A DNA stretch of 64,000 nt from Sphingopyxis microcysteis (GTDB lineage Bacteria; Pseudomonadota; Alphaproteobacteria; Sphingomonadales; Sphingomonadaceae). Both the position numbers and the translations under genes were made by a program. Every line of letters starts with the position of its first letter. Position 1 is the first letter of the stretch. This document shows, one piece after another, positions 1 to 64,000 of this stretch. Location of the stretch: the NCBI RefSeq assembly GCF_012274265.1, contig NZ_JAANYY010000002.1:1240001-1304000 (forward strand), given 5' to 3'. A model generated the notes under the pieces. The model was not told the DNA's origin and made no database searches. It saw only the letters and a list, made by a program, of their open reading frames with translations.

Positions 1-1279
1 ACATTTCGTCGATCTGATTTTTCTCGACGATCAGCGGCGGCGACAGCGCAATGATGTCGCCGGTCGCGCGCACCAACAGGCCATTGTCGAAACAGGCGTG
101 GAACAGCTCCATCGCGCGCGCCGTCGGCGCGCCGGGGCGCGGCTCCAGTTCGACACCGGCGACCAGACCGATGGTGCGGATGTCGATGACATGGCGTCGC
201 CCTTTCAGGCTGTGCGCCGCTTCCTCCCAATAGCTCGCGAGTTCCGTCGCCCGGTCGAACAAACCGTCGCGCGCATAGAGATCGAGCGTCGCGATCCCGG
301 CGGCGCTCGCCAACGGGTGTCCCGAATAGGTGTAACCGTGGAACAGCTCGATGCCCGCATCGACGCTGTCGAGCACCGCATCGTGCAGTTCGCGCTTCAC
401 CGCGACGGCACCCATCGGCACCGCGGCGTTGGTCAATCCCTTGGCCATGGTGATGATGTCGGGCGTCACGCCCCATTGCCCTGCTGCCGTTGCGCCGCCG
501 ACGCGTCCGAAGGCGGTGATGACCTCGTCGAAAATCAGGATGATGCCGTGTCTGTCGCAGATCTCGCGCAGCCGCTGCAAATAGCCGACCGGGGGGATCA
601 ACACGCCGGTCGAGCCCGCCATCGGTTCGACGATCACCGCCGCGATCGTTTCGGCGCCGTGCAGGTCGACTAGGCGCTGGAGATCGTCGGCCAGCTCGGC
701 GCCATGCTGCGGAAAGCCGCGCGTGAAGGCGTTGCGCGTAAGGTCGTGCGTGTGGCGCAGATGATCGACGCCGGGCAACCCACCGCCAAAGGCGCGACGA
801 TTATTGACCAGACCCCCGACGCTGATCCCGCCAAAGCCGGTGCCGTGATAGCCGCGCTCGCGCCCGATCAGCCGGGTGCGCGTCCCCTGCCCCTTCGCGC
901 GCTGGATCGCCAGCGCGATTTTCAGCGCCGTATCGACCGATTCGGACCCGCTGTTGGTGAAGAATATCCGGTCGAGGCCGTCGGGCATGAGCGCCGCGAG
1001 CCGCTGCGCCAGTTCAAACGGCAGCGGGTGGCCGAGCTGGAATGTTGGCGCGAAATCGAGCGTCGCCGCGGCCTTTGCGATCGCTTCGGTGATCTCGGGG
1101 CGGCAATGCCCGGCATTGCTGCACCACAGGCCGGACGTGCCGTCGAGAATGTCGCGCCCATCGCCCGACTGGTAGTACATGCCGCTCGCCGAAACGAGCT
1201 GGCGCGGGTGCGCCTTGTAGGCCTTATTCGCGGTAAACGGCATCCAGAAGGCTGCCAGTGGATCATTTTCGCCCTTCAT
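1..1279 (-). CDS. Omega-amino acid--pyruvate aminotransferase (class III PLP), 3' end cut by window
   Basis: This PLP-dependent class III aminotransferase would transfer the terminal amino group of an omega-amino acid (beta-alanine, GABA-like) to pyruvate in the cytoplasm. The product opens MKGENDPLAAFWMPFT and closely follows the beta-alanine--pyruvate aminotransferase pattern (WMPFTAN near the N-terminus). Visible motifs are GSESVDTALKIAL (phosphate binding), ERGYHGTGFGG, IIVEPMAGSTGV written as VIVEPMAGS, ILIFDEVITAFGR (Asp to pyridine N) and ITMAKGLTNAAVPMG (Schiff-base Lys). About 426 codons are present, and by family length only some 15-20 are missing beyond position 1. The ATG at 1279 was chosen because it gives the family N-terminus. 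It is divergent from the puuA operon, so it probably acts on the omega-amino acids that pathway makes. Confidence 0.9.
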   Translation of the reverse strand, partial: MKGENDPLAAFWMPFTANKAYKAHPRQLVSASGMYYQSGDGRDILDGTSGLWCSNAGHCRPEITEAIAKAAATLDFAPTFQLGHPLPFELAQRLAALMPDGLDRIFFTNSGSESVDTALKIALAIQRAKGQGTRTRLIGRERGYHGTGFGGISVGGLVNNRRAFGGGLPGVDHLRHTHDLTRNAFTRGFPQHGAELADDLQRLVDLHGAETIAAVIVEPMAGSTGVLIPPVGYLQRLREICDRHGIILIFDEVITAFGRVGGATAAGQWGVTPDIITMAKGLTNAAVPMGAVAVKRELHDAVLDSVDAGIELFHGYTYSGHPLASAAGIATLDLYARDGLFDRATELASYWEEAAHSLKGRRHVIDIRTIGLVAGVELEPRPGAPTARAMELFHACFDNGLLVRATGDIIALSPPLIVEKNQIDEM

Positions 1280-1308
1280 CGCGTACCGCCTTCCGCTGCC
1301 ATTTACCG

Positions 1309-1389
1309 TCATTGCGAGAAGCGAAGCGACGCCGCAATCCAGAGCAGGCGTAAGCCGCCCTGGATTGCTTCGCTTCGCTGGCAATTACG
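1309..1389. repeat. Palindromic intergenic repeat, family C, copy 1
   Basis: The left arm GTCATTGCGAGAAGCGAAGC and the right arm, which contains CTGGATTGCTTCGCTTCGC, fold back on each other around a short centre. The second copy, in the same orientation, is at 11367-11448. It lies in the spacer between the divergent aminotransferase and puuA. The 246-base spacer (1280-1525) otherwise shows only a short GGCC-N8-GGCC dyad about 25 bases upstream of the puuA start. Confidence 0.85.
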
Positions 1390-1525
1390 CGTTGTAATGT
1401 GGCTAGCAAACGCGGGGCTGGCAACGCCGAAAATGGCCGATAACGGCCCCTCTGGCGCTTCGTCCCGGCTTGCGATACGCTGGCCTTCCACAAACGGGCC
1501 AGCTCTTTGGCCCAATCGGGGGCGC

Positions 1526-2872
1526 ATGTCAGTCAATCTGGAACAATGGATCAGCGACCATAAAATCGACGAAGTCGAATGTATCGTCCCCGACATCAAC
1601 GGGGTCCAGCGCGGCAAGGTGCTGCCGGCCAAGAAGTTCCTTTCGTCGGTCAAGGACAAGTCGCTGCGTATTCCGGGCAGCGTGTTCATCTGCACGATCG
1701 ACGGCCACTACCCCGAGGACATCGACGACATCTGGGACAAGGATCCCGACAAATATCTGATCGCCGATCCCGACACCATCTGCGTCGCGCCCGGCTTCAC
1801 CTCGCCGACCGCCTTCGTCATCGCCGACGCCTTCAATGGCGACGGCAGCGAAGTCGACATCGCGCCGCGCACGATCCTGAAAAAAGTCCTCGGCCTCTAT
1901 GCCGAAAAGGGCTGGAAGCCGATCATCGCGCCCGAGGTCGAATTCTATCTCGTCTCGCAGAATGCCGACCCCGATTTCCCGCTGACCCCGCCGGTCGGCC
2001 AGTCGGGGCGCAGCGAGAGCGCCAGCCAGCCTTACGGGCTCGAGGCGATGAACGAATATGAGGATATCATCGATCATATCTATGACGATTGCGAGCTGAT
2101 GGGGCTCGATATCGACACGATGATCCACGAAATGGGCGCCGCGCAGCTAGAGGTCAATTTCGAGCATGGCGACCCGCTGCGGCTTGCCGACGAGGTTTTC
2201 CTGTTCAAGCGCGTCGTGCGCGGCGTCGCCAAGCAACACAATGTCTATGCGACCTTCATGGCGAACCCGATGGCGGGCCAGCCGGGCAGCGCGATGCACA
2301 TCCACCAGTCGGTGGTCGATGCCGCCACTGGCAAGAACCTGTTTTCGACCGCCAACGGGCGCGACAGCGCGGCGTTCCGCTCCTATGTCGCCGGGCTGAT
2401 CCGCTTCATGCCGCAGATTGCGCCGCTGTGGGCGCCCAACGTCAACAGCTTTCGCCGCATGCGCCCCGACAGCGCGGCTCCGATCAACGTCCAGTGGGGG
2501 GTGGACAATCGCTCATGCGGCTTCCGCATCCCCGTGTCCGACAAGCATAATCGCCGCGTCGAAAACCGCCTGCCCGGCGCCGACAGCAATCCCTATCTCG
2601 CGATCGCGGCGTCGCTGGTGTGCGGCTATATCGGGATGGTCGACCGCATGGTACCGCCCAAGCCGATCGCGGGCAGCGCGTACAACCGCGCCCGCACCCT
2701 CCCCCGCACGCTGGAGGCGGCGCTCGACCGGTTCAGTTCATGCAAGAAGGTCCGCAACCTGCTCGGCGACGATTTCTTCGAGATCTTCTTCGCGGTGAAG
2801 GATTATGAGCTGTTCAACTATCAGTCGGTGGTGTCGAGCTGGGAGCGCGAACATCTGCTGATGCGGGTCTGA
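1526..2872 (+). CDS. puuA: Glutamine synthetase family protein, gamma-glutamylputrescine synthetase-like (copy 1)
   Basis: Probably ligates glutamate to putrescine using ATP, the first step of the Puu polyamine pathway. It is 448 aa, a normal length for PuuA-type proteins. The N-terminal beta-grasp half has CIVPDINGVQRGKVLP. The catalytic half has PEVEFYLV and AAQLEVNFEHGDPL (metal-binding Glu), GSAMHIHQS (His), NSFRRMRP (substrate Arg) and ENRLPGADSNPYLAIAAS. The frame stays open far upstream, but that part is antisense to the neighbouring aminotransferase. ATG 1526, after GGGGGCGC, gives the family N-terminus MSVNLEQW. It is first in a same-strand run ending with the potG ATPase. Substrate is inferred from context; another amine is possible. 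Confidence 0.88.
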   Translation: MSVNLEQWISDHKIDEVECIVPDINGVQRGKVLPAKKFLSSVKDKSLRIPGSVFICTIDGHYPEDIDDIWDKDPDKYLIADPDTICVAPGFTSPTAFVIADAFNGDGSEVDIAPRTILKKVLGLYAEKGWKPIIAPEVEFYLVSQNADPDFPLTPPVGQSGRSESASQPYGLEAMNEYEDIIDHIYDDCELMGLDIDTMIHEMGAAQLEVNFEHGDPLRLADEVFLFKRVVRGVAKQHNVYATFMANPMAGQPGSAMHIHQSVVDAATGKNLFSTANGRDSAAFRSYVAGLIRFMPQIAPLWAPNVNSFRRMRPDSAAPINVQWGVDNRSCGFRIPVSDKHNRRVENRLPGADSNPYLAIAASLVCGYIGMVDRMVPPKPIAGSAYNRARTLPRTLEAALDRFSSCKKVRNLLGDDFFEIFFAVKDYELFNYQSVVSSWEREHLLMRV

Positions 2873-2900
2873 CCCGCCGATGACATTCAGCCCGCCCTTT

Positions 2901-2973
2901 CCGTTCGCGTCGAGCGAAGTCCAGACGCCGCGCAGGCATGGGCGGTGTCTGGACTTCGCTCGACACGAACGGG
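2901..2973. repeat. Palindromic intergenic repeat, family A, copy 1 (between puuA and puuB)
   Basis: Inverted arms CGTTCGCGTCGAGCGAAGTC and GACTTCGCTCGACACGAACG (one base differs in the arm as written in this copy, CCAGAC/GTCTGG) enclose a short spacer. Other copies are at 10122-10206, 12451-12532 and 21210-21290. It fills the gap between two co-directional genes, so it would be transcribed as a hairpin in the polycistronic message. Confidence 0.85.
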
Positions 2974-2992
2974 CTTAGAGAGTGGTGTCTGA

Positions 2993-4261
2993 ATGACCGA
3001 TCCGCTGAGCCACAGCTATTATGCCGCGACCGCGCGCGCGTGGCGGCCGCGACCCTTCGACGGGAACGATTGCAGCTGCGACGTCGCGGTGGTCGGCGGT
3101 GGGTTCACGGGATTGTCCGCCGCCCTAGCTTGCGCCGAGCGCGGCTTTTCGGTCATCGTGATCGAACGCGAGCATATCGGCTTTGGCGCATCCGGTCGCA
3201 ACGGCGGCCAGCTGATCCCGGGACTTCGCTGGACGGCCTCGGAGCTGGAATCCGAATTCGGTCGCGATCGCGCCGATGCGCTGTTTGACCTGTGCTGGCG
3301 CAACAACCGCGTGAAGGCGCGGATCGAAAAGCACGGCATCGACTGTGACCTGAAGACCGGACATCTGGAAGCCGCGTGGACGCCCAAGGACTTCGGCGCG
3401 ATGCGCCGCGAGGCCGATTATCTTGCAAACCATTTCGGCTACCGGACCGATGTCGTCATCAAGGCGGATATGGCGCAGCATATCGCCAGCCCGCTCTACC
3501 ATGGCGGCATCCATGACCCGCAGGGCGGTCATTTCCACCCGCTGAACTATGCGATCGGCCTTGCACAAGCCGCCGAAGCCGCTGGCGTCCGCATTTGGGA
3601 GCATGAGCGCGCCCATCGCATCACCGATAATCCTGAAGGACCGGGGGTGATGACCGATCGCGCGCATATCGGCGCGCGCTTCGTGATCGATGCGACCGAC
3701 AGTTGGATTGGCCATGTCGAGCCTGACCTTGGCCGCTACACCGTGCCGATCATGAACTACAATATCGCGACCGCGCCGCTCGTGAACGCCGATGACCTGT
3801 TGCCAAGCGACGCCGCGGTCGCCGACAGCCGCTTCGTGCTCAACTATTTCCGCCTTTCCGCCGACAAGCGGCTGATCTTCGGCGGCGGCGAGCGCTATTC
3901 GCAGACGCCACCGCGCGACATCGCGGCGTTCGTGCGGCCGTTCTTGGCCAAGGTGTTCTCGCAAATCGCCAAAGCGCCGCTCGACTATGGCTGGGGCGGC
4001 GCGGTGGCGGTGACGATGAACCGGCTACCGCATATCGGGCGGCGCGGGAACATGTTCTTTGCGCACGGCTTTTCGGGGCATGGCGCGCTGGTGACGACGC
4101 TGGCGGGCGAACTTATTGCCGAGGCGATGGCGGGGACCGCCGAGCGGTTCGATGTGCTCGCCAGCCTGCCCTCAAAGCCCTTCCCCGGCGGCAAATGGCT
4201 GCGCCAGCCGCTCGCGACGCTGGGGCTGCTCTATTATGCGATGAAGGACCGGCTCGGATGA
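2993..4261 (+). CDS. puuB: FAD-dependent oxidoreductase, gamma-glutamylputrescine oxidase-like
   Basis: Predicted to oxidise gamma-glutamylputrescine to the aldehyde, releasing ammonia and H2O2, in the cytoplasm. The 422-aa product has the DAO-fold layout. The N-terminal Rossmann dinucleotide site is VAVVGGGFTGLSAALACAERG at residues ~30-50, followed by ERE at the end of beta-2. GASGRNGGQLIPG (~63-75) is the DAO/PuuB signature. Near the C-terminus HGFSGHGALVTTLAGELIAE closes the FAD site. It lies between two puuA-like genes and overlaps the next gene by four bases (ATGA), which points to translational coupling. Context makes PuuB the best call among DAO-family oxidases. Confidence 0.88.
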   Translation: MTDPLSHSYYAATARAWRPRPFDGNDCSCDVAVVGGGFTGLSAALACAERGFSVIVIEREHIGFGASGRNGGQLIPGLRWTASELESEFGRDRADALFDLCWRNNRVKARIEKHGIDCDLKTGHLEAAWTPKDFGAMRREADYLANHFGYRTDVVIKADMAQHIASPLYHGGIHDPQGGHFHPLNYAIGLAQAAEAAGVRIWEHERAHRITDNPEGPGVMTDRAHIGARFVIDATDSWIGHVEPDLGRYTVPIMNYNIATAPLVNADDLLPSDAAVADSRFVLNYFRLSADKRLIFGGGERYSQTPPRDIAAFVRPFLAKVFSQIAKAPLDYGWGGAVAVTMNRLPHIGRRGNMFFAHGFSGHGALVTTLAGELIAEAMAGTAERFDVLASLPSKPFPGGKWLRQPLATLGLLYYAMKDRLG

Positions 4262-5601
4262 TCGCCAATGCCGCCATTGCGCGCGTTGCCGACCGCGAAG
4301 GCGAACGCTTCCGCACCGCGAACCCGCGCGCCTTTGCCCATCACGCCGCCGCGACCGGGTGGTTTCGGTCGGTGCCGTTCCACTGGATGCGCGACTGGCC
4401 CAGCCCGGTGCCGATCGTGGCAGCGTCGGCGAAGGACGCGACGCTGACCAGCATCGACGGCCAGACCTACGACGATTTCTGCTTGGGCGACACCGCCAGC
4501 CTGTTCGGTCATTCGCCCCCCGCGCTCGCCGCGGCGCTGTCCCAACAGGCGAGCGAAGGGCTGAGCTACATGCTCCCGACCGAGCGCGGCGCGGCGCTGT
4601 CGGCCAAGCTCGCAGCGATGTTCGGACTGCCCCAATGGCAGGTTACGACCACCGCCAGCGAAGCCAATCGCGCGGTCATCCGCTGGTGCCGCGGGGTCAG
4701 CGGGCGCGCCAAAATCCTGACTTTCAACGGCGCCTATCATGGCGCGGTCGATGACGCCTTTGTCGACCTGAAAGGCGGCGCGCCGGTCATGCGCGCCAGT
4801 CTGGTGGGACAGGTCCACGACCTCCGCGACACGACCACCGTGATCGAGTTCAATGACGAGGAAGCCCTCGCGACCGCGTTGCGCCGCGACGAGATCGCCT
4901 GTGTCCTCGCCGAGCCGGTGATGACAAATGTCGGTATGGTGCGCGATGCGCCCGGGTTTTTGGAAACGCTACGCGAGCTCTGCACCGAGACCGGCACCCT
5001 GCTCGTGTTCGACGAAACCCACACCATCTCTTCGGGCTATGGCGGCCATGGGATCACGCACGGCCCGCGGCCCGACCTGATGGTCGTCGGCAAGTCGATC
5101 GGCGGCGGCGTGCCTTGCGCGGTCTATGGGTTCAGCGCCGAGGTCGCCGAGCGCATGGCGGCGCTCAATGCGTCGCGCCCGCCCGGGCACAGCGGCATCG
5201 GCACCACGCTTTCCGCCAACGCGCTCGCGATCACCGCGATGGACTCGATGCTGTCCGATGTCATCACGGAAGCCGCCTACGACGATATGCTGCGCGGCGC
5301 CGCGCAGCTGGTCGCGGGACTGGAGCAGGAAATCGTAGCCGCCGGGCTCGACTGGCACGTTACCCAGGTCGGCGCGCGCGTCGAATTCCTCACCTGCCCG
5401 ACCCCACCACGGAACGGCGGCGAAGCCAAGGCGGCGATGCACCCTGAACTCGAGGCCGCGATCCACCTCTTCCTCGCCAATCGCGGAATTTTGCTGGCGC
5501 CGTTCCACAATATGATGTTGGTGAGCCCGGTTACCGGCGAAGACCAGATCGACCGGCTCGTCGGCGCGTTCGCCGACTGCGCAAAAGCGTTGAAGGAGTA
5601 G
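4258..5601 (+). CDS. Class III aminotransferase, glutamate-1-semialdehyde aminomutase-like subgroup
   Basis: A 447-aa PLP enzyme of the class III fold. Visible motifs are TTTASEANRAVIRW (cofactor phosphate), FNGAYHGAVDD, VLAEPVMTNVGM, LLVFDETHTISSGYGG (Asp to pyridine N, with FDETHT instead of the commoner FDEV) and LMVVGKSIGGGVPCAV (Schiff-base Lys). FDETHT and the compact N-terminus resemble the GSA-aminomutase subgroup rather than omega-transaminases. The ATG at 4258 overlaps the puuB stop. The upstream in-frame TTG at 4195 is disfavoured because it would overlap puuB by 67 bases. Its place between puuB and a second puuA suggests a role in polyamine-derived amine or aldehyde metabolism, but the substrate cannot be read from sequence. 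Confidence 0.8.
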   Translation: MIANAAIARVADREGERFRTANPRAFAHHAAATGWFRSVPFHWMRDWPSPVPIVAASAKDATLTSIDGQTYDDFCLGDTASLFGHSPPALAAALSQQASEGLSYMLPTERGAALSAKLAAMFGLPQWQVTTTASEANRAVIRWCRGVSGRAKILTFNGAYHGAVDDAFVDLKGGAPVMRASLVGQVHDLRDTTTVIEFNDEEALATALRRDEIACVLAEPVMTNVGMVRDAPGFLETLRELCTETGTLLVFDETHTISSGYGGHGITHGPRPDLMVVGKSIGGGVPCAVYGFSAEVAERMAALNASRPPGHSGIGTTLSANALAITAMDSMLSDVITEAAYDDMLRGAAQLVAGLEQEIVAAGLDWHVTQVGARVEFLTCPTPPRNGGEAKAAMHPELEAAIHLFLANRGILLAPFHNMMLVSPVTGEDQIDRLVGAFADCAKALKE

Positions 5602-5608
5602 AGGGGCG

Positions 5609-7000
5609 ATGTCGAAATCATCGGGCGTAGTGGCGCCGCGGTCGGAGGCGGAAGCTTTTTTCAAGGCCAATCCAGACGTCGATTCGATAGAGATGATCTA
5701 TACCGACATGGGCGGCGTGCCGCGCGGCAAGCGGCTGCGCCAGCATGAGGTGCTGGCGGTGTATGACAGCGGGCGGATGTTCCCCGGATCGATCACCGTC
5801 GTCGATATCACCGGGCAGGACACCGTCGAAACCGGGCTGGTGTGGGAGGACGGCGACGCCGACCGCTCGATGAAGCCAATCCCCGGCACCCTCGTCCGCA
5901 CCCCGTGGGGCGGCGATCATGCCGCGCAGTTCCTCGTCGATTTCTACGAACTCGACGGCACCCCGCACGATCTCGACCCGCGTCATGTCCTTGGCCGTGT
6001 AATCGACCGCTTTACTGCGGACGGGCTGACCCCGGTGCTCGCGGTCGAGCTCGAATTCTATCTCGTCGATCCGCGCCGCGCCCGCGACGGCACGGTGCGC
6101 CCCGCCCGGCCCGGGTACAGTCGCGACACGCCGCGCAATGTCGAAGTCTATGGCCTCCGCGAGCTCGACGATTTCCGCCCCTTCTTCGACGCGCTCTATG
6201 CTGCGACCGACGCGCAGGACATCCCGCTTGAAAGCGCGATATCCGAATTTGCCCCTGGCCAGTTCGAGCTGACCTTGCGCCATAAGCCCGACGCGCTGCG
6301 CGCCTGCGACGATGCGATCATGTACAAGCGGCTGGTCAAGGCGGTGGCGCAGCAACACGGCCTCGAAGCCACCTTCATGGCCAAGCCTTTTGCCGATCAG
6401 GCGGGCAGCGGCATGCACATCCATGTCTCGGTCAACGACGGCACGGGTACCAATATTTTCGCAAGCGACGACCCCGAAGGCACCCCCGCCTTGCGCCACG
6501 CGATCGGCGGGATGATCGGCACCGTCGGCGATGGCTTTGCGCTCTTTGCGCCGCATGCAAACAGCTATCGACGCTTCAAGGCGAACAGCTACGCCCCTGT
6601 CGCGCCGACCTGGGGCGTCAACAACCGCACCGTGTCGTTCCGCATCCCCGCCGGTCCGCCGCCGAGCCGCCATGTCGAGCATCGCGCGTGCGGCGCCGAC
6701 GCCAACCCGTACCTCGCGGTCGCCGCCGTGCTGGCGGGCATGCACCACGGCATGACGACAAAGGCCGATCCGGGCGCCGCGGTCGTCGGCAACGGCTACG
6801 ACCGCGACAACAGCGGCGACGACAAGCCCCCGTCGAACTGGTTTGCCGCCGTCGACCGATTCCACGCCTCCGGGCTGATGCGCGATTATCTCGGCGACCG
6901 CTTCGTCGACATGTTCAGCATCGTCAAACGCGTCGAACAGGATAATTATTTCAGCGTCGTTCCAACGCTCGATTACGATTGGTACCTGCGCAACGCATGA
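5609..7000 (+). CDS. puuA: Glutamine synthetase family protein, gamma-glutamylputrescine synthetase-like (copy 2)
   Basis: Second glutamate-amine ligase of the operon, 463 aa. It starts seven bases after the aminotransferase stop with a strong AAGGAGTAGAGG ribosome site. Motifs are MIYTDMGGVPRGKRL (N-terminal domain), AVELEFYLVDPR, FAPGQFELTLRHKPDAL, GSGMHIHVSVNDG, NSYRRFKANSYAP, NRTVSFRIPAGPPPSRHVEH and GADANPYLAVAAVLAG. It is clearly diverged from the copy at 1526-2872, for example FAPGQFEL in place of AAQLEVNF and different C-termini. The two may therefore act on different amines (putrescine against spermidine or a monoamine). That split is inference; membership of the glutamine synthetase family is certain. 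Confidence 0.87.
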   Translation: MSKSSGVVAPRSEAEAFFKANPDVDSIEMIYTDMGGVPRGKRLRQHEVLAVYDSGRMFPGSITVVDITGQDTVETGLVWEDGDADRSMKPIPGTLVRTPWGGDHAAQFLVDFYELDGTPHDLDPRHVLGRVIDRFTADGLTPVLAVELEFYLVDPRRARDGTVRPARPGYSRDTPRNVEVYGLRELDDFRPFFDALYAATDAQDIPLESAISEFAPGQFELTLRHKPDALRACDDAIMYKRLVKAVAQQHGLEATFMAKPFADQAGSGMHIHVSVNDGTGTNIFASDDPEGTPALRHAIGGMIGTVGDGFALFAPHANSYRRFKANSYAPVAPTWGVNNRTVSFRIPAGPPPSRHVEHRACGADANPYLAVAAVLAGMHHGMTTKADPGAAVVGNGYDRDNSGDDKPPSNWFAAVDRFHASGLMRDYLGDRFVDMFSIVKRVEQDNYFSVVPTLDYDWYLRNA

Positions 7001-7091
7001 AAGTTTCACGAAATCTTGGTGCAGCGCAAAAAACCACTTCCCAAGCGCGCTCGATTGAGTCAGCTTGACGTCACAGACAGGGAGGCTCGCG

Positions 7092-8198
7092 ATGGATTTC
7101 AACGAACTGATCAAACAGACCCGCGGGCGCCGCTCGCTGCTTCAGGCGATGGGCGTCGCCGCGATCGGGATCAGCTTCGGCGGCCTCGCCGCGTGCAGCA
7201 AGGGCGAAGGCAAGAAGCTCGCGAATGGCGAGGAAGCCAAGCTTAACTTCTATAACTGGGACACCTATATCGGCGAGACGACGCTCGACGATTTCAAGGA
7301 AGCCAGCGGCGTCGAGGTCAAGATGGACCTGTTCGACAGCAACGACGTGCTGTTTGCGAAATTCAAGGCCGGTAACCCCGGTTACGACGTCATCGTGCCC
7401 TCGAACGACTTTGTCGAACGCATGGCACAGGCGGGCATGTTGCAGGCGCTCGACCATGCCGCGATCCCCAATATGAAGAATATCGACCCGACCTTCATCG
7501 ACGTCGACTACGATCAGGGCCGCAAATTCTCGATGCCCTACACCTGGCTCGCGCTCGGCATCGGCTATCGCAAGTCGAAGGTGAAGGCGAAGCCCGACAG
7601 CTGGAAAGTCCTGTTCGACAGCCCCGAATATGCCGGCCGCATCGCCTGGTTGTCCGAAGCTGGCGACATGTTCCGCCTCTATGGCAAATATCTCGGCAAA
7701 TCGGTCAACGCGCTGACCCCGGCCGACATCGCGACGATCGAGGCGATGATGATCAAGCAAAAGCCCAATGTGAAGAATTTCCACGTCGACGACGGTCAGG
7801 ATCTGCTGCTGAAGGGCGATATCGACCTGGTGCTCGAATATAATGGCGACATTGCGCAGGCGATGACCGAGGACGACGACATCGATTTCGTCGTGCCCAA
7901 GGAAGGCAGCCAGCTCAATTCGGACAATCTGTGCATCCCGAAGGGCGCGCCGCATCCCAAGAACGCGCACGCCTTCATCAATTACATCCTCGACGGCGAA
8001 GTCGACAAGAAGATCACCGAAACGATCCTCTACCCGACCCCCAACACTGCGGCGAAGGCGCTGATGCCCGACAGTTACAAGAACAACCCGGTCATCTATC
8101 CGCCCGCCGACGTGCTGGCGAAATGCGAATATGCCAAGTTCAACCCGACGTTGCAGCCGTTGTTCGAGGAAGCCTTTACGCGGGTTCGCGCGGCGTAA
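7092..8198 (+). CDS. potF: Polyamine ABC transporter substrate-binding lipoprotein
   Basis: Binds putrescine or spermidine on the outer face of the inner membrane and delivers it to the PotHI permease. It is 368 aa. The N-terminus carries GRRSLLQAMGVAAIG followed by the lipobox LAAC (Cys near residue 35), so it is predicted to be a lipoprotein, with a twin-Arg stretch before the hydrophobic core. The mature part has the PotD/PotF fold signature KLNFYNWDTYIGETTLDDF, YDVIVPSNDFVERM and GDIDLVLEYNGDIAQAM. ATG 7092 sits eight bases after GGGAGG. The next 160 bases hold a palindromic repeat before the permease genes, which could favour higher expression of this binding protein. Confidence 0.93.
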   Translation: MDFNELIKQTRGRRSLLQAMGVAAIGISFGGLAACSKGEGKKLANGEEAKLNFYNWDTYIGETTLDDFKEASGVEVKMDLFDSNDVLFAKFKAGNPGYDVIVPSNDFVERMAQAGMLQALDHAAIPNMKNIDPTFIDVDYDQGRKFSMPYTWLALGIGYRKSKVKAKPDSWKVLFDSPEYAGRIAWLSEAGDMFRLYGKYLGKSVNALTPADIATIEAMMIKQKPNVKNFHVDDGQDLLLKGDIDLVLEYNGDIAQAMTEDDDIDFVVPKEGSQLNSDNLCIPKGAPHPKNAHAFINYILDGEVDKKITETILYPTPNTAAKALMPDSYKNNPVIYPPADVLAKCEYAKFNPTLQPLFEEAFTRVRAA

Positions 8199-8223
8199 AT
8201 GCCAGGCTCGGCCGAAATGAGTG

Positions 8224-8306
8224 TTTCCCCGCGAAGGCGGGGATCCATCTCCGGTCGGTTTGAAATCGCGCCAACAGGAGATGGGCTCCCGCCGTCGCGG
8301 GAGCAC
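8224..8306. repeat. Palindromic intergenic repeat, family B variant (between potF and potH)
   Basis: The left arm CCCCGCGAAGGCGGGGATCC with CATCTCC pairs with GGAGATGGG and CTCCCGCCGTCGCGGGAG. It belongs to the CGCGAAGGCGGGG class also seen at 16183-16260, 19994-20070 and 27266-27355, though it is the most divergent of the four. Position between binding-protein and permease genes resembles the REP elements of malE-malF in enterics. Confidence 0.75.
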
Positions 8307-8358
8307 GCAGTTTGCCACATCGAACAAAGCTCAGAACTTTAGAGGAGGCAATCGGGGG

Positions 8359-9264
8359 GTGGCCGAACAGGACTGGAAGACGAGCAAACGAACCTTCGCG
8401 GCGGTATCGCTGCCGACCCTGTTCTGGGTGGTCCTCTTCTTCCTCGTGCCGATGGCCATCGTCTGGCTTTACAGCTTCGGCGAGAACCGCGGCCTCACCG
8501 AAATCGAATTTTCAGGCACGCTCGACAATTACAAGCGCGCCACCGAATGGCTCTACCTCACCATTTTCGGCAAGAGTTTCGCGGTCGCAGCGCTCGTCAC
8601 CCTAATCTGCTTGATCGTCGGTTTCCCGGTCGCGATGGCGATCACCTTTGCCAGCGAAAAATGGCGGCCGTGGCTGCTGCTCGGCATCATGCTGCCGTTC
8701 TGGACCAACCTCCTCATCCGCACCTATGCGCTGATGATGCTCCTCGGGACGCAGGGGTTCGCCAACAAGGGGCTCGGCGCGCTGTGGGAGGGAACGAGCT
8801 GGATCAAGACGCTTGTCGGGTTGCAACCGCTGCCGACGTGGGAGCCGGTGCAACTGCTGTTCAACAATTTCGCGGTCGTCTTCGGGCTCGTCTATGTCCA
8901 TCTGCCCTTCATGGTGCTGCCGCTCTACGCTGCGCTCGACCGGCTCGATCGCAGCCTGATCGAGGCAAGCCTCGACCTCGGCGCCGGGCATTTCCGCACC
9001 ATCATGCGCATTGTCGTGCCGCTCGCCGCGCCCGGCATCATCGCCGGGGTGATGATCACGCTGATTCCTGCGCTCGGGGCGTACCTGACCCCCGACCTGA
9101 TGGGCGGCACCGACAGCCAGATGATCGCCAATGTGATCGAACGCCAGTTCAAGAAAGCCAATGACTGGCCGTTCGGGGCCGCGCTGTCCTTCCTGCTCAT
9201 CTACGCGATGTTCATCCTGATCGCGATCCAGTCGATGCGCAAAAAAGTGCCGGAGGTTCGCTGA
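8359..9264 (+). CDS. potH: Polyamine ABC transporter permease, PotB/PotH type
   Basis: Inner-membrane permease subunit, 301 aa. A GTG start at 8359 follows AGGAGG at 8343-8348 by about ten bases. An in-frame GTG at 8221 would add residues translated from the palindromic repeat, so it was rejected. About six membrane segments are visible, starting LPTLFWVVLFFLVPMAIVWL. The EAA loop that contacts the ATPase is recognisable as EASLDLGAGHFRTIMRIVVPLAAPG near residues 205-230. The stop overlaps the start of the next permease by one base, so the two are made together as a heterodimer. Confidence 0.92.
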   Translation: MAEQDWKTSKRTFAAVSLPTLFWVVLFFLVPMAIVWLYSFGENRGLTEIEFSGTLDNYKRATEWLYLTIFGKSFAVAALVTLICLIVGFPVAMAITFASEKWRPWLLLGIMLPFWTNLLIRTYALMMLLGTQGFANKGLGALWEGTSWIKTLVGLQPLPTWEPVQLLFNNFAVVFGLVYVHLPFMVLPLYAALDRLDRSLIEASLDLGAGHFRTIMRIVVPLAAPGIIAGVMITLIPALGAYLTPDLMGGTDSQMIANVIERQFKKANDWPFGAALSFLLIYAMFILIAIQSMRKKVPEVR

Positions 9265-10106
9265 TGGCCCTGTTCGCGCGCGCACCGATTGCCCCGCTCG
9301 AATATAGCCGCACGCTTTGGATGCGGCTGTGGGTCGGCGCGGTGATGGTCTTTCTGTACGCGCCGCTGGTCGTGCTGATGATCTTCAGCTTCAACGACAG
9401 CAAGCGCAACGTCGTGTGGCGCGGCTTCACGACCAAATATTATGAAAAGGCGCTGGGTAATGACCAGCTGGTCGAAGCGCTGATCAACTCGCTGACCATC
9501 GCGGCGCTCGCAACGCTCGCCAGCCTCGTCCTCGGCACGCTCGCCGCGGTGATGCTCTGGCGCTTCCGCTTCCCCTGGAAAGGCGCGATCGACGGCACGA
9601 TCTCGCTGCCGATCATCGTGCCCGAAATCTGCCTCGGCGTCGCCTTTCTGATGTTCTTTGCCGCGGTCGGCTGGCCAACCGACCTGATCTGGCCGTTCAA
9701 CCTCGGCGCGATCACGATCGCGCATATCACCTTCTGCTTTCCCTTCGTGACGATGGTCGTCCGCTCGCGGCTCGCGACCTTCAACCGCGAGCAGGAGGAA
9801 GCCGCCAAGGACCTCGGCGCCAGCGAGGCGCAGGTGTTCCGCGACGTGCTGATCCCGCATATCAAGCCCGCGCTGGTCGCGGGCGCGCTTCTCGCCTTCA
9901 CATTAAGCCTCGACGATTTCGTCATCACCTATTTCACCAGCGGCCCCGACACGATCACATTCCCGGTGAAGGTCTATTCGATGGTCCGCTTCTCGGTGAC
10001 GCCCGAAGTCAATGCGGCGTCGACCCTGCTCATCATCCTGACCGTCGTCCTGACCTTTATCGCATTGAAGGCCCAGGGCGTGAAAGCCATTGCGGAGACG
10101 CATTGA
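9264..10106 (+). CDS. potI: Polyamine ABC transporter permease, PotC/PotI type
   Basis: Second inner-membrane permease subunit, 280 aa, partner of the preceding gene. The membrane segment MVFLYAPLVVLMIFSFNDS is characteristic of PotC/PotI. The EAA loop reads EAAKDLGASEAQVFRDVLIPHIKP, and SLDDFVITYFTSGP with TFPVKVYSMVRFSVTPEVNA matches the family C-terminal half. The start codon shares one base with the potH stop. A family A repeat follows before the ATPase gene. Confidence 0.92.
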   Translation: MALFARAPIAPLEYSRTLWMRLWVGAVMVFLYAPLVVLMIFSFNDSKRNVVWRGFTTKYYEKALGNDQLVEALINSLTIAALATLASLVLGTLAAVMLWRFRFPWKGAIDGTISLPIIVPEICLGVAFLMFFAAVGWPTDLIWPFNLGAITIAHITFCFPFVTMVVRSRLATFNREQEEAAKDLGASEAQVFRDVLIPHIKPALVAGALLAFTLSLDDFVITYFTSGPDTITFPVKVYSMVRFSVTPEVNAASTLLIILTVVLTFIALKAQGVKAIAETH

Positions 10107-10121
10107 TGGACCACCCCCTGT

Positions 10122-10206
10122 TTCCGCTCGTGTCGTGCAAAGTCGAGACACCCCAAAGGCCCGCACTGCCGATGGGCATCTCGACTTCGCTCGATGCGAA
10201 CGGTTT
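10122..10206. repeat. Palindromic intergenic repeat, family A, copy 2 (between potI and potG)
   Basis: Degenerate inverted arms around CGTGCAAAGTCGAGACACC and CATCTCGACTTCGCTCGATG, ending GCGAACGG. It fills almost the whole 121-base gap between potI and potG within the transporter operon. Confidence 0.75.
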
Positions 10207-10227
10207 TATTAGGCTGAACCCTTGACC

Positions 10228-11358
10228 ATGACCGAACCCGCCAAACCGATCATCCAGATCCAGAATGTCTCGAAACGCTTTGGCAAGGTCACCGCGGTCG
10301 ACAATGTCAGCCTCGACATCAACGCCGGGGAGTTTTTCGTCCTGCTTGGCCCGTCAGGCTGCGGCAAGACGACGCTGCTGCGGATGATCGCCGGTTTCGA
10401 GCTGCCGACGGAGGGGCGCATCCTGATCGACGGGCAGGACATGGCCGGCATCCCGCCAAACAAGCGCCCGGTGAACATGGTGTTCCAAAGCTACGCGGTG
10501 TTCCCGCACATGAGCGTCGCCGACAATGTCGCTTACGGGCTGAAGATTGCCGGGGTGAAGGGTGGCGAGGTCAAGGACCGCGTCGCCGAGGCGCTCGAAC
10601 TCGTCAAGCTTGGCGGCTTTGGCGAGCGCATGCCGGACCAGATGTCGGGCGGCCAGCGCCAGCGCGTCGCGCTCGCGCGCAGCCTGGTGATGCGCCCCAA
10701 GGTGCTGCTGCTCGACGAACCCCTCTCAGCACTCGATGCCAAACTTCGCGCGCAGATGCAGTTCGAGCTCAGCGAATTGCAGGAAAAGGTCGGCATCACC
10801 TTCGTCACCGTCACCCACGATCAGGACGAAGCGCTGTCGATGGCGTGCCGCATCGGGGTGATCAACAAGGGTGAGGTCGCGCAGCTCGCGACCCCGTCGG
10901 ACCTTTACGAATATCCCGCCAACCGCTTCGTCGCCGATTTCGTCGGATCGGTGAATATCTTCGAGGGCAAGCTGACGTTGGACGAGCCCGACAAGGCCGC
11001 GGTCGATTGCCCGGGGGTCGGCAAGATTTACCTCAACCACGGCGTCACCGGCCCCCACGGCGCCGACGTGTGGGTCGCGCTACGCCCCGAGAAAATCTAT
11101 CTGCACGTTCCGGGCGAAGGCAAAGCGGTGAAGGCCGCGGCGCAGGACGCGCCCGACGGTTACAATTTTGCGCGCGGCAAGATCAAAGGGATGAGCTACC
11201 TCGGCGACATCACCTTGTTCGAAATCGAGCTCGACGACGGCGCGCGCATCCGCGTCTCGCGCCCCAATCTGTCGCGTCACGATCAGGAAGATTTCACCTG
11301 GGACGACCGGGTGAGCATGCACTGGCGCGCCGACAGCCCGGTGGTGTTGCTGGGGTAG
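10228..11358 (+). CDS. potG: Polyamine ABC transporter ATP-binding protein
   Basis: Cytoplasmic ATPase that energises the PotFHI importer, 376 aa. Walker A is LLGPSGCGKTTLLRM at residues ~42-56, the signature is MSGGQRQRVALARSL, Walker B is VLLLDEPLSALD, and the H-loop lies in VTHDQDEALSMA. The C-terminal third is a TOBE-type domain (VWVALRPEKIYLHVPG onward) as in PotA/PotG. ATG 10228 was preferred over the in-frame TTG at 10222. It is the last gene of the run from puuA; a family C repeat follows directly. Confidence 0.93.
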   Translation: MTEPAKPIIQIQNVSKRFGKVTAVDNVSLDINAGEFFVLLGPSGCGKTTLLRMIAGFELPTEGRILIDGQDMAGIPPNKRPVNMVFQSYAVFPHMSVADNVAYGLKIAGVKGGEVKDRVAEALELVKLGGFGERMPDQMSGGQRQRVALARSLVMRPKVLLLDEPLSALDAKLRAQMQFELSELQEKVGITFVTVTHDQDEALSMACRIGVINKGEVAQLATPSDLYEYPANRFVADFVGSVNIFEGKLTLDEPDKAAVDCPGVGKIYLNHGVTGPHGADVWVALRPEKIYLHVPGEGKAVKAAAQDAPDGYNFARGKIKGMSYLGDITLFEIELDDGARIRVSRPNLSRHDQEDFTWDDRVSMHWRADSPVVLLG

Positions 11359-11366
11359 CTTCCTTC

Positions 11367-11448
11367 GTCATTGTGAGGAGCGAAGCTACGCGGCAATCCA
11401 GAGTAGCGTAGACCGCCCTGGATTGCTTCGCTTCGCGCGCAATGACGA
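11367..11448. repeat. Palindromic intergenic repeat, family C, copy 2
   Basis: Same orientation as 1309-1389. The conserved core CCGCCCTGGATTGCTTCGC is shared by both, while the left arm has drifted (GTCATTGTGAGGAGCGAAGC). It lies between the convergent ends of potG and the DUF808 gene, so the hairpin may also work as a bidirectional terminator. Confidence 0.8.
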
Positions 11449-11450
11449 CG

Positions 11451-12389
11451 TTAGTGGGCGGCCTTTTTCCCGGGCACCAGATGCAGCGCTGCGACAATCA
11501 ACCCGCCAAGCACCAGCCCGAATACGCCCGCGCCGCCAGCATTGATCAGCCATTCCCAGAACCCGGCACCGGGCAGACCGCCCGCCACCGCATGCGCGAA
11601 ATCGTGGAGGCCATGACCCAGATTGCCGATATGATATTGATCCAGCCCGTGCAGGAATATCTGCCCGCCGACCCACAGCATCGCGGCGGTGCCGACGATT
11701 GCCAGCGTCGCCAGCAGCTTGGGCATGAAATTCACCAGTCCGCGTCCGATCGCGCGCCGGGCCGCCGAACCGGCTTTGGCCATGTGCAGGCCGATGTCGT
11801 CCATTTTCACGATCAGACCGACGACGCCATACACCGCGATCGTGATCGCGATCGCCACGACGATCAGCGTTGCAGCGCGCATCGCGAACGGCTCGGTCAG
11901 CACTTCATTGAGTGCGATGACCATGATTTCGGCCGACAGGATGAAGTCGGTCCGGATCGCGCCCTTGACCATGGTTTCTTCATGGTTCGGATCGACGACC
12001 TCGGCAGCCTCTTCGGCAAGGCTGTGCTTCTTTGCGGCAAAGCTGTGCCACACCTTCTCGGCACCCTCGAAACACAGATAGGCGCCGCCGACCATCAGCA
12101 GCGGCGTGATCGCCCATTGTGCCACTGCGGATAGCAGCAGCAGTGCCGGCAGGATCAGCACCAGCTTGTTGAACATCGACCCCTTGGCGATCCGCCAGAT
12201 GATCGGCAGTTCGCGGTTGGGCTGGAACCCGGTGACGTAGCGCGGGGTGACCGCAGCATCGTCGACCACCACACCCGCGGCCTTCACGCCCGCCTTGGAC
12301 GCCGCGGCGCCAATATCATCGATGCTCGCCGCCGCCACTTTCGCGATCGTGGCGACATCGTCGAGCAGGGCAAAAAGGCCGGATGGCAT
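11451..12389 (-). CDS. DUF808 family inner-membrane protein (YedI-like)
   Basis: A 312-aa polytopic membrane protein of the DUF808 family. The conserved N-terminus MPSGLFALLDDVATIAKVAA is diagnostic, followed by VDDAAVTPRYVTGF and about six hydrophobic segments (for example LVLILPALLLLSAVAQWAI, GVFGLVLGGLIVAALHLV). A cytoplasmic stretch holds VKGAIRTDFILSAEIMVIAL. The family's function is not established, and nothing here ties it to the polyamine genes on either side beyond position. Confidence 0.88.
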   Translation of the reverse strand: MPSGLFALLDDVATIAKVAAASIDDIGAAASKAGVKAAGVVVDDAAVTPRYVTGFQPNRELPIIWRIAKGSMFNKLVLILPALLLLSAVAQWAITPLLMVGGAYLCFEGAEKVWHSFAAKKHSLAEEAAEVVDPNHEETMVKGAIRTDFILSAEIMVIALNEVLTEPFAMRAATLIVVAIAITIAVYGVVGLIVKMDDIGLHMAKAGSAARRAIGRGLVNFMPKLLATLAIVGTAAMLWVGGQIFLHGLDQYHIGNLGHGLHDFAHAVAGGLPGAGFWEWLINAGGAGVFGLVLGGLIVAALHLVPGKKAAH

Positions 12390-12450
12390 AGGGTGTTGGT
12401 CTTTCGTCTATTCGGTGAGATATTCAATGAGAGCGTTCATCGTCCCTCTA

Positions 12451-12532
12451 GCCGTTCGTGTCGAGCGAAGTCGAGACACGTTAAGTTCGCGCTCGACTTC
12501 GCGTGTCTCGACTTCGCTCGACACGAACGGAA
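12451..12532. repeat. Palindromic intergenic repeat, family A, copy 3
   Basis: The best-preserved copy: GCCGTTCGTGTCGAGCGAAG at the left and its inverse CTTCGCTCGACACGAACGG at the right, with an extra internal GCTCGACTTCGCGTGTCTC segment that looks like a partial duplication of the arm. It lies between the DUF808 and SpuC-like genes. Confidence 0.9.
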
Positions 12533-12544
12533 CTCGAGAACGCG

Positions 12545-13918
12545 CTAGAGCGCCCGCAGCTTAGGCAGCACCTCATCGAGCGATTTGCGAATAATCGCAA
12601 CCAGGTCGTCGATCTGCTCGGTCGAAATCACCAGCGGTGGGCACATCACCAGGCTGTCGCGGATGCCGCGCACCATCAAGCCGTTCGCAATACACGCATC
12701 GCGCGCCATCGGCCCCGCGGTGCCCTCGGCCCCGCCGAACCGCGCCCGCGTCGCCTTGTCGGCGACAATCTCGACCGCGCCGAGCAGCCCGATCGAGCGC
12801 GCCTCGCCGACGAGCGGGTGATCATTCAACGTCGCCAGCGCCTTGGCCAGATGCGGCCCGGTCACGCTGCCGGTCCGCTCGACCAGCCCCTCGCGCTCGA
12901 TAATCTCGATATTCCTGAGCGCGACCGCCGCCGCCACGGGATGGCCCGAATAGGTGAAGCCGTGGACGAAATCGCCGCCCGTCTTGAGCACTTCGACGAC
13001 GTGCGCCGCGACCGCGGTCGCCGAAATCGGCAGGTAACCCGACGACAGCCCCTTCGCCATCGGCATCAGGTCGGGGGTGAAGCCCATCGTCTCGTGCCCC
13101 CACATCTTGCCCGTGCGCCCGAAGCCGCAGATGACCTCGTCCGCGACGATCAGCAGGCCATATTTGCGCGCCACCGCCTCGACCTTCGACCAATAGCCCT
13201 TGGGCGGGATGATCACCCCGCCCGCACCCTGCACCGGCTCGCCGATGAAGGCGGCGCAATTTTCGGGTCCGACCTCCAGGATCTTGTCCTCGATCGCCTG
13301 CACGCAGGCGTCGCAAAATTCCTCCTCGGTCATCCCCTGCCCTTCGCCATAGGCATAGGGCTGGCGAACATGTTCGACCCCGGCGATCGGCAGGTCGCCT
13401 TGCGCGTGCATAGCCTTCATCCCGCCCAGCGACACGCCGGCGACGGTCGAGCCGTGGTAAGCGTTCCAGCGGCTGATAAAGACAGTGCGCTTGGGCTCGC
13501 CCTTCAGTTTCCAATAATGGCGCACCATGCGGAAGACGGTATCATTGGCTTCGCTGCCCGACGCGTTGAAAAACACATGCGGCAAGCGATTGCCCGTGAG
13601 CGAGGCGATCTTGGCCGCCAGCGTCACCGTCGGCGGCGTCGCGGTCTTGAAGAAGGTGTTGTAGAACGGCAGCTCGCGCATCTGCGCGGCCGCCGCCTCG
13701 ACCAGCTCCTCGCGGCCATAGCCGACATTGACGCACCACAGCCCCGCCATCCCGTCGAGGATGCGGTGGCCGTCGCCGTCGTGGATATAGCAACCCTCGG
13801 CATGGGTGATGATGCGGCTGCCGCCGAGTTTTTCGATCTCGGCCCAATCGGCCTGGGCGGGCAAGTGGTGCGCGACGTCGAGGCGCTTGAGTTCGGCGAT
13901 GTCGTGATTGCGGGGCAT
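12545..13918 (-). CDS. Polyamine:pyruvate aminotransferase, SpuC-like (class III)
   Basis: A 457-aa class III PLP aminotransferase that best fits the putrescine/polyamine--pyruvate (SpuC-like) group, which removes the primary amine directly and offers a route parallel to the gamma-glutamyl pathway. Motifs are DGMAGLWCVNVGYGREELVE, FFNASGSEANDTVFRM, SRWNAYHGSTVAGVSLGG, GEPVQGAGGVIIPPKGYW, LLIVADEVICGFGRTG (Asp) and LMPMAKGLSSGYLPISATAV (Lys). Alternatively it deaminates GABA (PuuE role). It is on the opposite strand to the Pot operon, with the PuuD-like gene upstream across a repeat-filled spacer. Confidence 0.85.
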   Translation of the reverse strand: MPRNHDIAELKRLDVAHHLPAQADWAEIEKLGGSRIITHAEGCYIHDGDGHRILDGMAGLWCVNVGYGREELVEAAAAQMRELPFYNTFFKTATPPTVTLAAKIASLTGNRLPHVFFNASGSEANDTVFRMVRHYWKLKGEPKRTVFISRWNAYHGSTVAGVSLGGMKAMHAQGDLPIAGVEHVRQPYAYGEGQGMTEEEFCDACVQAIEDKILEVGPENCAAFIGEPVQGAGGVIIPPKGYWSKVEAVARKYGLLIVADEVICGFGRTGKMWGHETMGFTPDLMPMAKGLSSGYLPISATAVAAHVVEVLKTGGDFVHGFTYSGHPVAAAVALRNIEIIEREGLVERTGSVTGPHLAKALATLNDHPLVGEARSIGLLGAVEIVADKATRARFGGAEGTAGPMARDACIANGLMVRGIRDSLVMCPPLVISTEQIDDLVAIIRKSLDEVLPKLRAL

Positions 13919-13936
13919 GTTTTTGTTCCTGAAATA

Positions 13937-14055
13937 CCCCTCCCTTGCAGGGAGGGGCTAGGGGTGGGTACGCGCGAAGCGCGTCCTGAGGGCGAGAGGG
14001 CAGAAGTTCGCCTGCGGCTCACCCCACCCCAACCCCTCCCGCAGGCGGGAGGGGA
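13937..14055. repeat. Inverted G/C-rich repeat (CCCCTCCC / GGGAGGGG), family D
   Basis: The outer arms are built from CCCCTCCCTTGCAGGGAGGG at the left and CCCCTCCCGCAGGCGGGAGG at the right. The middle has GCGCGAAGCGC and CACCCCACCCC tracts. It occupies most of the spacer between the SpuC-like gene and the PuuD-like gene, both read leftwards, and could give a stable RNA structure within their message. Confidence 0.7.
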
Positions 14056-14063
14056 GCCTCTGA

Positions 14064-14123
14064 TCAGGGCGAAAAGCTGATCCGCGCAAGATAGCGGTCG
14101 TAACGGGTGACGCGGCGGTTCAT
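14064..14123 (-). CDS. Tiny ORF coupled to puuD, possible leftover C-terminal fragment
   Basis: Nineteen codons whose ATG overlaps the puuD stop (ATGA). The end of the peptide, VTRYDRYLARISFSP, faintly resembles the YDWYLRNA tail of the PuuA copy at 5609-7000, so it could be what remains of a deleted ligase gene, or merely chance. There is no independent support that it is a functional gene. Confidence 0.2.
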   Translation of the reverse strand: MNRRVTRYDRYLARISFSP

Positions 14124-14860
14124 AATTCGCCTCTTAGCGCGCGGCCGAGCAGGCGGAAATAGGTCTGGCTTTCGGCATTGTCGTCGGTCCCCCATTCGGG
14201 GTGCCACTGCACCGCGAGCAGCGGTGCGCCGTTCGGGCGCGCGCTATAGGCCTCGACCAGCCCGTCGGGCGCGCGCGCTTCGACCCGCAAACCGTCCGCG
14301 AGTTCGCCGACGCCTTGATAATGGACCGAATTGACGTCGATCGCCGCCTTGCCGTAAGCGGCGGCAAGCAGGCCGTCGTCGGCCAGCTCGACTGCGTGGC
14401 GATGCTCGAACATGCCGTCAAAATTGACGCCGTCGGGCGCGTGATGCGCCAGCAAATCCTCGCTCGCCGACGTATCACGGCGCAGCGTCCCGCCCAGCGC
14501 GACATTGATTTCCTGAAAGCCACGGCAAATTCCGAACAGCGGTCGCTGCGCAGCGATCACTGCGTCGACCAGCTCGATCATCATCCGGTCGCGGTCGGGA
14601 TCGAACGGCCCCTCGCCCGCCCCCGCATCGCCATAGCGCGCCGGTTCGACATTCGACGGGGTTCCGGTCAGCAGCACCCCGTCGAGCCGCCCCACAACCT
14701 CGTCGGCGCGCATGAAATCAGGGAGCGAGGGAATGATCAATGCCGCACAATCGGCATATTGCATCGCCGCGGTCGCATAGCGGTTCATCACCGCCTGCGC
14801 CGTCTCGACGCCGACGGTGCGGTTGCAGGCGATAATGCCAAGGACGGGACGCGCGGCCAT
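14120..14860 (-). CDS. puuD: Gamma-glutamyl-GABA hydrolase-like class I glutamine amidotransferase
   Basis: A 246-aa peptidase C26 / class I amidotransferase expected to release GABA from gamma-glutamyl-GABA, the last glutamyl-dependent step of the Puu route. LDGVLLTGTPSNVEPARY precedes the nucleophile elbow PLFGICRGFQEINVALGG (catalytic Cys near residue 110). The His-Glu pair is in AVQWHPEW near residue 220, and HHAPDGVNFDG and VNSVHYQGV are also typical of PuuD-type enzymes. Its presence with puuA and puuB means this locus holds every glutamyl-pathway step except the aldehyde dehydrogenase. Confidence 0.9.
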   Translation of the reverse strand: MAARPVLGIIACNRTVGVETAQAVMNRYATAAMQYADCAALIIPSLPDFMRADEVVGRLDGVLLTGTPSNVEPARYGDAGAGEGPFDPDRDRMMIELVDAVIAAQRPLFGICRGFQEINVALGGTLRRDTSASEDLLAHHAPDGVNFDGMFEHRHAVELADDGLLAAAYGKAAIDVNSVHYQGVGELADGLRVEARAPDGLVEAYSARPNGAPLLAVQWHPEWGTDDNAESQTYFRLLGRALRGEL

Positions 14861-14943
14861 ACCGTCTTGCTGCCGATTTTCATCGCGCGAGGCCAGCGGA
14901 ATCTTCCGCGCTCCGCTGCAGGATGAAGGCCGATGGTGGGAAA

Positions 14944-15020
14944 TGGCGCACCCGGAACGATTCGAACGTCCGACCCCCAGATTCGTAGTCTGGTGCTCTA
15001 TCCAGCTGAGCTACGGGTGC
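14944..15020 (-). tRNA. tRNA-Arg (anticodon ACG)
   Basis: A 77-nt cloverleaf on the minus strand. The acceptor stem GCACCCG pairs with CGGGTGC, the D-arm is AGCTCAGCTGGATAGAGC, and the anticodon stem-loop has loop CTACGAA (anticodon ACG). The T-arm contains GTTCGAATC, and GCCA, including an encoded CCA, closes the 3' end. The family's A34 is normally deaminated to inosine. No integrase or att-like duplication was seen beside it. Confidence 0.97.
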
Positions 15021-15064
15021 GTGGAGAGGCGCCTTTAAGGGGCGCGGCGCAGGGGCGCAACCCC

Positions 15065-15592
15065 CTATTTCAGCTTTGTGACCGTCGCGCAGGTCGATTG
15101 GCGCCGGACCGCGTTCAGGGCGCCGATTTCCTTGGGATCTTTCAAAAGCAGACGAACGAGCGCGATGCCGCGATCATGGGTCGTACGGACCACTTCGGCG
15201 CCCGCCGGCACCGCCTGCCCATCGCGCGCCACGACGATTCGGAACGGCTTGCCCTGTGCTTCGACATCGTTGCGCACAAAGATGACATCGGTCGCGGCAT
15301 CAAAGATGCTCAGCGAGCTGTAGCGACCGGGAACGGGGGTGACGTCGATCGCCAGCGGTCCCGCCGACAGATCGTAGGGGCAGCTGGAATAAGCAAGATC
15401 GGGGCTGGGCCGCACGACCGGCTGGCGCGCGGGGGTTGCCAGATTGCCGTGCGACATCGTGTTGATCCCGCCCTGCCCCAGCCGCTCCATCGCGACGTTC
15501 ATCAGGCCATAGGGGATCGCGCCGATTGCCGCCCATGCGGTGACCGCGGTAAGGATAAGGCCAAAGGCGAGCGGACCGAGCCAGTTGCGCAT
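15065..15592 (-). CDS. DUF1254 domain-containing membrane-anchored protein
   Basis: A 175-aa protein with one N-terminal membrane segment (GPLAFGLILTAVTAWAAIGA), probably exporting the rest to the periplasm. The core VVRPSPDLAYSSCPYDLSAG plus GRYSSLSIFDAATDVIFVRN matches the DUF1254 half of proteins that elsewhere carry DUF1254 and DUF1214 in one chain. It starts one base after the stop of the DUF1214 gene, so the two are co-translated. Function of the family is not known. It ends 45 bases from tRNA-Arg. Confidence 0.8.
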   Translation of the reverse strand: MRNWLGPLAFGLILTAVTAWAAIGAIPYGLMNVAMERLGQGGINTMSHGNLATPARQPVVRPSPDLAYSSCPYDLSAGPLAIDVTPVPGRYSSLSIFDAATDVIFVRNDVEAQGKPFRIVVARDGQAVPAGAEVVRTTHDRGIALVRLLLKDPKEIGALNAVRRQSTCATVTKLK

Positions 15593-15593
15593 C

Positions 15594-16169
15594 TCAGCAG
15601 CCCTCCTTCACGATTTTCGGCAGCGCCGCCTTCGCCGGGTCGGCACGAAACGCCGCCCCGGGATTGTACATGCGCAGGGTCAGCTGGAACGGTTCGCCCT
15701 TGACCCCGGGCAACCACGCCGCGTCGGCGGGTTTGTCAGGCGAAATGACGACGCGCCACGCGCCATCGGCATCGAGCGCGACGTTGGCGCCGTTGACCGA
15801 CCAGACCCCCGCCGGATTATCGACCAGATAGCCCGTGTCGTTATAGACCGTCACGCTCCACCACCGCGCATCGAGCGGGGTACCCGACAGGCTGTAGCGA
15901 CAATTGCCGTCGAGCGGCGCGCCGCTCGCGTCGGTTTTCGCCATCCAGTAGATCGTTTCCCTGGCGGGCAGAGCGAGCAGCCCCGAGCGCGCGACCATCG
16001 CGCGCGTCAGCGGATCGGTCGCCTTGGTCCCATAGCCAAGCGAAGTCGTCCACGGGCCGTTCCTGATCGCGCCGTCGCCAAGGCCGCCGTTGGTGAGCGC
16101 CCAGGCTGCGCCGAGCCCCACCGCCAACCCGGCTAACAGGGTGATCGAATAGCGGTGCCAGCTTTTCAT
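15594..16169 (-). CDS. DUF1214 domain-containing membrane-anchored protein
   Basis: A 191-aa protein with an N-terminal signal anchor (ITLLAGLAVGLGAAWALT). The DUF1214 region includes ETIYWMAKTDASGAPLDGNC, RWWSVTVYNDTGYLVDNPAG and FQLTLRMYNPG. ATG 16169 follows GGGGGAA; an in-frame GTG lies two codons upstream. It is the first gene of a two-gene unit with the DUF1254 protein, and together they reconstitute the domains of the usual fused protein. No catalytic residues can be assigned. Confidence 0.82.
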   Translation of the reverse strand: MKSWHRYSITLLAGLAVGLGAAWALTNGGLGDGAIRNGPWTTSLGYGTKATDPLTRAMVARSGLLALPARETIYWMAKTDASGAPLDGNCRYSLSGTPLDARWWSVTVYNDTGYLVDNPAGVWSVNGANVALDADGAWRVVISPDKPADAAWLPGVKGEPFQLTLRMYNPGAAFRADPAKAALPKIVKEGC

Positions 16170-16182
16170 GTGCACGTTCCCC

Positions 16183-16260
16183 CGTCGCCCCCGCGAAGGC
16201 GGGGGCCGCTGGCAGCGTTACGCAAGGTTGATAGCGCCCCCGCCTTCGCGGGGGCGACGA
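16183..16260. repeat. Palindromic intergenic repeat, family B, copy 2
   Basis: The arms CGTCGCCCCCGCGAAGGCGG and CCGCCTTCGCGGGGGCGACG are near-perfect inverses around a variable 30-odd base centre. It sits between the start of the DUF1214 gene and the end of ppdK, both leftward. Confidence 0.9.
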
Positions 16261-18924
16261 TCATTTCGCCTTCAGCGCCGCCTGCGCTGCCGCCAGACGT
16301 GCGATCGGCACACGGTAAGGCGAGGCGCTGACATAGTCGAGGCCGGTTTTTTCGCAGAAATGAATGCTCGGCGCGTCGCCGCCATGTTCGCCGCAGATGC
16401 CGAGCTTGACGTTCGAGCGCGTCGCCCGGCCGCGATCGGCCGCGATCTCGATAAGCTGCCCGACGCCCTCGACATCAAGGCTGACGAACGGGTCGGTCAG
16501 GAAGATGCCCTTGTCGACATATTGCGTCAGGAAGCGGCCAGCGTCGTCGCGGCTGATGCCGATCGTCGTCTGGGTAAGATCGTTGGTACCGAAGGAAAAG
16601 AATTCGGCGCTCTCGGCGATCTCGCCCGCCATCAGCGCGGCGCGCGGCAGTTCGATCATCGTCCCGACGAGATAGGCGATCTCACGCCCCTTTTCGGCGA
16701 ACACCGCCTTGGCCTGCGCGTCGACGACCGCCTTCATGAGGTCGAATTCGCGGCGCGTCGCGACGAGCGGGATCATCACCTCGGGGATCGGCGCGGCGCC
16801 GGTTTCGGCGGCGACGTCACACGCCGCCTCGAAGATCGCGCGCGCCTGCATCTCATAGATTTCAGGATAGGTGACACCCAGACGACAACCGCGATGCCCG
16901 AGCATCGGGTTGAACTCGTGCAGCTCGTTCGCGCGCGCCTTGAGCGCCTCGATCCCCACCCCCGCTGCAGCGGCGACATCGGCGAAATCTTCCTCGCGCG
17001 TCGGCAGGAATTCGTGCAGCGGCGGGTCGAGCAGGCGAATCGTCACGGGCAGGCCCGCCATCACGCCGAAGATCGCGGCAAAATCGCCGCGCTGTTCGGG
17101 GAGCAATTTCGCGAGCGCCGCGCGGCGGCCCTCCTCGCTGTCGGCGAGGATCATCTCGCGCACCGCCGTGATCCGCGCGGCGTCAAAGAACATATGTTCG
17201 GTGCGGCAGAGCCCGATGCCCTCGGCACCGAAATCGCGCGCGACCTGGGCGTCCGCCGGGGTTTCGGCGTTGGCGCGCACCTTCATGCGGCGCACCTTGT
17301 CGGCCCACCCCATCAGGGTGCCGAAATCGCCGACGAGTTCGGGCAGGAGCGTCGGAACCTCGCCCGCCATCACCTCGCCGGTCGAACCGTCGAGGGTGAG
17401 GATGTCGCCTTCGCGCAGTTCGCGCCCGCCGACGCGCAGCACGCGCGCATGGCCGTCAATCGACAGCCCGCCCGCGCCCGAGACGCACGGACGTCCCATC
17501 CCGCGCGCGACCACCGCCGCATGGCTCGTCATCCCGCCGCGCGCGGTCAAAATGCCCTTCGCGGCGTGCATGCCGTGGATGTCCTCGGGCGAAGTTTCGA
17601 CGCGGACGAGGATCACCGCCTCGCCCATTTCCGCCGCCTTTTCCGCATCATCGGCGGTGAACATGATCTTGCCCGACGCCGCGCCGGGGCTGGCAGGCAG
17701 CCCCTTGGTCAGCACGTCGCGCGGCGCCTTCGGATCGAGCGTCGGGTGGAGAAGCTGGTCGAGCGCGCCCGGATCGACGCGGCCGACGGCTTCCTCTTCC
17801 GAAATCAGCCCCTCAGCCGCCATTTCGACTGCGATGCGCAGCGCCGCCTTCGCGGTGCGCTTGCCCGACCGCGTTTGCAACATCCACAGCGTCCCGCGTT
17901 CGACGGTGAACTCAATGTCCTGCATGTCGCGATAATGGGTTTCGAGCGTGTCGAAGACGCGGCCGAGCTCCTCGAACGTCTCCGGCATCGCCTCTTCCAT
18001 CGACAGCGGCTTGGCACCGGCCTTTTCGCGCGCTTGTCGGGTCAGATATTGCGGGGTGCGGATGCCCGCGACGACGTCCTCGCCCTGCGCATTGATCAGC
18101 CATTCGCCGTACCAGGCGCGCTCGCCGGTCGCCGGATCGCGCGTGAACGCGACGCCGGTTGCCGAGGTGTCGCCCATATTGCCGAACACCATCGCCTGCA
18201 CATTGACCGCGGTGCCCCATTCGCCGGGGATCGAATTGAGGCGGCGATAGACTTTCGCGCGGTCGCTTTCCCAGCTCGCGAACACCGCGCCGACCGCGCC
18301 CCACAGCTGGTCGCTCGGTTCCTGCGGGAACGGCGCGCCGGTCTCGCGCTCGACGATCGCCTGATATTGCTTGACCAGCGCCTGCCAGTCTTCGGCCGAC
18401 ATTTCGGTATCGAGATAGAAGCCCTTGTCTTCCTTTGCGATTTCCAGCGCTTCCTCGAACTCGGCATGGTCGAGCCCCATGACGACGTCGGCGTACATCT
18501 GGACGAAGCGGCGATAGCTGTCCCACGCAAAGCGCGGATCGCCCGACGCTTCGGCAAGGCCAACGACGGTCTGGTCGTTGAGCCCGAGGTTGAGAACGGT
18601 GTCCATCATCCCAGGCATCGACACGCGCGCGCCCGAGCGGACCGAAACCAGCAGCGGGTCGGCGGCGTCGCCGAAGCGCTTGCCGGTAATCCCCTCGATA
18701 TGCGCGATGCCCGCGGCGACATCCTCGACGAGGCCCGCCGGATATTGCTCGCCATTGGCGTAATATGCGGTGCAGACGTCGGTGGTGATCGTAAAGCCCG
18801 GGGGCACCGGCAGGCCGATCGAGGCCATTTCGGCGAGGTTCGACCCCTTGCCACCCAGCAATTCCTTCGAACGCTCGGCCGTCGTGGCCGCGCCGCCGAA
18901 CAAATGCACCATCTTCGTCATCAT
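16261..18924 (-). CDS. ppdK: Pyruvate, phosphate dikinase
   Basis: Interconverts pyruvate + ATP + Pi and PEP + AMP + PPi, linking glycolysis, gluconeogenesis and amino-acid carbon. The 887-aa length is normal. The N-terminal ATP-grasp part starts GGKGSNLAEMASIGLPVPPG (residues ~25-45). The phosphohistidine domain has GGMTSHAAVVARGMGRPCVS (catalytic His near 455). The C-terminal TIM barrel has GIGLCRTEHMFF, RLLDPPLHEFLP and, near 830, GICGEHGGDAPSI with the proton-donor Cys. ATG 18924 directly follows a weak GGAGC-type site. No PDRP-type regulator is nearby. An equally long reading frame on the other strand is an antisense shadow. Confidence 0.97.
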   Translation of the reverse strand: MMTKMVHLFGGAATTAERSKELLGGKGSNLAEMASIGLPVPPGFTITTDVCTAYYANGEQYPAGLVEDVAAGIAHIEGITGKRFGDAADPLLVSVRSGARVSMPGMMDTVLNLGLNDQTVVGLAEASGDPRFAWDSYRRFVQMYADVVMGLDHAEFEEALEIAKEDKGFYLDTEMSAEDWQALVKQYQAIVERETGAPFPQEPSDQLWGAVGAVFASWESDRAKVYRRLNSIPGEWGTAVNVQAMVFGNMGDTSATGVAFTRDPATGERAWYGEWLINAQGEDVVAGIRTPQYLTRQAREKAGAKPLSMEEAMPETFEELGRVFDTLETHYRDMQDIEFTVERGTLWMLQTRSGKRTAKAALRIAVEMAAEGLISEEEAVGRVDPGALDQLLHPTLDPKAPRDVLTKGLPASPGAASGKIMFTADDAEKAAEMGEAVILVRVETSPEDIHGMHAAKGILTARGGMTSHAAVVARGMGRPCVSGAGGLSIDGHARVLRVGGRELREGDILTLDGSTGEVMAGEVPTLLPELVGDFGTLMGWADKVRRMKVRANAETPADAQVARDFGAEGIGLCRTEHMFFDAARITAVREMILADSEEGRRAALAKLLPEQRGDFAAIFGVMAGLPVTIRLLDPPLHEFLPTREEDFADVAAAAGVGIEALKARANELHEFNPMLGHRGCRLGVTYPEIYEMQARAIFEAACDVAAETGAAPIPEVMIPLVATRREFDLMKAVVDAQAKAVFAEKGREIAYLVGTMIELPRAALMAGEIAESAEFFSFGTNDLTQTTIGISRDDAGRFLTQYVDKGIFLTDPFVSLDVEGVGQLIEIAADRGRATRSNVKLGICGEHGGDAPSIHFCEKTGLDYVSASPYRVPIARLAAAQAALKAK

Positions 18925-19033
18925 ATGCTCCTGCTGCCCCGGGGAGGAGGTTGCGGCTGGATAGGGTTGAGAAGTCCTGTCGTCGATTCAGATTTACTTC
19001 GCGCGATATAAGAAGCGGCGCATAGCCGCAGCG

Positions 19034-21184
19034 TCAGCCCTCGATCTTCGAAAAATCGGCCACGCCATGCACCGCGCCGGTAAATCGGGCGAGCAGGCCG
19101 AGGCGATAGGCGCGGACCGCTTCGTCGGCGTCGTTGACCATCACGCCGTCGAAAAAGGCGTCGATCGGGGCGCGAAGCGACGCAAGCGCAGCCATGGCGT
19201 CGGTGAAACGCTCCTCGGCGACGGCGGTAGAGGCTGCGGGTTCGGCGGTGTCGAGCGCTGCAAGCAAGGCGGCGTCCGCGTCGGTCGGCGGCGTTGCAGC
19301 GCCGTTGCCGCTCACCTCGCCCGCCTGCTTCAGGATGTTCGCCGCGCGCTTGTAGCCCGCCAGCAGATTGGTGCCGTCTTCGGTCGCCAAGAATGCTTGC
19401 AAATCGCGAGCGCGAGTTTCCGTGCGATCAAGCCGAGTGTCATCTCGACTGTTCCATTCGCGCGAAGCTTGCACCACATCTGCCGGCACGCCAGTTTCAC
19501 GCAATTGAACTGCCAAACGCTCCGTCAAGAAGTCCGGAATCGTTGTCAGAATTTTGCGATCGGCGATCTGCTTTTCGCTCAATCGGGCAGTCGGATCGCT
19601 TTGGCCAAGCCATTGCGTCGCAGCAGCGTCAGTCGACAGCTTCAGCCCGTTTTGCAAAATTAGACGCAGGGAAGAAATGCCTGCACGCCTGAGAGCGAAC
19701 GGGTCCTTCGATCCTGTCGGGAACATATCTTCACGGAAGAAACCAAAAAGCGTATCCAGCTTATCCGCCAACGCCACAGCCACCGTCACCGGCGCCGTCG
19801 GCACGTCATCACCCTGCCCGACCGGCTTGTAATGGTCGCGGATCGCGTCGGCGACGGCGTCGGGCAGGCCTTCGGCGCGGGCGTAGTAGCCGCCCATCAG
19901 GCCTTGGAGTTCGGGGAATTCGCCGACCATCTCGGTAACGAGATCGGCCTTTGCCAGTCGCGCGGCGAGTTCGGCTTGGTCGGCCAATTCAGCCGTCGCC
20001 CCCGCGGAGGCGGGGGCCGTTGTCGTCGGTGCACTACCTCCAGCGGCCCCCGCATTCGCGGGGGCGACGATCCCCTCTTCGACCAGCCACCGTGCAAGCT
20101 TCGCGACGCGCTCGACCTTGTCGGCGACGGTGCCGAGCTTTTCGTGGAAGGTGATGTTCTTGAGCTTCTCGGCGTGCTGCTCGAGTGTCTTCTTCTGATC
20201 CTGTTCCCAGAAGAAGCGTGCGTCGGACAGGCGCGCCGCGAGCACCTTGCGGTTGCCCGCGACGATCTCCGCGCCGCCGTCCTTCGCGTCGATGTTCGCT
20301 GTGCAGACGAAGCCGTTGGCGAGCTTGCCGCCCGCACCGTTCACGACGAAATATTTCTGGTTCACGCGCGCGGTGAGCTGGATGACCTCGGGCGGCACTT
20401 CGAGGAAGGCTTCGTCGAAACGGCCGAGCAGCGGCACCGGCCATTCGGTGAGCCCGGCATTCTCGATCACCAGCCCCTCGTCCTCGACGAGGCTCAGCCC
20501 CGCATCGGCCGCGGCCTTGGCGGCACCGTCGCGGATTATCGCCTGTCGTTCCTCATGGTCGACGATGACGTGGCAGGCGCGCAGCTTCTCGGCGTAATCA
20601 GATGCCGATCCGATGGTGATCTCGCCCGGGCAGTGGAAGCGATGGCCGCGCGTCGCGAAACCCGCAGAAATCCCGCTAACTTTACACTGAATCAGATCTT
20701 CGCCGAAGATCGCAACGATACCAGACAGCGGGCGCACCCAGCGCAGGCTTTCGCTGCTCGCGCTTTCCTTGCCCCAGCGCATCGACTTGGGCCAGGCGAA
20801 GGCGCGGACGATCGCGGGGATCGCCTCGGCCAGGACGTCGGCGGTCGCGCGGCCAGGCTTGTCGATCACCGCGAAATACACTCCGTCGCGATCCTCGAGC
20901 TGGTCCTGCGTCAGCCCGGTCTTGCGCAGGAAACCTTCGAGCGCCTGCGGCGGCGCGCTGCTGCGCGGGCCCTTGAGTTCCTCGCTGACCGCCGCGGTCG
21001 CTTCGGGCAGGTCGCGCGCGATCAGGGTAAGGCGGCGCGGGGTCGACCAGATGGTAAGTTCGCCCGCCTCGATGCCCGCGGCCGACATCTGCGCCCGAAA
21101 CAGCTTTTCCAGTTCGGCGCGCGCACCGGCCTGCATCCGCGCCGGGATTTCCTCGCTGCGCAGTTCGAGAAGAAAGTCGGTCAC
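19034..21184 (-). CDS. glyS: Glycine--tRNA ligase beta subunit, with a translated palindromic repeat
   Basis: Beta subunit of the bacterial alpha2beta2 glycyl-tRNA synthetase; it binds tRNA-Gly. 716 aa from the GTG at 21184, chosen because GGAGG lies seven bases upstream and the family N-terminus TDFLLELRSEEIPARM follows. FATRGHRFHCPG, GLTEWPVPLLGRFDEAFL and VTVAVALADKLDTLFGFF (HD-like domain) are typical. Residues ~372-397 (IVAPANAGAAGG... to ASAGAT) are not part of the family alignment as I know it. They are encoded by a family B repeat at 19994-20070, inserted between the conserved VERVAKLARWLVEEG and LVTEMVGEFPELQGLMGGYY. The frame is kept throughout. Confidence 0.96.
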   Translation of the reverse strand: MTDFLLELRSEEIPARMQAGARAELEKLFRAQMSAAGIEAGELTIWSTPRRLTLIARDLPEATAAVSEELKGPRSSAPPQALEGFLRKTGLTQDQLEDRDGVYFAVIDKPGRATADVLAEAIPAIVRAFAWPKSMRWGKESASSESLRWVRPLSGIVAIFGEDLIQCKVSGISAGFATRGHRFHCPGEITIGSASDYAEKLRACHVIVDHEERQAIIRDGAAKAAADAGLSLVEDEGLVIENAGLTEWPVPLLGRFDEAFLEVPPEVIQLTARVNQKYFVVNGAGGKLANGFVCTANIDAKDGGAEIVAGNRKVLAARLSDARFFWEQDQKKTLEQHAEKLKNITFHEKLGTVADKVERVAKLARWLVEEGIVAPANAGAAGGSAPTTTAPASAGATAELADQAELAARLAKADLVTEMVGEFPELQGLMGGYYARAEGLPDAVADAIRDHYKPVGQGDDVPTAPVTVAVALADKLDTLFGFFREDMFPTGSKDPFALRRAGISSLRLILQNGLKLSTDAAATQWLGQSDPTARLSEKQIADRKILTTIPDFLTERLAVQLRETGVPADVVQASREWNSRDDTRLDRTETRARDLQAFLATEDGTNLLAGYKRAANILKQAGEVSGNGAATPPTDADAALLAALDTAEPAASTAVAEERFTDAMAALASLRAPIDAFFDGVMVNDADEAVRAYRLGLLARFTGAVHGVADFSKIEG
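19994..20070. repeat. Palindromic repeat, family B, copy 3, inside the glyS coding sequence
   Basis: Seventy-seven bases with arms CGTCGCCCCCGCGGAGGCGG and CCGCATTCGCGGGGGCGACG, matching the intergenic copy at 16183-16260 in both arms while the centre differs. It is read in frame as an Ala/Gly/Thr/Pro-rich stretch of about 25 residues within GlyS. See findings. Confidence 0.9.
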
Positions 21185-21209
21185 AGCAAATCCTCCGAAC
21201 CCCAAACCC

Positions 21210-21290
21210 CGTTCGCATCGAGCGAAGTCGAGATGCCCCGGAGGATGGCGCTAGACCGCTGCGTGTCTCGACTTCGCTCGACACGAACGG
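21210..21290. repeat. Palindromic intergenic repeat, family A, copy 4 (between glyQ and glyS)
   Basis: Left arm CGTTCGCATCGAGCGAAGTC, right arm GACTTCGCTCGACACGAACG. It occupies the 115-base gap between the two subunit genes of glycyl-tRNA synthetase, which are usually nearly contiguous. Confidence 0.88.
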
Positions 21291-21320
21291 AGAAGGAGGC
21301 GGCGAAACAACGATAGGCCA

Positions 21321-22244
21321 TCACAGCGTCCATCCCGGATATTTTTCGGTCCAGCGTTCGGACTGGCTGTCGATCCACGCCTTGCAGCTGCCCTTCGCCA
21401 GGTCGCGGACGCGCGCCATATAGTTGGCGCGTTCCTGCACGCTGATGACGCCGCGCGCCTGAAGTAGGTTGAAGAGGTGGCTCGCCTCGATCGCTTGGTC
21501 ATAGGCCGCCAGCGGCACCCCCGCTTCGATCGCGCGGTTGCATTCGGCCTCGGCCGCCTTGAACCCCGCGAACAGGCTGTCGGTATCGGCGACCTCGAAA
21601 TTCCATTTCGAGAACTGGCGTTCGTTCTCCAGAAACACATCGCCATAGCTCACCGCGGCGACATCGCCGACCGCGTCGGAAAAGCGCAAATCGTACACAT
21701 TGTCGACATTCTGGATATACATCGCCAGCCGTTCGAGCCCGTAGGTCAGCTCGCCCGCGACGGGCTTGCAATCGAAGCCGCCCATTTGCTGGAAATAGGT
21801 GAACTGGGTGACTTCCATCCCGTCGCACCAGACTTCCCAGCCCAGCCCCCACGCGCCGAGCGTCGGCGATTCCCAGTCGTCCTCGACGAAGCGGATGTCG
21901 TGGAGCAGCGGGTCGATGCCGATTGCGGCGAGCGAGCCGAGATACTGCTCCTGCAGGTCGGCGGGCGACGGCTTCAGGATGACCTGATACTGGTAATAAT
22001 GCTGGAGGCGGTTCGGGTTCTCGCCATAGCGGCCGTCGGTCGGGCGGCGGCTCGGCTGGACATAAGCGACGTTCCACGGTTCGGGGCCGAGGCTGCGCAG
22101 CGTGGTCGCGGGGTGGAATGTCCCTGCCCCGACGCGCATGTCATAAGGCTGCAGGATCGCGCAGCCGCGCGCGCTCCAATAATTGTGGAGCGTCAGGATC
22201 ATGTCCTGAAAGCTTAAGGGTTTCGTCTCCGCCGCGTCGGCCAC
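21321..22244 (-). CDS. glyQ: Glycine--tRNA ligase alpha subunit
   Basis: Catalytic alpha subunit of the alpha2beta2 glycyl-tRNA synthetase, which activates glycine. 307 aa from a GTG at 22244. Family signatures run from [20 protein letters not shown] through [40 protein letters not shown] and [20 protein letters not shown] to [20 protein letters not shown]. It is upstream of glyS on the same strand. The 210-base upstream region (22245-22454) is shared with a divergent XRE regulator; no T-box or riboswitch-like structure is evident. Confidence 0.96.
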
Positions 22245-22376
22245 TATCCGCTCTTTCGCAGGTGCAACAACTGCTGCCGCCCTTGGCGCAGCGGGGTCGC
22301 AGGGTCAAGGGCGAGGGGCGCGCGGATGTCGGCGAAAGTGCCGCTTAATGCGACATCCGACGGCAAATGTAAGGTC

Positions 22377-22435
22377 TTGTTGACACAGTCAGCGAATCAT
22401 ATCATTTAGTCAACAACACCTGACATACGGTCAGG
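22377..22435 (+). promoter_or_regulatory. Promoter with dyad operators upstream of the XRE gene
   Basis: TTGACA at 22380-22385 is a consensus -35 box, with a weak -10 (CATTTA, 22403-22408) seventeen bases on. It is embedded in the dyad TTGTTGAC (22377-22384) / GTCAACAA (22409-22416). A second perfect dyad, CCTGAC-N5-GTCAGG (22419-22435), lies just downstream. TGAC/GTCA half-sites recur, as expected for sites of an autoregulating HTH dimer. Confidence 0.5.
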
Positions 22436-22454
22436 GACGCATGACGGATTGCCG

Positions 22455-22670
22455 ATGAACAACCAGTTGAAGGTGCTGCGCGCGATGCGGAACTGGAGCC
22501 AGGCCGAACTGGCCGACCGGCTCGACGTATCGCGGCAGGCGGTCAACGCGATCGAAACCGGGAAATACGATCCGTCGCTGCCGCTCGCATTCAAGCTGGC
22601 GCGCCTGTTCGCGATGCCGATCGAGGAAATTTTCGACGATGGCCATGAGGGACAAGATGATGGACATTGA
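22455..22670 (+). CDS. XRE-family HTH transcriptional regulator (short, YozG/Cro-like)
   Basis: A 71-aa single-domain regulator. The helix-turn-helix is MRNWSQAELADRLDVSRQAV followed by NAIETGKYDPSLPLAFKLAR, typical of the short XRE proteins that pair with a membrane protein. ATG 22455 is preferred to the TTG two codons earlier. It overlaps the next gene, and the two form a unit common in bacteria (small repressor plus multipass membrane protein). Dyads at 22377-22435 probably include its operator. Confidence 0.9.
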   Translation: MNNQLKVLRAMRNWSQAELADRLDVSRQAVNAIETGKYDPSLPLAFKLARLFAMPIEEIFDDGHEGQDDGH

Positions 22671-23277
22671 ACCGCAAAAGCGCCGCGCGCCCAGCATGGT
22701 CTGGCCGATCGCGATCGGCCTAGGCACCGCGATGCTGGCGGGCGGCTTTGCCGGTTACAATCAATCAGCAGCCGAAAATGGCGATGCCGTGCTGGCACCC
22801 TGGATCGGTCCCGTCGTCGCGATTCTGATCGGCGGCCTGGCACTGGCCTATTACGTCCGCCGTTATGCCGACTGGTTCCGCAACTGGTCGCCGCGCAAGC
22901 GCCTGTACTGGGTCAGCCTGACCTTGTCGTGTGCGCTGGGCTTCGTCGCGGCCATGGTGATGCAATCGGGGACGAGCGGACCCGAGGGATTGTTCAGCAA
23001 TGCCGCAATGACCCCGACGGTTGCGATCGGCCTGTCGGTGATGTGGGTGGTCGGTCTGACGATCGCGCTGGTCCTCTATCACCGCACGGTCGATGACCAT
23101 GAACGGCGGGCCTATCATCTGGGCGGGCTTGCCGGCTTTTACGCCTTTGTTTTCCCCTGCCCCGTCTGGTGGGTGCTGTGGCGCGCCGATCTGGCGCCCC
23201 CGGTCGAGGCGATGCCGCTGTTCGCCCTGTCGCTGGCCGCCAATGCACTATTCTATTTCTGGTTCAAGTTTCGCTGA
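22657..23277 (+). CDS. Multipass membrane protein paired with the XRE regulator
   Basis: About 206 aa with roughly six hydrophobic segments, including VWPIAIGLGTAMLAGGFAGY, VVAILIGGLALAYYV, WVSLTLSCALGFVAAMVM, VAIGLSVMWVVGLTIALVL and AMPLFALSLAANALFYFWF. A cytoplasmic KR-rich loop has RRYADWFRNWSPRKR. The start is uncertain: ATGs at 22639, 22645, 22657 and 22660 are in frame, and GAGGGA at 22647-22652 favours 22657 or 22660. It overlaps the regulator gene by about 14 bases. No enzymatic motif is seen. Confidence 0.8.
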   Translation: MMDIEPQKRRAPSMVWPIAIGLGTAMLAGGFAGYNQSAAENGDAVLAPWIGPVVAILIGGLALAYYVRRYADWFRNWSPRKRLYWVSLTLSCALGFVAAMVMQSGTSGPEGLFSNAAMTPTVAIGLSVMWVVGLTIALVLYHRTVDDHERRAYHLGGLAGFYAFVFPCPVWWVLWRADLAPPVEAMPLFALSLAANALFYFWFKFR

Positions 23278-23326
23278 CCTTTTTCGCTCTCCCCTTCCCC
23301 ATCACATCCGGCCATAAGGGCCAATA

Positions 23327-24289
23327 ATGAAAGGATATTCCCCCGTGAAAAAATGGTTCAAGACGCTCGCCGCTACCTGCGCCGTCATCCCCTTCGCGCA
23401 ATGCGCCGTGCTGCCCGGCGGCAATGTCGCCATCGCCGCCGAACCCGCGCCGGTTGCCGCCGCCGCGACCGCGCTGACCGATGCCGACCCCGCGCTGTGG
23501 GTGGTCAAGGATGAGGACACGACGATCTATCTGTTCGGCACCGTCCATGTGCTGAAGCCCGGCCTCAGCTGGTTCGACGAAGCGGTGAAGGACGCGTTCG
23601 ACAAATCGGACGAGATGATGCTGGAAATCGTCATGCCCGAGGACCAGAATGCGGTCGCCAGGACGATGATGCCGCTGGCGATGGACCAGAGCGGCAAGAC
23701 CATCCCGTCGCGCCTGACCGCCGACCAGCTCAAGGCTTATCAGGCGGCGATCGTCAGTGTCGGCCTGCCTGCCAATGCGTTCGACAATTTCGAGCCTTGG
23801 TTTCCGGCGATGACGCTGTCGGTGCTGCCGCTGACCAAGCTTGGCTACGACCCCGAACAGGGGGCCGAAAAGCTGCTCACCAAATTTGCCAAGGCCGATG
23901 CGAAGCCGGTATCGGGCCTCGAAACGCTCGAAGAACAGCTCGGCTTCTTCGACCAGCTGCCCGACGCCCAGCAGGTCGCATTCCTGAATACCGTGGTCCG
24001 AGATATGGATAAGCTGGGGCCGATGCTCGACAAGATGGTCGCGCTGTGGACCAAGGGCGATCCCGACGGGCTGGCGGTCGCGATGAACGAAAGCATGGCG
24101 GCGACCCCCGAACTCGCCAAGACGCTGCTCTATGATCGCAACGCGCGCTGGGCCGACCAGATCAAGACGCGATTGGACAAGCCGGGCACCGTGTTCATCG
24201 CGGTCGGCGCGGGACATCTGGCGGGCGAAAAGAGCGTGCAGGATTATCTGAAGGCACAGGGGCTGACCGCGACGCGGGTCGAATATTGA
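23327..24289 (+). CDS. TraB/GumN family protein (copy 1), exported
   Basis: A 320-aa member of the TraB/PrgY/GumN superfamily, which has a tiki-like fold related to metal-dependent EreA-like hydrolases. The N-terminus has a signal peptide (KTLAATCAVIPFAQCAVLPG). Diagnostic motifs are TIYLFGTVHVLKPGLSWFD (GxxH) near residues 65-85, SDEMMLEI, and near the end VFIAVGAGHLAGEKSVQDYL (second GxxH). ATG 23327 follows AAGGG. The next gene is a paralogue overlapping by four bases, so the pair may function together in the envelope. The substrate is unknown. Confidence 0.88.
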   Translation: MKGYSPVKKWFKTLAATCAVIPFAQCAVLPGGNVAIAAEPAPVAAAATALTDADPALWVVKDEDTTIYLFGTVHVLKPGLSWFDEAVKDAFDKSDEMMLEIVMPEDQNAVARTMMPLAMDQSGKTIPSRLTADQLKAYQAAIVSVGLPANAFDNFEPWFPAMTLSVLPLTKLGYDPEQGAEKLLTKFAKADAKPVSGLETLEEQLGFFDQLPDAQQVAFLNTVVRDMDKLGPMLDKMVALWTKGDPDGLAVAMNESMAATPELAKTLLYDRNARWADQIKTRLDKPGTVFIAVGAGHLAGEKSVQDYLKAQGLTATRVEY

Positions 24290-25185
24290 GCCCTGCCGCG
24301 CCTCTGTCCCGACATTGGGGTCGCCGCGTTGCGGCGGCCCTTTTGCCGTTGCTGCTGGCGGGGTGTGGCTCGCCCGATCCGGCGCCGAAGGCAAAGCCTG
24401 CAATGTGGCTGGTCGCGGATGCCGATACCCGAATTTACATGCTCGGCACGATGCACGCCCTGCCGCGCGGGACCGACTGGGATGACGGCGCGGTCGGGCG
24501 AGCGATTGCGTCGGCCGACGAGCTGATCATGGAATTATCGCCGCGCGAACTGGCAGCGGCGGCCGCCATGTTCCAGACGCTGGCACCGCGCGCCGCGCCC
24601 CTGCCGATCGAAGCGCGGCTTTCCGGCGTGGCGCTCGCCCGCTACCGCGCGCTCGAAGCGAGCGGCGGTTCGTTCGGCGGCGAAGAACTCGACGATTGGG
24701 CGATCATGATCCTGATCGGACAGCGCGCCGCGCGCGCCGCCGACCTGACGCCCGCCGCGGGGGTCGAAAAGGGACTGACCGAAATTTTCGCAGCCGCGAA
24801 CAAGCCGATCCGCGGGCTGGAATCGGCGCAGAGCCAGCTGATGCTGTTCGAAAATCTCGATGCATCGACCCAGCGCGCCTTGCTGTCCCGCGCCACCACC
24901 GGCGCGGACGAGGCGGTTGGCAAGATCGGCGCGCTGACCGCCGCGTGGAGTAGCGGCGACGTCGATGGGCTTGAACAGATGATCAACGCCGACGTCGATA
25001 CCGTCCCCGCGGCACGCAAGGCGATTATCACCGACCGCAACCGGCGCTGGGCGGCCTGGGTGAAACGTCGGATGGCGCAGCCGGGCACGGTGCTGATGGC
25101 GGTCGGCACCGGGCATCTGGTGGGAGCGGATGGTGTCCCGGCGATGCTGGCGGCGGAGGGGATGACGGTGACGCGGGTGCAGTGA
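24286..25185 (+). CDS. TraB/GumN family lipoprotein (copy 2)
   Basis: A 299-aa paralogue of the preceding protein. It probably starts at TTG 24286, overlapping the upstream stop as TTGA. This start yields a lipoprotein signal VAAALLPLLLAGCGSP (lipobox LAGC, Cys near residue 27). Family motifs are repeated: RIYMLGTMHALPRGTDWDD, ADELIMELS, GLESAQSQLMLFENLD and VLMAVGTGHLVGADGVPAML. Both copies keep the two GxxH motifs. One copy is thus predicted soluble periplasmic and the other membrane-tethered. Confidence 0.85.
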   Translation: MSPAAPLSRHWGRRVAAALLPLLLAGCGSPDPAPKAKPAMWLVADADTRIYMLGTMHALPRGTDWDDGAVGRAIASADELIMELSPRELAAAAAMFQTLAPRAAPLPIEARLSGVALARYRALEASGGSFGGEELDDWAIMILIGQRAARAADLTPAAGVEKGLTEIFAAANKPIRGLESAQSQLMLFENLDASTQRALLSRATTGADEAVGKIGALTAAWSSGDVDGLEQMINADVDTVPAARKAIITDRNRRWAAWVKRRMAQPGTVLMAVGTGHLVGADGVPAMLAAEGMTVTRVQ

Positions 25186-25281
25186 GTCGACGGAGTTCCC
25201 GGATATATTGGGGGTGGAACGCGAACATCACCTGACGCTCGCACAACTTAGCAAATTCAGCAACGAAGGTGCCGTTACCAA

Positions 25282-25761
25282 TTAGTCGGCGGCACACGAA
25301 TCAAAGGCAAATGACCCTCGCTCAAGAAGCCGCCAAAGCTCATCTGCCCGACGAGCCACAATGATGTTATCGCTCTCGAACTGGAAAATCCACACAGCCC
25401 AATATCTCTTTTCTGAATATTTCCGCTCAAGCGTCGCTAGATATATTGGAGATGTTACATCGATTTCCAGGACCGCTATGTTTCTGATTGTAAGCGGATC
25501 ACGGTCGGTTAGCTTTGTACCCACATCGAAAGATGCAAAAAATGCTGGAGCGTTGGTTGTCGAGACTTGACCAATCTCGTTGGCGAAGATTTGTATTGTG
25601 GAGATTTTCGTTAGGTCATGTCTATTCACGGCGTTTACAAATCTTTGTATTGAGCAGCGGGCTTGAGAAGCGTCATGGGGAGGCGGCGGGAGCGGCGCCT
25701 CCGCGTTGACCGCTGATGCGGCGAACAACAGTGCCGAGGCGATAATCTTTGATTTCCTCAC
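25282..25761 (-). CDS. Orphan secreted protein of unknown function, lower GC
   Basis: About 159 aa from GTG 25761 (TTG 25764 is also possible). The signal peptide [19 protein letters not shown] is followed by EAPLPPPP. The mature part starts [20 protein letters not shown], a pattern that recalls NTF2/SnoaL-like proteins (hydrophobic helix, Asn-x-His/Gly-Asp), but no fold can be assigned with certainty. One Cys near each end of the mature chain could form a disulfide. Base composition is visibly more AT-rich than the neighbours, with runs such as TTAGATATATTGG on the complementary strand. That suggests later acquisition or relaxed selection. Confidence 0.6.
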
Positions 25762-25967
25762 CAATCGTACTTCCCAGCCACCGCGCAGATGAAATTGACT
25801 ATGACATGGCGCGGTCATATCCACAATTGATCGCTAGCCGCCATTGCGAAAGCCCCTACCCCTCCTGCGCTTGCATTTCCCGCGCTTCCCCGCTAAGCGC
25901 CGCCGCTTCCGTCCATGGTCATCCCTGGAGGCGTGGCGGACTGTGTAATCTGTTTCGGAGAAAAATG

Positions 25968-26600
25968 ATGAGCGACCAGCTGGTGCTGTCGGCCGAGACG
26001 CGTGATCGGGGAGGCAAGGGAGCCTCGCGTGAACTGCGTCGCAAAGGCCGCGTCCCCGCCGTTGTCTATGGCGGCAAAGAAGAACCCCTGATGATCCACG
26101 TCGAAGAAAAGCTGCTGATGAAGCAGCTGATGACGGGTCACTTCATGAACTCGGTCGTCATGATCGACGTCGGCGGCAAGCAAATCCGCACGCTGCCCAA
26201 GGACGTCGCATTTCATCCGGTCAAGGATCGCCCGATCCACGCCGACTTCCTGCGCATCAGCAAGGATGCCAAGGTCCAGGTCGCCGTTCCGGTCGCGTTC
26301 CAGAACGAAGAAGCCTCGCCGGGCCTGAAGCGCGGCGGCGTGCTGAACATCGTTCGCCACGAACTCGAACTCGTCTGTGACGCGGACAAGATCCCCGACG
26401 ACATCGCGATCGACGTCACCGGTTTCGACGTTGGCGATTCGATCCACATCAGCCACGTTACGCTGCCCAAGGGCGTGGAAAGCGCGATCACCGATCGCGA
26501 CTTCACCATCGCCACCATCGTTGCCCCGTCGGCGCTGAAGTCCAGCGACGGCGACACGACGAAGGATGACGGTGAAGCTGCCGAAGGCAGCGAAGCCTAA
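25968..26600 (+). CDS. rplY: 50S ribosomal protein L25/general stress protein Ctc
   Basis: Binds 5S rRNA in the 50S subunit. It is 210 aa, so it is the long TL5/Ctc form with a C-terminal domain rather than the short E. coli form. The N-terminal part has [20 protein letters not shown] and [19 protein letters not shown], and the C-terminal domain has [18 protein letters not shown] and [20 protein letters not shown]. The acidic tail ([14 protein letters not shown]) is typical. ATG 25968 is placed seven bases after GGAG; the overlapping ATG 25965 is the alternative. It is followed by a terminator-like hairpin and pth, a conserved gene order. Confidence 0.96.
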
Positions 26601-26611
26601 GCATTCGGATG

Positions 26612-26636
26612 CGCCCCTCCCCTTACGGGAGGGGCG
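26612..26636 (+). terminator. Hairpin between rplY and pth
   Basis: A perfect 10-bp stem, CGCCCCTCCC against GGGAGGGGCG, with a five-base loop CTTAC, followed by TTTCC. The short T-run suggests partial termination, which would set a higher dose of L25 than of Pth. Confidence 0.6.
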
Positions 26637-26665
26637 TTTCCATCGGACCCGGGAAAGGCAGTATG

Positions 26666-27235
26666 ATGCAGCTCTGGGTCGGCCTCGGCAATCCAGGGCC
26701 TCAATATGCGATGCACCGCCACAATGTCGGCTTCATGGCCGCCGACGTCATCGCCGACGTTCATGGCTTTGCCGCACCTGCAAAGAAATTCCAGGGCTGG
26801 ATTCAGGAAGGCCGCATCGGATCGCAGCGCATCCTGCTGCTCAAACCCGGCACTTTCATGAACGAAAGCGGCCGCAGCGTGCGCGCCGCGCTCGATTTCT
26901 ACAAGCTGACCGCGCCGGACGTCACCGTCTTTTACGACGAGCTCGACCTTGCCCCGATGCAGGTGAAGGTCAAACGCGGCGGTGGCGCAGCGGGCCACAA
27001 TGGCATCCGCAGCATAATCCAGCATATCGGCGAGGATTTCCGCCGCATCCGCATCGGCATCGGCCATCCGGGGCACAAGGACCGCGTGACCGGCCATGTG
27101 CTGGGCAATTATCACAAGAGCGAGATGGAGCCGCTGATCGACCTGCTCGGCGCGATTGCCGCGGAGGCAAAATGGCTCGCCGAGGGCGACGATGTGCGCT
27201 TCGCCAGCGACCTTGCCTTGCGCTTGCAGGGATGA
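26666..27235 (+). CDS. pth: Peptidyl-tRNA hydrolase
   Basis: Releases tRNA from prematurely dropped peptidyl-tRNA by cleaving the ester bond. 189 aa, normal length. Motifs are LWVGLGNPGPQYAMHRHNVG (Asn and catalytic His near residue 20), LLLKPGTFMNESGRS, VFYDELDLAPMQVKVKRGGG (Asp) and AGHNGIRSIIQHIG. AAGG lies seven bases upstream of ATG 26666 and four upstream of ATG 26663. It sits next to rplY as in many bacteria. Confidence 0.97.
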   Translation: MQLWVGLGNPGPQYAMHRHNVGFMAADVIADVHGFAAPAKKFQGWIQEGRIGSQRILLLKPGTFMNESGRSVRAALDFYKLTAPDVTVFYDELDLAPMQVKVKRGGGAAGHNGIRSIIQHIGEDFRRIRIGIGHPGHKDRVTGHVLGNYHKSEMEPLIDLLGAIAAEAKWLAEGDDVRFASDLALRLQG

Positions 27236-27265
27236 AGGGGGGCGCTGGAACCGACCGGAAGTCCC

Positions 27266-27355
27266 CGTCGCCCCGCGAAGGCGGGGGCCGCTGTCGGTTT
27301 ACGCAGCCCTGCAGGAATAGACGGCTAGCGCCCCCCGCCTCCGCGGGGGCGACGG
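27266..27355. repeat. Palindromic intergenic repeat, family B, copy 4
   Basis: Left arm CGTCGCCCCGCGAAGGCGGG, right arm CCCGCCTCCGCGGGGGCGAC; the centre is longer than in other copies. It lies between pth and the SDR gene. Confidence 0.88.
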
Positions 27356-27443
27356 TATAGTGGAACGGCAGCTTCCCACCCCAACGCAGAAATTTGGCGC
27401 GGCGCACCAACTGAGGCATGATGGCGCTCCAAAGGAGAGTCCG

Positions 27444-28439
27444 ATGCCCGATCCAATTCTTCCCAACCGCCGCCAACTCATCGCCGGTGCCGCAGCGCTT
27501 ACCGCCACCGCCCCCGCGCTGCTGCATGCCGCGACCCCGACCGCGGCGCCTTCGCTGAAAGGTCGCACGATCCTGATCACCGGCGCTTCGAGCGGGTTCG
27601 GCCGCGTGGGTGCGCTTTATTATGCCAAGCTGGGCGCCAAGGTCATCGCGACGATGCGCGGACTGCCGCGGCCCGAGGCGGAAACGCTCGCCGCCGAGGC
27701 CGCGAAGGACAAGCTCGACCTGCATATCGTCGAGATCGACGTGACCAGCGATGCGTCGGTCGCCGCGGGGACCGCCGAGGCGCTGAAAATCGCGGGCGGA
27801 CGCATCGACACGCTGATCAACAATGCCGGGATCGGCATCACCGGGCCGGTCGAAGTACAGGATATGGCCGCGACGCAGCTGATCTTCGACACCAATGTCC
27901 TTGGCATCCAGCGCATGCAGCTGGCGTTGCTGCCCCAGATGCGCGCCGCGAAAAGCGGGCAGATCTTCAACATCTCGTCGCAGCTCGGGCGCGTCATCGT
28001 TCCCGGCGGCGGTCATTATTCGGCGACGAAGTTCGCGGTCGAGGCGATGTCCGAACAGCTGGCCTATGAACTGGTCCCGCACGGCATCGACGTGACGGTG
28101 ATCCAGCCCGGCGGCTATCCGACCAAGGTGTGGGTCAATCGCAACGCCTATACCGGCGCGCTGAAGGCCCGCAGCGACGCGGCGCTGCTCGATGCCTATG
28201 CGCCCTTCACCCGGGGGATGGGGACCGAGGATGGCAGCGGGCGCAGCGCCGATCCGCTCGACGTGCCGCGCGCGATTGCCGAGATCATGGCGATGCCCGC
28301 GGGCAAGCGCCCGCTGCGCCGCGCGGTCCATCCGGGCAACAAGCCGCAGGAAGCGATCAATCGCGTGTCGGCCGAAGTTCAGCTGGCATGGCTGGGCGGC
28401 GGGGCGCTGGGGCCGCTGGTCAAGGCGGTGCACGACTGA
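27444..28439 (+). CDS. Short-chain dehydrogenase/reductase with a Tat-type signal
   Basis: A 331-aa classical SDR. The cofactor site is TILITGASSGFGRVGALYYA, the NNAG motif is LINNAGIGITGP, the catalytic Ser is in IFNISSQLGR and the Tyr-Lys pair is in GGHYSATKFAVEAM. Ahead of the domain are about 45 residues with NRRQLIAGAAALTATAPALLHAA, which looks like a twin-arginine leader. That is unusual because SDRs are normally cytoplasmic; Tat export would allow it to carry its nucleotide folded. AAAGGAGAG precedes ATG 27444. The substrate is unknown. Confidence 0.85.
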   Translation: MPDPILPNRRQLIAGAAALTATAPALLHAATPTAAPSLKGRTILITGASSGFGRVGALYYAKLGAKVIATMRGLPRPEAETLAAEAAKDKLDLHIVEIDVTSDASVAAGTAEALKIAGGRIDTLINNAGIGITGPVEVQDMAATQLIFDTNVLGIQRMQLALLPQMRAAKSGQIFNISSQLGRVIVPGGGHYSATKFAVEAMSEQLAYELVPHGIDVTVIQPGGYPTKVWVNRNAYTGALKARSDAALLDAYAPFTRGMGTEDGSGRSADPLDVPRAIAEIMAMPAGKRPLRRAVHPGNKPQEAINRVSAEVQLAWLGGGALGPLVKAVHD

Positions 28440-28447
28440 ACCCTGCC

Positions 28448-28469
28448 ATGTCACCAGAGTGTCATGCAA
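28448..28469 (+). promoter_or_regulatory. Putative Pho box upstream of phoX
   Basis: Two 11-base units in direct repeat, ATGTCACCAGA (28448-28458) and GTGTCATGCAA (28459-28469). They share TGTCA exactly 11 bases apart, which is the geometry of PhoB binding sites (CTGTCAT-N4-CTGTCAT). It lies 114 bases before the phoX start. Confidence 0.55.
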
Positions 28470-28583
28470 ATCCTGCCTTTCTGACTTGGTGAAGCCATTT
28501 AGCTGACACCTCCCGCTGCCATCGGTGCGCCACCCAAAGTCGGACCAACCAGTCCGGGGCTCAACCGAAAACAGGGGGACTGC

Positions 28584-30461
28584 ATGTCATATCTTACCGA
28601 CGACGCCCGCGCGCCTTATCGCAGCGAGACCATCAACGATCACGCACCGGGCAGCCTGGAGGCGATCGTCGCCGCCAACCCGACGCGCCGCACCTTGCTC
28701 CGCAACGGCCTGTTCGGGCTCTCGATGCTCTCCACTACCGCGTTAGCAGCGTGCGGCGGCACCAGCGGCGATCCGGTGGTCACCCTGCCCCCCACCGCCG
28801 GGCCGAGCCCGACGCCGACCCCGACCCCGCCGCCGGTCAGCTATGCCGTCACCTTTGCAGCGGTCGCCGCGAACCAGAATGACGCGGTCACCGTCCCCGC
28901 GGGTTACACCGTCGACGTGCTGCTGAAGGCCGGCGATTCGGTCGAAAGCGGCGCCCCCTACACCGGCAGCTTCCCGACCCCGGCTGTCGCCGAGAAATGG
29001 GCCGGCGGCAATCATGACGGGATGGAATATTTCGCCTTTCCGGGGGTCGATGCCAACAACCGCGGCCTGCTGGCGATCAACCATGAATATCCCGATTTCA
29101 ACATCCTGATGTCGGGCAGTTACAATGCCGCGACCGCGACCGCCGACCAGAAGGCGATCGCGCTGTCGGCGGTCGGGATCAGCGTCGTCGAGATCGCCAA
29201 GGGCAGCGACGGTCGCTGGGCCGTGCAGTCGGGATCGACCTATAACCGCCGCTATACCGGCAATAGCAGCTACCGCGTCGGCGGCCCCGCCGCGGGCGTC
29301 GTCGCCGGTCCGGTCAAGGGCATGCTCAACAATTGCGCGAGTGGGCGCACGCCGTGGGGAACGTACCTGACCTGCGAGGAAACGACCGACAATTATCTCG
29401 ACCCGACGCAGCCCGCCAACGGCTATGGCTGGGTGATCGAAATCGACCCGCGCCGCGAGCTTGCGGAACCGACCAAGCGCACCGCAATGGGCCGCTTCGA
29501 CCATGAAAATGTCGCATTCCTGGAAAACAGCGACCGCCGCACCGCCTTTTACATGGGCGACGATTCCACCCCGGGGTGCATCTATAAATTCGTTCCAGAT
29601 CGCGCTTATAGCGCGACGAACCGCGCCGCGAACACCGACCTGCTCGATACAGGCACGCTCTATGTCGCGCGCTTCAACGGCGATGGCACCGGCGAATGGC
29701 GCGCGCTGGTGGTGGGGCAGAACGGGCTGACCGCGGGCGCGTCCGATCCCGGCAACACCAGCCAGAGCACCACCCCGCCCGCGCCGACGACGGTCAATTT
29801 CAACAGCCAGGCTGACGTGCTGATCAACTGCAAATCGGCGGCGCGCGTCGCGGGCGGTACCGTGATGGACCGCCCCGAATGGATCACCGTCGCGCCCGAC
29901 AACAGCGCGGTGTTCGTGACGCTGACCAACAACAGCGGCCGCCGCGTCACCAACCCGATGAACCCGCGCACGTCGAACCTGCACGGCCATATCATCAAGT
30001 TCAGCGAACAGGGCAATTCGCCGCTGGCGACAAGCTTCCGCTGGGAAATCTTCCTGCTCGCGGGCGATCCGTCGCTGGCGGCGGGGGGCAGCAACCTGAC
30101 CGGCAACATCAACGGTGACACCTTCTCCAGCCCTGACGGCATCGCCATCGATCCGCAGGGACGGCTTTGGGTGCAGACCGACCATAGCGTGCCGGGCAAT
30201 TCAGGGGTCGCGGGCCGCACGATCGATCAGGCGTTCGGGCACAATGCGATGTTCCATGTCGATCAGGTAACGAAGCTGTCGAAACGCTTCCTCGTCGGCC
30301 CGCTGGGCTGCGAAATTACGGGTCTTACCTACACGCCGGACCTGCGCACCTTCTTCGTCAACATCCAGCATCCGACGGGCAACTGGCCGGTGGCGGGCCA
30401 GCAACCGCGGTCGTCGACGATCGTCGTGCGCCGCACCGATAACCAGCCGGTCGGCGCATAA
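28584..30461 (+). CDS. phoX: PhoX family alkaline phosphatase (DUF839)
   Basis: Exported phosphomonoesterase that scavenges Pi from organophosphates; PhoX enzymes use Ca and Fe. 625 aa. The N-terminus shows NPTRRTLLRNGLFGLSML (twin-Arg) running into a lipobox LAAC near residue 58, then a Pro/Thr linker (PSPTPTPTPPP). PhoX-type blocks are GGNHDGMEYFAFPG, LLAINHEYPDF, TPWGTYLTCEETTDNYLDP, GRFDHENVAF, AFYMGDDSTPGCIYKFVP and, later, SSPDGIAIDPQGRLWVQTD. A Pho box lies upstream, and PhoD and a phosphodiesterase lie a few kb downstream. Confidence 0.92.
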   Translation: MSYLTDDARAPYRSETINDHAPGSLEAIVAANPTRRTLLRNGLFGLSMLSTTALAACGGTSGDPVVTLPPTAGPSPTPTPTPPPVSYAVTFAAVAANQNDAVTVPAGYTVDVLLKAGDSVESGAPYTGSFPTPAVAEKWAGGNHDGMEYFAFPGVDANNRGLLAINHEYPDFNILMSGSYNAATATADQKAIALSAVGISVVEIAKGSDGRWAVQSGSTYNRRYTGNSSYRVGGPAAGVVAGPVKGMLNNCASGRTPWGTYLTCEETTDNYLDPTQPANGYGWVIEIDPRRELAEPTKRTAMGRFDHENVAFLENSDRRTAFYMGDDSTPGCIYKFVPDRAYSATNRAANTDLLDTGTLYVARFNGDGTGEWRALVVGQNGLTAGASDPGNTSQSTTPPAPTTVNFNSQADVLINCKSAARVAGGTVMDRPEWITVAPDNSAVFVTLTNNSGRRVTNPMNPRTSNLHGHIIKFSEQGNSPLATSFRWEIFLLAGDPSLAAGGSNLTGNINGDTFSSPDGIAIDPQGRLWVQTDHSVPGNSGVAGRTIDQAFGHNAMFHVDQVTKLSKRFLVGPLGCEITGLTYTPDLRTFFVNIQHPTGNWPVAGQQPRSSTIVVRRTDNQPVGA

Positions 30462-30468
30462 ACGCCTG

Positions 30469-30499
30469 GGCCCGTCTGTCCTTCGCGGGCAGGCGGGCC
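30469..30499. terminator. Bidirectional hairpin between convergent phoX and CAP-domain genes
   Basis: GGCCCGTCTG (30469-30478) pairs with CAGGCGGGCC (30490-30499) over ten base pairs with one G-U. It is placed exactly between the two convergent stop codons. There is no long T-run. Confidence 0.45.
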
Positions 30500-30504
30500 T
30501 TGCA

Positions 30505-31158
30505 CTAGGGCGTACGCTTGGGTGGAGGCGGCGGCGATCCGTCGGGCGTCTGCGACATCAGGGTCACGCACATGGTGCGATGCACCCGATGAGTCCCGCA
30601 GGCGACCCCGGCATAACGGTGCGTCGCGCGCAGCAGGCTGTGGCGATGCCCGCGGCCGGGCACCCCGTCGTCGATCAGCAATTGCTGGACCACCCCCGCC
30701 GGGCTGTGGTGACCATAGGTGATGACTTCATTGACGTAAGGACCGCCGCCGCGCGCCTTCATCCGTTCACCGGGGCCGCGCCCGCGCGTATAGTGGCCGA
30801 CCGCCCCCGATCGCGACTGAACCGCGACATGATCGGCGGCGGCGGCGGCCAGCTTGTCGCTCTGCTGCAAACGCGGCAGCGGCTTTTCGCGGCGCAGATC
30901 GCGGATTGCTTCATCGACCGCGGCAACGCCTTCGTTGGTCATAATGTCGATTTCGCCATCGTCGTCGGCCAGCAACAGGCGGCCATCGAAGCGCTCGCGA
31001 TAATCGCGCAGGACATCGGTGTAGCCTGCAGGATCGCTGCGAAAGCGATTGAGCTCGGCAAGTACGCCGGCTTCGAAACGGCTGGGGGTAGCGCTGGCGG
31101 CAACCGCCCCAAGCCCCAGCACCAGCGCGGCAGCGCCCCATCGAGATATTGTCGTCAT
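30505..31158 (-). CDS. CAP (SCP/PR-1-like) domain secreted protein
   Basis: About 217 aa from ATG 31158, with a signal peptide (WGAAALVLGLGAVAASATP). The CAP core begins LAELNRFRSDPAGYTDVLRD and continues with DKLAAAAADHVAVQSRSGAV (helix), VGHYTRGRGPGERMKARGGG and PGRGHRHSLLRATHRYAGVA. The conserved Glu/His cavity residues of the CAP fold are recognisable (NEVITYGHHSP). Bacterial CAP proteins are extracellular, with mostly unknown roles. A Pro-rich tail (GSPPPPPKRTP) closes it. Confidence 0.88.
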   Translation of the reverse strand: MTTISRWGAAALVLGLGAVAASATPSRFEAGVLAELNRFRSDPAGYTDVLRDYRERFDGRLLLADDDGEIDIMTNEGVAAVDEAIRDLRREKPLPRLQQSDKLAAAAADHVAVQSRSGAVGHYTRGRGPGERMKARGGGPYVNEVITYGHHSPAGVVQQLLIDDGVPGRGHRHSLLRATHRYAGVACGTHRVHRTMCVTLMSQTPDGSPPPPPKRTP

Positions 31159-31301
31159 GGCGCCCGCGATAAAGCCGCAAGGCTGAACCGTTCGCAACGA
31201 CAATCTGGCGCGGCAAAAGCTGGCGTCGCGGGCGACTTGGCGCTAGGGGCGCTGCAACCCCGCCGCGCCCATCGTCAGCGCGCCGGCCACACGGAGTTTT
31301 T

Positions 31302-32399
31302 ATGGGTTTCAAATGCGGCATCGTCGGACTGCCCAACGTCGGCAAGTCCACCCTGTTCAACGCGCTGACCGAAACGGCAGCGGCGCAGGCGGCCAACTAT
31401 CCCTTTTGCACGATCGAGCCGAATATCGGCAATGTCGCGGTCCCCGACGACCGGCTGGAAAAGCTGGCGGCGATCGCCAGCAGCAAGAAGATCATCGCGA
31501 CGCAGCTTGCCTTCGTCGACATCGCCGGGCTGGTCCGTGGCGCATCGAAGGGCGAAGGACTGGGCAATCAGTTTCTTGGCAACATCCGAGAGGTCGACGC
31601 GATCGTCCATGTGCTGCGCTGTTTCGAGGATGACGACATCCAGCATGTCGAAAACAAGGTCGATCCGGTCGCCGATGCCGAAACGGTCGAGACCGAGCTG
31701 CTGCTCGCCGACCTCGAAAGCCTCGAAAAGCGCGTTCCCGCCTTTGCCAAGAAGGCCGCGCAGGGCGACAAGGAAGCCAAGATTGCCGCGTCGGTGCTGG
31801 GCCAGGCGCTCGAGCTGCTGCGCGAAGGCAAGCCCGCGCGGCTGACCGAGCCCAAGGACGACGAGGAAGCCCGCGTGCTGCGCACCGCGCAGCTGCTGAC
31901 CTCGAAACCCGTCCTCTATGTCTGCAACGTCGACGAGGGCAGCGCTGCGAACGGCAATGCCTTCTCCGAAAAAGTGTTCGCCAAGGCGACCGCGGAAGGC
32001 GCGCAGGCGGTCGTCGTGTCAGCGGCGATCGAAAGCGAGCTGGTGACGATGGACATGGCCGACCGGATGGAATTTCTGTCGGAGATGGGGCTGACCGAAA
32101 CCGGCCTCGCGCGCGTCATCCGCGCGGGGTACGAGCTGCTCCACCTGATCACCTTCTTCACCGTCGGCCCGCAGGAAGCGCGCGCGTGGACCGTCCATCA
32201 GGGCGCGACCGCCCCCGAAGCCGCCGGCGAAATCCACAGCGATTTCCAGAAAGGCTTCATCCGTGCCGAAACGATCGCCTATGACGATTATGTCACGCTG
32301 GGCGGCGAAGCCAAAGCGCGCGAAGCGGGCAAGCTGCGCGCCGAAGGCAAGGCCTATGTGGTGCACGACGGCGACGTGATGCACTTCCTGCATAGCTGA
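31302..32399 (+). CDS. ychF: Ribosome-binding ATPase YchF (Obg family)
   Basis: Universally conserved Obg-family P-loop protein of 365 aa that prefers ATP and associates with ribosomes. G1 is CGIVGLPNVGKSTLFNALTE at residues ~4-23, then NYPFCTIEPN (G2), DIAGLVRGASKGEGLGNQFL (G3), and CNVDEG in place of the NKxD guanine motif, which is the YchF hallmark. The C-terminal TGS domain starts LITFFTVGPQEARAW. CGGAG precedes the ATG. Confidence 0.97.
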   Translation: MGFKCGIVGLPNVGKSTLFNALTETAAAQAANYPFCTIEPNIGNVAVPDDRLEKLAAIASSKKIIATQLAFVDIAGLVRGASKGEGLGNQFLGNIREVDAIVHVLRCFEDDDIQHVENKVDPVADAETVETELLLADLESLEKRVPAFAKKAAQGDKEAKIAASVLGQALELLREGKPARLTEPKDDEEARVLRTAQLLTSKPVLYVCNVDEGSAANGNAFSEKVFAKATAEGAQAVVVSAAIESELVTMDMADRMEFLSEMGLTETGLARVIRAGYELLHLITFFTVGPQEARAWTVHQGATAPEAAGEIHSDFQKGFIRAETIAYDDYVTLGGEAKAREAGKLRAEGKAYVVHDGDVMHFLHS

Positions 32400-32430
32400 T
32401 TCGAGGGCGGCGTCGCGCCATGCGTCGCCG

Positions 32431-32670
32431 TCAGCCGAAGCGACGACGAAACCAGCCCCGCTTTTTCGGAACGACCGGGGGCTGCCCCGACAGCCGCACC
32501 AGATAATTGCCGAGGATCGCCGCTTGCTGCTTGGTCATCGCGAAGCGAAACAGATCGGGGTCGTGCTTCCGGGCTGCTTCGGAGGTTTGTACGCTTTCCA
32601 GCCGGAGCATGATGCGATCGCCCGCATCATGATGGGTCCAGCCGACCAATGCTCCAAAACTCTCGATCAT
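32431..32670 (-). CDS. Conserved small protein of unknown function
   Basis: A 79-aa basic protein, MIESFGALVGWTHHDAGDRI..., ending PPVVPKKRGWFRRRFG. ATG 32670 was chosen because GGAGCAGGGCGAG stands just before it; upstream in-frame starts at 32691 (GTG) and 32724 lack this. The body (IMLRLESVQTSEAARKHDPD and TKQQAAILGNYLVRLSG) looks like a compact alpha/beta domain. No family is recognised. Confidence 0.55.
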   Translation of the reverse strand: MIESFGALVGWTHHDAGDRIMLRLESVQTSEAARKHDPDLFRFAMTKQQAAILGNYLVRLSGQPPVVPKKRGWFRRRFG

Positions 32671-32778
32671 CTCGCCCTGCTCCCTCACGATTTTTCCGCG
32701 ACCGGCGCCAACAGCACGCAACATCTGTAACAGAAGTTGGCGGGAATGTCGTCTGTGGGGTGGGGAGCGGACGGAGCA

Positions 32779-32970
32779 ATCCTCCCCGGAACGGGGAGGG
32801 GGACCAGCGAAGCTGGTGGAGGGGCACCATCGGTTTGCCTTGCCGCCGAAGTCGTACTCTACCGCGAGGCTCCCGGAACGCGCAGTTCTTTAGGCCCGGC
32901 GCTGCGGTAACCTCCTGTGCCCCTCCACCACCCTTCGGGTGGTCCCCCTCCCCCGTTGGGGGAGGATCGG
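32779..32970. repeat. Large inverted intergenic repeat, family E
   Basis: The left arm (32779-32830: CCTCCCC, GGGGACCAGC..GCTGGTGGAGGGGCAC) is matched by the inverse at 32920-32970 (GTGCCCCTCCACCACC...GGTCCCCCTCCCC...GGGGGAGGAT), with about 90 unpaired bases between. It fills most of the 354-base gene-free stretch 32671-33024 between the small conserved gene and merR. I see nothing else in that stretch. Confidence 0.75.
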
Positions 32971-33024
32971 CTATGTCCGCAATCGGTCGAAAGCCGTCAT
33001 CTGTCCGACTTTTCCCGACAAATC

Positions 33025-33426
33025 CTAAGCCTCGAACGCCGCCAAGATCGGGCATGGCCCCTTGTCGCCCGCCGCGCATTGGTCGGCGAGGCGTGCGAGT
33101 GCGGCGCGGGTTGTGGTCATCTGCGCGATCTTTTCATCGAGAAGCTCGATTCGCTGCCGCGCAAGCGTGCGGACCCGGACGCGGTCGCCGCTCGCCTCGA
33201 GCGCGAGCAGTTCGCCGATTTCATCGAGCGTGAAGCCCGCCCCCTGTGCCGCACGGATGAATTTGAGGCGCCTTACATCATCGGCATCGTAGCGGCGCAC
33301 CCCGCCGCCCCAGCCGTCGCCGCCGCTGCGCGCGGGCGTGCCCATCAGCCCGCGGCGCTGGTAATAGCGGATCGTTTCGACCCCGACATCGCCCGCCGCC
33401 GCCAATTTGCCGATCGTGATTTGCAT
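33025..33426 (-). CDS. MerR-family transcriptional regulator, metal/thiol-responsive type
   Basis: A 133-aa MerR-type activator. The winged helix-turn-helix is TIGKLAAAGDVGVETIRYYQ followed by RRGLMG, and the dimer coiled coil is LARQRIELLDEKIAQMTTT. The C-terminal metal-binding loop has Cys-x7-Cys (QCAAGDKGPCPIL), the spacing of Cu(I)-type CueR rather than the x8 of MerR(Hg). The position equivalent to Cys82 of MerR or Ser77 of CueR appears to be Arg. It is divergent from a glutaredoxin-MauE fusion across a classic MerR promoter. The same frame stays open leftwards into antisense sequence, but ATG 33426 gives the family start MQITIGKLA. Confidence 0.9.
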   Translation of the reverse strand: MQITIGKLAAAGDVGVETIRYYQRRGLMGTPARSGGDGWGGGVRRYDADDVRRLKFIRAAQGAGFTLDEIGELLALEASGDRVRVRTLARQRIELLDEKIAQMTTTRAALARLADQCAAGDKGPCPILAAFEA

Positions 33427-33429
33427 CGC

Positions 33430-33461
33430 TTGACTCCGTACCATGGTACGGACGCTATATT
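33430..33461 (+). promoter_or_regulatory. MerR-type promoter/operator
   Basis: The -35 TTGACT (33430-33435) and -10 TATATT (33456-33461) are separated by an overlong 20-base spacer. The spacer contains a perfect 16-base palindrome CCGTACCATGGTACGG (33436-33451). Overlong spacers with a central dyad are the hallmark of promoters that MerR proteins activate by DNA distortion. It drives the gene at 33469 and would overlap the merR start region, allowing autoregulation. Confidence 0.85.
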
Positions 33462-33468
33462 GGGGGGC

Positions 33469-34206
33469 ATGAAACACCAAGCAACCCTCCATCGCATGGT
33501 CATGCCGGGGCACATCTGCCCCTATGGCCTCAAGGCAAAACATCTGCTCGAAAGCCGCGGCTTCACCGTCGACGACCGTTGGCTGACGACGCGCGAGGAA
33601 ACCGACGCGTTCAAGGCCGAGCATGGCGTCAAGACGACGCCGCAGACCTTCATCGACGGGGTTCGTATCGGCGGATATGACGATCTGCGTCGCCATTTCG
33701 GGCTGAAGGTCGCCGATCCCGACGCGACGAGCTACACCCCCGTGATCGCATTGTTTGCGATGACCGCGCTGATGGCTCTGGCGACCAGTTTTTCTGTCTA
33801 TGGCACCCCCTTCACCGTCCGCGCCGCGGAATGGTTCATCTCGTTCAGCATGATCGTCCTTGCACTGCTCAAGCTTCAGGACGTCGACAAATTCGCGACG
33901 ATGTTCCTGAATTACGACCTGCTCGCGAAGCGCTGGGTACCCTATGCGAGCATCTATCCCTTTGCCGAAGGGCTGGCTGGCGTGCTGATGACCGCGCATG
34001 CCCTTAATTGGCTGTCGATCCCGATCGCGCTGTTCATCGGCGGCATCGGCGCGGTGTCGGTGTTCAAGGCGGTCTATATCGACCGGCGCGACATCAAATG
34101 CGCCTGTGTCGGCGGCAGCAGCAAGGTGCCATTGGGATTCGTGTCGCTGACCGAGAATGTGATGATGGTGGCGATGGCGCTGTGGATGGCATCGATGGGA
34201 TTCTGA
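33469..34206 (+). CDS. Glutaredoxin-like domain fused to a MauE-type membrane domain
   Basis: A 245-aa fusion. Residues ~1-80 are a glutaredoxin/thioredoxin-like module with CPYGLKAKHLLESRGFTVDD (a single Cys of the usual CPYC), GVKTTPQTFIDGVRIGGYDD (cis-Pro, GSH site). Residues ~95-240 are a four-helix MauE/DoxX-like membrane domain (VIALFAMTALMALATSF, WVPYASIYPFAEGLAGVLM, SIPIALFIGGIGAVSVF). The cytoplasmic loop carries IKCACVGGSSKVPLG, a Cys-x-Cys that could take electrons from the glutaredoxin. The MerR promoter upstream suggests induction by metal or thiol stress. The electron-transfer or metal role is inference. Confidence 0.85.
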   Translation: MKHQATLHRMVMPGHICPYGLKAKHLLESRGFTVDDRWLTTREETDAFKAEHGVKTTPQTFIDGVRIGGYDDLRRHFGLKVADPDATSYTPVIALFAMTALMALATSFSVYGTPFTVRAAEWFISFSMIVLALLKLQDVDKFATMFLNYDLLAKRWVPYASIYPFAEGLAGVLMTAHALNWLSIPIALFIGGIGAVSVFKAVYIDRRDIKCACVGGSSKVPLGFVSLTENVMMVAMALWMASMGF

Positions 34207-34236
34207 TCCGCGCCGCCATCGGCCATTGATGAAAGC

Positions 34237-34290
34237 CATGGCTGGGCTATCGAAGGCTAGCGATTCGCGCGCCAACGGAGCCCAGCCATG
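34237..34290 (+). promoter_or_regulatory. Hairpin that would occlude the phoD ribosome site and start codon
   Basis: A perfect 12-base inverted repeat, CATGGCTGGGCT (34237-34248) and AGCCCAGCCATG (34279-34290), with a 30-base loop. The right arm contains the phoD ATG (34288-34290) and part of its GGAGCC ribosome site. If formed in the mRNA it would block initiation. Confidence 0.55.
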
Positions 34291-35853
34291 TACAACCGCC
34301 GCCACTTCCTTGCCGGGGCGACCCTCGTCGGCCTTGCCGCGCCCGCGATCGTCCGCGCACAGGGCATTTTGCGCGACTTTCCTTTCAAGCTGGGAGTCGC
34401 GGCGGGCGATCCCGCGAGCGACGGCTTCGTCATCTGGACGCGCCTCGCTCCCGAACCGATGGAACGCCACGGCGGCATGCCGCTCACCAATGTGCCGGTC
34501 GAATGGGAAGTCGCGAGCGACACCGGGTTTCGCGACGTCGTGGCCAAGGGCACCGAGCTGGCGCGCCCCGAACTCGCGCACAGCGTCCATGTCGAGGTCG
34601 CAGGGCTGCTGCCCGACCGCCCTTATTATTACCGCTTTACCGCTGCGGGCGAGCGCAGCCTGCGCGGTCGCGCGCGCACCCTGCCCGCGCCCGGCGCCAA
34701 GGTCGACGCGCTGAAATTCGGGGTCGCCGGGTGCCAGCATTTCGAGTCCGGGTATTACGGCGCTTATCGCCACATGGCGCGCGAAGAGCTGGCATTCGTC
34801 TATCATTACGGCGACTTCATTTACGAGTATCAGCAGAATTATCTGTACGACAGCGGCCTGCCGATCCGCCCGGTGCGCCGCTATGAGCAGCGCGCGCTGA
34901 TCGACGTCACCGATTTCCGCGCCGCCTATGCGCAGACCTTGCTCGACATCGACCAGCAGGCGGTGCGCTCGGTCCACGCGCATCTGTCGAGTTTCGACGA
35001 TCATGAGATCATCAACGACTGGGTGTCCGACATCGACAATTGGTCGCTCGACCTGCCCGGCGACGATCCCGACGCACCGTCGCCCGAAGTGTTCATGCTG
35101 AAAAAACAGGCGGCGATGCAAGCGTGGTACGAACATATGCCGGTGCGCAAGGCGCTGTTGCCGCGCGGCGGCATGGTCGCGATGAACCGCGAGTTTCGCT
35201 ATGGCGATCTGATGGCGATGCAGCTGCTCGACACGCGCCAGTATCGCGACGACCAGCCGTGCGGCGACGGGTTCAAACCCGCCTGCCCCGAAGTGTTCGC
35301 CAAGGACGCGCAAGTGCTGGGCCGCGCGCAGGAAGACTGGCTGAACCGTAATCTGGCCAAGGGCGGCGCGACGTGGAACGCGCTGGCGCAGCAGGTGACG
35401 ATGATGTCGCTCGACCGGCGGCGCAAGCCCGACGAGCCGAAGAAGATCGTCAATCTCGACAGCTGGGCGGGCTATGAAGCGCCACGCGAGCGCATATTGT
35501 CGCGGCTGGGCGGGCTGAAGAATTCGATCGTGCTGACCGGTGACGAGCACCAGAATTTCTGCGGCGACCTGGTTCTGAAGGACAAGGTCGTCGGCGCCGA
35601 ATTTGTGGCGACCTCGATCTCCAGCGGCGGCGACGGCAGCGACAGGCGCAACGGCACCGACGAGTTTCTGAAGCTGAACCCCGAACTGAAATTCGCCAAT
35701 GACCAACGCGGCTATCTGGTGTGCGAGGTCGGCCGCGAAGCGTGGCAGACGCATTTCATGGTCGTCGACAAGGTGACGACGCCGGTGAGCACGCTGTCGA
35801 AACGCGCGACGGGCATCGTCGAACGCGACGTTGCCGGGATCAAGATGGCGTGA
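34288..35853 (+). CDS. phoD: Alkaline phosphatase PhoD
   Basis: Tat-exported phosphodiesterase/phosphomonoesterase of the PhoD family, 521 aa. MYNRRHFLAGATLVGLAAP is a textbook twin-arginine signal. The Fn3-like N-terminal domain has LGVAAGDPASDGFVIWTRLA. The metallophosphatase core has KFGVAGCQHFESGYYGAY, VYHYGDFIYEYQQN, SSFDDHEIINDWVSDID (metal ligands) and IVLTGDEHQNFCGDLV. It would release phosphate from nucleic acid or teichoic-type diesters in the periplasm or outside. No Pho box was seen; the start codon lies in a hairpin. Confidence 0.95.
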   Translation: MYNRRHFLAGATLVGLAAPAIVRAQGILRDFPFKLGVAAGDPASDGFVIWTRLAPEPMERHGGMPLTNVPVEWEVASDTGFRDVVAKGTELARPELAHSVHVEVAGLLPDRPYYYRFTAAGERSLRGRARTLPAPGAKVDALKFGVAGCQHFESGYYGAYRHMAREELAFVYHYGDFIYEYQQNYLYDSGLPIRPVRRYEQRALIDVTDFRAAYAQTLLDIDQQAVRSVHAHLSSFDDHEIINDWVSDIDNWSLDLPGDDPDAPSPEVFMLKKQAAMQAWYEHMPVRKALLPRGGMVAMNREFRYGDLMAMQLLDTRQYRDDQPCGDGFKPACPEVFAKDAQVLGRAQEDWLNRNLAKGGATWNALAQQVTMMSLDRRRKPDEPKKIVNLDSWAGYEAPRERILSRLGGLKNSIVLTGDEHQNFCGDLVLKDKVVGAEFVATSISSGGDGSDRRNGTDEFLKLNPELKFANDQRGYLVCEVGREAWQTHFMVVDKVTTPVSTLSKRATGIVERDVAGIKMA

Positions 35854-35895
35854 CGTGTCGCCGGGCGGTCTCATCGCTGTCATAGCGGATCGCGC

Positions 35896-37086
35896 ATGAC
35901 GCGCCTGTATCTCTTGCTGCTCGCCCTCTGCCTGCCCTTTGCCGCGCGGGCGCAGGAAGGCGAGCGCCCGCCGGTCACGATCCTGATCTCGATCGACGGG
36001 TTCCGCGCCGATTATCTCGATCGCGGGATCACCCCCCACCTGTCGCGGCTCGCGGCCGAAGGGGCGCGCGGCAAGCTGCGCCCGTCGTTCCCGACCAAGA
36101 CCTTTCCCAATCATTACGCGATGGTCACCGGCAAGCGCCCTGACAAGCATGGCATCGTCGGCAACAATATGATCGACCCGCGGCGACCCGGCGAGAAGTT
36201 CAGCCTGGGCGACCCGAAACAGTCCCTCGATCCCTTCTGGTGGGATCAGGCCGAACCCGCGTGGGTGACCGCGGAAAAGGCGGGGGTGCGCAGCGCGACG
36301 ATGTTCTGGCCGGGCAGCGAGGTTGCGATCGGCGGCACACGGCCCGCCGACTGGCTGCGCTATGACCGGCATGTCGGCTATGAACAGCGGATCGCAACGA
36401 TACTCGACTGGATGCGCCGTCCCGCCGCAATCCGCCCGGCGTTCGTCACCCTTTACTTTGAAGCGGTCGACGACGCGGGACACCGTTTCGGCCCCGACAG
36501 CGCGGAAGTGAACGCCGCAATCGCCGACGTCGACGGCCGCATCGGCAAGCTGGTTGCCGGGCTCGCAGACCTCGGCCAACCCGCCCGGCTGCTGATCGTC
36601 GCCGATCATGGCATGCGCGCGACCGACGAAAGCCGGGTGATCCAGCTCGCCGACCTGATCGACCTCGCCAGCATCATCGCGGTCGAGACCGGCCCCTACG
36701 CCGCGATCGAGCCCGCCGCCGGGACCGACGACCGCGTCGCGCAGGTGTTGCTGAAACCGCACGCGCATATGACGTGCTATCGCCGCGAGGAGCTGCCGAA
36801 GCAGCTCCACTATGGCCGCAACCCGCGCGTCGCGGCGATCATCTGCATCGCCGGGCCGGGCTGGTCGATCCTCGCCGGTCCGCCCTGGCCGGTGAAGGGC
36901 GGCGCGCACGGTTATGACAATCGCGATCCCGAAATGCTGGCGCTGTTCATCGCGCATGGCAGCGGACTGTCGGGTGATGTCGGCACGGTCGACAATATCG
37001 AGGTCTATCCGCTGCTGATGGCGTTGCTCGGCGTGCCGCCGCTTGCCAGCGATGCGGCGGGGGTTCTGGCGCAGCGGCGCCGCTGA
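35896..37086 (+). CDS. Nucleotide pyrophosphatase/phosphodiesterase (alkaline phosphodiesterase I, NPP family)
   Basis: A 396-aa exported member of the alkaline phosphatase superfamily. The signal peptide is RLYLLLLALCLPFAARAQ. The metal site and nucleophile are in TILISIDGFRADYLDRGITP and FPTKTFPNHYAMVTGKRPDK (catalytic Thr near residue 60), with LYFEAVDDAGHRFGPDSAEV (metal-binding Asp/His), LLIVADHGM and GAHGYDNRDPEMLALFIAHG completing it. NPP enzymes hydrolyse nucleotide pyrophosphates or diesters, fitting the nearby PhoD and PhoX in extracellular phosphate recovery. It ends three bases from mutL, tail to tail. Confidence 0.92.
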   Translation: MTRLYLLLLALCLPFAARAQEGERPPVTILISIDGFRADYLDRGITPHLSRLAAEGARGKLRPSFPTKTFPNHYAMVTGKRPDKHGIVGNNMIDPRRPGEKFSLGDPKQSLDPFWWDQAEPAWVTAEKAGVRSATMFWPGSEVAIGGTRPADWLRYDRHVGYEQRIATILDWMRRPAAIRPAFVTLYFEAVDDAGHRFGPDSAEVNAAIADVDGRIGKLVAGLADLGQPARLLIVADHGMRATDESRVIQLADLIDLASIIAVETGPYAAIEPAAGTDDRVAQVLLKPHAHMTCYRREELPKQLHYGRNPRVAAIICIAGPGWSILAGPPWPVKGGAHGYDNRDPEMLALFIAHGSGLSGDVGTVDNIEVYPLLMALLGVPPLASDAAGVLAQRRR

Positions 37087-37089
37087 CGG

Positions 37090-38913
37090 CTATTTGCGAC
37101 CGAACAGCTTCTCTACATCGTCCATCGCCAGTTTCACCCAGGTCGGGCGGCCGTGGTTGCACTGGCCCGAATGCGGGGTGATCTCCATCGTGCGGAGCAG
37201 CGCGTTCATTTCGGCGACGCTGAGCGTGCGACCGGCGCGGACCGAGCCGTGGCAGGCCATGGTGGCGGCGACCAGTTCGAGCCGCTCGTTGAGCCCCAGC
37301 GCCGCGTCATAGCCCGCCAGATCGTCGGCAATGTCGGTGACCAGCTTGTGGCAATCGATCGCGCCCAACATCGCCGGGGTGGCGCGGACCATCACCGCGG
37401 CGGGGCCGAAGCGTTCGAGCTCCACCCCGAGCGCCATAAGCTGTGCCGCCGCGGCCTCGAGCCGGTCGCAGGCGGGTTCGTCGAGTTCGACGACCTCGGG
37501 GAGCAGCAGGCCTTGGCTTGGCACCGCCTGCCCGCTCATCCCGCGGCGGAGTTGTTCGAGCACGAGGCGTTCGTGTGCGGCGTGCTGGTCGACGATGACC
37601 AGCCCGTCCTCGGCCTCCGCCACGATATAGGTTTTCGCGATCTGGCCGCGCGCGATGCCGAGCGGATGCGCGTCGGCGTGTGGCACCGGGGCGGTCGCGG
37701 CCTCGGCGCGGCCGATCGGCAGTGCGTCTCGCGGCGGCGCGAAATCAACGGTGCGGTCGCGCACCAGCGCATGGGTGGCGGGATCGGTGTCGGCACCGAA
37801 CAGGTGCGTCGCGGGGGCATGCGGATGGGGGTAGTGCGCGGCAAATAGCGTCGGCGCGGGCGCAGCCGGTGCAACCGGCTCCTGCTGCCACGCCGCCAGC
37901 GCCGCCTCGGCGGGGCGCTGGACGCTGCGAAAGCCATGCTCGTCGAGCGCGCGGCGGAGGCCGCCGACGATCATCCCGCGGATCAGCTGCGGATCGCGAA
38001 AGCGGACCTCCGTCTTCGCCGGGTGGACATTCACATCAACCTCGCCGCCGGGAACGTCGAGAAACAGCGCGACGACCGGATGACGATCGCGCGCGAGCAG
38101 GTCGGCATAGGCGCCGCGCAGCGCCCCGACGAGCAGCCGGTCCTTAACCGGGCGCCCGTTGACGAACAGATATTGATGGTCGGCGATGCCGCGATTGTAG
38201 GTCGGCAGGCTGATGACGCCGCCGATGTGCACGCCGCCGCGATCCAGATCGACCCCGATGCTGTTTGCCGCCAGATCGCGCTGCGTCAGCGCCGCGACGC
38301 GGCTCAATTGATCCTGTCCGCCCTGCACGTCGAGCACGCGCCGCCCGTCATGCTCGACGACGAACCCAACGTCGGGACGCGCCATCGCCAGCCGCTTCAC
38401 GACGTCGAGGCAGGCGGCATATTCGCTGCGCGCGCTGCGCAGGAATTTACGCCGCGCCGGGACGCGCGCGAACAGATCCTCGACCAGCACGCGCGTGCCG
38501 TGCGACAGCGCCGCCGGTCCTTCGGCCACCACCGCGCCATTGTCGACCACGCGCCGCCAGCCGTCGCCGCCCGCGACCCGGCTGTCGAGCGTCAGCCGCG
38601 CGACGCTGGCGATCGACGGCAGCGCCTCGCCGCGAAAACCCAGCGTGGTGACATCCTCGATCGCGTCGTCGGGCAGCTTCGAGGTCGCATGGCGTTCGAG
38701 CGCCAGCGCCATGTCGGCAGCGGTCATGCCGCAGCCGTCATCCTCAACCTCCAGCCGCGAAATTCCGCCCTCGGCGATTCGCACCGAAATGCGACTCGCA
38801 CCGGCGTCGATGGCGTTTTCGACCAGTTCTTTCAGCGCCGCGGCGGGTCTTTCGACCACTTCACCGGCTGCGATCCGATTTACCAGCGTTTCGGGCAGGC
38901 GACGTATTGACAT
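37090..38913 (-). CDS. mutL: DNA mismatch repair protein MutL, with endonuclease motif
   Basis: Matchmaker ATPase of mismatch repair, 607 aa. The GHKL ATPase part has LPETLVNRIAAGEVVERPAA, LVENAIDAGASRISV and TLGFRGEALPSIASV. The C-terminal dimerisation domain carries DQHAAHERLVLE, an intact DQHA-x2-E-x4-E metal motif, plus MACHGSVRAG and CNHGRPTWV. MutL proteins with this motif nick DNA themselves, as in bacteria without MutH, so repair here is probably methyl-independent. ATG 38913 gives the conserved MSIRRLPE start. Confidence 0.97.
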   Translation of the reverse strand: MSIRRLPETLVNRIAAGEVVERPAAALKELVENAIDAGASRISVRIAEGGISRLEVEDDGCGMTAADMALALERHATSKLPDDAIEDVTTLGFRGEALPSIASVARLTLDSRVAGGDGWRRVVDNGAVVAEGPAALSHGTRVLVEDLFARVPARRKFLRSARSEYAACLDVVKRLAMARPDVGFVVEHDGRRVLDVQGGQDQLSRVAALTQRDLAANSIGVDLDRGGVHIGGVISLPTYNRGIADHQYLFVNGRPVKDRLLVGALRGAYADLLARDRHPVVALFLDVPGGEVDVNVHPAKTEVRFRDPQLIRGMIVGGLRRALDEHGFRSVQRPAEAALAAWQQEPVAPAAPAPTLFAAHYPHPHAPATHLFGADTDPATHALVRDRTVDFAPPRDALPIGRAEAATAPVPHADAHPLGIARGQIAKTYIVAEAEDGLVIVDQHAAHERLVLEQLRRGMSGQAVPSQGLLLPEVVELDEPACDRLEAAAAQLMALGVELERFGPAAVMVRATPAMLGAIDCHKLVTDIADDLAGYDAALGLNERLELVAATMACHGSVRAGRTLSVAEMNALLRTMEITPHSGQCNHGRPTWVKLAMDDVEKLFGRK

Positions 38914-39077
38914 GACGCCTGTCCTAGCGCAGTCGGACGCAAATCGCGACCCACCCGCACAGCCTTATCATATTGTCCAGCCAGCCCCCGTCGGCCGAGC
39001 CGGAATCTCTCCCTGATTGGTCCTGTCCCCGGTCGGGCGCGCGGGTTCAATGACGACGGCGGCGCGCCCTTCCCTGA

Positions 39078-40157
<1,080 letters not shown>

Positions 40158-40174
40158 TCGGGTAAAGACGCTTC

Positions 40175-41080
40175 ATGGTCCGCCCGGTACATCGACGTCC
40201 GGGGCAATCCCGAAAGGCCCAGTACAGCCTGTTCGCGGCCTATGTCATCGCGGTGACGGGGGCCGTCGCCGGGCTGCTTCTGGCGATCCTGTCGGTCGTT
40301 GACCCCGTTGGCTTTGCCCAGCTTCGCCTGGCAAGCCAGGAAATCACCGCGCCGGTGGCGCGCGTGTCGCGGTCGGTGATCGGGTCGATTTCGGGCATCG
40401 ACGATAGCGTCGGCGCCTATGTCAGCGCCGGATCGCAGAACCGGCGGCTGCGCAGCGAGCTGGCCGAAACACGCCGTGAACTGGTCGCCACCAGCACCTT
40501 GCAGGAAGAGAACCGCCAGTTGAAGGCGCTGCTCAAATTGCAGGAAACCGACAAGACCGCGCTCGCCAACGGCTATCTCCTCACCTCGACCTCGACGAGC
40601 AGCAAGCGCATCGCGCTGCTCAGCATCGGGCGCAATCTGGGGGTCGCCGCAGGCCAGCCGGTGCGCGGCGCCGACGGGCTGATCGGGCGCGTGTTGAGTA
40701 GCGGCCCTTCGGTGTCGCAGGTGCTGCTGCTGACCGACGTCGACAATATCGTCCCCGTCCGCCGCGCGCGCGACGGCCTGCCCGCGCTGGCCTATGGCCG
40801 CGGCAATGGCGATCTCGACGTGCGCACCCTCAACATCGCCAACAACCCGTTCAAGCCCGGCGACATATTGGTCACGTCGGGGACCGGCGGCCTTTATCCG
40901 CCGAATATCCCGGTCGCGATCGTCGTGCGGCGACAGGATGACGGGGCGTTGGCGCGCCCGCTCGCCGACCCCGGCAAGGTCGATGCGGTGTCGGTGCTGC
41001 GCCCCTACACCCCCGACAATATCGAGGCCCAACCCGCCCCTGCCCCGCCGCCCCCAACTGCCGCAGGCCCCACCCCATGA
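40175..41080 (+). CDS. mreC: Rod shape-determining protein MreC
   Basis: Bitopic elongasome protein, 301 aa. It has a short cytoplasmic N-terminus, one membrane segment (YVIAVTGAVAGLLLAILSVV), a periplasmic coiled coil (NRRLRSELAETRRELVATST through LQEENRQLKALLKLQE) and two beta domains with GADGLIGRVLSSGPSVSQVL and LVTSGTGGLYPPNIPVAIV. A Pro/Ala tail (AQPAPAPPPPTAAGPTP) follows, as in many alphaproteobacteria. The stop overlaps mreD by four bases. Confidence 0.96.
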   Translation: MVRPVHRRPGQSRKAQYSLFAAYVIAVTGAVAGLLLAILSVVDPVGFAQLRLASQEITAPVARVSRSVIGSISGIDDSVGAYVSAGSQNRRLRSELAETRRELVATSTLQEENRQLKALLKLQETDKTALANGYLLTSTSTSSKRIALLSIGRNLGVAAGQPVRGADGLIGRVLSSGPSVSQVLLLTDVDNIVPVRRARDGLPALAYGRGNGDLDVRTLNIANNPFKPGDILVTSGTGGLYPPNIPVAIVVRRQDDGALARPLADPGKVDAVSVLRPYTPDNIEAQPAPAPPPPTAAGPTP

Positions 41081-41601
41081 ACAACCGCGCCGCGCCGCGT
41101 TTGGGCGAACCGGCTTCGCTGTGGCGCATGCGGATCGTGCCGGTGGCGACCGTGATGATCGCTTCGGCGCTGCCGCTGATGTTGCCGCTCGTCGCCAACT
41201 CGCCGGTGCTGCCACCGCTTGGGCTGCTGTTTTTCCTCTGCTGGCAATTGCTGCGCACCGAAATGTGGCCGGTGTGGATCGGCCTGCCGCTGGGGCTGTG
41301 GGACGATCTGTTCAGCGGCCAGCCGATCGGCACTGCGGTCGGGCTGTGGACGCTCGCCAGCATCGCGATCCATTATTCGTCGCAGCGCATCTATTGGCGC
41401 GGTTTTCTGCACGATTGGGCGATTGCAGCCTTGCTGATCGCGGTTATCCAGTCGCTGGCGGCGCTGATCGTTCATCCGAGCGCGGCGACGGGACGCGTGC
41501 TGGGGCTGGTCGTGCCGCAGATCGTCATCTCGGCGCTGCTGGTGCCGCTGTTCATGCGGCTGACCGGCAAGTTTGACAATTTCCGCCTGAAACGCCGATA
41601 A
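41077..41601 (+). CDS. mreD: Rod shape-determining protein MreD
   Basis: A 174-aa polytopic inner-membrane protein with about five hydrophobic segments (VPVATVMIASALPLMLPLV, LGLLFFLCWQLLRTEMWPVW, AIAALLIAVIQSLAALIV, VPQIVISALLVPLFMRL). PLGLWDDLFSGQPIGTAVGL is the recognisable MreD block. It overlaps mreC (ATGA) and is followed 18 bases later by the PBP2 gene. Confidence 0.93.
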   Translation: MNNRAAPRLGEPASLWRMRIVPVATVMIASALPLMLPLVANSPVLPPLGLLFFLCWQLLRTEMWPVWIGLPLGLWDDLFSGQPIGTAVGLWTLASIAIHYSSQRIYWRGFLHDWAIAALLIAVIQSLAALIVHPSAATGRVLGLVVPQIVISALLVPLFMRLTGKFDNFRLKRR

Positions 41602-41619
41602 TCGCCTTAGTCAGAAGCA

Positions 41620-43527
41620 ATGCCGCGCAAGAACCCACCCATTACCGAAGCCTGGAGGGGTATTACCTTCACCCGCCGCGCGCTGGTTGTCGGCGGCGCG
41701 CAGGCGGCGGTCGGGCTCGCGCTGGCGGCGCGCATGACCTATATCTCGGTCATCGACAATGATCGTTATGTGCTGGAATCGGAAAGCAACCGCGTCAACC
41801 TGACGCTCATCCCGCCGCGTCGCGGCTGGATCGTCGATCGCCATGGCAAGGCGCTGGCCAACAATCGCGTCTCGCTGCGTATCGACATCATCCCCGACCG
41901 CCTGCACAATCGCGACTTCGTGCTCGGCCAGCTGCGAACCTTGTTGCGCCTCGACGGCGACACGATGGAGCGGATCAACCGCGATCTGAAAGCCGCATCG
42001 GGGTTTCAGCCGGTCGCGGTGGCCGAAGACATGAGCGAAGCCGAATATGCCTCGATCCTCGTCCGCCTGCCCGAGCTGCCGGGCATCGCGCCGCAGCGCG
42101 GCTTTGCCCGCAATTATCCGACCGGCGCGGCGGTCGGCCATCTGATCGGCTATGTCGGGGCACCGAATGCCGAGGAATATCAGAAGGCGAAGGATCCGCT
42201 GTACATCACGCCCGGGTACAAGATCGGCAAGGATGGGCTGGAGAAATATTTCCAGCCGATGCTGAAGGGCAAGCCGGGCGCGCGGCGCGTCGAGGTGACC
42301 GCGCGCGGCAAGATCGTCCGCGATCTCGAAACCCAGACGGACGTGCAGGGCAAGACCGTCCACCTGACGATCGACGCCGACTTGCAGGAATATGCGGCGC
42401 GCCGGATGGGCCGCGAATCGGGCGCGGTCGTCGTTATCGACTGCCTGACCGGCGACATCCTGTCGTTCATATCGATGCCGAGCTTCGATCCGAACAGCTT
42501 TTCGGATGGGATCAGCAACAGCGAATATAGCTGGCTGCGCGCCGACGATCACCAGCCGCTGATCAACAAGGCGACGCGCGGGCTCTATCCCCCCGGATCG
42601 ACGCTGAAACCGATGGCGGCGATCGCCGCGGTCCAGCATGGCGTCGACCCCGGCGAACGGCACACCTGCATCGGCGGTTATCGGCTCGGCAGCCGCTTCT
42701 TTCGCTGCCTCGGCACGCACGGCAGCGTCGACATGGCGACCGCGATCGAAAAAAGCTGCAACAGCTATTTCTACTGGCTGGCGCACCGGCTGGGCTATGA
42801 CGCGATGGCACCCACCGCCAAGCTGCTCGGGCTAGGCGAGGAATTTCAGCTGGCGGGCAGCAACCAGCGGTACGGCACCATCCCCGACAGCGCGTGGAAG
42901 ATGCGCCGGTACGACCAGAAATGGTCGGCGTCGGATTCGCTGAACGCCGTGATCGGCCAAGGCTATGTCAGCGTCAATCCGCTGCAACTGGCGGTGATGA
43001 CGGCGCGGATCGCGTCGGGGCGGCGGCTGTATCCGCGTCTGATCAACCGCGAATTTCGCAACGAACTGCTGCCATTTTCGGCCGAGGCGCTGGCCGTTGC
43101 GCGTTCGGGTATGGACCGCGTCGTCAACGGCGCGGGTACCGCAGTGCGCAGCCGCCTGCCGCTCGACGGCATCACCATGGGCGGCAAGACCGGCACGGCG
43201 CAGGTGCGCGGCCTTGCCTCGGGCTCGCGCGGTCAGAGCGGCGCGTGGAAATATCGCGACCACGGCCTGTTCGTCTGCTTCGCGCCGGTCGAAAACCCGC
43301 GTTATGCCGCATCGGTGGTCATCGAGCATGGCATGGGCGGATCGCGCGCCGCAGCGCCGATCGCCAAGGACATCTTCACCTTCCTCTACGACCGCGAAAA
43401 GGCAATGGAAGCGCTGGAGACGTTCGAGGCTGGCTGGGGCGGCAATATCAAGGAGCGGATGGACCGCGACTATGCCGCGTGGAAATCGGGCGCGTCGAGC
43501 GATCCCAATCCGGAGCTGCCACAATGA
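41620..43527 (+). CDS. mrdA: Penicillin-binding protein 2 (elongation transpeptidase)
   Basis: Class B PBP that cross-links peptidoglycan during cell elongation together with RodA. 635 aa with an N-terminal membrane anchor (RRALVVGGAQAAVGLALAAR). The pedestal has NRVNLTLIPPRRGWIVDRHG. The transpeptidase motifs are SxxK in YPPGSTLKPMAAIAA (~residue 328), SxN in AIEKSCNSYFYWLAHRLG and KTG in GGKTGTAQVRG. TAIEKSCNS with the lipid-anchored side loop is as in other PBP2 proteins. The last bases overlap the rodA start (ATGA). Confidence 0.97.
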   Translation: MPRKNPPITEAWRGITFTRRALVVGGAQAAVGLALAARMTYISVIDNDRYVLESESNRVNLTLIPPRRGWIVDRHGKALANNRVSLRIDIIPDRLHNRDFVLGQLRTLLRLDGDTMERINRDLKAASGFQPVAVAEDMSEAEYASILVRLPELPGIAPQRGFARNYPTGAAVGHLIGYVGAPNAEEYQKAKDPLYITPGYKIGKDGLEKYFQPMLKGKPGARRVEVTARGKIVRDLETQTDVQGKTVHLTIDADLQEYAARRMGRESGAVVVIDCLTGDILSFISMPSFDPNSFSDGISNSEYSWLRADDHQPLINKATRGLYPPGSTLKPMAAIAAVQHGVDPGERHTCIGGYRLGSRFFRCLGTHGSVDMATAIEKSCNSYFYWLAHRLGYDAMAPTAKLLGLGEEFQLAGSNQRYGTIPDSAWKMRRYDQKWSASDSLNAVIGQGYVSVNPLQLAVMTARIASGRRLYPRLINREFRNELLPFSAEALAVARSGMDRVVNGAGTAVRSRLPLDGITMGGKTGTAQVRGLASGSRGQSGAWKYRDHGLFVCFAPVENPRYAASVVIEHGMGGSRAAAPIAKDIFTFLYDREKAMEALETFEAGWGGNIKERMDRDYAAWKSGASSDPNPELPQ

Positions 43528-44630
43528 TCGTCGTGCCGCCCGCCATCCAGCGCATTCCATGGAAACTGATCGCGCTGCTCAGCGCCATCACGGGCTTTGG
43601 CATTCTGGTGCTCTATTCGGCCGCGGGCGGCAGTTTCACGCCGTGGGCGATGCAGCAAACCATCCGCTTTCTGGTGTTCCTGACCGTCGCGATGGTGATC
43701 GGGCGCCTGCCGATCCGAATTTTCGAGGACTTCTCGTACATCGCCTATATCGGCGTGCTCGTCCTGCTGATCGCGGTCGAATTGCTCGGCTTTGTCGGCG
43801 GGGGTAGCCAGCGTTGGCTGAACCTCGGCTTCATGAACCTCCAGCCCTCCGAATTGATGAAGGTGACGATCGTCGTCGCATTGGCACGCTTCTACGCGCA
43901 GTTGCCGCCCGGGAACACGCGCAGCTGGACCGCGCTGTGGCCGGCGCTGATCATGATCGGACTGCCTGCCGCGCTCGTCATGCTGCAACCCGACCTTGGC
44001 ACGGCCTTGTCGATCTGCATCGGCGGCGTGGTGGTGATGTTCGTCGCGGGCCTGCCCTTCTGGTGGTTCGGCAGCACCGCAATCGCCGGGGCGGCGGCGC
44101 TGCCTGTGCTGTTCTCGTTCCTCCACGATTATCAGCAAAAGCGCGTGCTGATCTTCCTCGATCCCGAAAGCGACCCGCTCGGCGCAGGCTATCATATCAG
44201 CCAGTCGAAAATCGCGATCGGATCGGGCGGGGTCGGCGGCAAGGGCTTTCTCAACGGGTCGCAGAGCCATCTCGACTATCTGCCCGAAGGTCACACCGAC
44301 TTCATCTTCGCCACGATGGCCGAAGAATGGGGGCTGATCGGCGGGCTGGGGCTGCTCTTTGCCTTTTTCCTCCTGCTGCGCTGGGGAACGCGCGTCGCGC
44401 TGAAAGCACGCACCCGCTTTGGCCAGCTGACCGCGGCGGGGCTCACCATGACGATCTTTTTCTACATCGCGATCAACCTGATGATGGTGATGGGGCTAGC
44501 ACCGGTGGTCGGCATTCCGTTGCCGCTCTTTTCCTATGGCGGATCGTCGATGCTGACGATCATGACGTGCGTCGGGATCATGCTCGCGATCGAAAACGAC
44601 AGCAAAACGGGCACACGTCGCCTGCATTGA
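43524..44630 (+). CDS. rodA: Peptidoglycan glycosyltransferase RodA (SEDS)
   Basis: SEDS-family glycan polymerase partner of PBP2, 368 aa. ATG 43524 overlaps the mrdA stop. About ten membrane segments are visible. SEDS signatures are NLGFMNLQPSELMKVTIVVA, VMLQPDLGTALSI (catalytic Asp), GFLNGSQSHLDYLPEGHTDF, IFATMAEEWGLIGGLGLLFA and PLPLFSYGGSSMLTI. It is last of the rod-shape operon, 112 bases before tRNA-Lys. Confidence 0.97.
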   Translation: MIVVPPAIQRIPWKLIALLSAITGFGILVLYSAAGGSFTPWAMQQTIRFLVFLTVAMVIGRLPIRIFEDFSYIAYIGVLVLLIAVELLGFVGGGSQRWLNLGFMNLQPSELMKVTIVVALARFYAQLPPGNTRSWTALWPALIMIGLPAALVMLQPDLGTALSICIGGVVVMFVAGLPFWWFGSTAIAGAAALPVLFSFLHDYQQKRVLIFLDPESDPLGAGYHISQSKIAIGSGGVGGKGFLNGSQSHLDYLPEGHTDFIFATMAEEWGLIGGLGLLFAFFLLLRWGTRVALKARTRFGQLTAAGLTMTIFFYIAINLMMVMGLAPVVGIPLPLFSYGGSSMLTIMTCVGIMLAIENDSKTGTRRLH

Positions 44631-44742
44631 GAAAAATCTTTGGCAGAGGCATTGCGTTCCCCCGATTGGCATGATAGCGGGCCGCTCGCTTCGCAGCAAA
44701 GAGCAAAGCTCGCCGCCGCCAAGCGCGCCGAAATCCGGCAGT

Positions 44743-44818
<76 letters not shown>

Positions 44819-44944
44819 TTTCTTTGCATCATCTGAGCAACCGACAAAGGCTGCGGGCGTTGCAGATTTGTGACCCTGCCAATGCGCTCCAGCCATTTTT
44901 CGCAATCTATCCGCGCGCACGGCTACGCGCGGCTGGGCGCCTAA

Positions 44945-45631
44945 ATGGAACTGCTCGATCCCGACCTGATTTGGCCGATCGTCGGCGCCATCGTCGCGAG
45001 CGCGATCATCGGCGCGGAGCGCGAGTATCGGGCGAGTCCTGCGGGGCTGCGGACGCATATTCTGGTCGGCCTCTCGTGCTGCCTGCTGATGCTGTCGGCG
45101 GTGCACCAGATGGCGTGGCTAAACGATGCGCCGATCGAGGTCGTCCGCATCGATCCGGTGCGCATGGCGCACGGCATTCTGACCGGCATCGGCTTTCTCT
45201 GCGGCGGGGTCATCTTTCGCGAAGGGTTCAACGTCCGGGGACTCACTACCGCGGCGTCGCTGTGGATGACGGCAACATTGGGAATGTTGTTTGGAATCGG
45301 GTTTTATGAACTGGCGATATTTGGCGCCGCCGCAACCTTGCTGGTCCTGGCCGCGGTCACGATCACCGGTCGACGCGCGCCGCAGCAGCGCATCGTGCAT
45401 CTGAAGGCCCGTTACCGCCGGTCGGAGGCGATGATGCTGAGCGAATTTGGCGCTCTCCTTGCCGAGCACGGATTGAAATCGATCACCATCGACCAAGTGA
45501 TGGTCGACGACATCGTCGAATTTGGCGCGATTGCGCATGGGTACAGCGAGGATCATGCCGAGCGACTGGCCGCCTCGCTGGCGCGCGATCCGCATGCCAC
45601 CGGATTTGAAATTCGCCCGCAGCAGGCGTGA
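44945..45631 (+). CDS. MgtC/SapB family membrane protein
   Basis: A 228-aa protein. The N-terminal MgtC domain has about four to five helices with WPIVGAIVASAIIGAEREYR, AGLRTHILVGLSCCLLMLSA, GILTGIGFLCGGVIFREGFN and VRGLTTAASLWMTATLGMLF, all family landmarks. A cytoplasmic C-terminal part (HLKARYRRSEAMMLSEFGAL) resembles the ACT-like extension of MgtC proteins. MgtC modulates Mg2+ homeostasis and F-ATPase in some pathogens; here the role is unknown. No Mg riboswitch-like leader was recognised in the 126-base gap after tRNA-Lys. Confidence 0.92.
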   Translation: MELLDPDLIWPIVGAIVASAIIGAEREYRASPAGLRTHILVGLSCCLLMLSAVHQMAWLNDAPIEVVRIDPVRMAHGILTGIGFLCGGVIFREGFNVRGLTTAASLWMTATLGMLFGIGFYELAIFGAAATLLVLAAVTITGRRAPQQRIVHLKARYRRSEAMMLSEFGALLAEHGLKSITIDQVMVDDIVEFGAIAHGYSEDHAERLAASLARDPHATGFEIRPQQA

Positions 45632-45664
45632 CCGTCGGCGACGGCGCCGGGCAGCCCATGGTGA

Positions 45665-46972
45665 TCATTCGGTGGCCCGAACGGCACCCCGAACCCGGTC
45701 GAACTGCGCCGCGATGTGGCGGGCGTAGGGGCGACCGGACGCGTCGACGACCAGTTCATCGCCGTGCCAGGCGACCAGGCCGCGCCGCTCGAAATCGCGC
45801 ATTGCGATGTGCGCCGCAGGGCTGAGCCGCCAGTCGATCGATGCCCTGCCGCGGCACAGCAGCTCGCGGATGATCGCTGCGCGCTGGCGTTCATAAGCAT
45901 CCACCGCGACGCCACGCGTCGCAGTCAAATGCCCTCCGCCGATCAGGTCGCGATAAGGACCCGCGCGCTTTTCATTCTGGACGATCAGGTCGGGAAATTT
46001 GCTGATCGCGCTGGCGCCAAAGCCAAGCAGGACGTCGGTGTCGTCGTCGGTGAAGCCCTGGAAGTTGCGGTTCACCCGTCCCTCGCCCGCCGCGATGGCG
46101 AGCGTGTCGGTGGGCAGCGCAAAATGGTCGAAGCCGACCGGGACATAGCCCGCCGCGGTCAGCCGGTCGAAACCGAGCGCCGCCTGTTCGAAGCGGAGCT
46201 TTTGATCGGGCAGATTGCTGGCGTCGATCCGGCGCTGGCGCGGAATCATGGCGGGCAGATGCGCATAGCCGAACAGCGCGACGCGGCTGGGTGCGAGGCG
46301 GATCGTTTCGTCGAGGGTTTCGTCAAGATCGGCAAGGCTTTGCCCGGGGAGGCCGTACATCAGGTCGAAATTGATCGCGTCGATCCCACGCAAGCGCAGG
46401 CTGGCCACCGCATTTTCGATGTCGGCGAGCGGCTGGATCCGTCCGATCGCCTGCTGGAGCTGCGGCGCGAAGGTCTGCACCCCCAGACTGACGCGCCCCA
46501 CGGACGAGGCCGCGAGGACGCGCGCCCAGTCGGCGGAAAAACCGCGCGGGTCGATCTCGATCGAAATATCAGGGTTGCTGGCGTCAAACACGGTCAGGAT
46601 ACGGTCGAGCAGACGCACAAAATCGACCGGCGCGATGGCGTTGGGGCTGCCGCCGCCGAACGCGATCCGCTGAACCCGCGCGCGGCCGCCGAGACGTTTG
46701 GCGACCATGGCGATTTCCGAGCGGAGCGCGGTCAGATAATCGGCGAGGCGCTGGGTCCGGTTCGCGGCGCCGGTGTTACAGCCGCAATACCAGCAGATCT
46801 GGTCGCAGAACGGGATGTGGACGTAAAGCGAGACGGGGGTCGCCGAGGCGATCCGGTCGAGCGCCGCCGCGTAATCGTCAGCGCCGACGGCGTCGGTAAA
46901 TTCGACTGCGGTCGGATAGCTGGTGTAGCGCGGAACCGGCGTGGCCAGCAGATCGGGGTGATAACTCCACAT
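45665..46972 (-). CDS. hemN: Oxygen-independent coproporphyrinogen III oxidase
   Basis: Radical-SAM enzyme that converts coproporphyrinogen III to protoporphyrinogen IX without oxygen, sustaining haem supply when O2 is low. 435 aa. MWSYHPDLLATPVPRYTSYP is the true HemN start. The cluster motif is IPFCDQICWYCGCNTG (CxxxCxxC plus the extra Cys typical of HemN). GGGSPNAI and SLGVQTF follow. It is downstream of the cco cluster, with an FNR-type box centred 41 bases before the ATG, so it should rise together with the high-affinity oxidase, whose haems it helps to make. Confidence 0.96.
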   Translation of the reverse strand: MWSYHPDLLATPVPRYTSYPTAVEFTDAVGADDYAAALDRIASATPVSLYVHIPFCDQICWYCGCNTGAANRTQRLADYLTALRSEIAMVAKRLGGRARVQRIAFGGGSPNAIAPVDFVRLLDRILTVFDASNPDISIEIDPRGFSADWARVLAASSVGRVSLGVQTFAPQLQQAIGRIQPLADIENAVASLRLRGIDAINFDLMYGLPGQSLADLDETLDETIRLAPSRVALFGYAHLPAMIPRQRRIDASNLPDQKLRFEQAALGFDRLTAAGYVPVGFDHFALPTDTLAIAAGEGRVNRNFQGFTDDDTDVLLGFGASAISKFPDLIVQNEKRAGPYRDLIGGGHLTATRGVAVDAYERQRAAIIRELLCRGRASIDWRLSPAAHIAMRDFERRGLVAWHGDELVVDASGRPYARHIAAQFDRVRGAVRATE

Positions 46973-47006
46973 AGCGGGCAATTAGGCGGAGGCGCGCGCG
47001 AACGCA

Positions 47007-47020
47007 TTGACGCAGATCAA
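47007..47020 (-). promoter_or_regulatory. FNR/FixK-type box upstream of hemN
   Basis: TTGACGCAGATCAA (read leftwards TTGATCTGCGTCAA) matches TTGAY-N4-RTCAA exactly. It lies in the 56-base gap between the small Cys-rich gene and hemN. Confidence 0.8.
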
Positions 47021-47028
47021 CGGCGTCA

Positions 47029-47256
47029 TCAGCAACAGCCCTTCCGAACGCCTGCCGATTTGCTGCGCCGATCGGTCATTGCGTGACACGCCTTGGCGCA
47101 GCTTTCACTGCCCGGCTTGTCCGATCCGTCCGGCACCAGCAGCATGTGGCGACCGCCGCCGCAATCGGGAATGATGAGCATCCGGGCATCGACCGTCAGC
47201 GGCGTCAATGCGAGCGCGGTTGCGCCGGCCAGCGACGCGAAGGCGCGGCCGATCAT
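47029..47256 (-). CDS. Small Cys-rich exported protein at the end of the cco cluster
   Basis: A 75-aa protein with a signal peptide (RAFASLAGATALALTPLTVDA) and a short mature part containing IIPDCGGGRHMLLVPDG, SESCAKACHAM and a terminal KGCC. The five mature cysteines, one as Cys-x3-Cys and a C-terminal Cys-Cys pair, suggest metal binding or disulfides in the periplasm. Its ATG overlaps the ccoS stop (ATGA), so it is translated with the oxidase-maturation genes. No family is recognised. A copper or haem-delivery accessory role is plausible from context only. Confidence 0.65.
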   Translation of the reverse strand: MIGRAFASLAGATALALTPLTVDARMLIIPDCGGGRHMLLVPDGSDKPGSESCAKACHAMTDRRSKSAGVRKGCC

Positions 47257-47408
47257 ACCGCCCCCTCCTCTTCATCCTCGACAAAGATGCGCAGCGCCGC
47301 ACCATCGAGGTCATCGAACTGGCCGCGGCGCAGCGACCAGAAAAAGGCCGCAAGCCCGAGCAGCCCCAGCCCGAGCGCGATCGGGATTAGCAGCGCGAGG
47401 CCGTTCAC
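47253..47408 (-). CDS. ccoS: Cytochrome oxidase maturation protein CcoS (FixS)
   Basis: A 51-aa single-span protein from GTG 47408: GLALLIPIALGLGLLGLAAF then FWSLRRGQFDDLDGAALRI and an acidic tail (FVEDEEEGAV). The hydrophobic helix followed by W-xx-xxGQFDDL is the CcoS signature. It overlaps ccoI by four bases (GTGA). CcoS is needed to insert cofactors into cbb3 oxidase. Confidence 0.9.
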   Translation of the reverse strand: MNGLALLIPIALGLGLLGLAAFFWSLRRGQFDDLDGAALRIFVEDEEEGAV

Positions 47409-49516
47409 CGGATCGCCCTTTTGAGCCGCATCGCATTGCCGACGACGATCAGCGATGACCCCGACATCGCGAGCGCCGCGACAAGCGGGGTGACATAGCC
47501 GAGGAAGGCCAGCGGCACCGCGATCACATTATAACCGATCGCGAGCGCGAAATTCTGCCGGACGATCGCCTGCGTGCGCCGCGCCATGCGCAGCGCCGCG
47601 ACGACCGGCATCAACCGGTCGCCGAGAAAAATGCAGTCGGCGGCATTTTTCCCGACATCGCTGGCCGAACCCGGCGCCATCGATGCGTGCCCCGCCGCGA
47701 GCGCCGGACCGTCGTTCAATCCGTCGCCGATCATCAGCACCTTGTGCGCCGCGCTTTGCCGCGCGAGCGCCGCCAGCTTGTCCTGCGGGCTCATGCCGGT
47801 TTGAGCGGTCATCGCCAGTTCGCGGGCGACCGGCGCCACCGCGGCGGCGCGATCGCCGCTGAGGATCGACACGTCGATGCCGTCGGTACGCAGCGCGTCC
47901 ATCGCGGCGCGCGCATCGGGACGCAAGCGATCGGCGAAACGGATGGTCGCGGCGAGTGCGCCATCGATCGACAGCTGCGTTGCGAGGGCGTCGCCCGCGA
48001 CCGGATCATTTGGACGGCCGAGGGTCACGACGCGATCGCCCCACTTTGCCTCGACGCCAAATCCCGGTGTTTCACGGACCAAATGGACATCGGCGCGCGC
48101 GACGTCGAGCGCTTGCAGGCCGCGCGTCAATGCTTCGCTCAGCGGATGGCGGCTCGCCTGCGCCAGCGCCAGCGCGAGCGACTGAAGCTGGGGGTCGAGG
48201 CGTTCGAGATCGCGCGCCTCGGGACGGCCGAGCGTCAGCGTACCGGTCTTGTCGATCATGGCCCGGTCCACCTCGGCCAATCGTTCGAGCGCCGACCCGT
48301 CCTTGATCAGCACCCCGACGCGCATCAACGCCCCCGCCGCGACGATCTGCGCTGCGGGGACGGCCAGCCCGAGTGCGCAGGGACAAGTGATGATCAGCAC
48401 CGCAACCGCGATCAGCAGGCTGTGATGCCACCCCGCCCCGACCATCATCCAGCCGATGAAGGCGATCAGCGCCAGCGCATGAACCGCGGGAGCGTAGAGC
48501 CTGGCCGCGCGGTCGGCGATGCGAACGTAGCGCGACTTGCCCTGCGCCGCCTCGCCCATCAGGCGCGCGATGTCGGCCAGCGCGGTGTCGCCGCCGACCG
48601 CCGACACCCGGACCTCGATCGGCGCATCGAGATTGAGCGTACCGGCGTGGACTCGGTCATCGACGCGGACCAGTTGCGGCGCGCTTTCGCCAGTGAGCAG
48701 CGACAGATCGAGCCGACTTGTGCCGCGAAGGACCGCGCCGTCGGCGGCGAGCCGCTCGCCCGCGGCCACCAGCATGACCATGCCGGGCTCGAGCGCGGTG
48801 GCATCGGTCCAGCGGCTTTTGCCGTCGTCTCCCAGCACCATCGCGCCGGTGCCCATGTTGCGCAGCAAAGCCGTGACGCCGCCGCGCGCGCGGTCGCGCA
48901 TCACGCTGTCCAGCCAGCGACCACAGAGCAGGAAAAACAGCAGCATGACGACGCCGTCGAAATAGGCGTGCGGGCCGCTGGTCGCGGTCTCGAACAGGCT
49001 GAGCCCGGTGGTGATGAGGACGCCGATGCTGATCGGCACGTCCATGTTCGTCTGACGATGACGCAGCGCGCGCCACGCCGAGCGGAAGAAGGGCCGCCCG
49101 GCATAGGCGATCGTCGGCAGCGCGATCATCGCCGACAGCCAGTGAAACAGGTCGCGCGTCGCGCCCGATGCCCCCGACCACACCGATACTGAAAGCAGCA
49201 TGATGTTCATCATCGCGAAGCCGGAAACGGCAACCGCGCGGAGCAGTTCGCGGCTGTCTGCCGCCGCCGGATCGGCATCGCCCAACGCATCGCCGATCGG
49301 GTGCGCCTCGAACCCCAGCGTCGTGAACGCGCCGATCAGATCGGGCATTTCGGCATCGGGGACGCAGGACAGGTGGACGCGCTTTTCGGTGAAATTCACG
49401 CGCGCCGCTGCAATCCGCCGATCGCGAACCAGCCCCTGCTCCAGCTTGGCAATACATCCCGCGCAGCGAATGTCGGGGACGGCGAAATCGCGTTCGATCA
49501 AAGCGGCGGCGGTCAT
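47405..49516 (-). CDS. ccoI: Copper-translocating P1B-type ATPase CcoI (FixI)
   Basis: Exports Cu(I) for cbb3 oxidase assembly. 703 aa from ATG 49516, which overlaps the ccoH stop (ATGA). The N-terminal HMA-like domain has VPDIRCAGCIAKLE. The membrane metal site is IITCPCALGLAVP, the phosphorylation motif is IDKTGTLTLG and the hinge is MIGDGLNDGPAL. HPLSEALTRG is the HP motif of the nucleotide domain. An in-frame TTG or GTG far upstream would only add residues antisense to or overlapping ccoH and was rejected. Confidence 0.96.
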   Translation of the reverse strand: MTAAALIERDFAVPDIRCAGCIAKLEQGLVRDRRIAAARVNFTEKRVHLSCVPDAEMPDLIGAFTTLGFEAHPIGDALGDADPAAADSRELLRAVAVSGFAMMNIMLLSVSVWSGASGATRDLFHWLSAMIALPTIAYAGRPFFRSAWRALRHRQTNMDVPISIGVLITTGLSLFETATSGPHAYFDGVVMLLFFLLCGRWLDSVMRDRARGGVTALLRNMGTGAMVLGDDGKSRWTDATALEPGMVMLVAAGERLAADGAVLRGTSRLDLSLLTGESAPQLVRVDDRVHAGTLNLDAPIEVRVSAVGGDTALADIARLMGEAAQGKSRYVRIADRAARLYAPAVHALALIAFIGWMMVGAGWHHSLLIAVAVLIITCPCALGLAVPAAQIVAAGALMRVGVLIKDGSALERLAEVDRAMIDKTGTLTLGRPEARDLERLDPQLQSLALALAQASRHPLSEALTRGLQALDVARADVHLVRETPGFGVEAKWGDRVVTLGRPNDPVAGDALATQLSIDGALAATIRFADRLRPDARAAMDALRTDGIDVSILSGDRAAAVAPVARELAMTAQTGMSPQDKLAALARQSAAHKVLMIGDGLNDGPALAAGHASMAPGSASDVGKNAADCIFLGDRLMPVVAALRMARRTQAIVRQNFALAIGYNVIAVPLAFLGYVTPLVAALAMSGSSLIVVGNAMRLKRAIR

Positions 49517-49983
49517 TGCATGTCCATCCGGTAGCGCGCCTCGTCGGTCCCCTGACCGACGACGATGTCGAGCCGCTGGCGCCCTATCGCCAGCGGCTCG
49601 ACCGAGCGCCACGCGCCATCCGCCACCGCTTCGAACCGGAGGGTGGCGGGGGCGGTGCGCCCGAGCGGATGGCTGGCGGTCGCGGCGACGCGCAGGCCCA
49701 CCAGTGCTCGGCCGTCCTTGCGAATTTCGAGGCGGACATGGCGACCGGCATCGAGCGAGACGTGCGGTGTCCATCCCAGCCGGTCCTGCGCCGCGGCGCG
49801 CGCCAGCCAGACATTATAGTGCTGGCTCGCAACATAGCTGTTTTCGACCACCTTGCCGCCGAAGGTCGACATCGCGAACCGCGCCATCGTGAAATTGACC
49901 GCGATGACCACGGCAAAGAAGCTGACGAGGATCGCGGCCATGTGCCGCCCGGTAAAGCCCCCCCGCATCGGTTTGCCTGTCAT
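49513..49983 (-). CDS. ccoH: Cytochrome oxidase assembly protein CcoH (FixH)
   Basis: A 156-aa protein with one N-terminal membrane segment (GRHMAAILVSFFAVVIAVNF) followed by the FixH landmark MARFAMSTFGGKVVENSYVA and SQHYNVWLARAAAQDRLGW. The periplasmic beta domain fills the rest. CcoH stabilises cbb3 assembly intermediates. It is coupled by ATGA overlaps to both ccoG and ccoI. Confidence 0.92.
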   Translation of the reverse strand: MTGKPMRGGFTGRHMAAILVSFFAVVIAVNFTMARFAMSTFGGKVVENSYVASQHYNVWLARAAAQDRLGWTPHVSLDAGRHVRLEIRKDGRALVGLRVAATASHPLGRTAPATLRFEAVADGAWRSVEPLAIGRQRLDIVVGQGTDEARYRMDMQ

Positions 49984-51437
49984 TGCCCTGCCTCCGGCCG
50001 ATCGAACTGGATGATATCGCTGTCGCCGCGCGGGTCGCCGTCAAGGCCGCGCGTTGCGATGGTGAAATCCTGCCGCGCCGGACCCTCGCCCGGCGCCGCA
50101 ACGAACAATTTCACGCGGGTCACGCTGTCGGGTGCGAGCGCGATCTCGACGCGCCGGGTGGCGGTCTCGCGCGATCCGTTTTCGGTCCAAACCGCCGCCC
50201 CCGCGAGGCCATCGACCGTCACCGCCACGCGGCGCGGGCGAGTTTCCATGTTGCGCAATTTCAGCGTGTAATTGTTGCGAATGTGGCCGTCCGACAGCTG
50301 GACATAGAGCGGGCTGCGCTCGTGCTGCACCGCGAGGTCGAGCCGCGTGCGCTGACCGAGCGAAAACAGCATGGCAGCGCCGATCGCGCACCAGATACCG
50401 AAATAGATCAGGGTGCGCGGGCGGAGCAGCGTCTTCATCACCGGCTTGCCAACGCCGCCCGCCTTTTCGACCGCGGCATCGTCGAGCGTGCAATAGTCGA
50501 TCAACCCGCGCGTCCGCCCGATCTGGCCCATGACATCGTCGCAGGCATCGATGCACAGCGCGCAGGTGATGCAGCCAATCTGCGGCCCTTCGCGAATATC
50601 GATGCCCGTCGGGCACACCGCGACGCACTGGTTGCAGTCGATGCAGTCGCCAAACGCGCCGGGGTGCGCCTGCGCCTTCTTGACGCTCCCGCGCGGCTCG
50701 CCGCGCCAGTCCTTGTACGTCACGAGCAACGATTTTTCGTCCATCATCGCGGTCTGGATGCGCGGCCAGGGGCACATATAGATGCACACCTGTTCGCGCA
50801 TGAAGCCGCCGAGGACAAAGGTCGTCGCGGTCAGCACCGCGACGGTGCCATAGGCAATGGGTGCCGCCTGCCCGGTCCAGAAATCCACCGTCAACGTCGG
50901 CGCGTCGGCGAAATACATGATCCACGCGCCGCCGGTCCAAAAGGCGATGGTCAGATAGATCAGATATTTGACCGTCCGCTTGGAAACCTTCTCCAGCGTC
51001 CATGGGCCGTTCGCCAACCGTATCTGTGCGTTGCGGTCGCCATCGACCAGCCGGTCAACATGCTGGAACAGGTCGGTCCATACCGTCTGCGGACAGGCAT
51101 AGCCGCACCAGGCGCGCCCCACCGCGCTGGTGACGAGGAACAGCCCGATCCCCGCCATGATGAGCAGGCCCGCGACATAGTAAAATTCATGCGGCCAGAT
51201 TTCGATCTGGAACATGTAGAAACGCCGGTTCGCCAGATCGACGAGCACCGCCTGGTCGGGCGCATAGGGTCCGCGGTCCCAGCGGATCCATGGCGTGCCA
51301 TAATATATGGCGAGCGTGATCCCCATGACCGCCCATTTGAAGCGGCGAAACGCGCCATCGACCTTTTTGGGATAGACGCCTTTGCGCGCCGCATAGAGCG
51401 GCGCGTTTTCGCCGGTCAGGTCGTCAGGGCTGGCCAT
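49980..51437 (-). CDS. ccoG: Cytochrome oxidase accessory protein CcoG (RdxA/FixG), two 4Fe-4S
   Basis: Membrane ferredoxin-type protein of 485 aa, implicated in reducing Cu for cbb3 biogenesis. It has four or five membrane segments, with GRAWCGYACPQTVWTDLF between helices. The ferredoxin pair is CIDCNQCVAVCPTG and CITCALCIDACDDVM. The C-terminal periplasmic Ig-like domain has YTLKLRNMETRPRRVAVTVD. ATG 51437 follows GGGAG; it overlaps ccoP by 14 bases. Confidence 0.95.
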   Translation of the reverse strand: MASPDDLTGENAPLYAARKGVYPKKVDGAFRRFKWAVMGITLAIYYGTPWIRWDRGPYAPDQAVLVDLANRRFYMFQIEIWPHEFYYVAGLLIMAGIGLFLVTSAVGRAWCGYACPQTVWTDLFQHVDRLVDGDRNAQIRLANGPWTLEKVSKRTVKYLIYLTIAFWTGGAWIMYFADAPTLTVDFWTGQAAPIAYGTVAVLTATTFVLGGFMREQVCIYMCPWPRIQTAMMDEKSLLVTYKDWRGEPRGSVKKAQAHPGAFGDCIDCNQCVAVCPTGIDIREGPQIGCITCALCIDACDDVMGQIGRTRGLIDYCTLDDAAVEKAGGVGKPVMKTLLRPRTLIYFGIWCAIGAAMLFSLGQRTRLDLAVQHERSPLYVQLSDGHIRNNYTLKLRNMETRPRRVAVTVDGLAGAAVWTENGSRETATRRVEIALAPDSVTRVKLFVAAPGEGPARQDFTIATRGLDGDPRGDSDIIQFDRPEAGQ

Positions 51438-52353
51438 CGGCTCCCTGCCCTTCATCGGTCGCCACCTGTGGCGCGGCTTTTTCGCCGCCACCGAGCGAAT
51501 AGACATAGGTCGCGAGCATCTTGACCGTTACCGGGTCGATCCGGTGCGCCCAGCGCGGCATCACCCCGTTGCGGGGTTGCACGATCGTCGCGGTCAGGCT
51601 GTCGCGATCGCCGCCGTAGAGCCAGACGGCGTCGGTCAGCTTTGGCGCGCCCACGGTGCGATCGCCCGCACCCGTGGCGCCGTGGCAGACCGCGCAATTC
51701 GCCTGGAACAGCGTATTACCGCGCGCGGCCGCCGCGCCCGGTTTTTCCTGCCCGCTGATCACGCGAACATGGCTGACGACATCGGCAATCTGCGCCGCAT
51801 CGAGAATCCCGTCACGTCCGAAGGCGGGCATCTGACTGGTCCGCGTCGCCTTGTGATCGGGGTTCCGGATCCCGTGCGCGATCGTATATTCGATGCTCGC
51901 GAGGTCGCCGCCCCACAGCCAGTCATCGTCGGTCAGGCTGGGGTAGAGTTTCTTGACCCCCGCGCCGCCCGCACCATGGCACTGGACGCAATGGACGCGG
52001 AAAGCGGCGGCTCCGCCCTGCACCGCCGCCTGCATCAGTTCGGGCTTTGCAGGCAGGTCGGTCAGCGCCGTTGCAGCGATGGCGCTGTTGATCGGCGCGC
52101 GGCGCGCCGCTTGCGCCTCCATCTCGCGGTCGAGCGCGCCACGGCTGGTCCACCCCAGCACGCCCTGCGTCGCGCTGTTGAGCATCGGCCAGGCCGGGTA
52201 GAGGACGACATAGCCCGCCGCCCAGACGATCGAGGCGTAAAAGGTCCACAGCCACCAGCGCGGCATTGGCGTGTCGAGTTCCTCGATACCATCCCATTCA
52301 TGGCCGACGGTGCTGGTACCGGTGGCCTCGTCGATACGCTTTTTGTCAGCCAT
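51424..52353 (-). CDS. ccoP: cbb3-type cytochrome c oxidase subunit III, dihaem CcoP
   Basis: Dihaem c-type subunit that passes electrons to CcoN, 309 aa. It has an N-terminal anchor (RWWLWTFYASIVWAAGYVVL) and two CxxCH sites, FRVHCVQCHGAGGAG and FQANCAVCHGATGAGD, each with a later Met ligand (TSQMPAFG and NGVMPRWA). The start overlaps the ccoQ stop by eight bases. Confidence 0.97.
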   Translation of the reverse strand: MADKKRIDEATGTSTVGHEWDGIEELDTPMPRWWLWTFYASIVWAAGYVVLYPAWPMLNSATQGVLGWTSRGALDREMEAQAARRAPINSAIAATALTDLPAKPELMQAAVQGGAAAFRVHCVQCHGAGGAGVKKLYPSLTDDDWLWGGDLASIEYTIAHGIRNPDHKATRTSQMPAFGRDGILDAAQIADVVSHVRVISGQEKPGAAAARGNTLFQANCAVCHGATGAGDRTVGAPKLTDAVWLYGGDRDSLTATIVQPRNGVMPRWAHRIDPVTVKMLATYVYSLGGGEKAAPQVATDEGQGADGQP

Positions 52354-52504
52354 GGTCGTCGTCCTTGAAGATCATCGTTGCGGCCTCTTCGTTGCGGCGG
52401 CGGGCGCCCTTGCGGAACGGCCAGGCAACCAGGCCAAGGAACAGGATGGTCATCGCGAGCAGCCCCCAGCTGTCGGCGAAATGGCGCAGGTCGTTGTAGT
52501 TCAC
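52346..52504 (-). CDS. ccoQ: cbb3-type oxidase subunit CcoQ
   Basis: A 52-aa protein from GTG 52504: [19 protein letters not shown] then [20 protein letters not shown]. One membrane helix followed by a basic stop-transfer segment is typical of CcoQ, which stabilises the oxidase. GTGA overlap with ccoO and eight-base overlap with ccoP place it in the structural operon. Confidence 0.92.
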
Positions 52505-53268
52505 CGCTTCACCTCCTCTGGCGCAGCGCCCTGTTCCTGCGGCGCGGCTTTTTCGACATCGACGAGCGTGCCGAGCATCTGGAGATAGGCGATCAGCGCA
52601 TCCATTTCGGTCAGGCGGTCGGGATTGCCGTCGAAATCGCGCACCTGCGCCTTGGGATAGCGCTTTTGCAGTTCGACGCCCGCGGCCGGATCGACCTGCG
52701 CGTTCATATCGTCGTTCGCGGCGGCGATTGCTTCCTTGCTGTACGGCACACCGACGCGCGACAGTGCGGTGAGGTCGTTCCGCATGTCGCCGACATAAAG
52801 GTCGCGCTCGGCGAGGAAGGCGTAGGGCGGCATGATCGATTCCGGCACCACGCTGCGCGGGTCGATCAGATGCGCCTTGTGCCACTCGTCCGAATAGCGT
52901 CCGCCGACGCGCGCGAGGTCTGGTCCGGTGCGCTTCGATCCCCATTGGAAGGGGTGATCGTACATGCTCTCGGCGGCCAGGCTGTAATGACCATAGCGTT
53001 CGACCTCGTCGCGAAACGGGCGGATCATCTGGCTGTGACAGGTATAGCAGCCCTCGCGCATATAGATGTTGCGGCCCGCCAGCTCGAGCGGGGTATAGGG
53101 GCGCATGCCGTCGACTTTCTCGATCGTATTGTCGATCCAGAACAAGGGTGCGATCTCGACGATGCCGCCGATGGTGACGGCGATCAGCGAGAAGAAGCCG
53201 AGCAGCGTCACATTGCGTTCGAGCTTTTTGTGGCTGAGGCGCTTTTCGGCGGGTTGGGTGGCCATCAT
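52501..53268 (-). CDS. ccoO: cbb3-type cytochrome c oxidase subunit II, monohaem CcoO
   Basis: Membrane-anchored monohaem subunit of 255 aa. N-terminal helix [20 protein letters not shown]; haem site [20 protein letters not shown]; further family blocks are [31 protein letters not shown] (axial Met) and [14 protein letters not shown]. It starts eight bases after the ccoN stop. Confidence 0.97.
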
Positions 53269-53276
53269 GCGGCTCC

Positions 53277-54935
53277 TTATTCGGCGGGGACAGCGACCAA
53301 CGGGCGGTCGGCAGCGGCATTGTAAGGGGTTTCGGTCATCGGCTTTTCGGCGCGGACCCGCCCGGCGAGTGTCGCCCAGACGTTGACGATCATGATCAGG
53401 AACCCGGCGAGATACATCGCCCCGCCCGCGGCGCGGATCAGGTACATCGGGTGCATCGCCGCGACGCTTTCGGCAAAGCTGTAGACGAGGTATCCGTCGG
53501 CCCCATATTCACGCCACATCAGCCCCTGCATGATGCCCGCGACCCACATCGACGCGGCGTAGAAAACGATCCCGACCGTCGCGAGCCAGAAGTGCCAATT
53601 GACCATGCGCAGGCTGTAGAGCCGCTCGCGGCCCCACAGGCGCGGCACCAGATAATAGACGCAGGCAAAGGTGATCATGCCGTTCCACCCGAGCGCGCCC
53701 GAATGGACGTGACCGATCGTCCAGTCGGTATAGTGCGACATCGAGTTGACCCATTTGATCGACATCATCGGGCCTTCGAAGGTGCTCATGCCGTAGAAGG
53801 CGAGTGCCATCACCATCATGCGGATGATCGGGTCGGTGCGGATCTTGTCCCACGCGCCGTTGAGCGTCATCAGGCCGTTGATCATCCCGCCCCAGCTGGG
53901 CATCCACAGCATGATCGAAAAGACCATGCCCAGCGTCTGCGCCCAGTCGGGCAGCGCGGTATAGTGGAGGTGATGCGGCCCCGCCCAGATGTAGAGGAAG
54001 ATCAAAGACCAGAAGTGGATGATCGAAAGGCGATAGCTGTACACGGGCCGTTCGGCCTGCTTCGGGACGAAATAATACATCATCGCGAGGAAGCCCGCGG
54101 TCAGGAAGAAACCGACGGCATTATGCCCGTACCACCATTGGGTCAGCGCATCCTGCACCCCGGCAAAGGCGGCGTAGCTTTTCGACCCGAGTATGCTGGC
54201 GGGCATCGACAGATTATTGACGATGTGCAGCATCGCGATGGTGATGATGAAGCTGAGGTAGAACCAGTTCGCGACATAGATGTGCGGCTCGCGGCGCTTG
54301 ACGATCGTGCCGACGAACACCGCCAGATAAGCTACCCAGACAATGGTGAGCCACAGGTCGACATACCATTCGGGCTCGGCATATTCCTTCGCCGCGGTGA
54401 CGCCCATCAGATAGCCGGTAGCGGCGAGGACGATGAACAGCTGATACCCCCAGAACACAAAGCGGGCGAGTTTGGGGAAAGCGAGCCGCGCGCGGCAGGT
54501 GCGCTGAACAACGTAAAAGCTCGTCGCGATCAGCGCATTGCCGCCGAACGCAAAGATCACCGCCGACGTGTGCAGCGGGCGCAGCCGCCCGAAGGTCGTA
54601 TATTCGAGGTTGAAGTTGAGCGCCGGGAAGGCGAGCTGGAGCGCGATGAACAGCCCCGCCCCCATGCCGGCGATACCCCAGAACAGCGTCGCAATGACGC
54701 CCCAGCGCACGGGATCGTCATCATAGACGCTCTCGCTGGCGGGCATTTTGAGCAACCCCCGCGCCATCGCGCCATAATCGGCCTGCGAAACGGTCGCCCA
54801 CAGCACGGCCAGCGCCGCGACGGCGACGATGCCCATATGCACCGCGAAGGGCGCATCGACCGCGAGTGCCGCCATCACCAGCGCCAGCAGCGCCAGCGCC
54901 AGCCAGCCGCCCGCCTTGATTACCAGACCGTCCAT
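53277..54935 (-). CDS. ccoN: cbb3-type cytochrome c oxidase subunit I, CcoN
   Basis: Catalytic haem-copper subunit with twelve or more membrane helices. The family blocks are [59 protein letters not shown] (Cu ligand His and Tyr), [18 protein letters not shown] (His pair) and [15 protein letters not shown] (haem ligands). ATG 54935 (552 aa) was chosen because GGGGA precedes it and the FNR box at 55010-55023 would place the transcript start near 54975. ATGs at 54986 and 55010 are in frame but would lie at or before that point. First gene of ccoNOQP-GHIS. Confidence 0.95.
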
Positions 54936-55009
54936 ATGCTTGTCCCCGCTTGGTGCGGCTCGCGCGCCGCGCTTCGGGTCGCTCATGGACGCGGCGGACC
55001 GCTGAAACA

Positions 55010-55023
55010 TTGATCGGGATCAA
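55010..55023. promoter_or_regulatory. FNR/FixK-type box between ccoN and ompW
   Basis: TTGATCGGGATCAA matches TTGAT-N4-ATCAA perfectly and is fully symmetric in both half-sites. It stands between divergent ccoN and the OmpW-type gene, so one dimer could activate both. Confidence 0.85.
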
Positions 55024-55103
55024 CAAATTGCTTGCGCTTCATCAATGCGGCGCGGCGCGCGGCGGCGCAGGGACGGCTCCATCAACAACAGGAGCCAATA
55101 CCC

Positions 55104-55775
55104 ATGACAACCCGATATCTCTCCCTCGCCGCGCTGGCCGTAGCGCTGGCGGTGCCCGGGCAAGCGGCTGCGAAAAGCGGCAACGTCCAGTTCAAGCTGC
55201 TCGCGACCTATGTGGCGCCCGATGGCAAGATCAAGGATGTGAAGCTCGATGCGATCGGCCTGCCCGCGGGCACCCAGACCAAGGCGGACGACAATGTCGT
55301 GCCGACGGTCGCGGTCGAATATTTCGTCGCCGACAATATCTCCGTCGAAACGATCGCAGGCGTCACCCAGCATGATGTCGTGGGCCGCGGCGCCCTGGCC
55401 GGTGCGGGTCTGGTATCGAATGCGAATATCGTCCCGGCGACGCTGACGCTGAAATATCATTTCGGAACAGACACCGGAATCAAGCCCTATGTCGGCGTCG
55501 GTCCCAGCTATTTCATCTTCATCGACGAAAAGCCGGGTGCGACGGCGGTCGCGCTGGGTGCGACAAAGCAAAAGATGAGCGATTCGCTGGGCGTGGCGTT
55601 TCAGGCCGGGGTCGATGTCCCGGTGAACGCCAAGGGGCTGTCGGTGACCTTCGACGCCAAACGCTATATCATGCGCTCGACCGCGCGCTGGTTCGCCGGT
55701 CCGGCCGAGGTGCTGCGCACGCGACACAGGCTCGACCCTTGGGTCGTCAGCGCCGGGCTTGCTTTCCGCTTCTGA
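55104..55775 (+). CDS. ompW: OmpW family outer-membrane protein
   Basis: A 223-aa predicted eight-stranded barrel. The signal peptide MTTRYLSLAALAVALAVPG ends at QAAA. OmpW-type features are VPTVAVEYFVADNISVETIA, LTLKYHFGTDTGIKPYVGVG and the C-terminal AGLAFRF ending in Phe. ATG 55104 follows AGGAGCC. OmpW proteins are commonly FNR-controlled in other proteobacteria, which agrees with the FNR box upstream and with the divergent cco operon. Confidence 0.9.
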   Translation: MTTRYLSLAALAVALAVPGQAAAKSGNVQFKLLATYVAPDGKIKDVKLDAIGLPAGTQTKADDNVVPTVAVEYFVADNISVETIAGVTQHDVVGRGALAGAGLVSNANIVPATLTLKYHFGTDTGIKPYVGVGPSYFIFIDEKPGATAVALGATKQKMSDSLGVAFQAGVDVPVNAKGLSVTFDAKRYIMRSTARWFAGPAEVLRTRHRLDPWVVSAGLAFRF

Positions 55776-55784
55776 CGCGGCGGG

Positions 55785-56477
55785 TCAGCCCGCCATCGCC
55801 TCCATCGCCGCGCGGTCGTTGATCACGATCTCGCGGCGTGACGGCAGGTCGAGCACGCCTTCGCCGCGCATCTTGGTCAGCTGGCGGCTGGTCGTCTCGA
55901 TCGTCAGCCCCAGGATATCGGCGATCTGCTGGCGTCCGAAAGGTAGCTCGAAGCCGCCCTTGGGCAGCGTCGCGTCGCATCCCTGCCCCGACAAGCGCTC
56001 GGACATTTCGAGCAGGAACGACGCAACCTTCTCCGACGCCGACTTGCGGCCGAGCAGCATCATCCAGTGCCGCGCGCGATCGAGCTCGTCGAGCGTGCGG
56101 CGCAGCAATTTCTGCTGAAGGTCGGGGTGCGAGCTCGCAAATTCGTCAAAATTGTTGCGGTTGAAAATGCACACCTCGGCATCGGTCATCGCGGTGACGC
56201 TATAGGGGCTTTCCTTGCCGAACGGGCGACCGATGAAGTCGGACGGGAACACCACCCCGACAATCTGCTCGCGGCCATCGGCGGTCGAGACGACCAGCTT
56301 CAACACGCCGGTCAGGACATTGGCGACAACCGGTGCGCCATCACCCTCCCACAGCAAGGTCTGCCCCTGGCGAACCTTTTGTTTGCGCCCCATCTTGCCG
56401 AGCGCCAGAATTTCCGTCGCGTTCAGGCTCGCGCAAATGGCGCGGTTGCGAACGACGCAGGCAGAACAATCGGTCAT
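55785..56477 (-). CDS. fnrL: Crp/Fnr-family regulator with FNR-type Fe-S cysteines
   Basis: A 230-aa oxygen-sensing regulator. MTDCSACVVRNRAIC gives Cys-x2-Cys-x6-Cys at the N-terminus, and a fourth Cys sits in the sensory domain (TDAEVCIFNRNNF), as in E. coli FNR. The cyclic-nucleotide-like beta roll includes GREQIVGVVFPSDFIG. The C-terminal helix-turn-helix has QQIADILGLTIETTSRQLTK, where E-xx-SR reads the TTGA half-site. ATG 56477 is preferred to an in-frame start five codons earlier. Three matching boxes lie within 10 kb. Confidence 0.94.
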   Translation of the reverse strand: MTDCSACVVRNRAICASLNATEILALGKMGRKQKVRQGQTLLWEGDGAPVVANVLTGVLKLVVSTADGREQIVGVVFPSDFIGRPFGKESPYSVTAMTDAEVCIFNRNNFDEFASSHPDLQQKLLRRTLDELDRARHWMMLLGRKSASEKVASFLLEMSERLSGQGCDATLPKGGFELPFGRQQIADILGLTIETTSRQLTKMRGEGVLDLPSRREIVINDRAAMEAMAG

Positions 56478-56531
56478 GCCGCCGCCGTACAACAGCGCGG
56501 CGATTTTGGAAAGCCGAGCCGCCAGTAGCGA

Positions 56532-57344
56532 TCAGTGCATCAGCAGCAACGGCGCTGGCGCCGATTCCAGCAAATATCGGGTTACCCCGCCAAAAAACGT
56601 CTCGCGCAGCCGGGTATGGCCGAATGCGCCCATCACGATCAGCCCGGCACCGATGTCGCACGCGGTCCGTTCGAGCGCCTCCTCGATCGTTTCGACCCCG
56701 CGCTCGACGTGGCGTAGCTCGGCATGGCGTTCGTGGCGCGACAGGTAACGCAGCGCATCGTCGGCGGCGACCAGCCCCTCCTCCTCACCGACCATGACCA
56801 TGATCACCTGCGCCGCGTCGCGCATCAGCGGCACCGCAGCGCGCAGCGCGTGCGCGGCCTGCGGACTGCCATTCCACGCGATCATCACCGGCGCATCGAG
56901 GTCGATCGGACCACAGGGTTCGGGGATAGCAAGCACCGGTGCAGGCACCGCCATCGCGAGGTCGCCCGCCATCATCGGCGGCGTAAAGCTGCGGCGCCGA
57001 TCGGCGGTGCCGAGCGAGACGATGACGAGATCGGCCAGCGTCGCGGCCAGCGTCAGCGTCGCCAGGACGTCGCCATCGGCCCGCGTCACCTCCCATGGCA
57101 CATCTTCGCGTTCCAGGTCGGCGCGCAACCGCCGGTCGAGCGCTGCATCGGCCGCCTGCGCCTTGGCCAGCTGCTCGCCCGCCAGATACATGCCGCCAAA
57201 CGGGTCGGTTGCGATAAACTGCTGAAACGGCGAGCTGATCACCAGATCCAGATGCGATCGGTGCCGCCGCCCGATCGCCAGCCCGCTCTCCAGTCGCGCG
57301 GACATTCCGGGGCCGTCATCGGCGTGAATCAAGATATTGCGCAC
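56532..57344 (-). CDS. Universal stress protein, two-domain UspA type
   Basis: A 270-aa protein from GTG 57344, with AGGAG seven bases upstream. The opening MRNILIHADDGPGMSARLES is a UspA strand-loop-helix. The second domain (from APVMIAWNGSPQAAHALRAA) ends with the ATP-binding signature LIVMGAFGHTRLRETFFGG followed by VTRYLLESAPAPLLLMH. The first domain is degenerate in that signature. USPs near fnr and cco genes are often hypoxia-induced; the FNR box 53 bases upstream fits this. Confidence 0.9.
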   Translation of the reverse strand: MRNILIHADDGPGMSARLESGLAIGRRHRSHLDLVISSPFQQFIATDPFGGMYLAGEQLAKAQAADAALDRRLRADLEREDVPWEVTRADGDVLATLTLAATLADLVIVSLGTADRRRSFTPPMMAGDLAMAVPAPVLAIPEPCGPIDLDAPVMIAWNGSPQAAHALRAAVPLMRDAAQVIMVMVGEEEGLVAADDALRYLSRHERHAELRHVERGVETIEEALERTACDIGAGLIVMGAFGHTRLRETFFGGVTRYLLESAPAPLLLMH

Positions 57345-57396
57345 GTCAAATCTCCTGCTGGAACAGGGACAAGACACGGCGACGGACGCCGCGTCA

Positions 57397-57410
57397 TTGA
57401 TCGCGGTCAA
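57397..57410 (-). promoter_or_regulatory. FNR/FixK-type box upstream of the universal stress gene
   Basis: TTGATCGCGGTCAA matches TTGAY-N4-RTCAA (leftward reading TTGACCGCGATCAA). Its centre is about 59 bases before the GTG start; a class II promoter would start transcription near 57362, leaving room for the AGGAG site. Confidence 0.8.
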
Positions 57411-57553
57411 AATGCTCGGTGCGGCGCAAGTGATGATGATCCCGACGCGCCGAAATTGGGACAGTCGTGCCGCTTAAGCCTTTGGGATAGCTTGTACGCA
57501 TTTGTCCCTAATGCTAAAAAATTTCGGCATCACGCGGGGGCAGGGGCAAGTTC

Positions 57554-58660
57554 ATGTTACAATCTGCAACGACAGTGGATTCAATTCCGAAACCGATTGT
57601 CGGATCGGCGGCACCTTGGTTCAAGGCGCATGTTCTGGACGTCAACCCGCAATATACTTTTCACACCGTGGCCGGACGAGCCGTCTTGCTGTTTTTCATG
57701 GGGTCGGCGGCCCGTGATCGCGTCCGCGCTGCTCATGACCAGCTGATAACCGACCCCGAGCGCTTCGACGACGCGCGCAGCTGCTTTTTCGGCGTCACCG
57801 TCGATGCCGAAGACCACACGGCAGAACGGATCAAGACGCGGATCCCTGGTATTCGCTATATCCTCGACAGCGATCGGGCGGTCAGCGAGGCATATGGAGC
57901 GAGCCTTTCGGGCAGCGATCATTACGAGCCTTATATCATGGTTCTGGACCGGCAGTTGCGCGTCGCGGGACGCTATCATTTGCCCGACGCCGACAAGGCA
58001 CTCGCGCTGATCGATCGCCTCGCCGAAGAGGGCAAGCCTGAAGACTGGGCGCCAGTGCTGTCGGTGCCGCGCGTATTTGATCGCGCGACCTGTCAGCGCC
58101 TGATCGAGCTTTACGACGCCGAAGGCGGACGGGATTCGGGATTCATGCGCGAAGTCGACGGCAAGACGGTGTCGGTCATCGATCATGGCCACAAGCGCCG
58201 TTCGGATGTGACGATCAAGGACCAGGCCCTCTGCCGCGCCCTCAGCGCCCGCGTGAACCATTGCCTGCGCCCGGTAATCCAGCGCGCGTTCAATTTCGAC
58301 GCGACGCGCATGGAACGCTACATCGTCGCCTGTTACGATGCATCGGTCGCCGGCCATTTTCGCGCCCACCGCGACAACACCACCATGGGCACCGCGCACC
58401 GCCGCTTTGCGGTCACGATCAACCTCAATGACGATTTCGACGGCGGCGAGCTGCGCTTCCCCGAATTCGGAACGCGCACCTATCGCCCGGCCCCCGGCGG
58501 CGCGATCGTGTTCGGTTGCGGCCTGCTGCACGAAGCGACGCCGGTCGCGCGCGGACGGCGTTACGCCTTTCTGCCCTTTCTCTATGACGACGAGGCGGCG
58601 GCGCAACGCGAGGCGAACAACCAGTTCCTGGGTGAAGGGGTCGGCGCCTATCGGCAATAG
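57554..58660 (+). CDS. Peroxiredoxin-like domain fused to a 2OG-Fe(II) oxygenase
   Basis: A 368-aa two-domain protein. Residues ~12-150 have an AhpC/TSA-like layout (VGSAAPWFKAHVLDVNPQYT, then AVLLFFMGSAARDRVRAAHD, and SDHYEPYIMVLDRQLRVAGR), but the peroxidatic Cys expected after the LLFF strand is absent. Residues ~165-355 form a prolyl-4-hydroxylase-type double-stranded beta helix. Fe ligands are HxD in FRAHRDNTTM and the distal His in GLLHEATPV, with the 2OG-binding Arg in ARGRRYAF. The substrate is unknown: the oxygenase could hydroxylate a protein or natural product. ATG 57554 follows AGGGG. The 209-base upstream gap holds an FNR box and an inverted repeat. Confidence 0.85.
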   Translation: MLQSATTVDSIPKPIVGSAAPWFKAHVLDVNPQYTFHTVAGRAVLLFFMGSAARDRVRAAHDQLITDPERFDDARSCFFGVTVDAEDHTAERIKTRIPGIRYILDSDRAVSEAYGASLSGSDHYEPYIMVLDRQLRVAGRYHLPDADKALALIDRLAEEGKPEDWAPVLSVPRVFDRATCQRLIELYDAEGGRDSGFMREVDGKTVSVIDHGHKRRSDVTIKDQALCRALSARVNHCLRPVIQRAFNFDATRMERYIVACYDASVAGHFRAHRDNTTMGTAHRRFAVTINLNDDFDGGELRFPEFGTRTYRPAPGGAIVFGCGLLHEATPVARGRRYAFLPFLYDDEAAAQREANNQFLGEGVGAYRQ

Positions 58661-58675
58661 CCGGGGCTGAGCGCT

Positions 58676-59092
58676 TCAAAGCTCGATCGAAATTTTCACA
58701 TTCTGCGGCTTGATCCCGGCGAGCGCCGCAATGCTGAGCTTCGCCGCGTAGATCATGATGCTCAGCCGCTGCGGATTGGCCAGCCCAGCCGGAATTTCGC
58801 CATGTTCCCACCCCGTCTCCAGCATCACATCGACTTCATCATCGGGGACCGCCGCCTCGAGCCCGCCGACCAGTTCGAGCTGCGATATCCCCAGCACGCT
58901 CGCCAGCACCCGCAGGTTGCTGAGCCGCGGCTGCGTCTTGCCCGACTCCCACGCCCAGATCGTCGGTCTGCTGAGGCCGGTCCGCATCGCAAGCTCTGAC
59001 CGGCTGATGCCGCATTGTTCGCGATAACGGCGAAGCCGCGTCGGCAGGGGCTCGGCCGCGTCATACTCGATGGGGCGGGCCGAGGCGCTCAT
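58676..59092 (-). CDS. XRE-family HTH regulator with a C-terminal extension
   Basis: A 138-aa protein. The HTH is LRRYREQCGISRSELAMRTG and LSRPTIWAWESGKTQPRLSN, followed by LRVLASVLGISQLELVGGLE. The last ~50 residues (DVMLETGWEHGEIPAGLANP through IKPQNVKISIEL) have no recognised family and may bind a ligand or partner. It is convergent with the oxygenase gene and overlaps an upstream small ORF by four bases. Likely a local regulator of this accessory region; target unknown. Confidence 0.85.
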   Translation of the reverse strand: MSASARPIEYDAAEPLPTRLRRYREQCGISRSELAMRTGLSRPTIWAWESGKTQPRLSNLRVLASVLGISQLELVGGLEAAVPDDEVDVMLETGWEHGEIPAGLANPQRLSIMIYAAKLSIAALAGIKPQNVKISIEL

Positions 59093-59208
59093 GGGCGATG
59101 CAACGCCCGCAGTTTCCGTGCACCGGCGGGCGGTTGCGCCCCCCGGCTCAGCCCGGCTTCGGCGCGGCTTGCAAAAACACCGCTCTTGCCGATGACGTTC
59201 ATATCCAT
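59089..59208 (-). CDS. Possible small ORF coupled to the XRE regulator
   Basis: Thirty-nine codons from ATG 59208, preceded by GAGGGGGCG, beginning MDMNVIGKSGVFASRAEAGL and Arg/Ala-rich thereafter. The stop overlaps the regulator start as ATGA. It could be a leader peptide or small partner protein; coding support is limited to the ribosome site and the overlap. Confidence 0.35.
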   Translation of the reverse strand: MDMNVIGKSGVFASRAEAGLSRGAQPPAGARKLRALHRP

Positions 59209-59255
59209 TGACGCCCCCTCAAGTCCCGCGCCACGATCGAACTTAATGTGCCAGA

Positions 59256-59315
59256 AATCGCGGTTTTTCGTCATTCCCCGATGGGGACATCGAAAAATCG
59301 GCCTGTCCCGCGATT
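59256..59315. promoter_or_regulatory. Nested inverted repeats in the barrel gene/XRE gap
   Basis: Three concentric dyads share one centre: AATCGCGG/CCGCGATT (59256-59263, 59308-59315), GTTTTTCG/CGAAAAAT (59263-59270, 59291-59298, one G-U) and CCCC-GAT-GGGG (59276-59286). It could terminate the barrel gene transcript or serve as an operator ahead of the XRE unit. The remaining gap (59209-59360) shows nothing further. Confidence 0.45.
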
Positions 59316-59360
59316 GCACAATTTCGGGGGTGATGGGCGTCCGGTTGCGGTGCGCAAGGG

Positions 59361-61601
59361 CTAGAAAGCGGTTCCCAAAGAGATCGAGAATTTTTTCGAA
59401 CGATCGCCGTCCTGCCGCACGACGGGCTGGGCAATGTTGAAGCGTAGCTTGCCGGGCCCGGCATTGAATGCCAGTCCGAAGCCGACCGCGACGCGCGGCT
59501 TGGCCGAATTGCCGATCAGCCGCTCACCCGCGATCAATTCGCTCTTCGACGCGCCAAACACTGATCCGGCGTCGACAAAGACGCTGGGCGACACGCCAAA
59601 TTTCTGCATCGCGCCCTCGACCCGGAACGCGACTTCCAACCGACCGACATAATAGGCACGGCCGCCGATCGCCGTCGGGGGCGCAACCGGCGCTTTCAGC
59701 GGCACGACCTTGGGTCCGATCCCGCGAAGGTCGAAACCGCGCATGCTGTTGCCGCCGATGTAGAAACGGTCAAACAGCGGGATCGTACGGCCGCCGATCG
59801 ATTCCATCATCCCGCCCTCCAGGCCGAGCGAAACGTCGAACATATCACCGATGCGGTGATGAAAATTACCGCTGACCCGTATCCGGGCATAGCGCGAGGT
59901 TCCGCCCGGTCCCGCGATCTCGGGGGTCAGGCGAAGCTGGAAACCACGCGTGGGATCGACGGCTCGGTCGCGCCGATCAAGGACAAGGCCGACGCTCAGG
60001 ACCGAACTGGTCGAGCGGCCCAGGGCATTGCAAAACGGGCTTCCATGCAGCCCCACGTCACATTGCGCATTTTTCTGGCGGATCAGGAAATCCTCGTCCG
60101 AATATCGGTAATTGGCTGCGACCCGCAAGCCGCGCGCCAGCGGTTTGCCGGCATAGAAATTGACCCCCCGCGCGGTCTGCCGAAACACCGACGATTTGCT
60201 TTGGGCGTCAAAACCGACCGCGGTCGATCGCGAGTAGAAGAAGGTCGGCGCCAGCGACACCTTGCTGCCCATGAAATTGGCGTCGGCCAGCCCGAGTTCG
60301 AACAGCCGCTGGATTTTCGAATAGCGCGCCGACGCGGTGATGTCGCGGCCCGGGGCACCGATGTTGGTGCGCGCGATCTTGACCGTTCCGACCGGACCTT
60401 CGAGCGACGAATAGCCGCCTGAAAAAGCGAGGCCGCCGCGCGGCAGCGTCTCGATCGACAGCAGATCGGTTTCGCTGGCCTGACCATCGGCGCCGTCGAT
60501 ACCGGTCGTGCCTTCGGCTCCCGTTTCGGCGAGACCTTCCTCGCCATATTCAGGCTCGGCGGACGCCATGCCGAGCTTCGATGCATCGGGGCGCCCGTCG
60601 AGCGCCGCGCGGCGCGAACCGGCGTCGCCCAGCCATGGCGCGGTCGAAACGTCGCCATCGAACGCCGGGAATTTGCGCATCCCCGCCGCCGCTTTGCGGC
60701 CGACCCGCTGGACTCCGCCGATCGCGAAGCACGGCGGCCCCATCCGATTCTGCGCTGCCACGACGCACGCCAGATTGACCATGTCGGCGGGCAGTGCGGG
60801 CAGGTCGAACGCCGTGATCGTGGCCGGTGGTCCGAAGCGCACCGCAAGGCTCGGCTTCAGATCGCTTGGAACAGCCTTCGCCGCGACATGGGAAGGGCTT
60901 CCGCGCGTCGCGGCCTTCCTGCTGCGCGCAGCGACGCTCGGCCGCAATGCCGACGCGGTACGCTTGGCTGCGACCTTTGCGGCCTTGGGAGCAAGGCAAT
61001 CCGCGCACCCAGCCTCCCTCGGCGCCAGCACCGCCGCGGTGTGCGCCATGACCGACTGCCGTCGAACTTCGGCATCGCCGAGCCAGAACGCCCGTTCGAC
61101 ATCGACCTTCAGTTCGGCGAGCGCGTCGTCGATCGCGGTCGCAGGGACAACGCCGGTCTTTGGCGGCACGACTGTCCGCGCCTTGCCGGTTGCGGCGTTT
61201 GCGGAAGCGACCGAAGGCGCGATCGGCGCATTCCAATCGATGACGAGCGGAGCGGGCTTCGCCGTTTTCGCGTCAGCGTCGGGTGCGGCAATCGGCGCGC
61301 GGGCTTCGACCAGCCCCGGCGCGATTGATGCGGTCAGAATGAGGGCGTCCGAATTCGGCGTCGGCGCCATGTCGGCAAACTCGGCTTGCACCTCGTCAAG
61401 CGGGCGCCCTTCCTGAATCGACAGCACCCGCGCCATCGCCGTCGACTGGCGCAGTGTCGCATAGGGCGCGGCCTGGACGATCTCGCGCTCGCGCGCGTAG
61501 AGCGGCGCGGTTTCGCCGACACCGAATATCACCGCGACGCCCAGCGCGGTGCCTTGCACCGCCTGGTGAACGCCCCGGAACAATATTCCGTATCCCGCCA
61601 A
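59361..61601 (-). CDS. Omp85/BamA-type outer-membrane barrel protein with an unusual N-terminal half
   Basis: About 746 aa from TTG 61601 (AGGGGGAAG lies just before it; an in-frame TTG at 61649 is the alternative). The C-terminal ~365 residues look like the Omp85 bacterial surface antigen barrel: GGLAFSGGYSSLEGPVG, VLSVGLVLDRRDRAVDPTRG, the loop-6 motif YIGGNSMRGFDLRGIGP (the RGF element), VSPSVFVDAGSVFG and a terminal ...SISLGTAF. The N-terminal ~380 residues are Ala/Lys/Pro-rich with CADC and other Cys, show no POTRA repeat that I can recognise, and have only a weak hydrophobic leader (GTALGVAVIFGVGETAPLYA). It follows the HlyD gene after 60 bases, so it may serve as the outer-membrane component of that export system. 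Confidence 0.75.
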   Translation of the reverse strand: MAGYGILFRGVHQAVQGTALGVAVIFGVGETAPLYAREREIVQAAPYATLRQSTAMARVLSIQEGRPLDEVQAEFADMAPTPNSDALILTASIAPGLVEARAPIAAPDADAKTAKPAPLVIDWNAPIAPSVASANAATGKARTVVPPKTGVVPATAIDDALAELKVDVERAFWLGDAEVRRQSVMAHTAAVLAPREAGCADCLAPKAAKVAAKRTASALRPSVAARSRKAATRGSPSHVAAKAVPSDLKPSLAVRFGPPATITAFDLPALPADMVNLACVVAAQNRMGPPCFAIGGVQRVGRKAAAGMRKFPAFDGDVSTAPWLGDAGSRRAALDGRPDASKLGMASAEPEYGEEGLAETGAEGTTGIDGADGQASETDLLSIETLPRGGLAFSGGYSSLEGPVGTVKIARTNIGAPGRDITASARYSKIQRLFELGLADANFMGSKVSLAPTFFYSRSTAVGFDAQSKSSVFRQTARGVNFYAGKPLARGLRVAANYRYSDEDFLIRQKNAQCDVGLHGSPFCNALGRSTSSVLSVGLVLDRRDRAVDPTRGFQLRLTPEIAGPGGTSRYARIRVSGNFHHRIGDMFDVSLGLEGGMMESIGGRTIPLFDRFYIGGNSMRGFDLRGIGPKVVPLKAPVAPPTAIGGRAYYVGRLEVAFRVEGAMQKFGVSPSVFVDAGSVFGASKSELIAGERLIGNSAKPRVAVGFGLAFNAGPGKLRFNIAQPVVRQDGDRSKKFSISLGTAF

Positions 61602-61661
61602 CCTCTTCCCCCTGTCATGCCGGCCGGTCCCGGCTTCACCTTCTCCCAAGCCGCGTCGGGG

Positions 61662-63026
61662 TCATCCCTCGCGGAAGGACCGGTTGAAACTGTCGATCAT
61701 CGGCTGGAACAGATATTGCAGCAGCGAGCTTGACCCGAGGTCGATATAGACTTCGGCCGGCATCCCAGACATCAGCTGGACGTCGGGATATTTCTTCAGC
61801 TGCGCCGCCGATATCTCGACGATAACCTTGTAATAGATTTGCTGTGCATCCTTGTCGTAGATCGCATCGGGGCTGACTTCCTTGACCGTCCCGATCAGAT
61901 TGGGGATCACGCGCGCCTTGTACGGCGTCAGCTTGATTTCCGCCTTCAGCCCTTTGTGAACCACGTCGATATCGATCGGGCGAAGGCGCGCCGACACCAC
62001 AATCTTTTCGGACGTCGGAACGATGTCGAGGATCGGCTGCCCGGCGCCAATGACCCCGCCGGGCGTAATCAACCGCAGATTGGCCACGCGCCCAGCGACG
62101 GGTGCGACCACCTGTTGGCGGGTGCGAATATCGCTGCTGACCGTCAGTTTTTCGCGCGCTTCGGCGATCTGGAGCTGGACCTGGCGCTGCTGGCCGGTCG
62201 CCTCGAGCACCATCTGACCGCGCAGCGAGACCATCTGCGCGCGCGTCTCACCAATCGTATCCCGCAGCCGGTCGAGATTGTTGGTAAGCTTGCCGCGTTC
62301 GCCGTCGACCAGCGCCTTTTGCCGTTGCAGCGCGAGGAGTCGGGATTTGCGCTCCAGCCCCTCATCGACAAGCATGTCGACGCCCATCTGTTCGTCGTCG
62401 AGCAGCTTCGCCTGATCGGTCAGCGCCGCGATCTGCGCCCCCGAACTGCGAATGTCGGCGTTCGACTGCCCGATCCGCTGCGACAAGATCTGCGCCTGTT
62501 CCGCCAAGCCACGACGCCGCGAGGCAAATTCCGCATTGGACGCGGCGATGATTTCCTTCACCTCGGGATCGCCAGCCGCCGCCAGCAGTTCGGCGGGATA
62601 GCGGACCGTGGGCAGCCCCAGCCGCTCGGCGGTGAGCCGTGCGTCCTGCGCGAGCAGACCGTAAAAGCTCGTCCGCAAGGCCGCGTCCGAGGCCTCGCTT
62701 TGCGTCTCGTCAAACAGCACGAGCGGCTGGCCGGCGCGTACCTCCTGCCCTTCCTTGACCAGGAACTGGCGGACGATGCCGCCTTCCAGATGCTGGACCG
62801 TGCGGCGGCCACCGCCTTCGGCCTCCAGAAACCCACTGGCGATCGCCGCGCTATTCAGCGGGGCAGCCCAGCTCCAAGCCGCGAAAGCGAGAACAAACAG
62901 CCCGATCGACAACAGCGCGAGCCGCATCGAGCCGTTCACCCGCGGTCCGGCGACATCATCATCGGGAGATGGCAGCGCGAGACGCACCGGATCGCCATCT
63001 TCGCCCAGGCGAAAAGGAATGTTCAT
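61662..63026 (-). CDS. Type I secretion membrane fusion protein, HlyD/PrtE family
   Basis: Periplasmic adaptor of 454 aa linking the ABC exporter to an outer-membrane partner. It has one N-terminal membrane segment (MRLALLSIGLFVLAFAAWSW), a lipoyl-type half-motif (RRTVQHLEGGIVRQFLVKEG, the HlyD family signature), a long periplasmic coiled coil (~110-300) with repeated Gln/Arg-rich helices, the closing half (VVAPVAGRVANLRLITPGGV) and the C-terminal barrel ending SLLQYLFQPMIDSFNRSFRE. Its ATG overlaps the ABC gene stop (ATGA). Confidence 0.93.
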   Translation of the reverse strand: MNIPFRLGEDGDPVRLALPSPDDDVAGPRVNGSMRLALLSIGLFVLAFAAWSWAAPLNSAAIASGFLEAEGGGRRTVQHLEGGIVRQFLVKEGQEVRAGQPLVLFDETQSEASDAALRTSFYGLLAQDARLTAERLGLPTVRYPAELLAAAGDPEVKEIIAASNAEFASRRRGLAEQAQILSQRIGQSNADIRSSGAQIAALTDQAKLLDDEQMGVDMLVDEGLERKSRLLALQRQKALVDGERGKLTNNLDRLRDTIGETRAQMVSLRGQMVLEATGQQRQVQLQIAEAREKLTVSSDIRTRQQVVAPVAGRVANLRLITPGGVIGAGQPILDIVPTSEKIVVSARLRPIDIDVVHKGLKAEIKLTPYKARVIPNLIGTVKEVSPDAIYDKDAQQIYYKVIVEISAAQLKKYPDVQLMSGMPAEVYIDLGSSSLLQYLFQPMIDSFNRSFREG

Positions 63027-64000
63027 GCCTCCATTCCCCCTTGTTTGAACATCGCCGGATTGGCCTTGCCGGGCCCGCCCGGAGGCACTGCTTCGCCGGG
63101 AGGGATCGATCGCCGTTTACCAGCCATCTCCTCGACCACCGTCCGGGCATCGCCGAATTTCGCAACCTGCCCGTCCATCATCAGCAGTATCTTGTCGGCC
63201 AGTTCGAGCAGATTGGCGCGGTGCGAGACGATAATCGTCGTCATGTTCAGCGTTTTCAGTTTCTTGATCGTCGCGAGCAATGCGGCGTCGCCGCGCGCAT
63301 CGAGGCTGGCATTTGGTTCGTCGAGCACGATCAGCGGCGGTAGCCCGAACAGCGCGCGCGCCAGCCCGATGCGCTGGCGCTGACCGCCCGATAGCTGATG
63401 CCCGCCATCGGTCAGGACGCAGTCATAGCCGCCATTCAGATGCAGGATCATTTCATGGCAATCGGCCAGCTTCGCCGCCGCGATCACGTCGGCGTCGCGG
63501 GCGTCGGGACGAAAGCGTCCGATATTCTCGCGGATCGATCCAGGCAGCAGTTCGACGTCCTGCGGCAGATAGCCGACATTTGGCCCGAAATCGCTGCGCA
63601 TCCAGTCGAACGTGTCGGCGCCATCGAGCCGCACATGCCCCGACAAAGGCTTGAGGACGCCGACCAGAAGCCGCGACAAGGTCGTCTTCCCCGACGCCGA
63701 TGGCCCGACGATCGCCAGCGACGTCCCCGGCGCGATCGCGAAACTGACGTTCTTCAGGATCGCCCCCTTCATGCCGGGCGCCGCATAGGTCAGATTCTCG
63801 ACCGCCATCGCGCCCGACGGTTTGGGCAGCGCCATCTGCGAGGGACGCGGCGTCGGTAGGTCACAGAATCGCGACAGCCGCTGCAGGCTCTCGCGCGCCA
63901 GCACAAATTGTTTCCAATAGCTCATCGCCGCCTCGATCGGCGCGAGCAGGCGGGCGATCAGAATCGATCCGGCGATCATCGCGCCGCCGGTCAGTTGCTG
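63023..64000 (-). CDS. Type I secretion ABC transporter, PrtD family, 5' end beyond window
   Basis: The C-terminal 325 residues of a permease-ATPase fusion; the reading frame is open to position 64000. The visible membrane-side part (QQLTGGAMIAGSILIARLLAP) is the last helix region of PrtD-type exporters. The ATPase has Walker A IVGPSASGKTTLSRLLVG, the Q-loop GYLPQDVELLPGSIRENI, signature HQLSGGQRQRIGLARAL and Walker B LIVLDEPNASLDARGD with the H-loop IIVSHR. It exports a protein substrate directly across both membranes with the adjacent HlyD protein; the substrate (RTX-type?) is not in the window. Confidence 0.93.
   Translation of the reverse strand, partial: QQLTGGAMIAGSILIARLLAPIEAAMSYWKQFVLARESLQRLSRFCDLPTPRPSQMALPKPSGAMAVENLTYAAPGMKGAILKNVSFAIAPGTSLAIVGPSASGKTTLSRLLVGVLKPLSGHVRLDGADTFDWMRSDFGPNVGYLPQDVELLPGSIRENIGRFRPDARDADVIAAAKLADCHEMILHLNGGYDCVLTDGGHQLSGGQRQRIGLARALFGLPPLIVLDEPNASLDARGDAALLATIKKLKTLNMTTIIVSHRANLLELADKILLMMDGQVAKFGDARTVVEEMAGKRRSIPPGEAVPPGGPGKANPAMFKQGGMEA

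Follow-up and report, generated by a model that had tools for sequence, protein, structure and literature searches.

The gene glyS, encoding the glycyl-tRNA synthetase beta subunit, lies on the minus strand at 19034-21205 of the window (the whole 64,000-nucleotide stretch of Sphingopyxis microcysteis DNA that was analysed). Its product is recognised as GlyS by Pfam (PF02092, E 6.5e-179) and has 723 residues counting from a TTG at 21205, although we think the GTG at 21184 the likelier start. A palindromic element occupies 19994-20069 (no strand assigned) and the glyS frame is open throughout it. The preliminary description had recognised this element and its passage in frame as about 25 residues near 372-397, but allotted it 77 bases (19994-20070) where we count 76. 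The encoded segment (VAPANAGAAGGSAPTTTAPASAGAT) consists of 25 Ala/Pro/Gly/Thr-rich residues, 380-404 counting from the TTG and 373-397 from the GTG, and the first C of the element ends an Ile codon. Judged from the sequence, the repeat would be translated in frame as part of GlyS. As mRNA, arms and spacer together have a folding energy of -59.4 kcal/mol compared with -35.8 for shuffles (z -7.2), and ribosomes must therefore unwind a strong hairpin; window positions 15900-27500 contain no match to a known structured RNA at gathering score. A separate palindrome in the glyQ-glyS gap, also pointed out earlier, is real (21209-21290, arms 92% complementary) and of the GTCGAG type; such palindromes are also present inside the GlyS of L034 and L050.

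The element is a 24-nt palindrome present twice in inverted, head-to-head orientation. The first arm (19994-20017, plus strand) comprises CGTC, an 8-bp stem and a 4-nt loop, the second (20046-20069) is inverted on the minus strand, each has one mismatch to the commonest arm, and a 28-nt spacer without assigned strand (20018-20045) separates them. CGTC-tagged REPs, as described in the accessible part of Di Nocera et al. 2013 (PMC3733652), are high-copy alphaproteobacterial repeats forming head-to-head dimers, with A-T 'almost invariably' at the first two stem positions and a 3-nt tail that is most often CCA. Like these, the glyS element has an unpaired CGTC at one end of the arm (CGTCGCCCCCGCGNNGGCGGGGGC), a stem of 8 bp (GCCCCCGC/GCGGGGGC; 8-9 bp expected) with a 4-nt loop (4-5 nt expected), and a high-copy family in which head-to-head dimers predominate (56 clean pairs; 59 stretches of its own genome plus the window). 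Unlike them, its stem starts with G-C, and the tail is mostly CGC or CGT. Because of the G-C start, where A-T is almost invariably expected, we call the element a CGTC-tagged, REP-like variant rather than a filed member of CGTC-1.

A likeness to Rickettsia palindromic elements (RPEs) had been proposed. RPEs lie in frame in conserved genes and are presumably translated, according to the accessible portions of PMC3733652, PMC10969869 and PMC2229807, and in this in-frame behaviour within a conserved gene the comparison holds. By structure it does not: RPEs, compared by description only, are given in those portions as about 105-150 bp, whereas the glyS element is a 76-nt dimer of two separate REP arms. 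In R. conorii, CGTC-1 corresponds to RPE-6 and CGTC-4 to RPE-4 according to Di Nocera et al. (PMC3733652, accessible part). In pairing two inverted REPs about a spacer at high copy the glyS element also resembles REPINs, but it carries CGTC in place of GTAG, which distinguishes it from the REPIN/RAYT system. REPINs are built in just this way, from two inverted REPs and a spacer, are abundant and have a GTAG tag. A resident RAYT is rejected as the mobiliser, since the window's genome has no match to PF01797 (Y1_Tnp), the one model searched. Only 15 of the 80 genus genomes have a Y1_Tnp match, and G071, with 233 arms, has none. This scarcity agrees with the published view, so far as the accessible text of PMC3733652 goes, that no dedicated transposase is known for CGTC REPs.

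The two intergenic copies named in the preliminary description share the arms of the glyS element. One spans 77 nt (16183-16259) and the other 27266-27354, neither with an assigned strand; only the right arm of the latter scores because its left arm is one C short. Allowing up to three mismatches, the window contains five arm matches (none in 100 shuffles) and the genome 153 (77 forward, 76 reverse; a reversed-pattern control gives one), and the surroundings of 100 listed genomic places show mostly head-to-head pairs. Lengths of the 56 clean pairs in its own genome are 90 nt (35 pairs), 78 nt (11), 91 nt (five), 77 nt (two), 76 nt (two) and 88 nt (one). Both arms have identical loop bases in 44 of the 56 (shuffled mean 28.3, maximum 40), from which we infer that the REP-dimer family has recently been copied as a unit. 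The same genome also carries a second dispersed palindrome, of the GTCATCCCAGCGAANGCTGGGATC type, for which 141 arms match when up to two mismatches are allowed.

A broader pattern is seen when glyS is compared across relatives, using 80 loci of named genomes (the best 80 of 589) together with 80 genomes of the window's genus, of which 79 have a glyS match, 78 are readable at the position of the insert (site 1, the codon position after EGIV) and 76 at a second position in the C-terminal region (site 2, after NILKQA). The preliminary description supposed a short linker here in E. coli; E. coli GlyS has no insert at site 1, running directly from WIAEQIGADVN to HATRAGLLSKCDL. Repeat-derived inserts fill site 1 in 26 of 78 same-genus genes and, among the best 80 of 589 loci, in 24 of 50 genes from other sphingomonads and in 0 of 26 from the remaining alphaproteobacteria. 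Site 2 (19280-19321, minus strand, residues about 629-642) is empty in the window, and six types account for inserts there in 44 of 76 same-genus genes; outside the genus it is filled in at least 11 of 50, a set parsed in part. Among the 76 same-genus genes, 48 have at least one site filled and 28 have none; both sites are occupied in 21, and in 11 of those by a single type. These counts omit L003, L004 and L051 (on the same contigs as L183, L182 and L166), L075 (cut) and L220, and at site 2 L178 and L196 (cut); they score as empty four longer linkers without a recognised repeat (L156, L160, L193 and L204), and class L022, L044 and L053 as sphingomonad by GlyS likeness, against their record titles. 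L053 bears the title 'Arthrobacter' and is probably a mislabelled or contaminated assembly.

The contents of site 1 comprise twelve arm types and one untyped palindrome, assigned by arm matches and in a few cases by eye from the DNA, with L031 matching type H only at three mismatches and L219 holding the untyped palindrome (O). Types A, B, C, I and L are variants of one REP plan; others, CCTCCC-rich or GTCGAG palindromes, look unrelated in sequence, so that several kinds are present even under conservative grouping. The insert in L219 is tandemly repeated on its palindrome, which is GGGACTGTCCC-like. In L045 and L053 similar leader residues (GGSNHSSATNS, GGGSNPSSAINS) stand ahead of different repeats, which suggests that one repeat replaced another. 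Five of the arm types are found in 72, 77, 70, 72 and 76 of the 80 same-genus genomes, with arm numbers per genome ranging from one to 233 (per strand, the reversed patterns match 0 or 1 times). The 15 genomes whose glyS contains own-type arms have a median of 65 such arms compared with 23.5 in the 64 others (p 0.0006, uncorrected for kinship). G005 has a single D-type arm genome-wide, the one in glyS, and inserts can therefore outlast their family.

The insert position falls in the HD domain of GlyS, given for E. coli as residues 341-540 in the accessible part of PMC8464048, shortly before the degenerate HD doublet Ser393-Lys394. In an AlphaFold model built from 69 sequences (mean pLDDT 90.9), which agrees with solved GlyS structures, model residues 370-393 (add 7 for full numbering) form a low-confidence coil, with block pLDDT of 71, 52 and 87, flanked by well-predicted helices at 353-369 and 394-410. 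Site 2 (model 622-634) is likewise coil, and further low-confidence stretches occur at 145-149 and 492-494. The structural mapping called for in the preliminary description thus places the insert, by prediction, in a flexible loop between conserved helices. Elsewhere in GlyS, between NGLRL and DFFADRLKVQ (window 19511-19669, residues about 513-565), is a hypervariable segment that ranges in length from a few residues to about 100, shows little likeness between genomes of the genus and lacks obvious repeats; only L143, L144 and L209 share the version found in the window, together with the low-GC sequence around it.

A search for other reading frames carrying the arms, also proposed in the preliminary description, yields one in the window's genome. 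The closest genomic copy of the glyS element (C1:1404441-1404516, 76 nt, 92% identical) supplies the C-terminal tail of a regulator of the SUF system (TIGR02944). This gene is L111:247-723, the last residues of which are REP-encoded, as they are in L248 and L252. Among 65 surveyed elements, which hold 123 of the 153 arms (the other 30 being outside the survey), a coding-like frame runs into two, glyS and the regulator tail. Both have 76 nt, and among the 56 clean pairs those coding are 2 of 2 of this length versus 0 of 54 of other lengths. The survey rule also flags the opposite strand of glyS, an artefact of antisense codon bias, and a stricter rule requiring coding-like codon GC on both sides, which is blind to tails, flags 0 of 65, glyS included.

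Searching the genus with C1:1404441-1404516 gives 30 loci, 14 of them belonging to the 76-nt type (73-76 nt). Seven of the 14 lie at glyS site 2, three in the tail of the SUF regulator, two in pyruvate dehydrogenase E1 beta, one in ligA and one in L249, which has open frames without a Pfam match and is left out of the coding count. With glyS site 1, the coding places of this type across the genus number five. The rule flags nine of these 14 loci and misses four of the 13 known coding copies (L253, L256, L271 and L272, assigned to glyS site 2 by peptide); it flags 0 of the remaining 16, which are 78 nt long except for one of 75 nt, and can overlook coding copies among them. The contrast is biased, the 30 loci having been picked by likeness to a coding copy. 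In the NAD-dependent DNA ligase (ligA, L254:977-3073) the adenylation domain is split by the REP-encoded segment, and in the two E1 beta loci (L261:439-1866 and L264:463-1875, minus strands), which have lipoyl and transketolase domains, the segment lies in the lipoyl linker. The coding bias of the 76-nt form could reflect shared descent or selection for frame or peptide. We entertain, tentatively and at well below even odds, the idea that sphingomonads carry a coding-adapted 76-nt REP subfamily, two bases under the common 78-nt form and with a spacer reading about AAGxSAPTTTAPAFAGAT, which passes in frame between genes, and that the two GlyS loops are standing landing places in which unrelated palindromes succeed each other; if true, mobile palindromes supply and renew protein loops of an essential enzyme.

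Single insertions of this kind, a REP inside a gene, are known. CGTC REPs have intragenic copies, among them some in tRNA synthetase genes of S. alaskensis and E. litoralis, and the accessible part of PMC3733652 reports different REPs at about the same site only in recB of two Xanthomonas; the S. alaskensis synthetase may be glyS. Here, by contrast, two sites of GlyS are filled in dozens of genomes, and neither such repeated filling nor the 76-nt form in genes was found in print, supplementary files excepted. The best reading is that GlyS has loops in which different repeats settle repeatedly, an unusual form of the REP inside a gene.

Several points are established from sequence: a dispersed family, an open frame, nearest relatives that are empty, two sites filled by many palindromic types across sphingomonads, an unfilled neighbour, ppdK, and a loop that is predicted to be flexible. 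We favour, at a probability of roughly 0.65, a scenario in which a REP dimer copy came to lie in the HD loop of GlyS, glyS has been refilled repeatedly by active families, filled and empty alleles have been spread by recombination, and the insert is near-neutral. Some activity would scatter repeats over the genome, insertions at most coding positions would be lost, and a few loops would tolerate them. The gene glyS would then be filled, turned over and refilled by whichever repeat family was active, while allele recombination would spread the filled and empty versions. Surviving copies would be those read in a way that yields small and largely neutral residues and, for the family of the glyS element, would mostly have the 76-nt length. 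The insert is most likely near-neutral for the enzyme, and such inserts are probably tolerated rather than useful.

Counting against this scenario, the jumping is not seen directly. The earlier suggestion that the repeat can move into genes is supported by its dispersal, its open frame and its absence from the nearest relatives, the glyS of L143, L144 and L209 lacking the residues in alignment; repeat-free close relatives with the same 25 or so residues, which would have pointed to chance, were not seen. No clean empty site defining the insertion point was found among the nearest empty relatives, because these have another flank. Over most of its length the window's glyS shares 84-100% identity with L143, L144 and L209, but this drops to 79-84% across residues 345-377, a stretch in which its closest matches (92-95%) are the filled L174, L175, L155 and L180. 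An R precedes the conserved W in 26 of 26 filled same-genus genes versus 3 of 42 parsed empty ones, and near-identical inserts occur in distant branches of the tree. A flank shared in this way is better explained by alleles that were inherited or recombined than by numerous new insertions, and the mosaic at residues 345-377 makes recombination of glyS alleles part of the story; the window's insert, with a flank unlike that of its nearest relatives, may thus have arrived on a recombined segment. Identity to L143 and L209 also falls at residues 120-180 (to 76% and 73%), and exchange therefore extends beyond the insert. A stronger form of the argument, that a few old insertions made the filled alleles and interspecies homologous exchange then shuffled them, the window's included, draws on these same observations. 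We nevertheless consider it unlikely as the whole account, since exchange alone does not explain why different repeats sit within one flank type (B in L174 and L175, G in L155, C in L180 and A in the window), nor the twelve types and one untyped palindrome at site 1. On a FastTree tree of 126 GlyS sequences (variable columns removed, many weak forks), insert type changes at least 46 times at each site, a least number of state changes and not of insertions, and occupancy 36 and 29 times.

The repeated filling of one gene, in a single reading frame, could also mean selection, with a loop that alters GlyS activity, stability or expression (through the mRNA hairpin) or allows inhibitor escape, and repeats as its raw material. 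The adjoining and longer ppdK (887 aa) is a full-length, unbroken single match in 73 of 80 genomes and cut or fragmented in G034, G043, G044, G048, G065, G073 and G075 (several at contig ends; G048 also with one internal TGA), and no insert of comparable size was seen in this one control gene across the 80 genomes, whereas in many species glyS carries repeats at two sites. All 62 parsed inserts with CGTC-type arms, which are not independent of one another, have at least one arm whose reading is PAxAG, although the first arm of L163 has a different one. The strong hairpin and the hypervariable segment elsewhere in GlyS would also suit selection. Against this, the sequence, length and type of the insert vary freely, the 28 same-genus genes empty at both sites do without one, and the frame bias is non-independent through shared descent; we regard selection as improbable. 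Still less credible is a target preference, by which repeats would insert at a sequence or structure present at both glyS sites. Several CGTC-type left ends do coincide, their CGTC overlapping the Ile-Val codons ATCGTC, but this codon pair is commonplace in genes rich in GC, and non-CGTC palindromes occupy the same site. That a low-complexity linker resembles the repeats by chance, as the low complexity of the encoded peptide might have suggested, is rejected by the shuffles, by 92% identity over 76 nt to a genomic copy and by the paired inverted arms.

Repeated filling of the GlyS loops by different repeats remains our preferred reading. REPs inside genes have so far been known as scattered cases, and two sites of one essential enzyme, refilled across an order, provide a testable system for protein segments made from palindromes, with natural filled, empty and differently filled glyS alleles available as test material. 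The GlyS sites also offer a handle on how CGTC-type repeats, without a known transposase, move.
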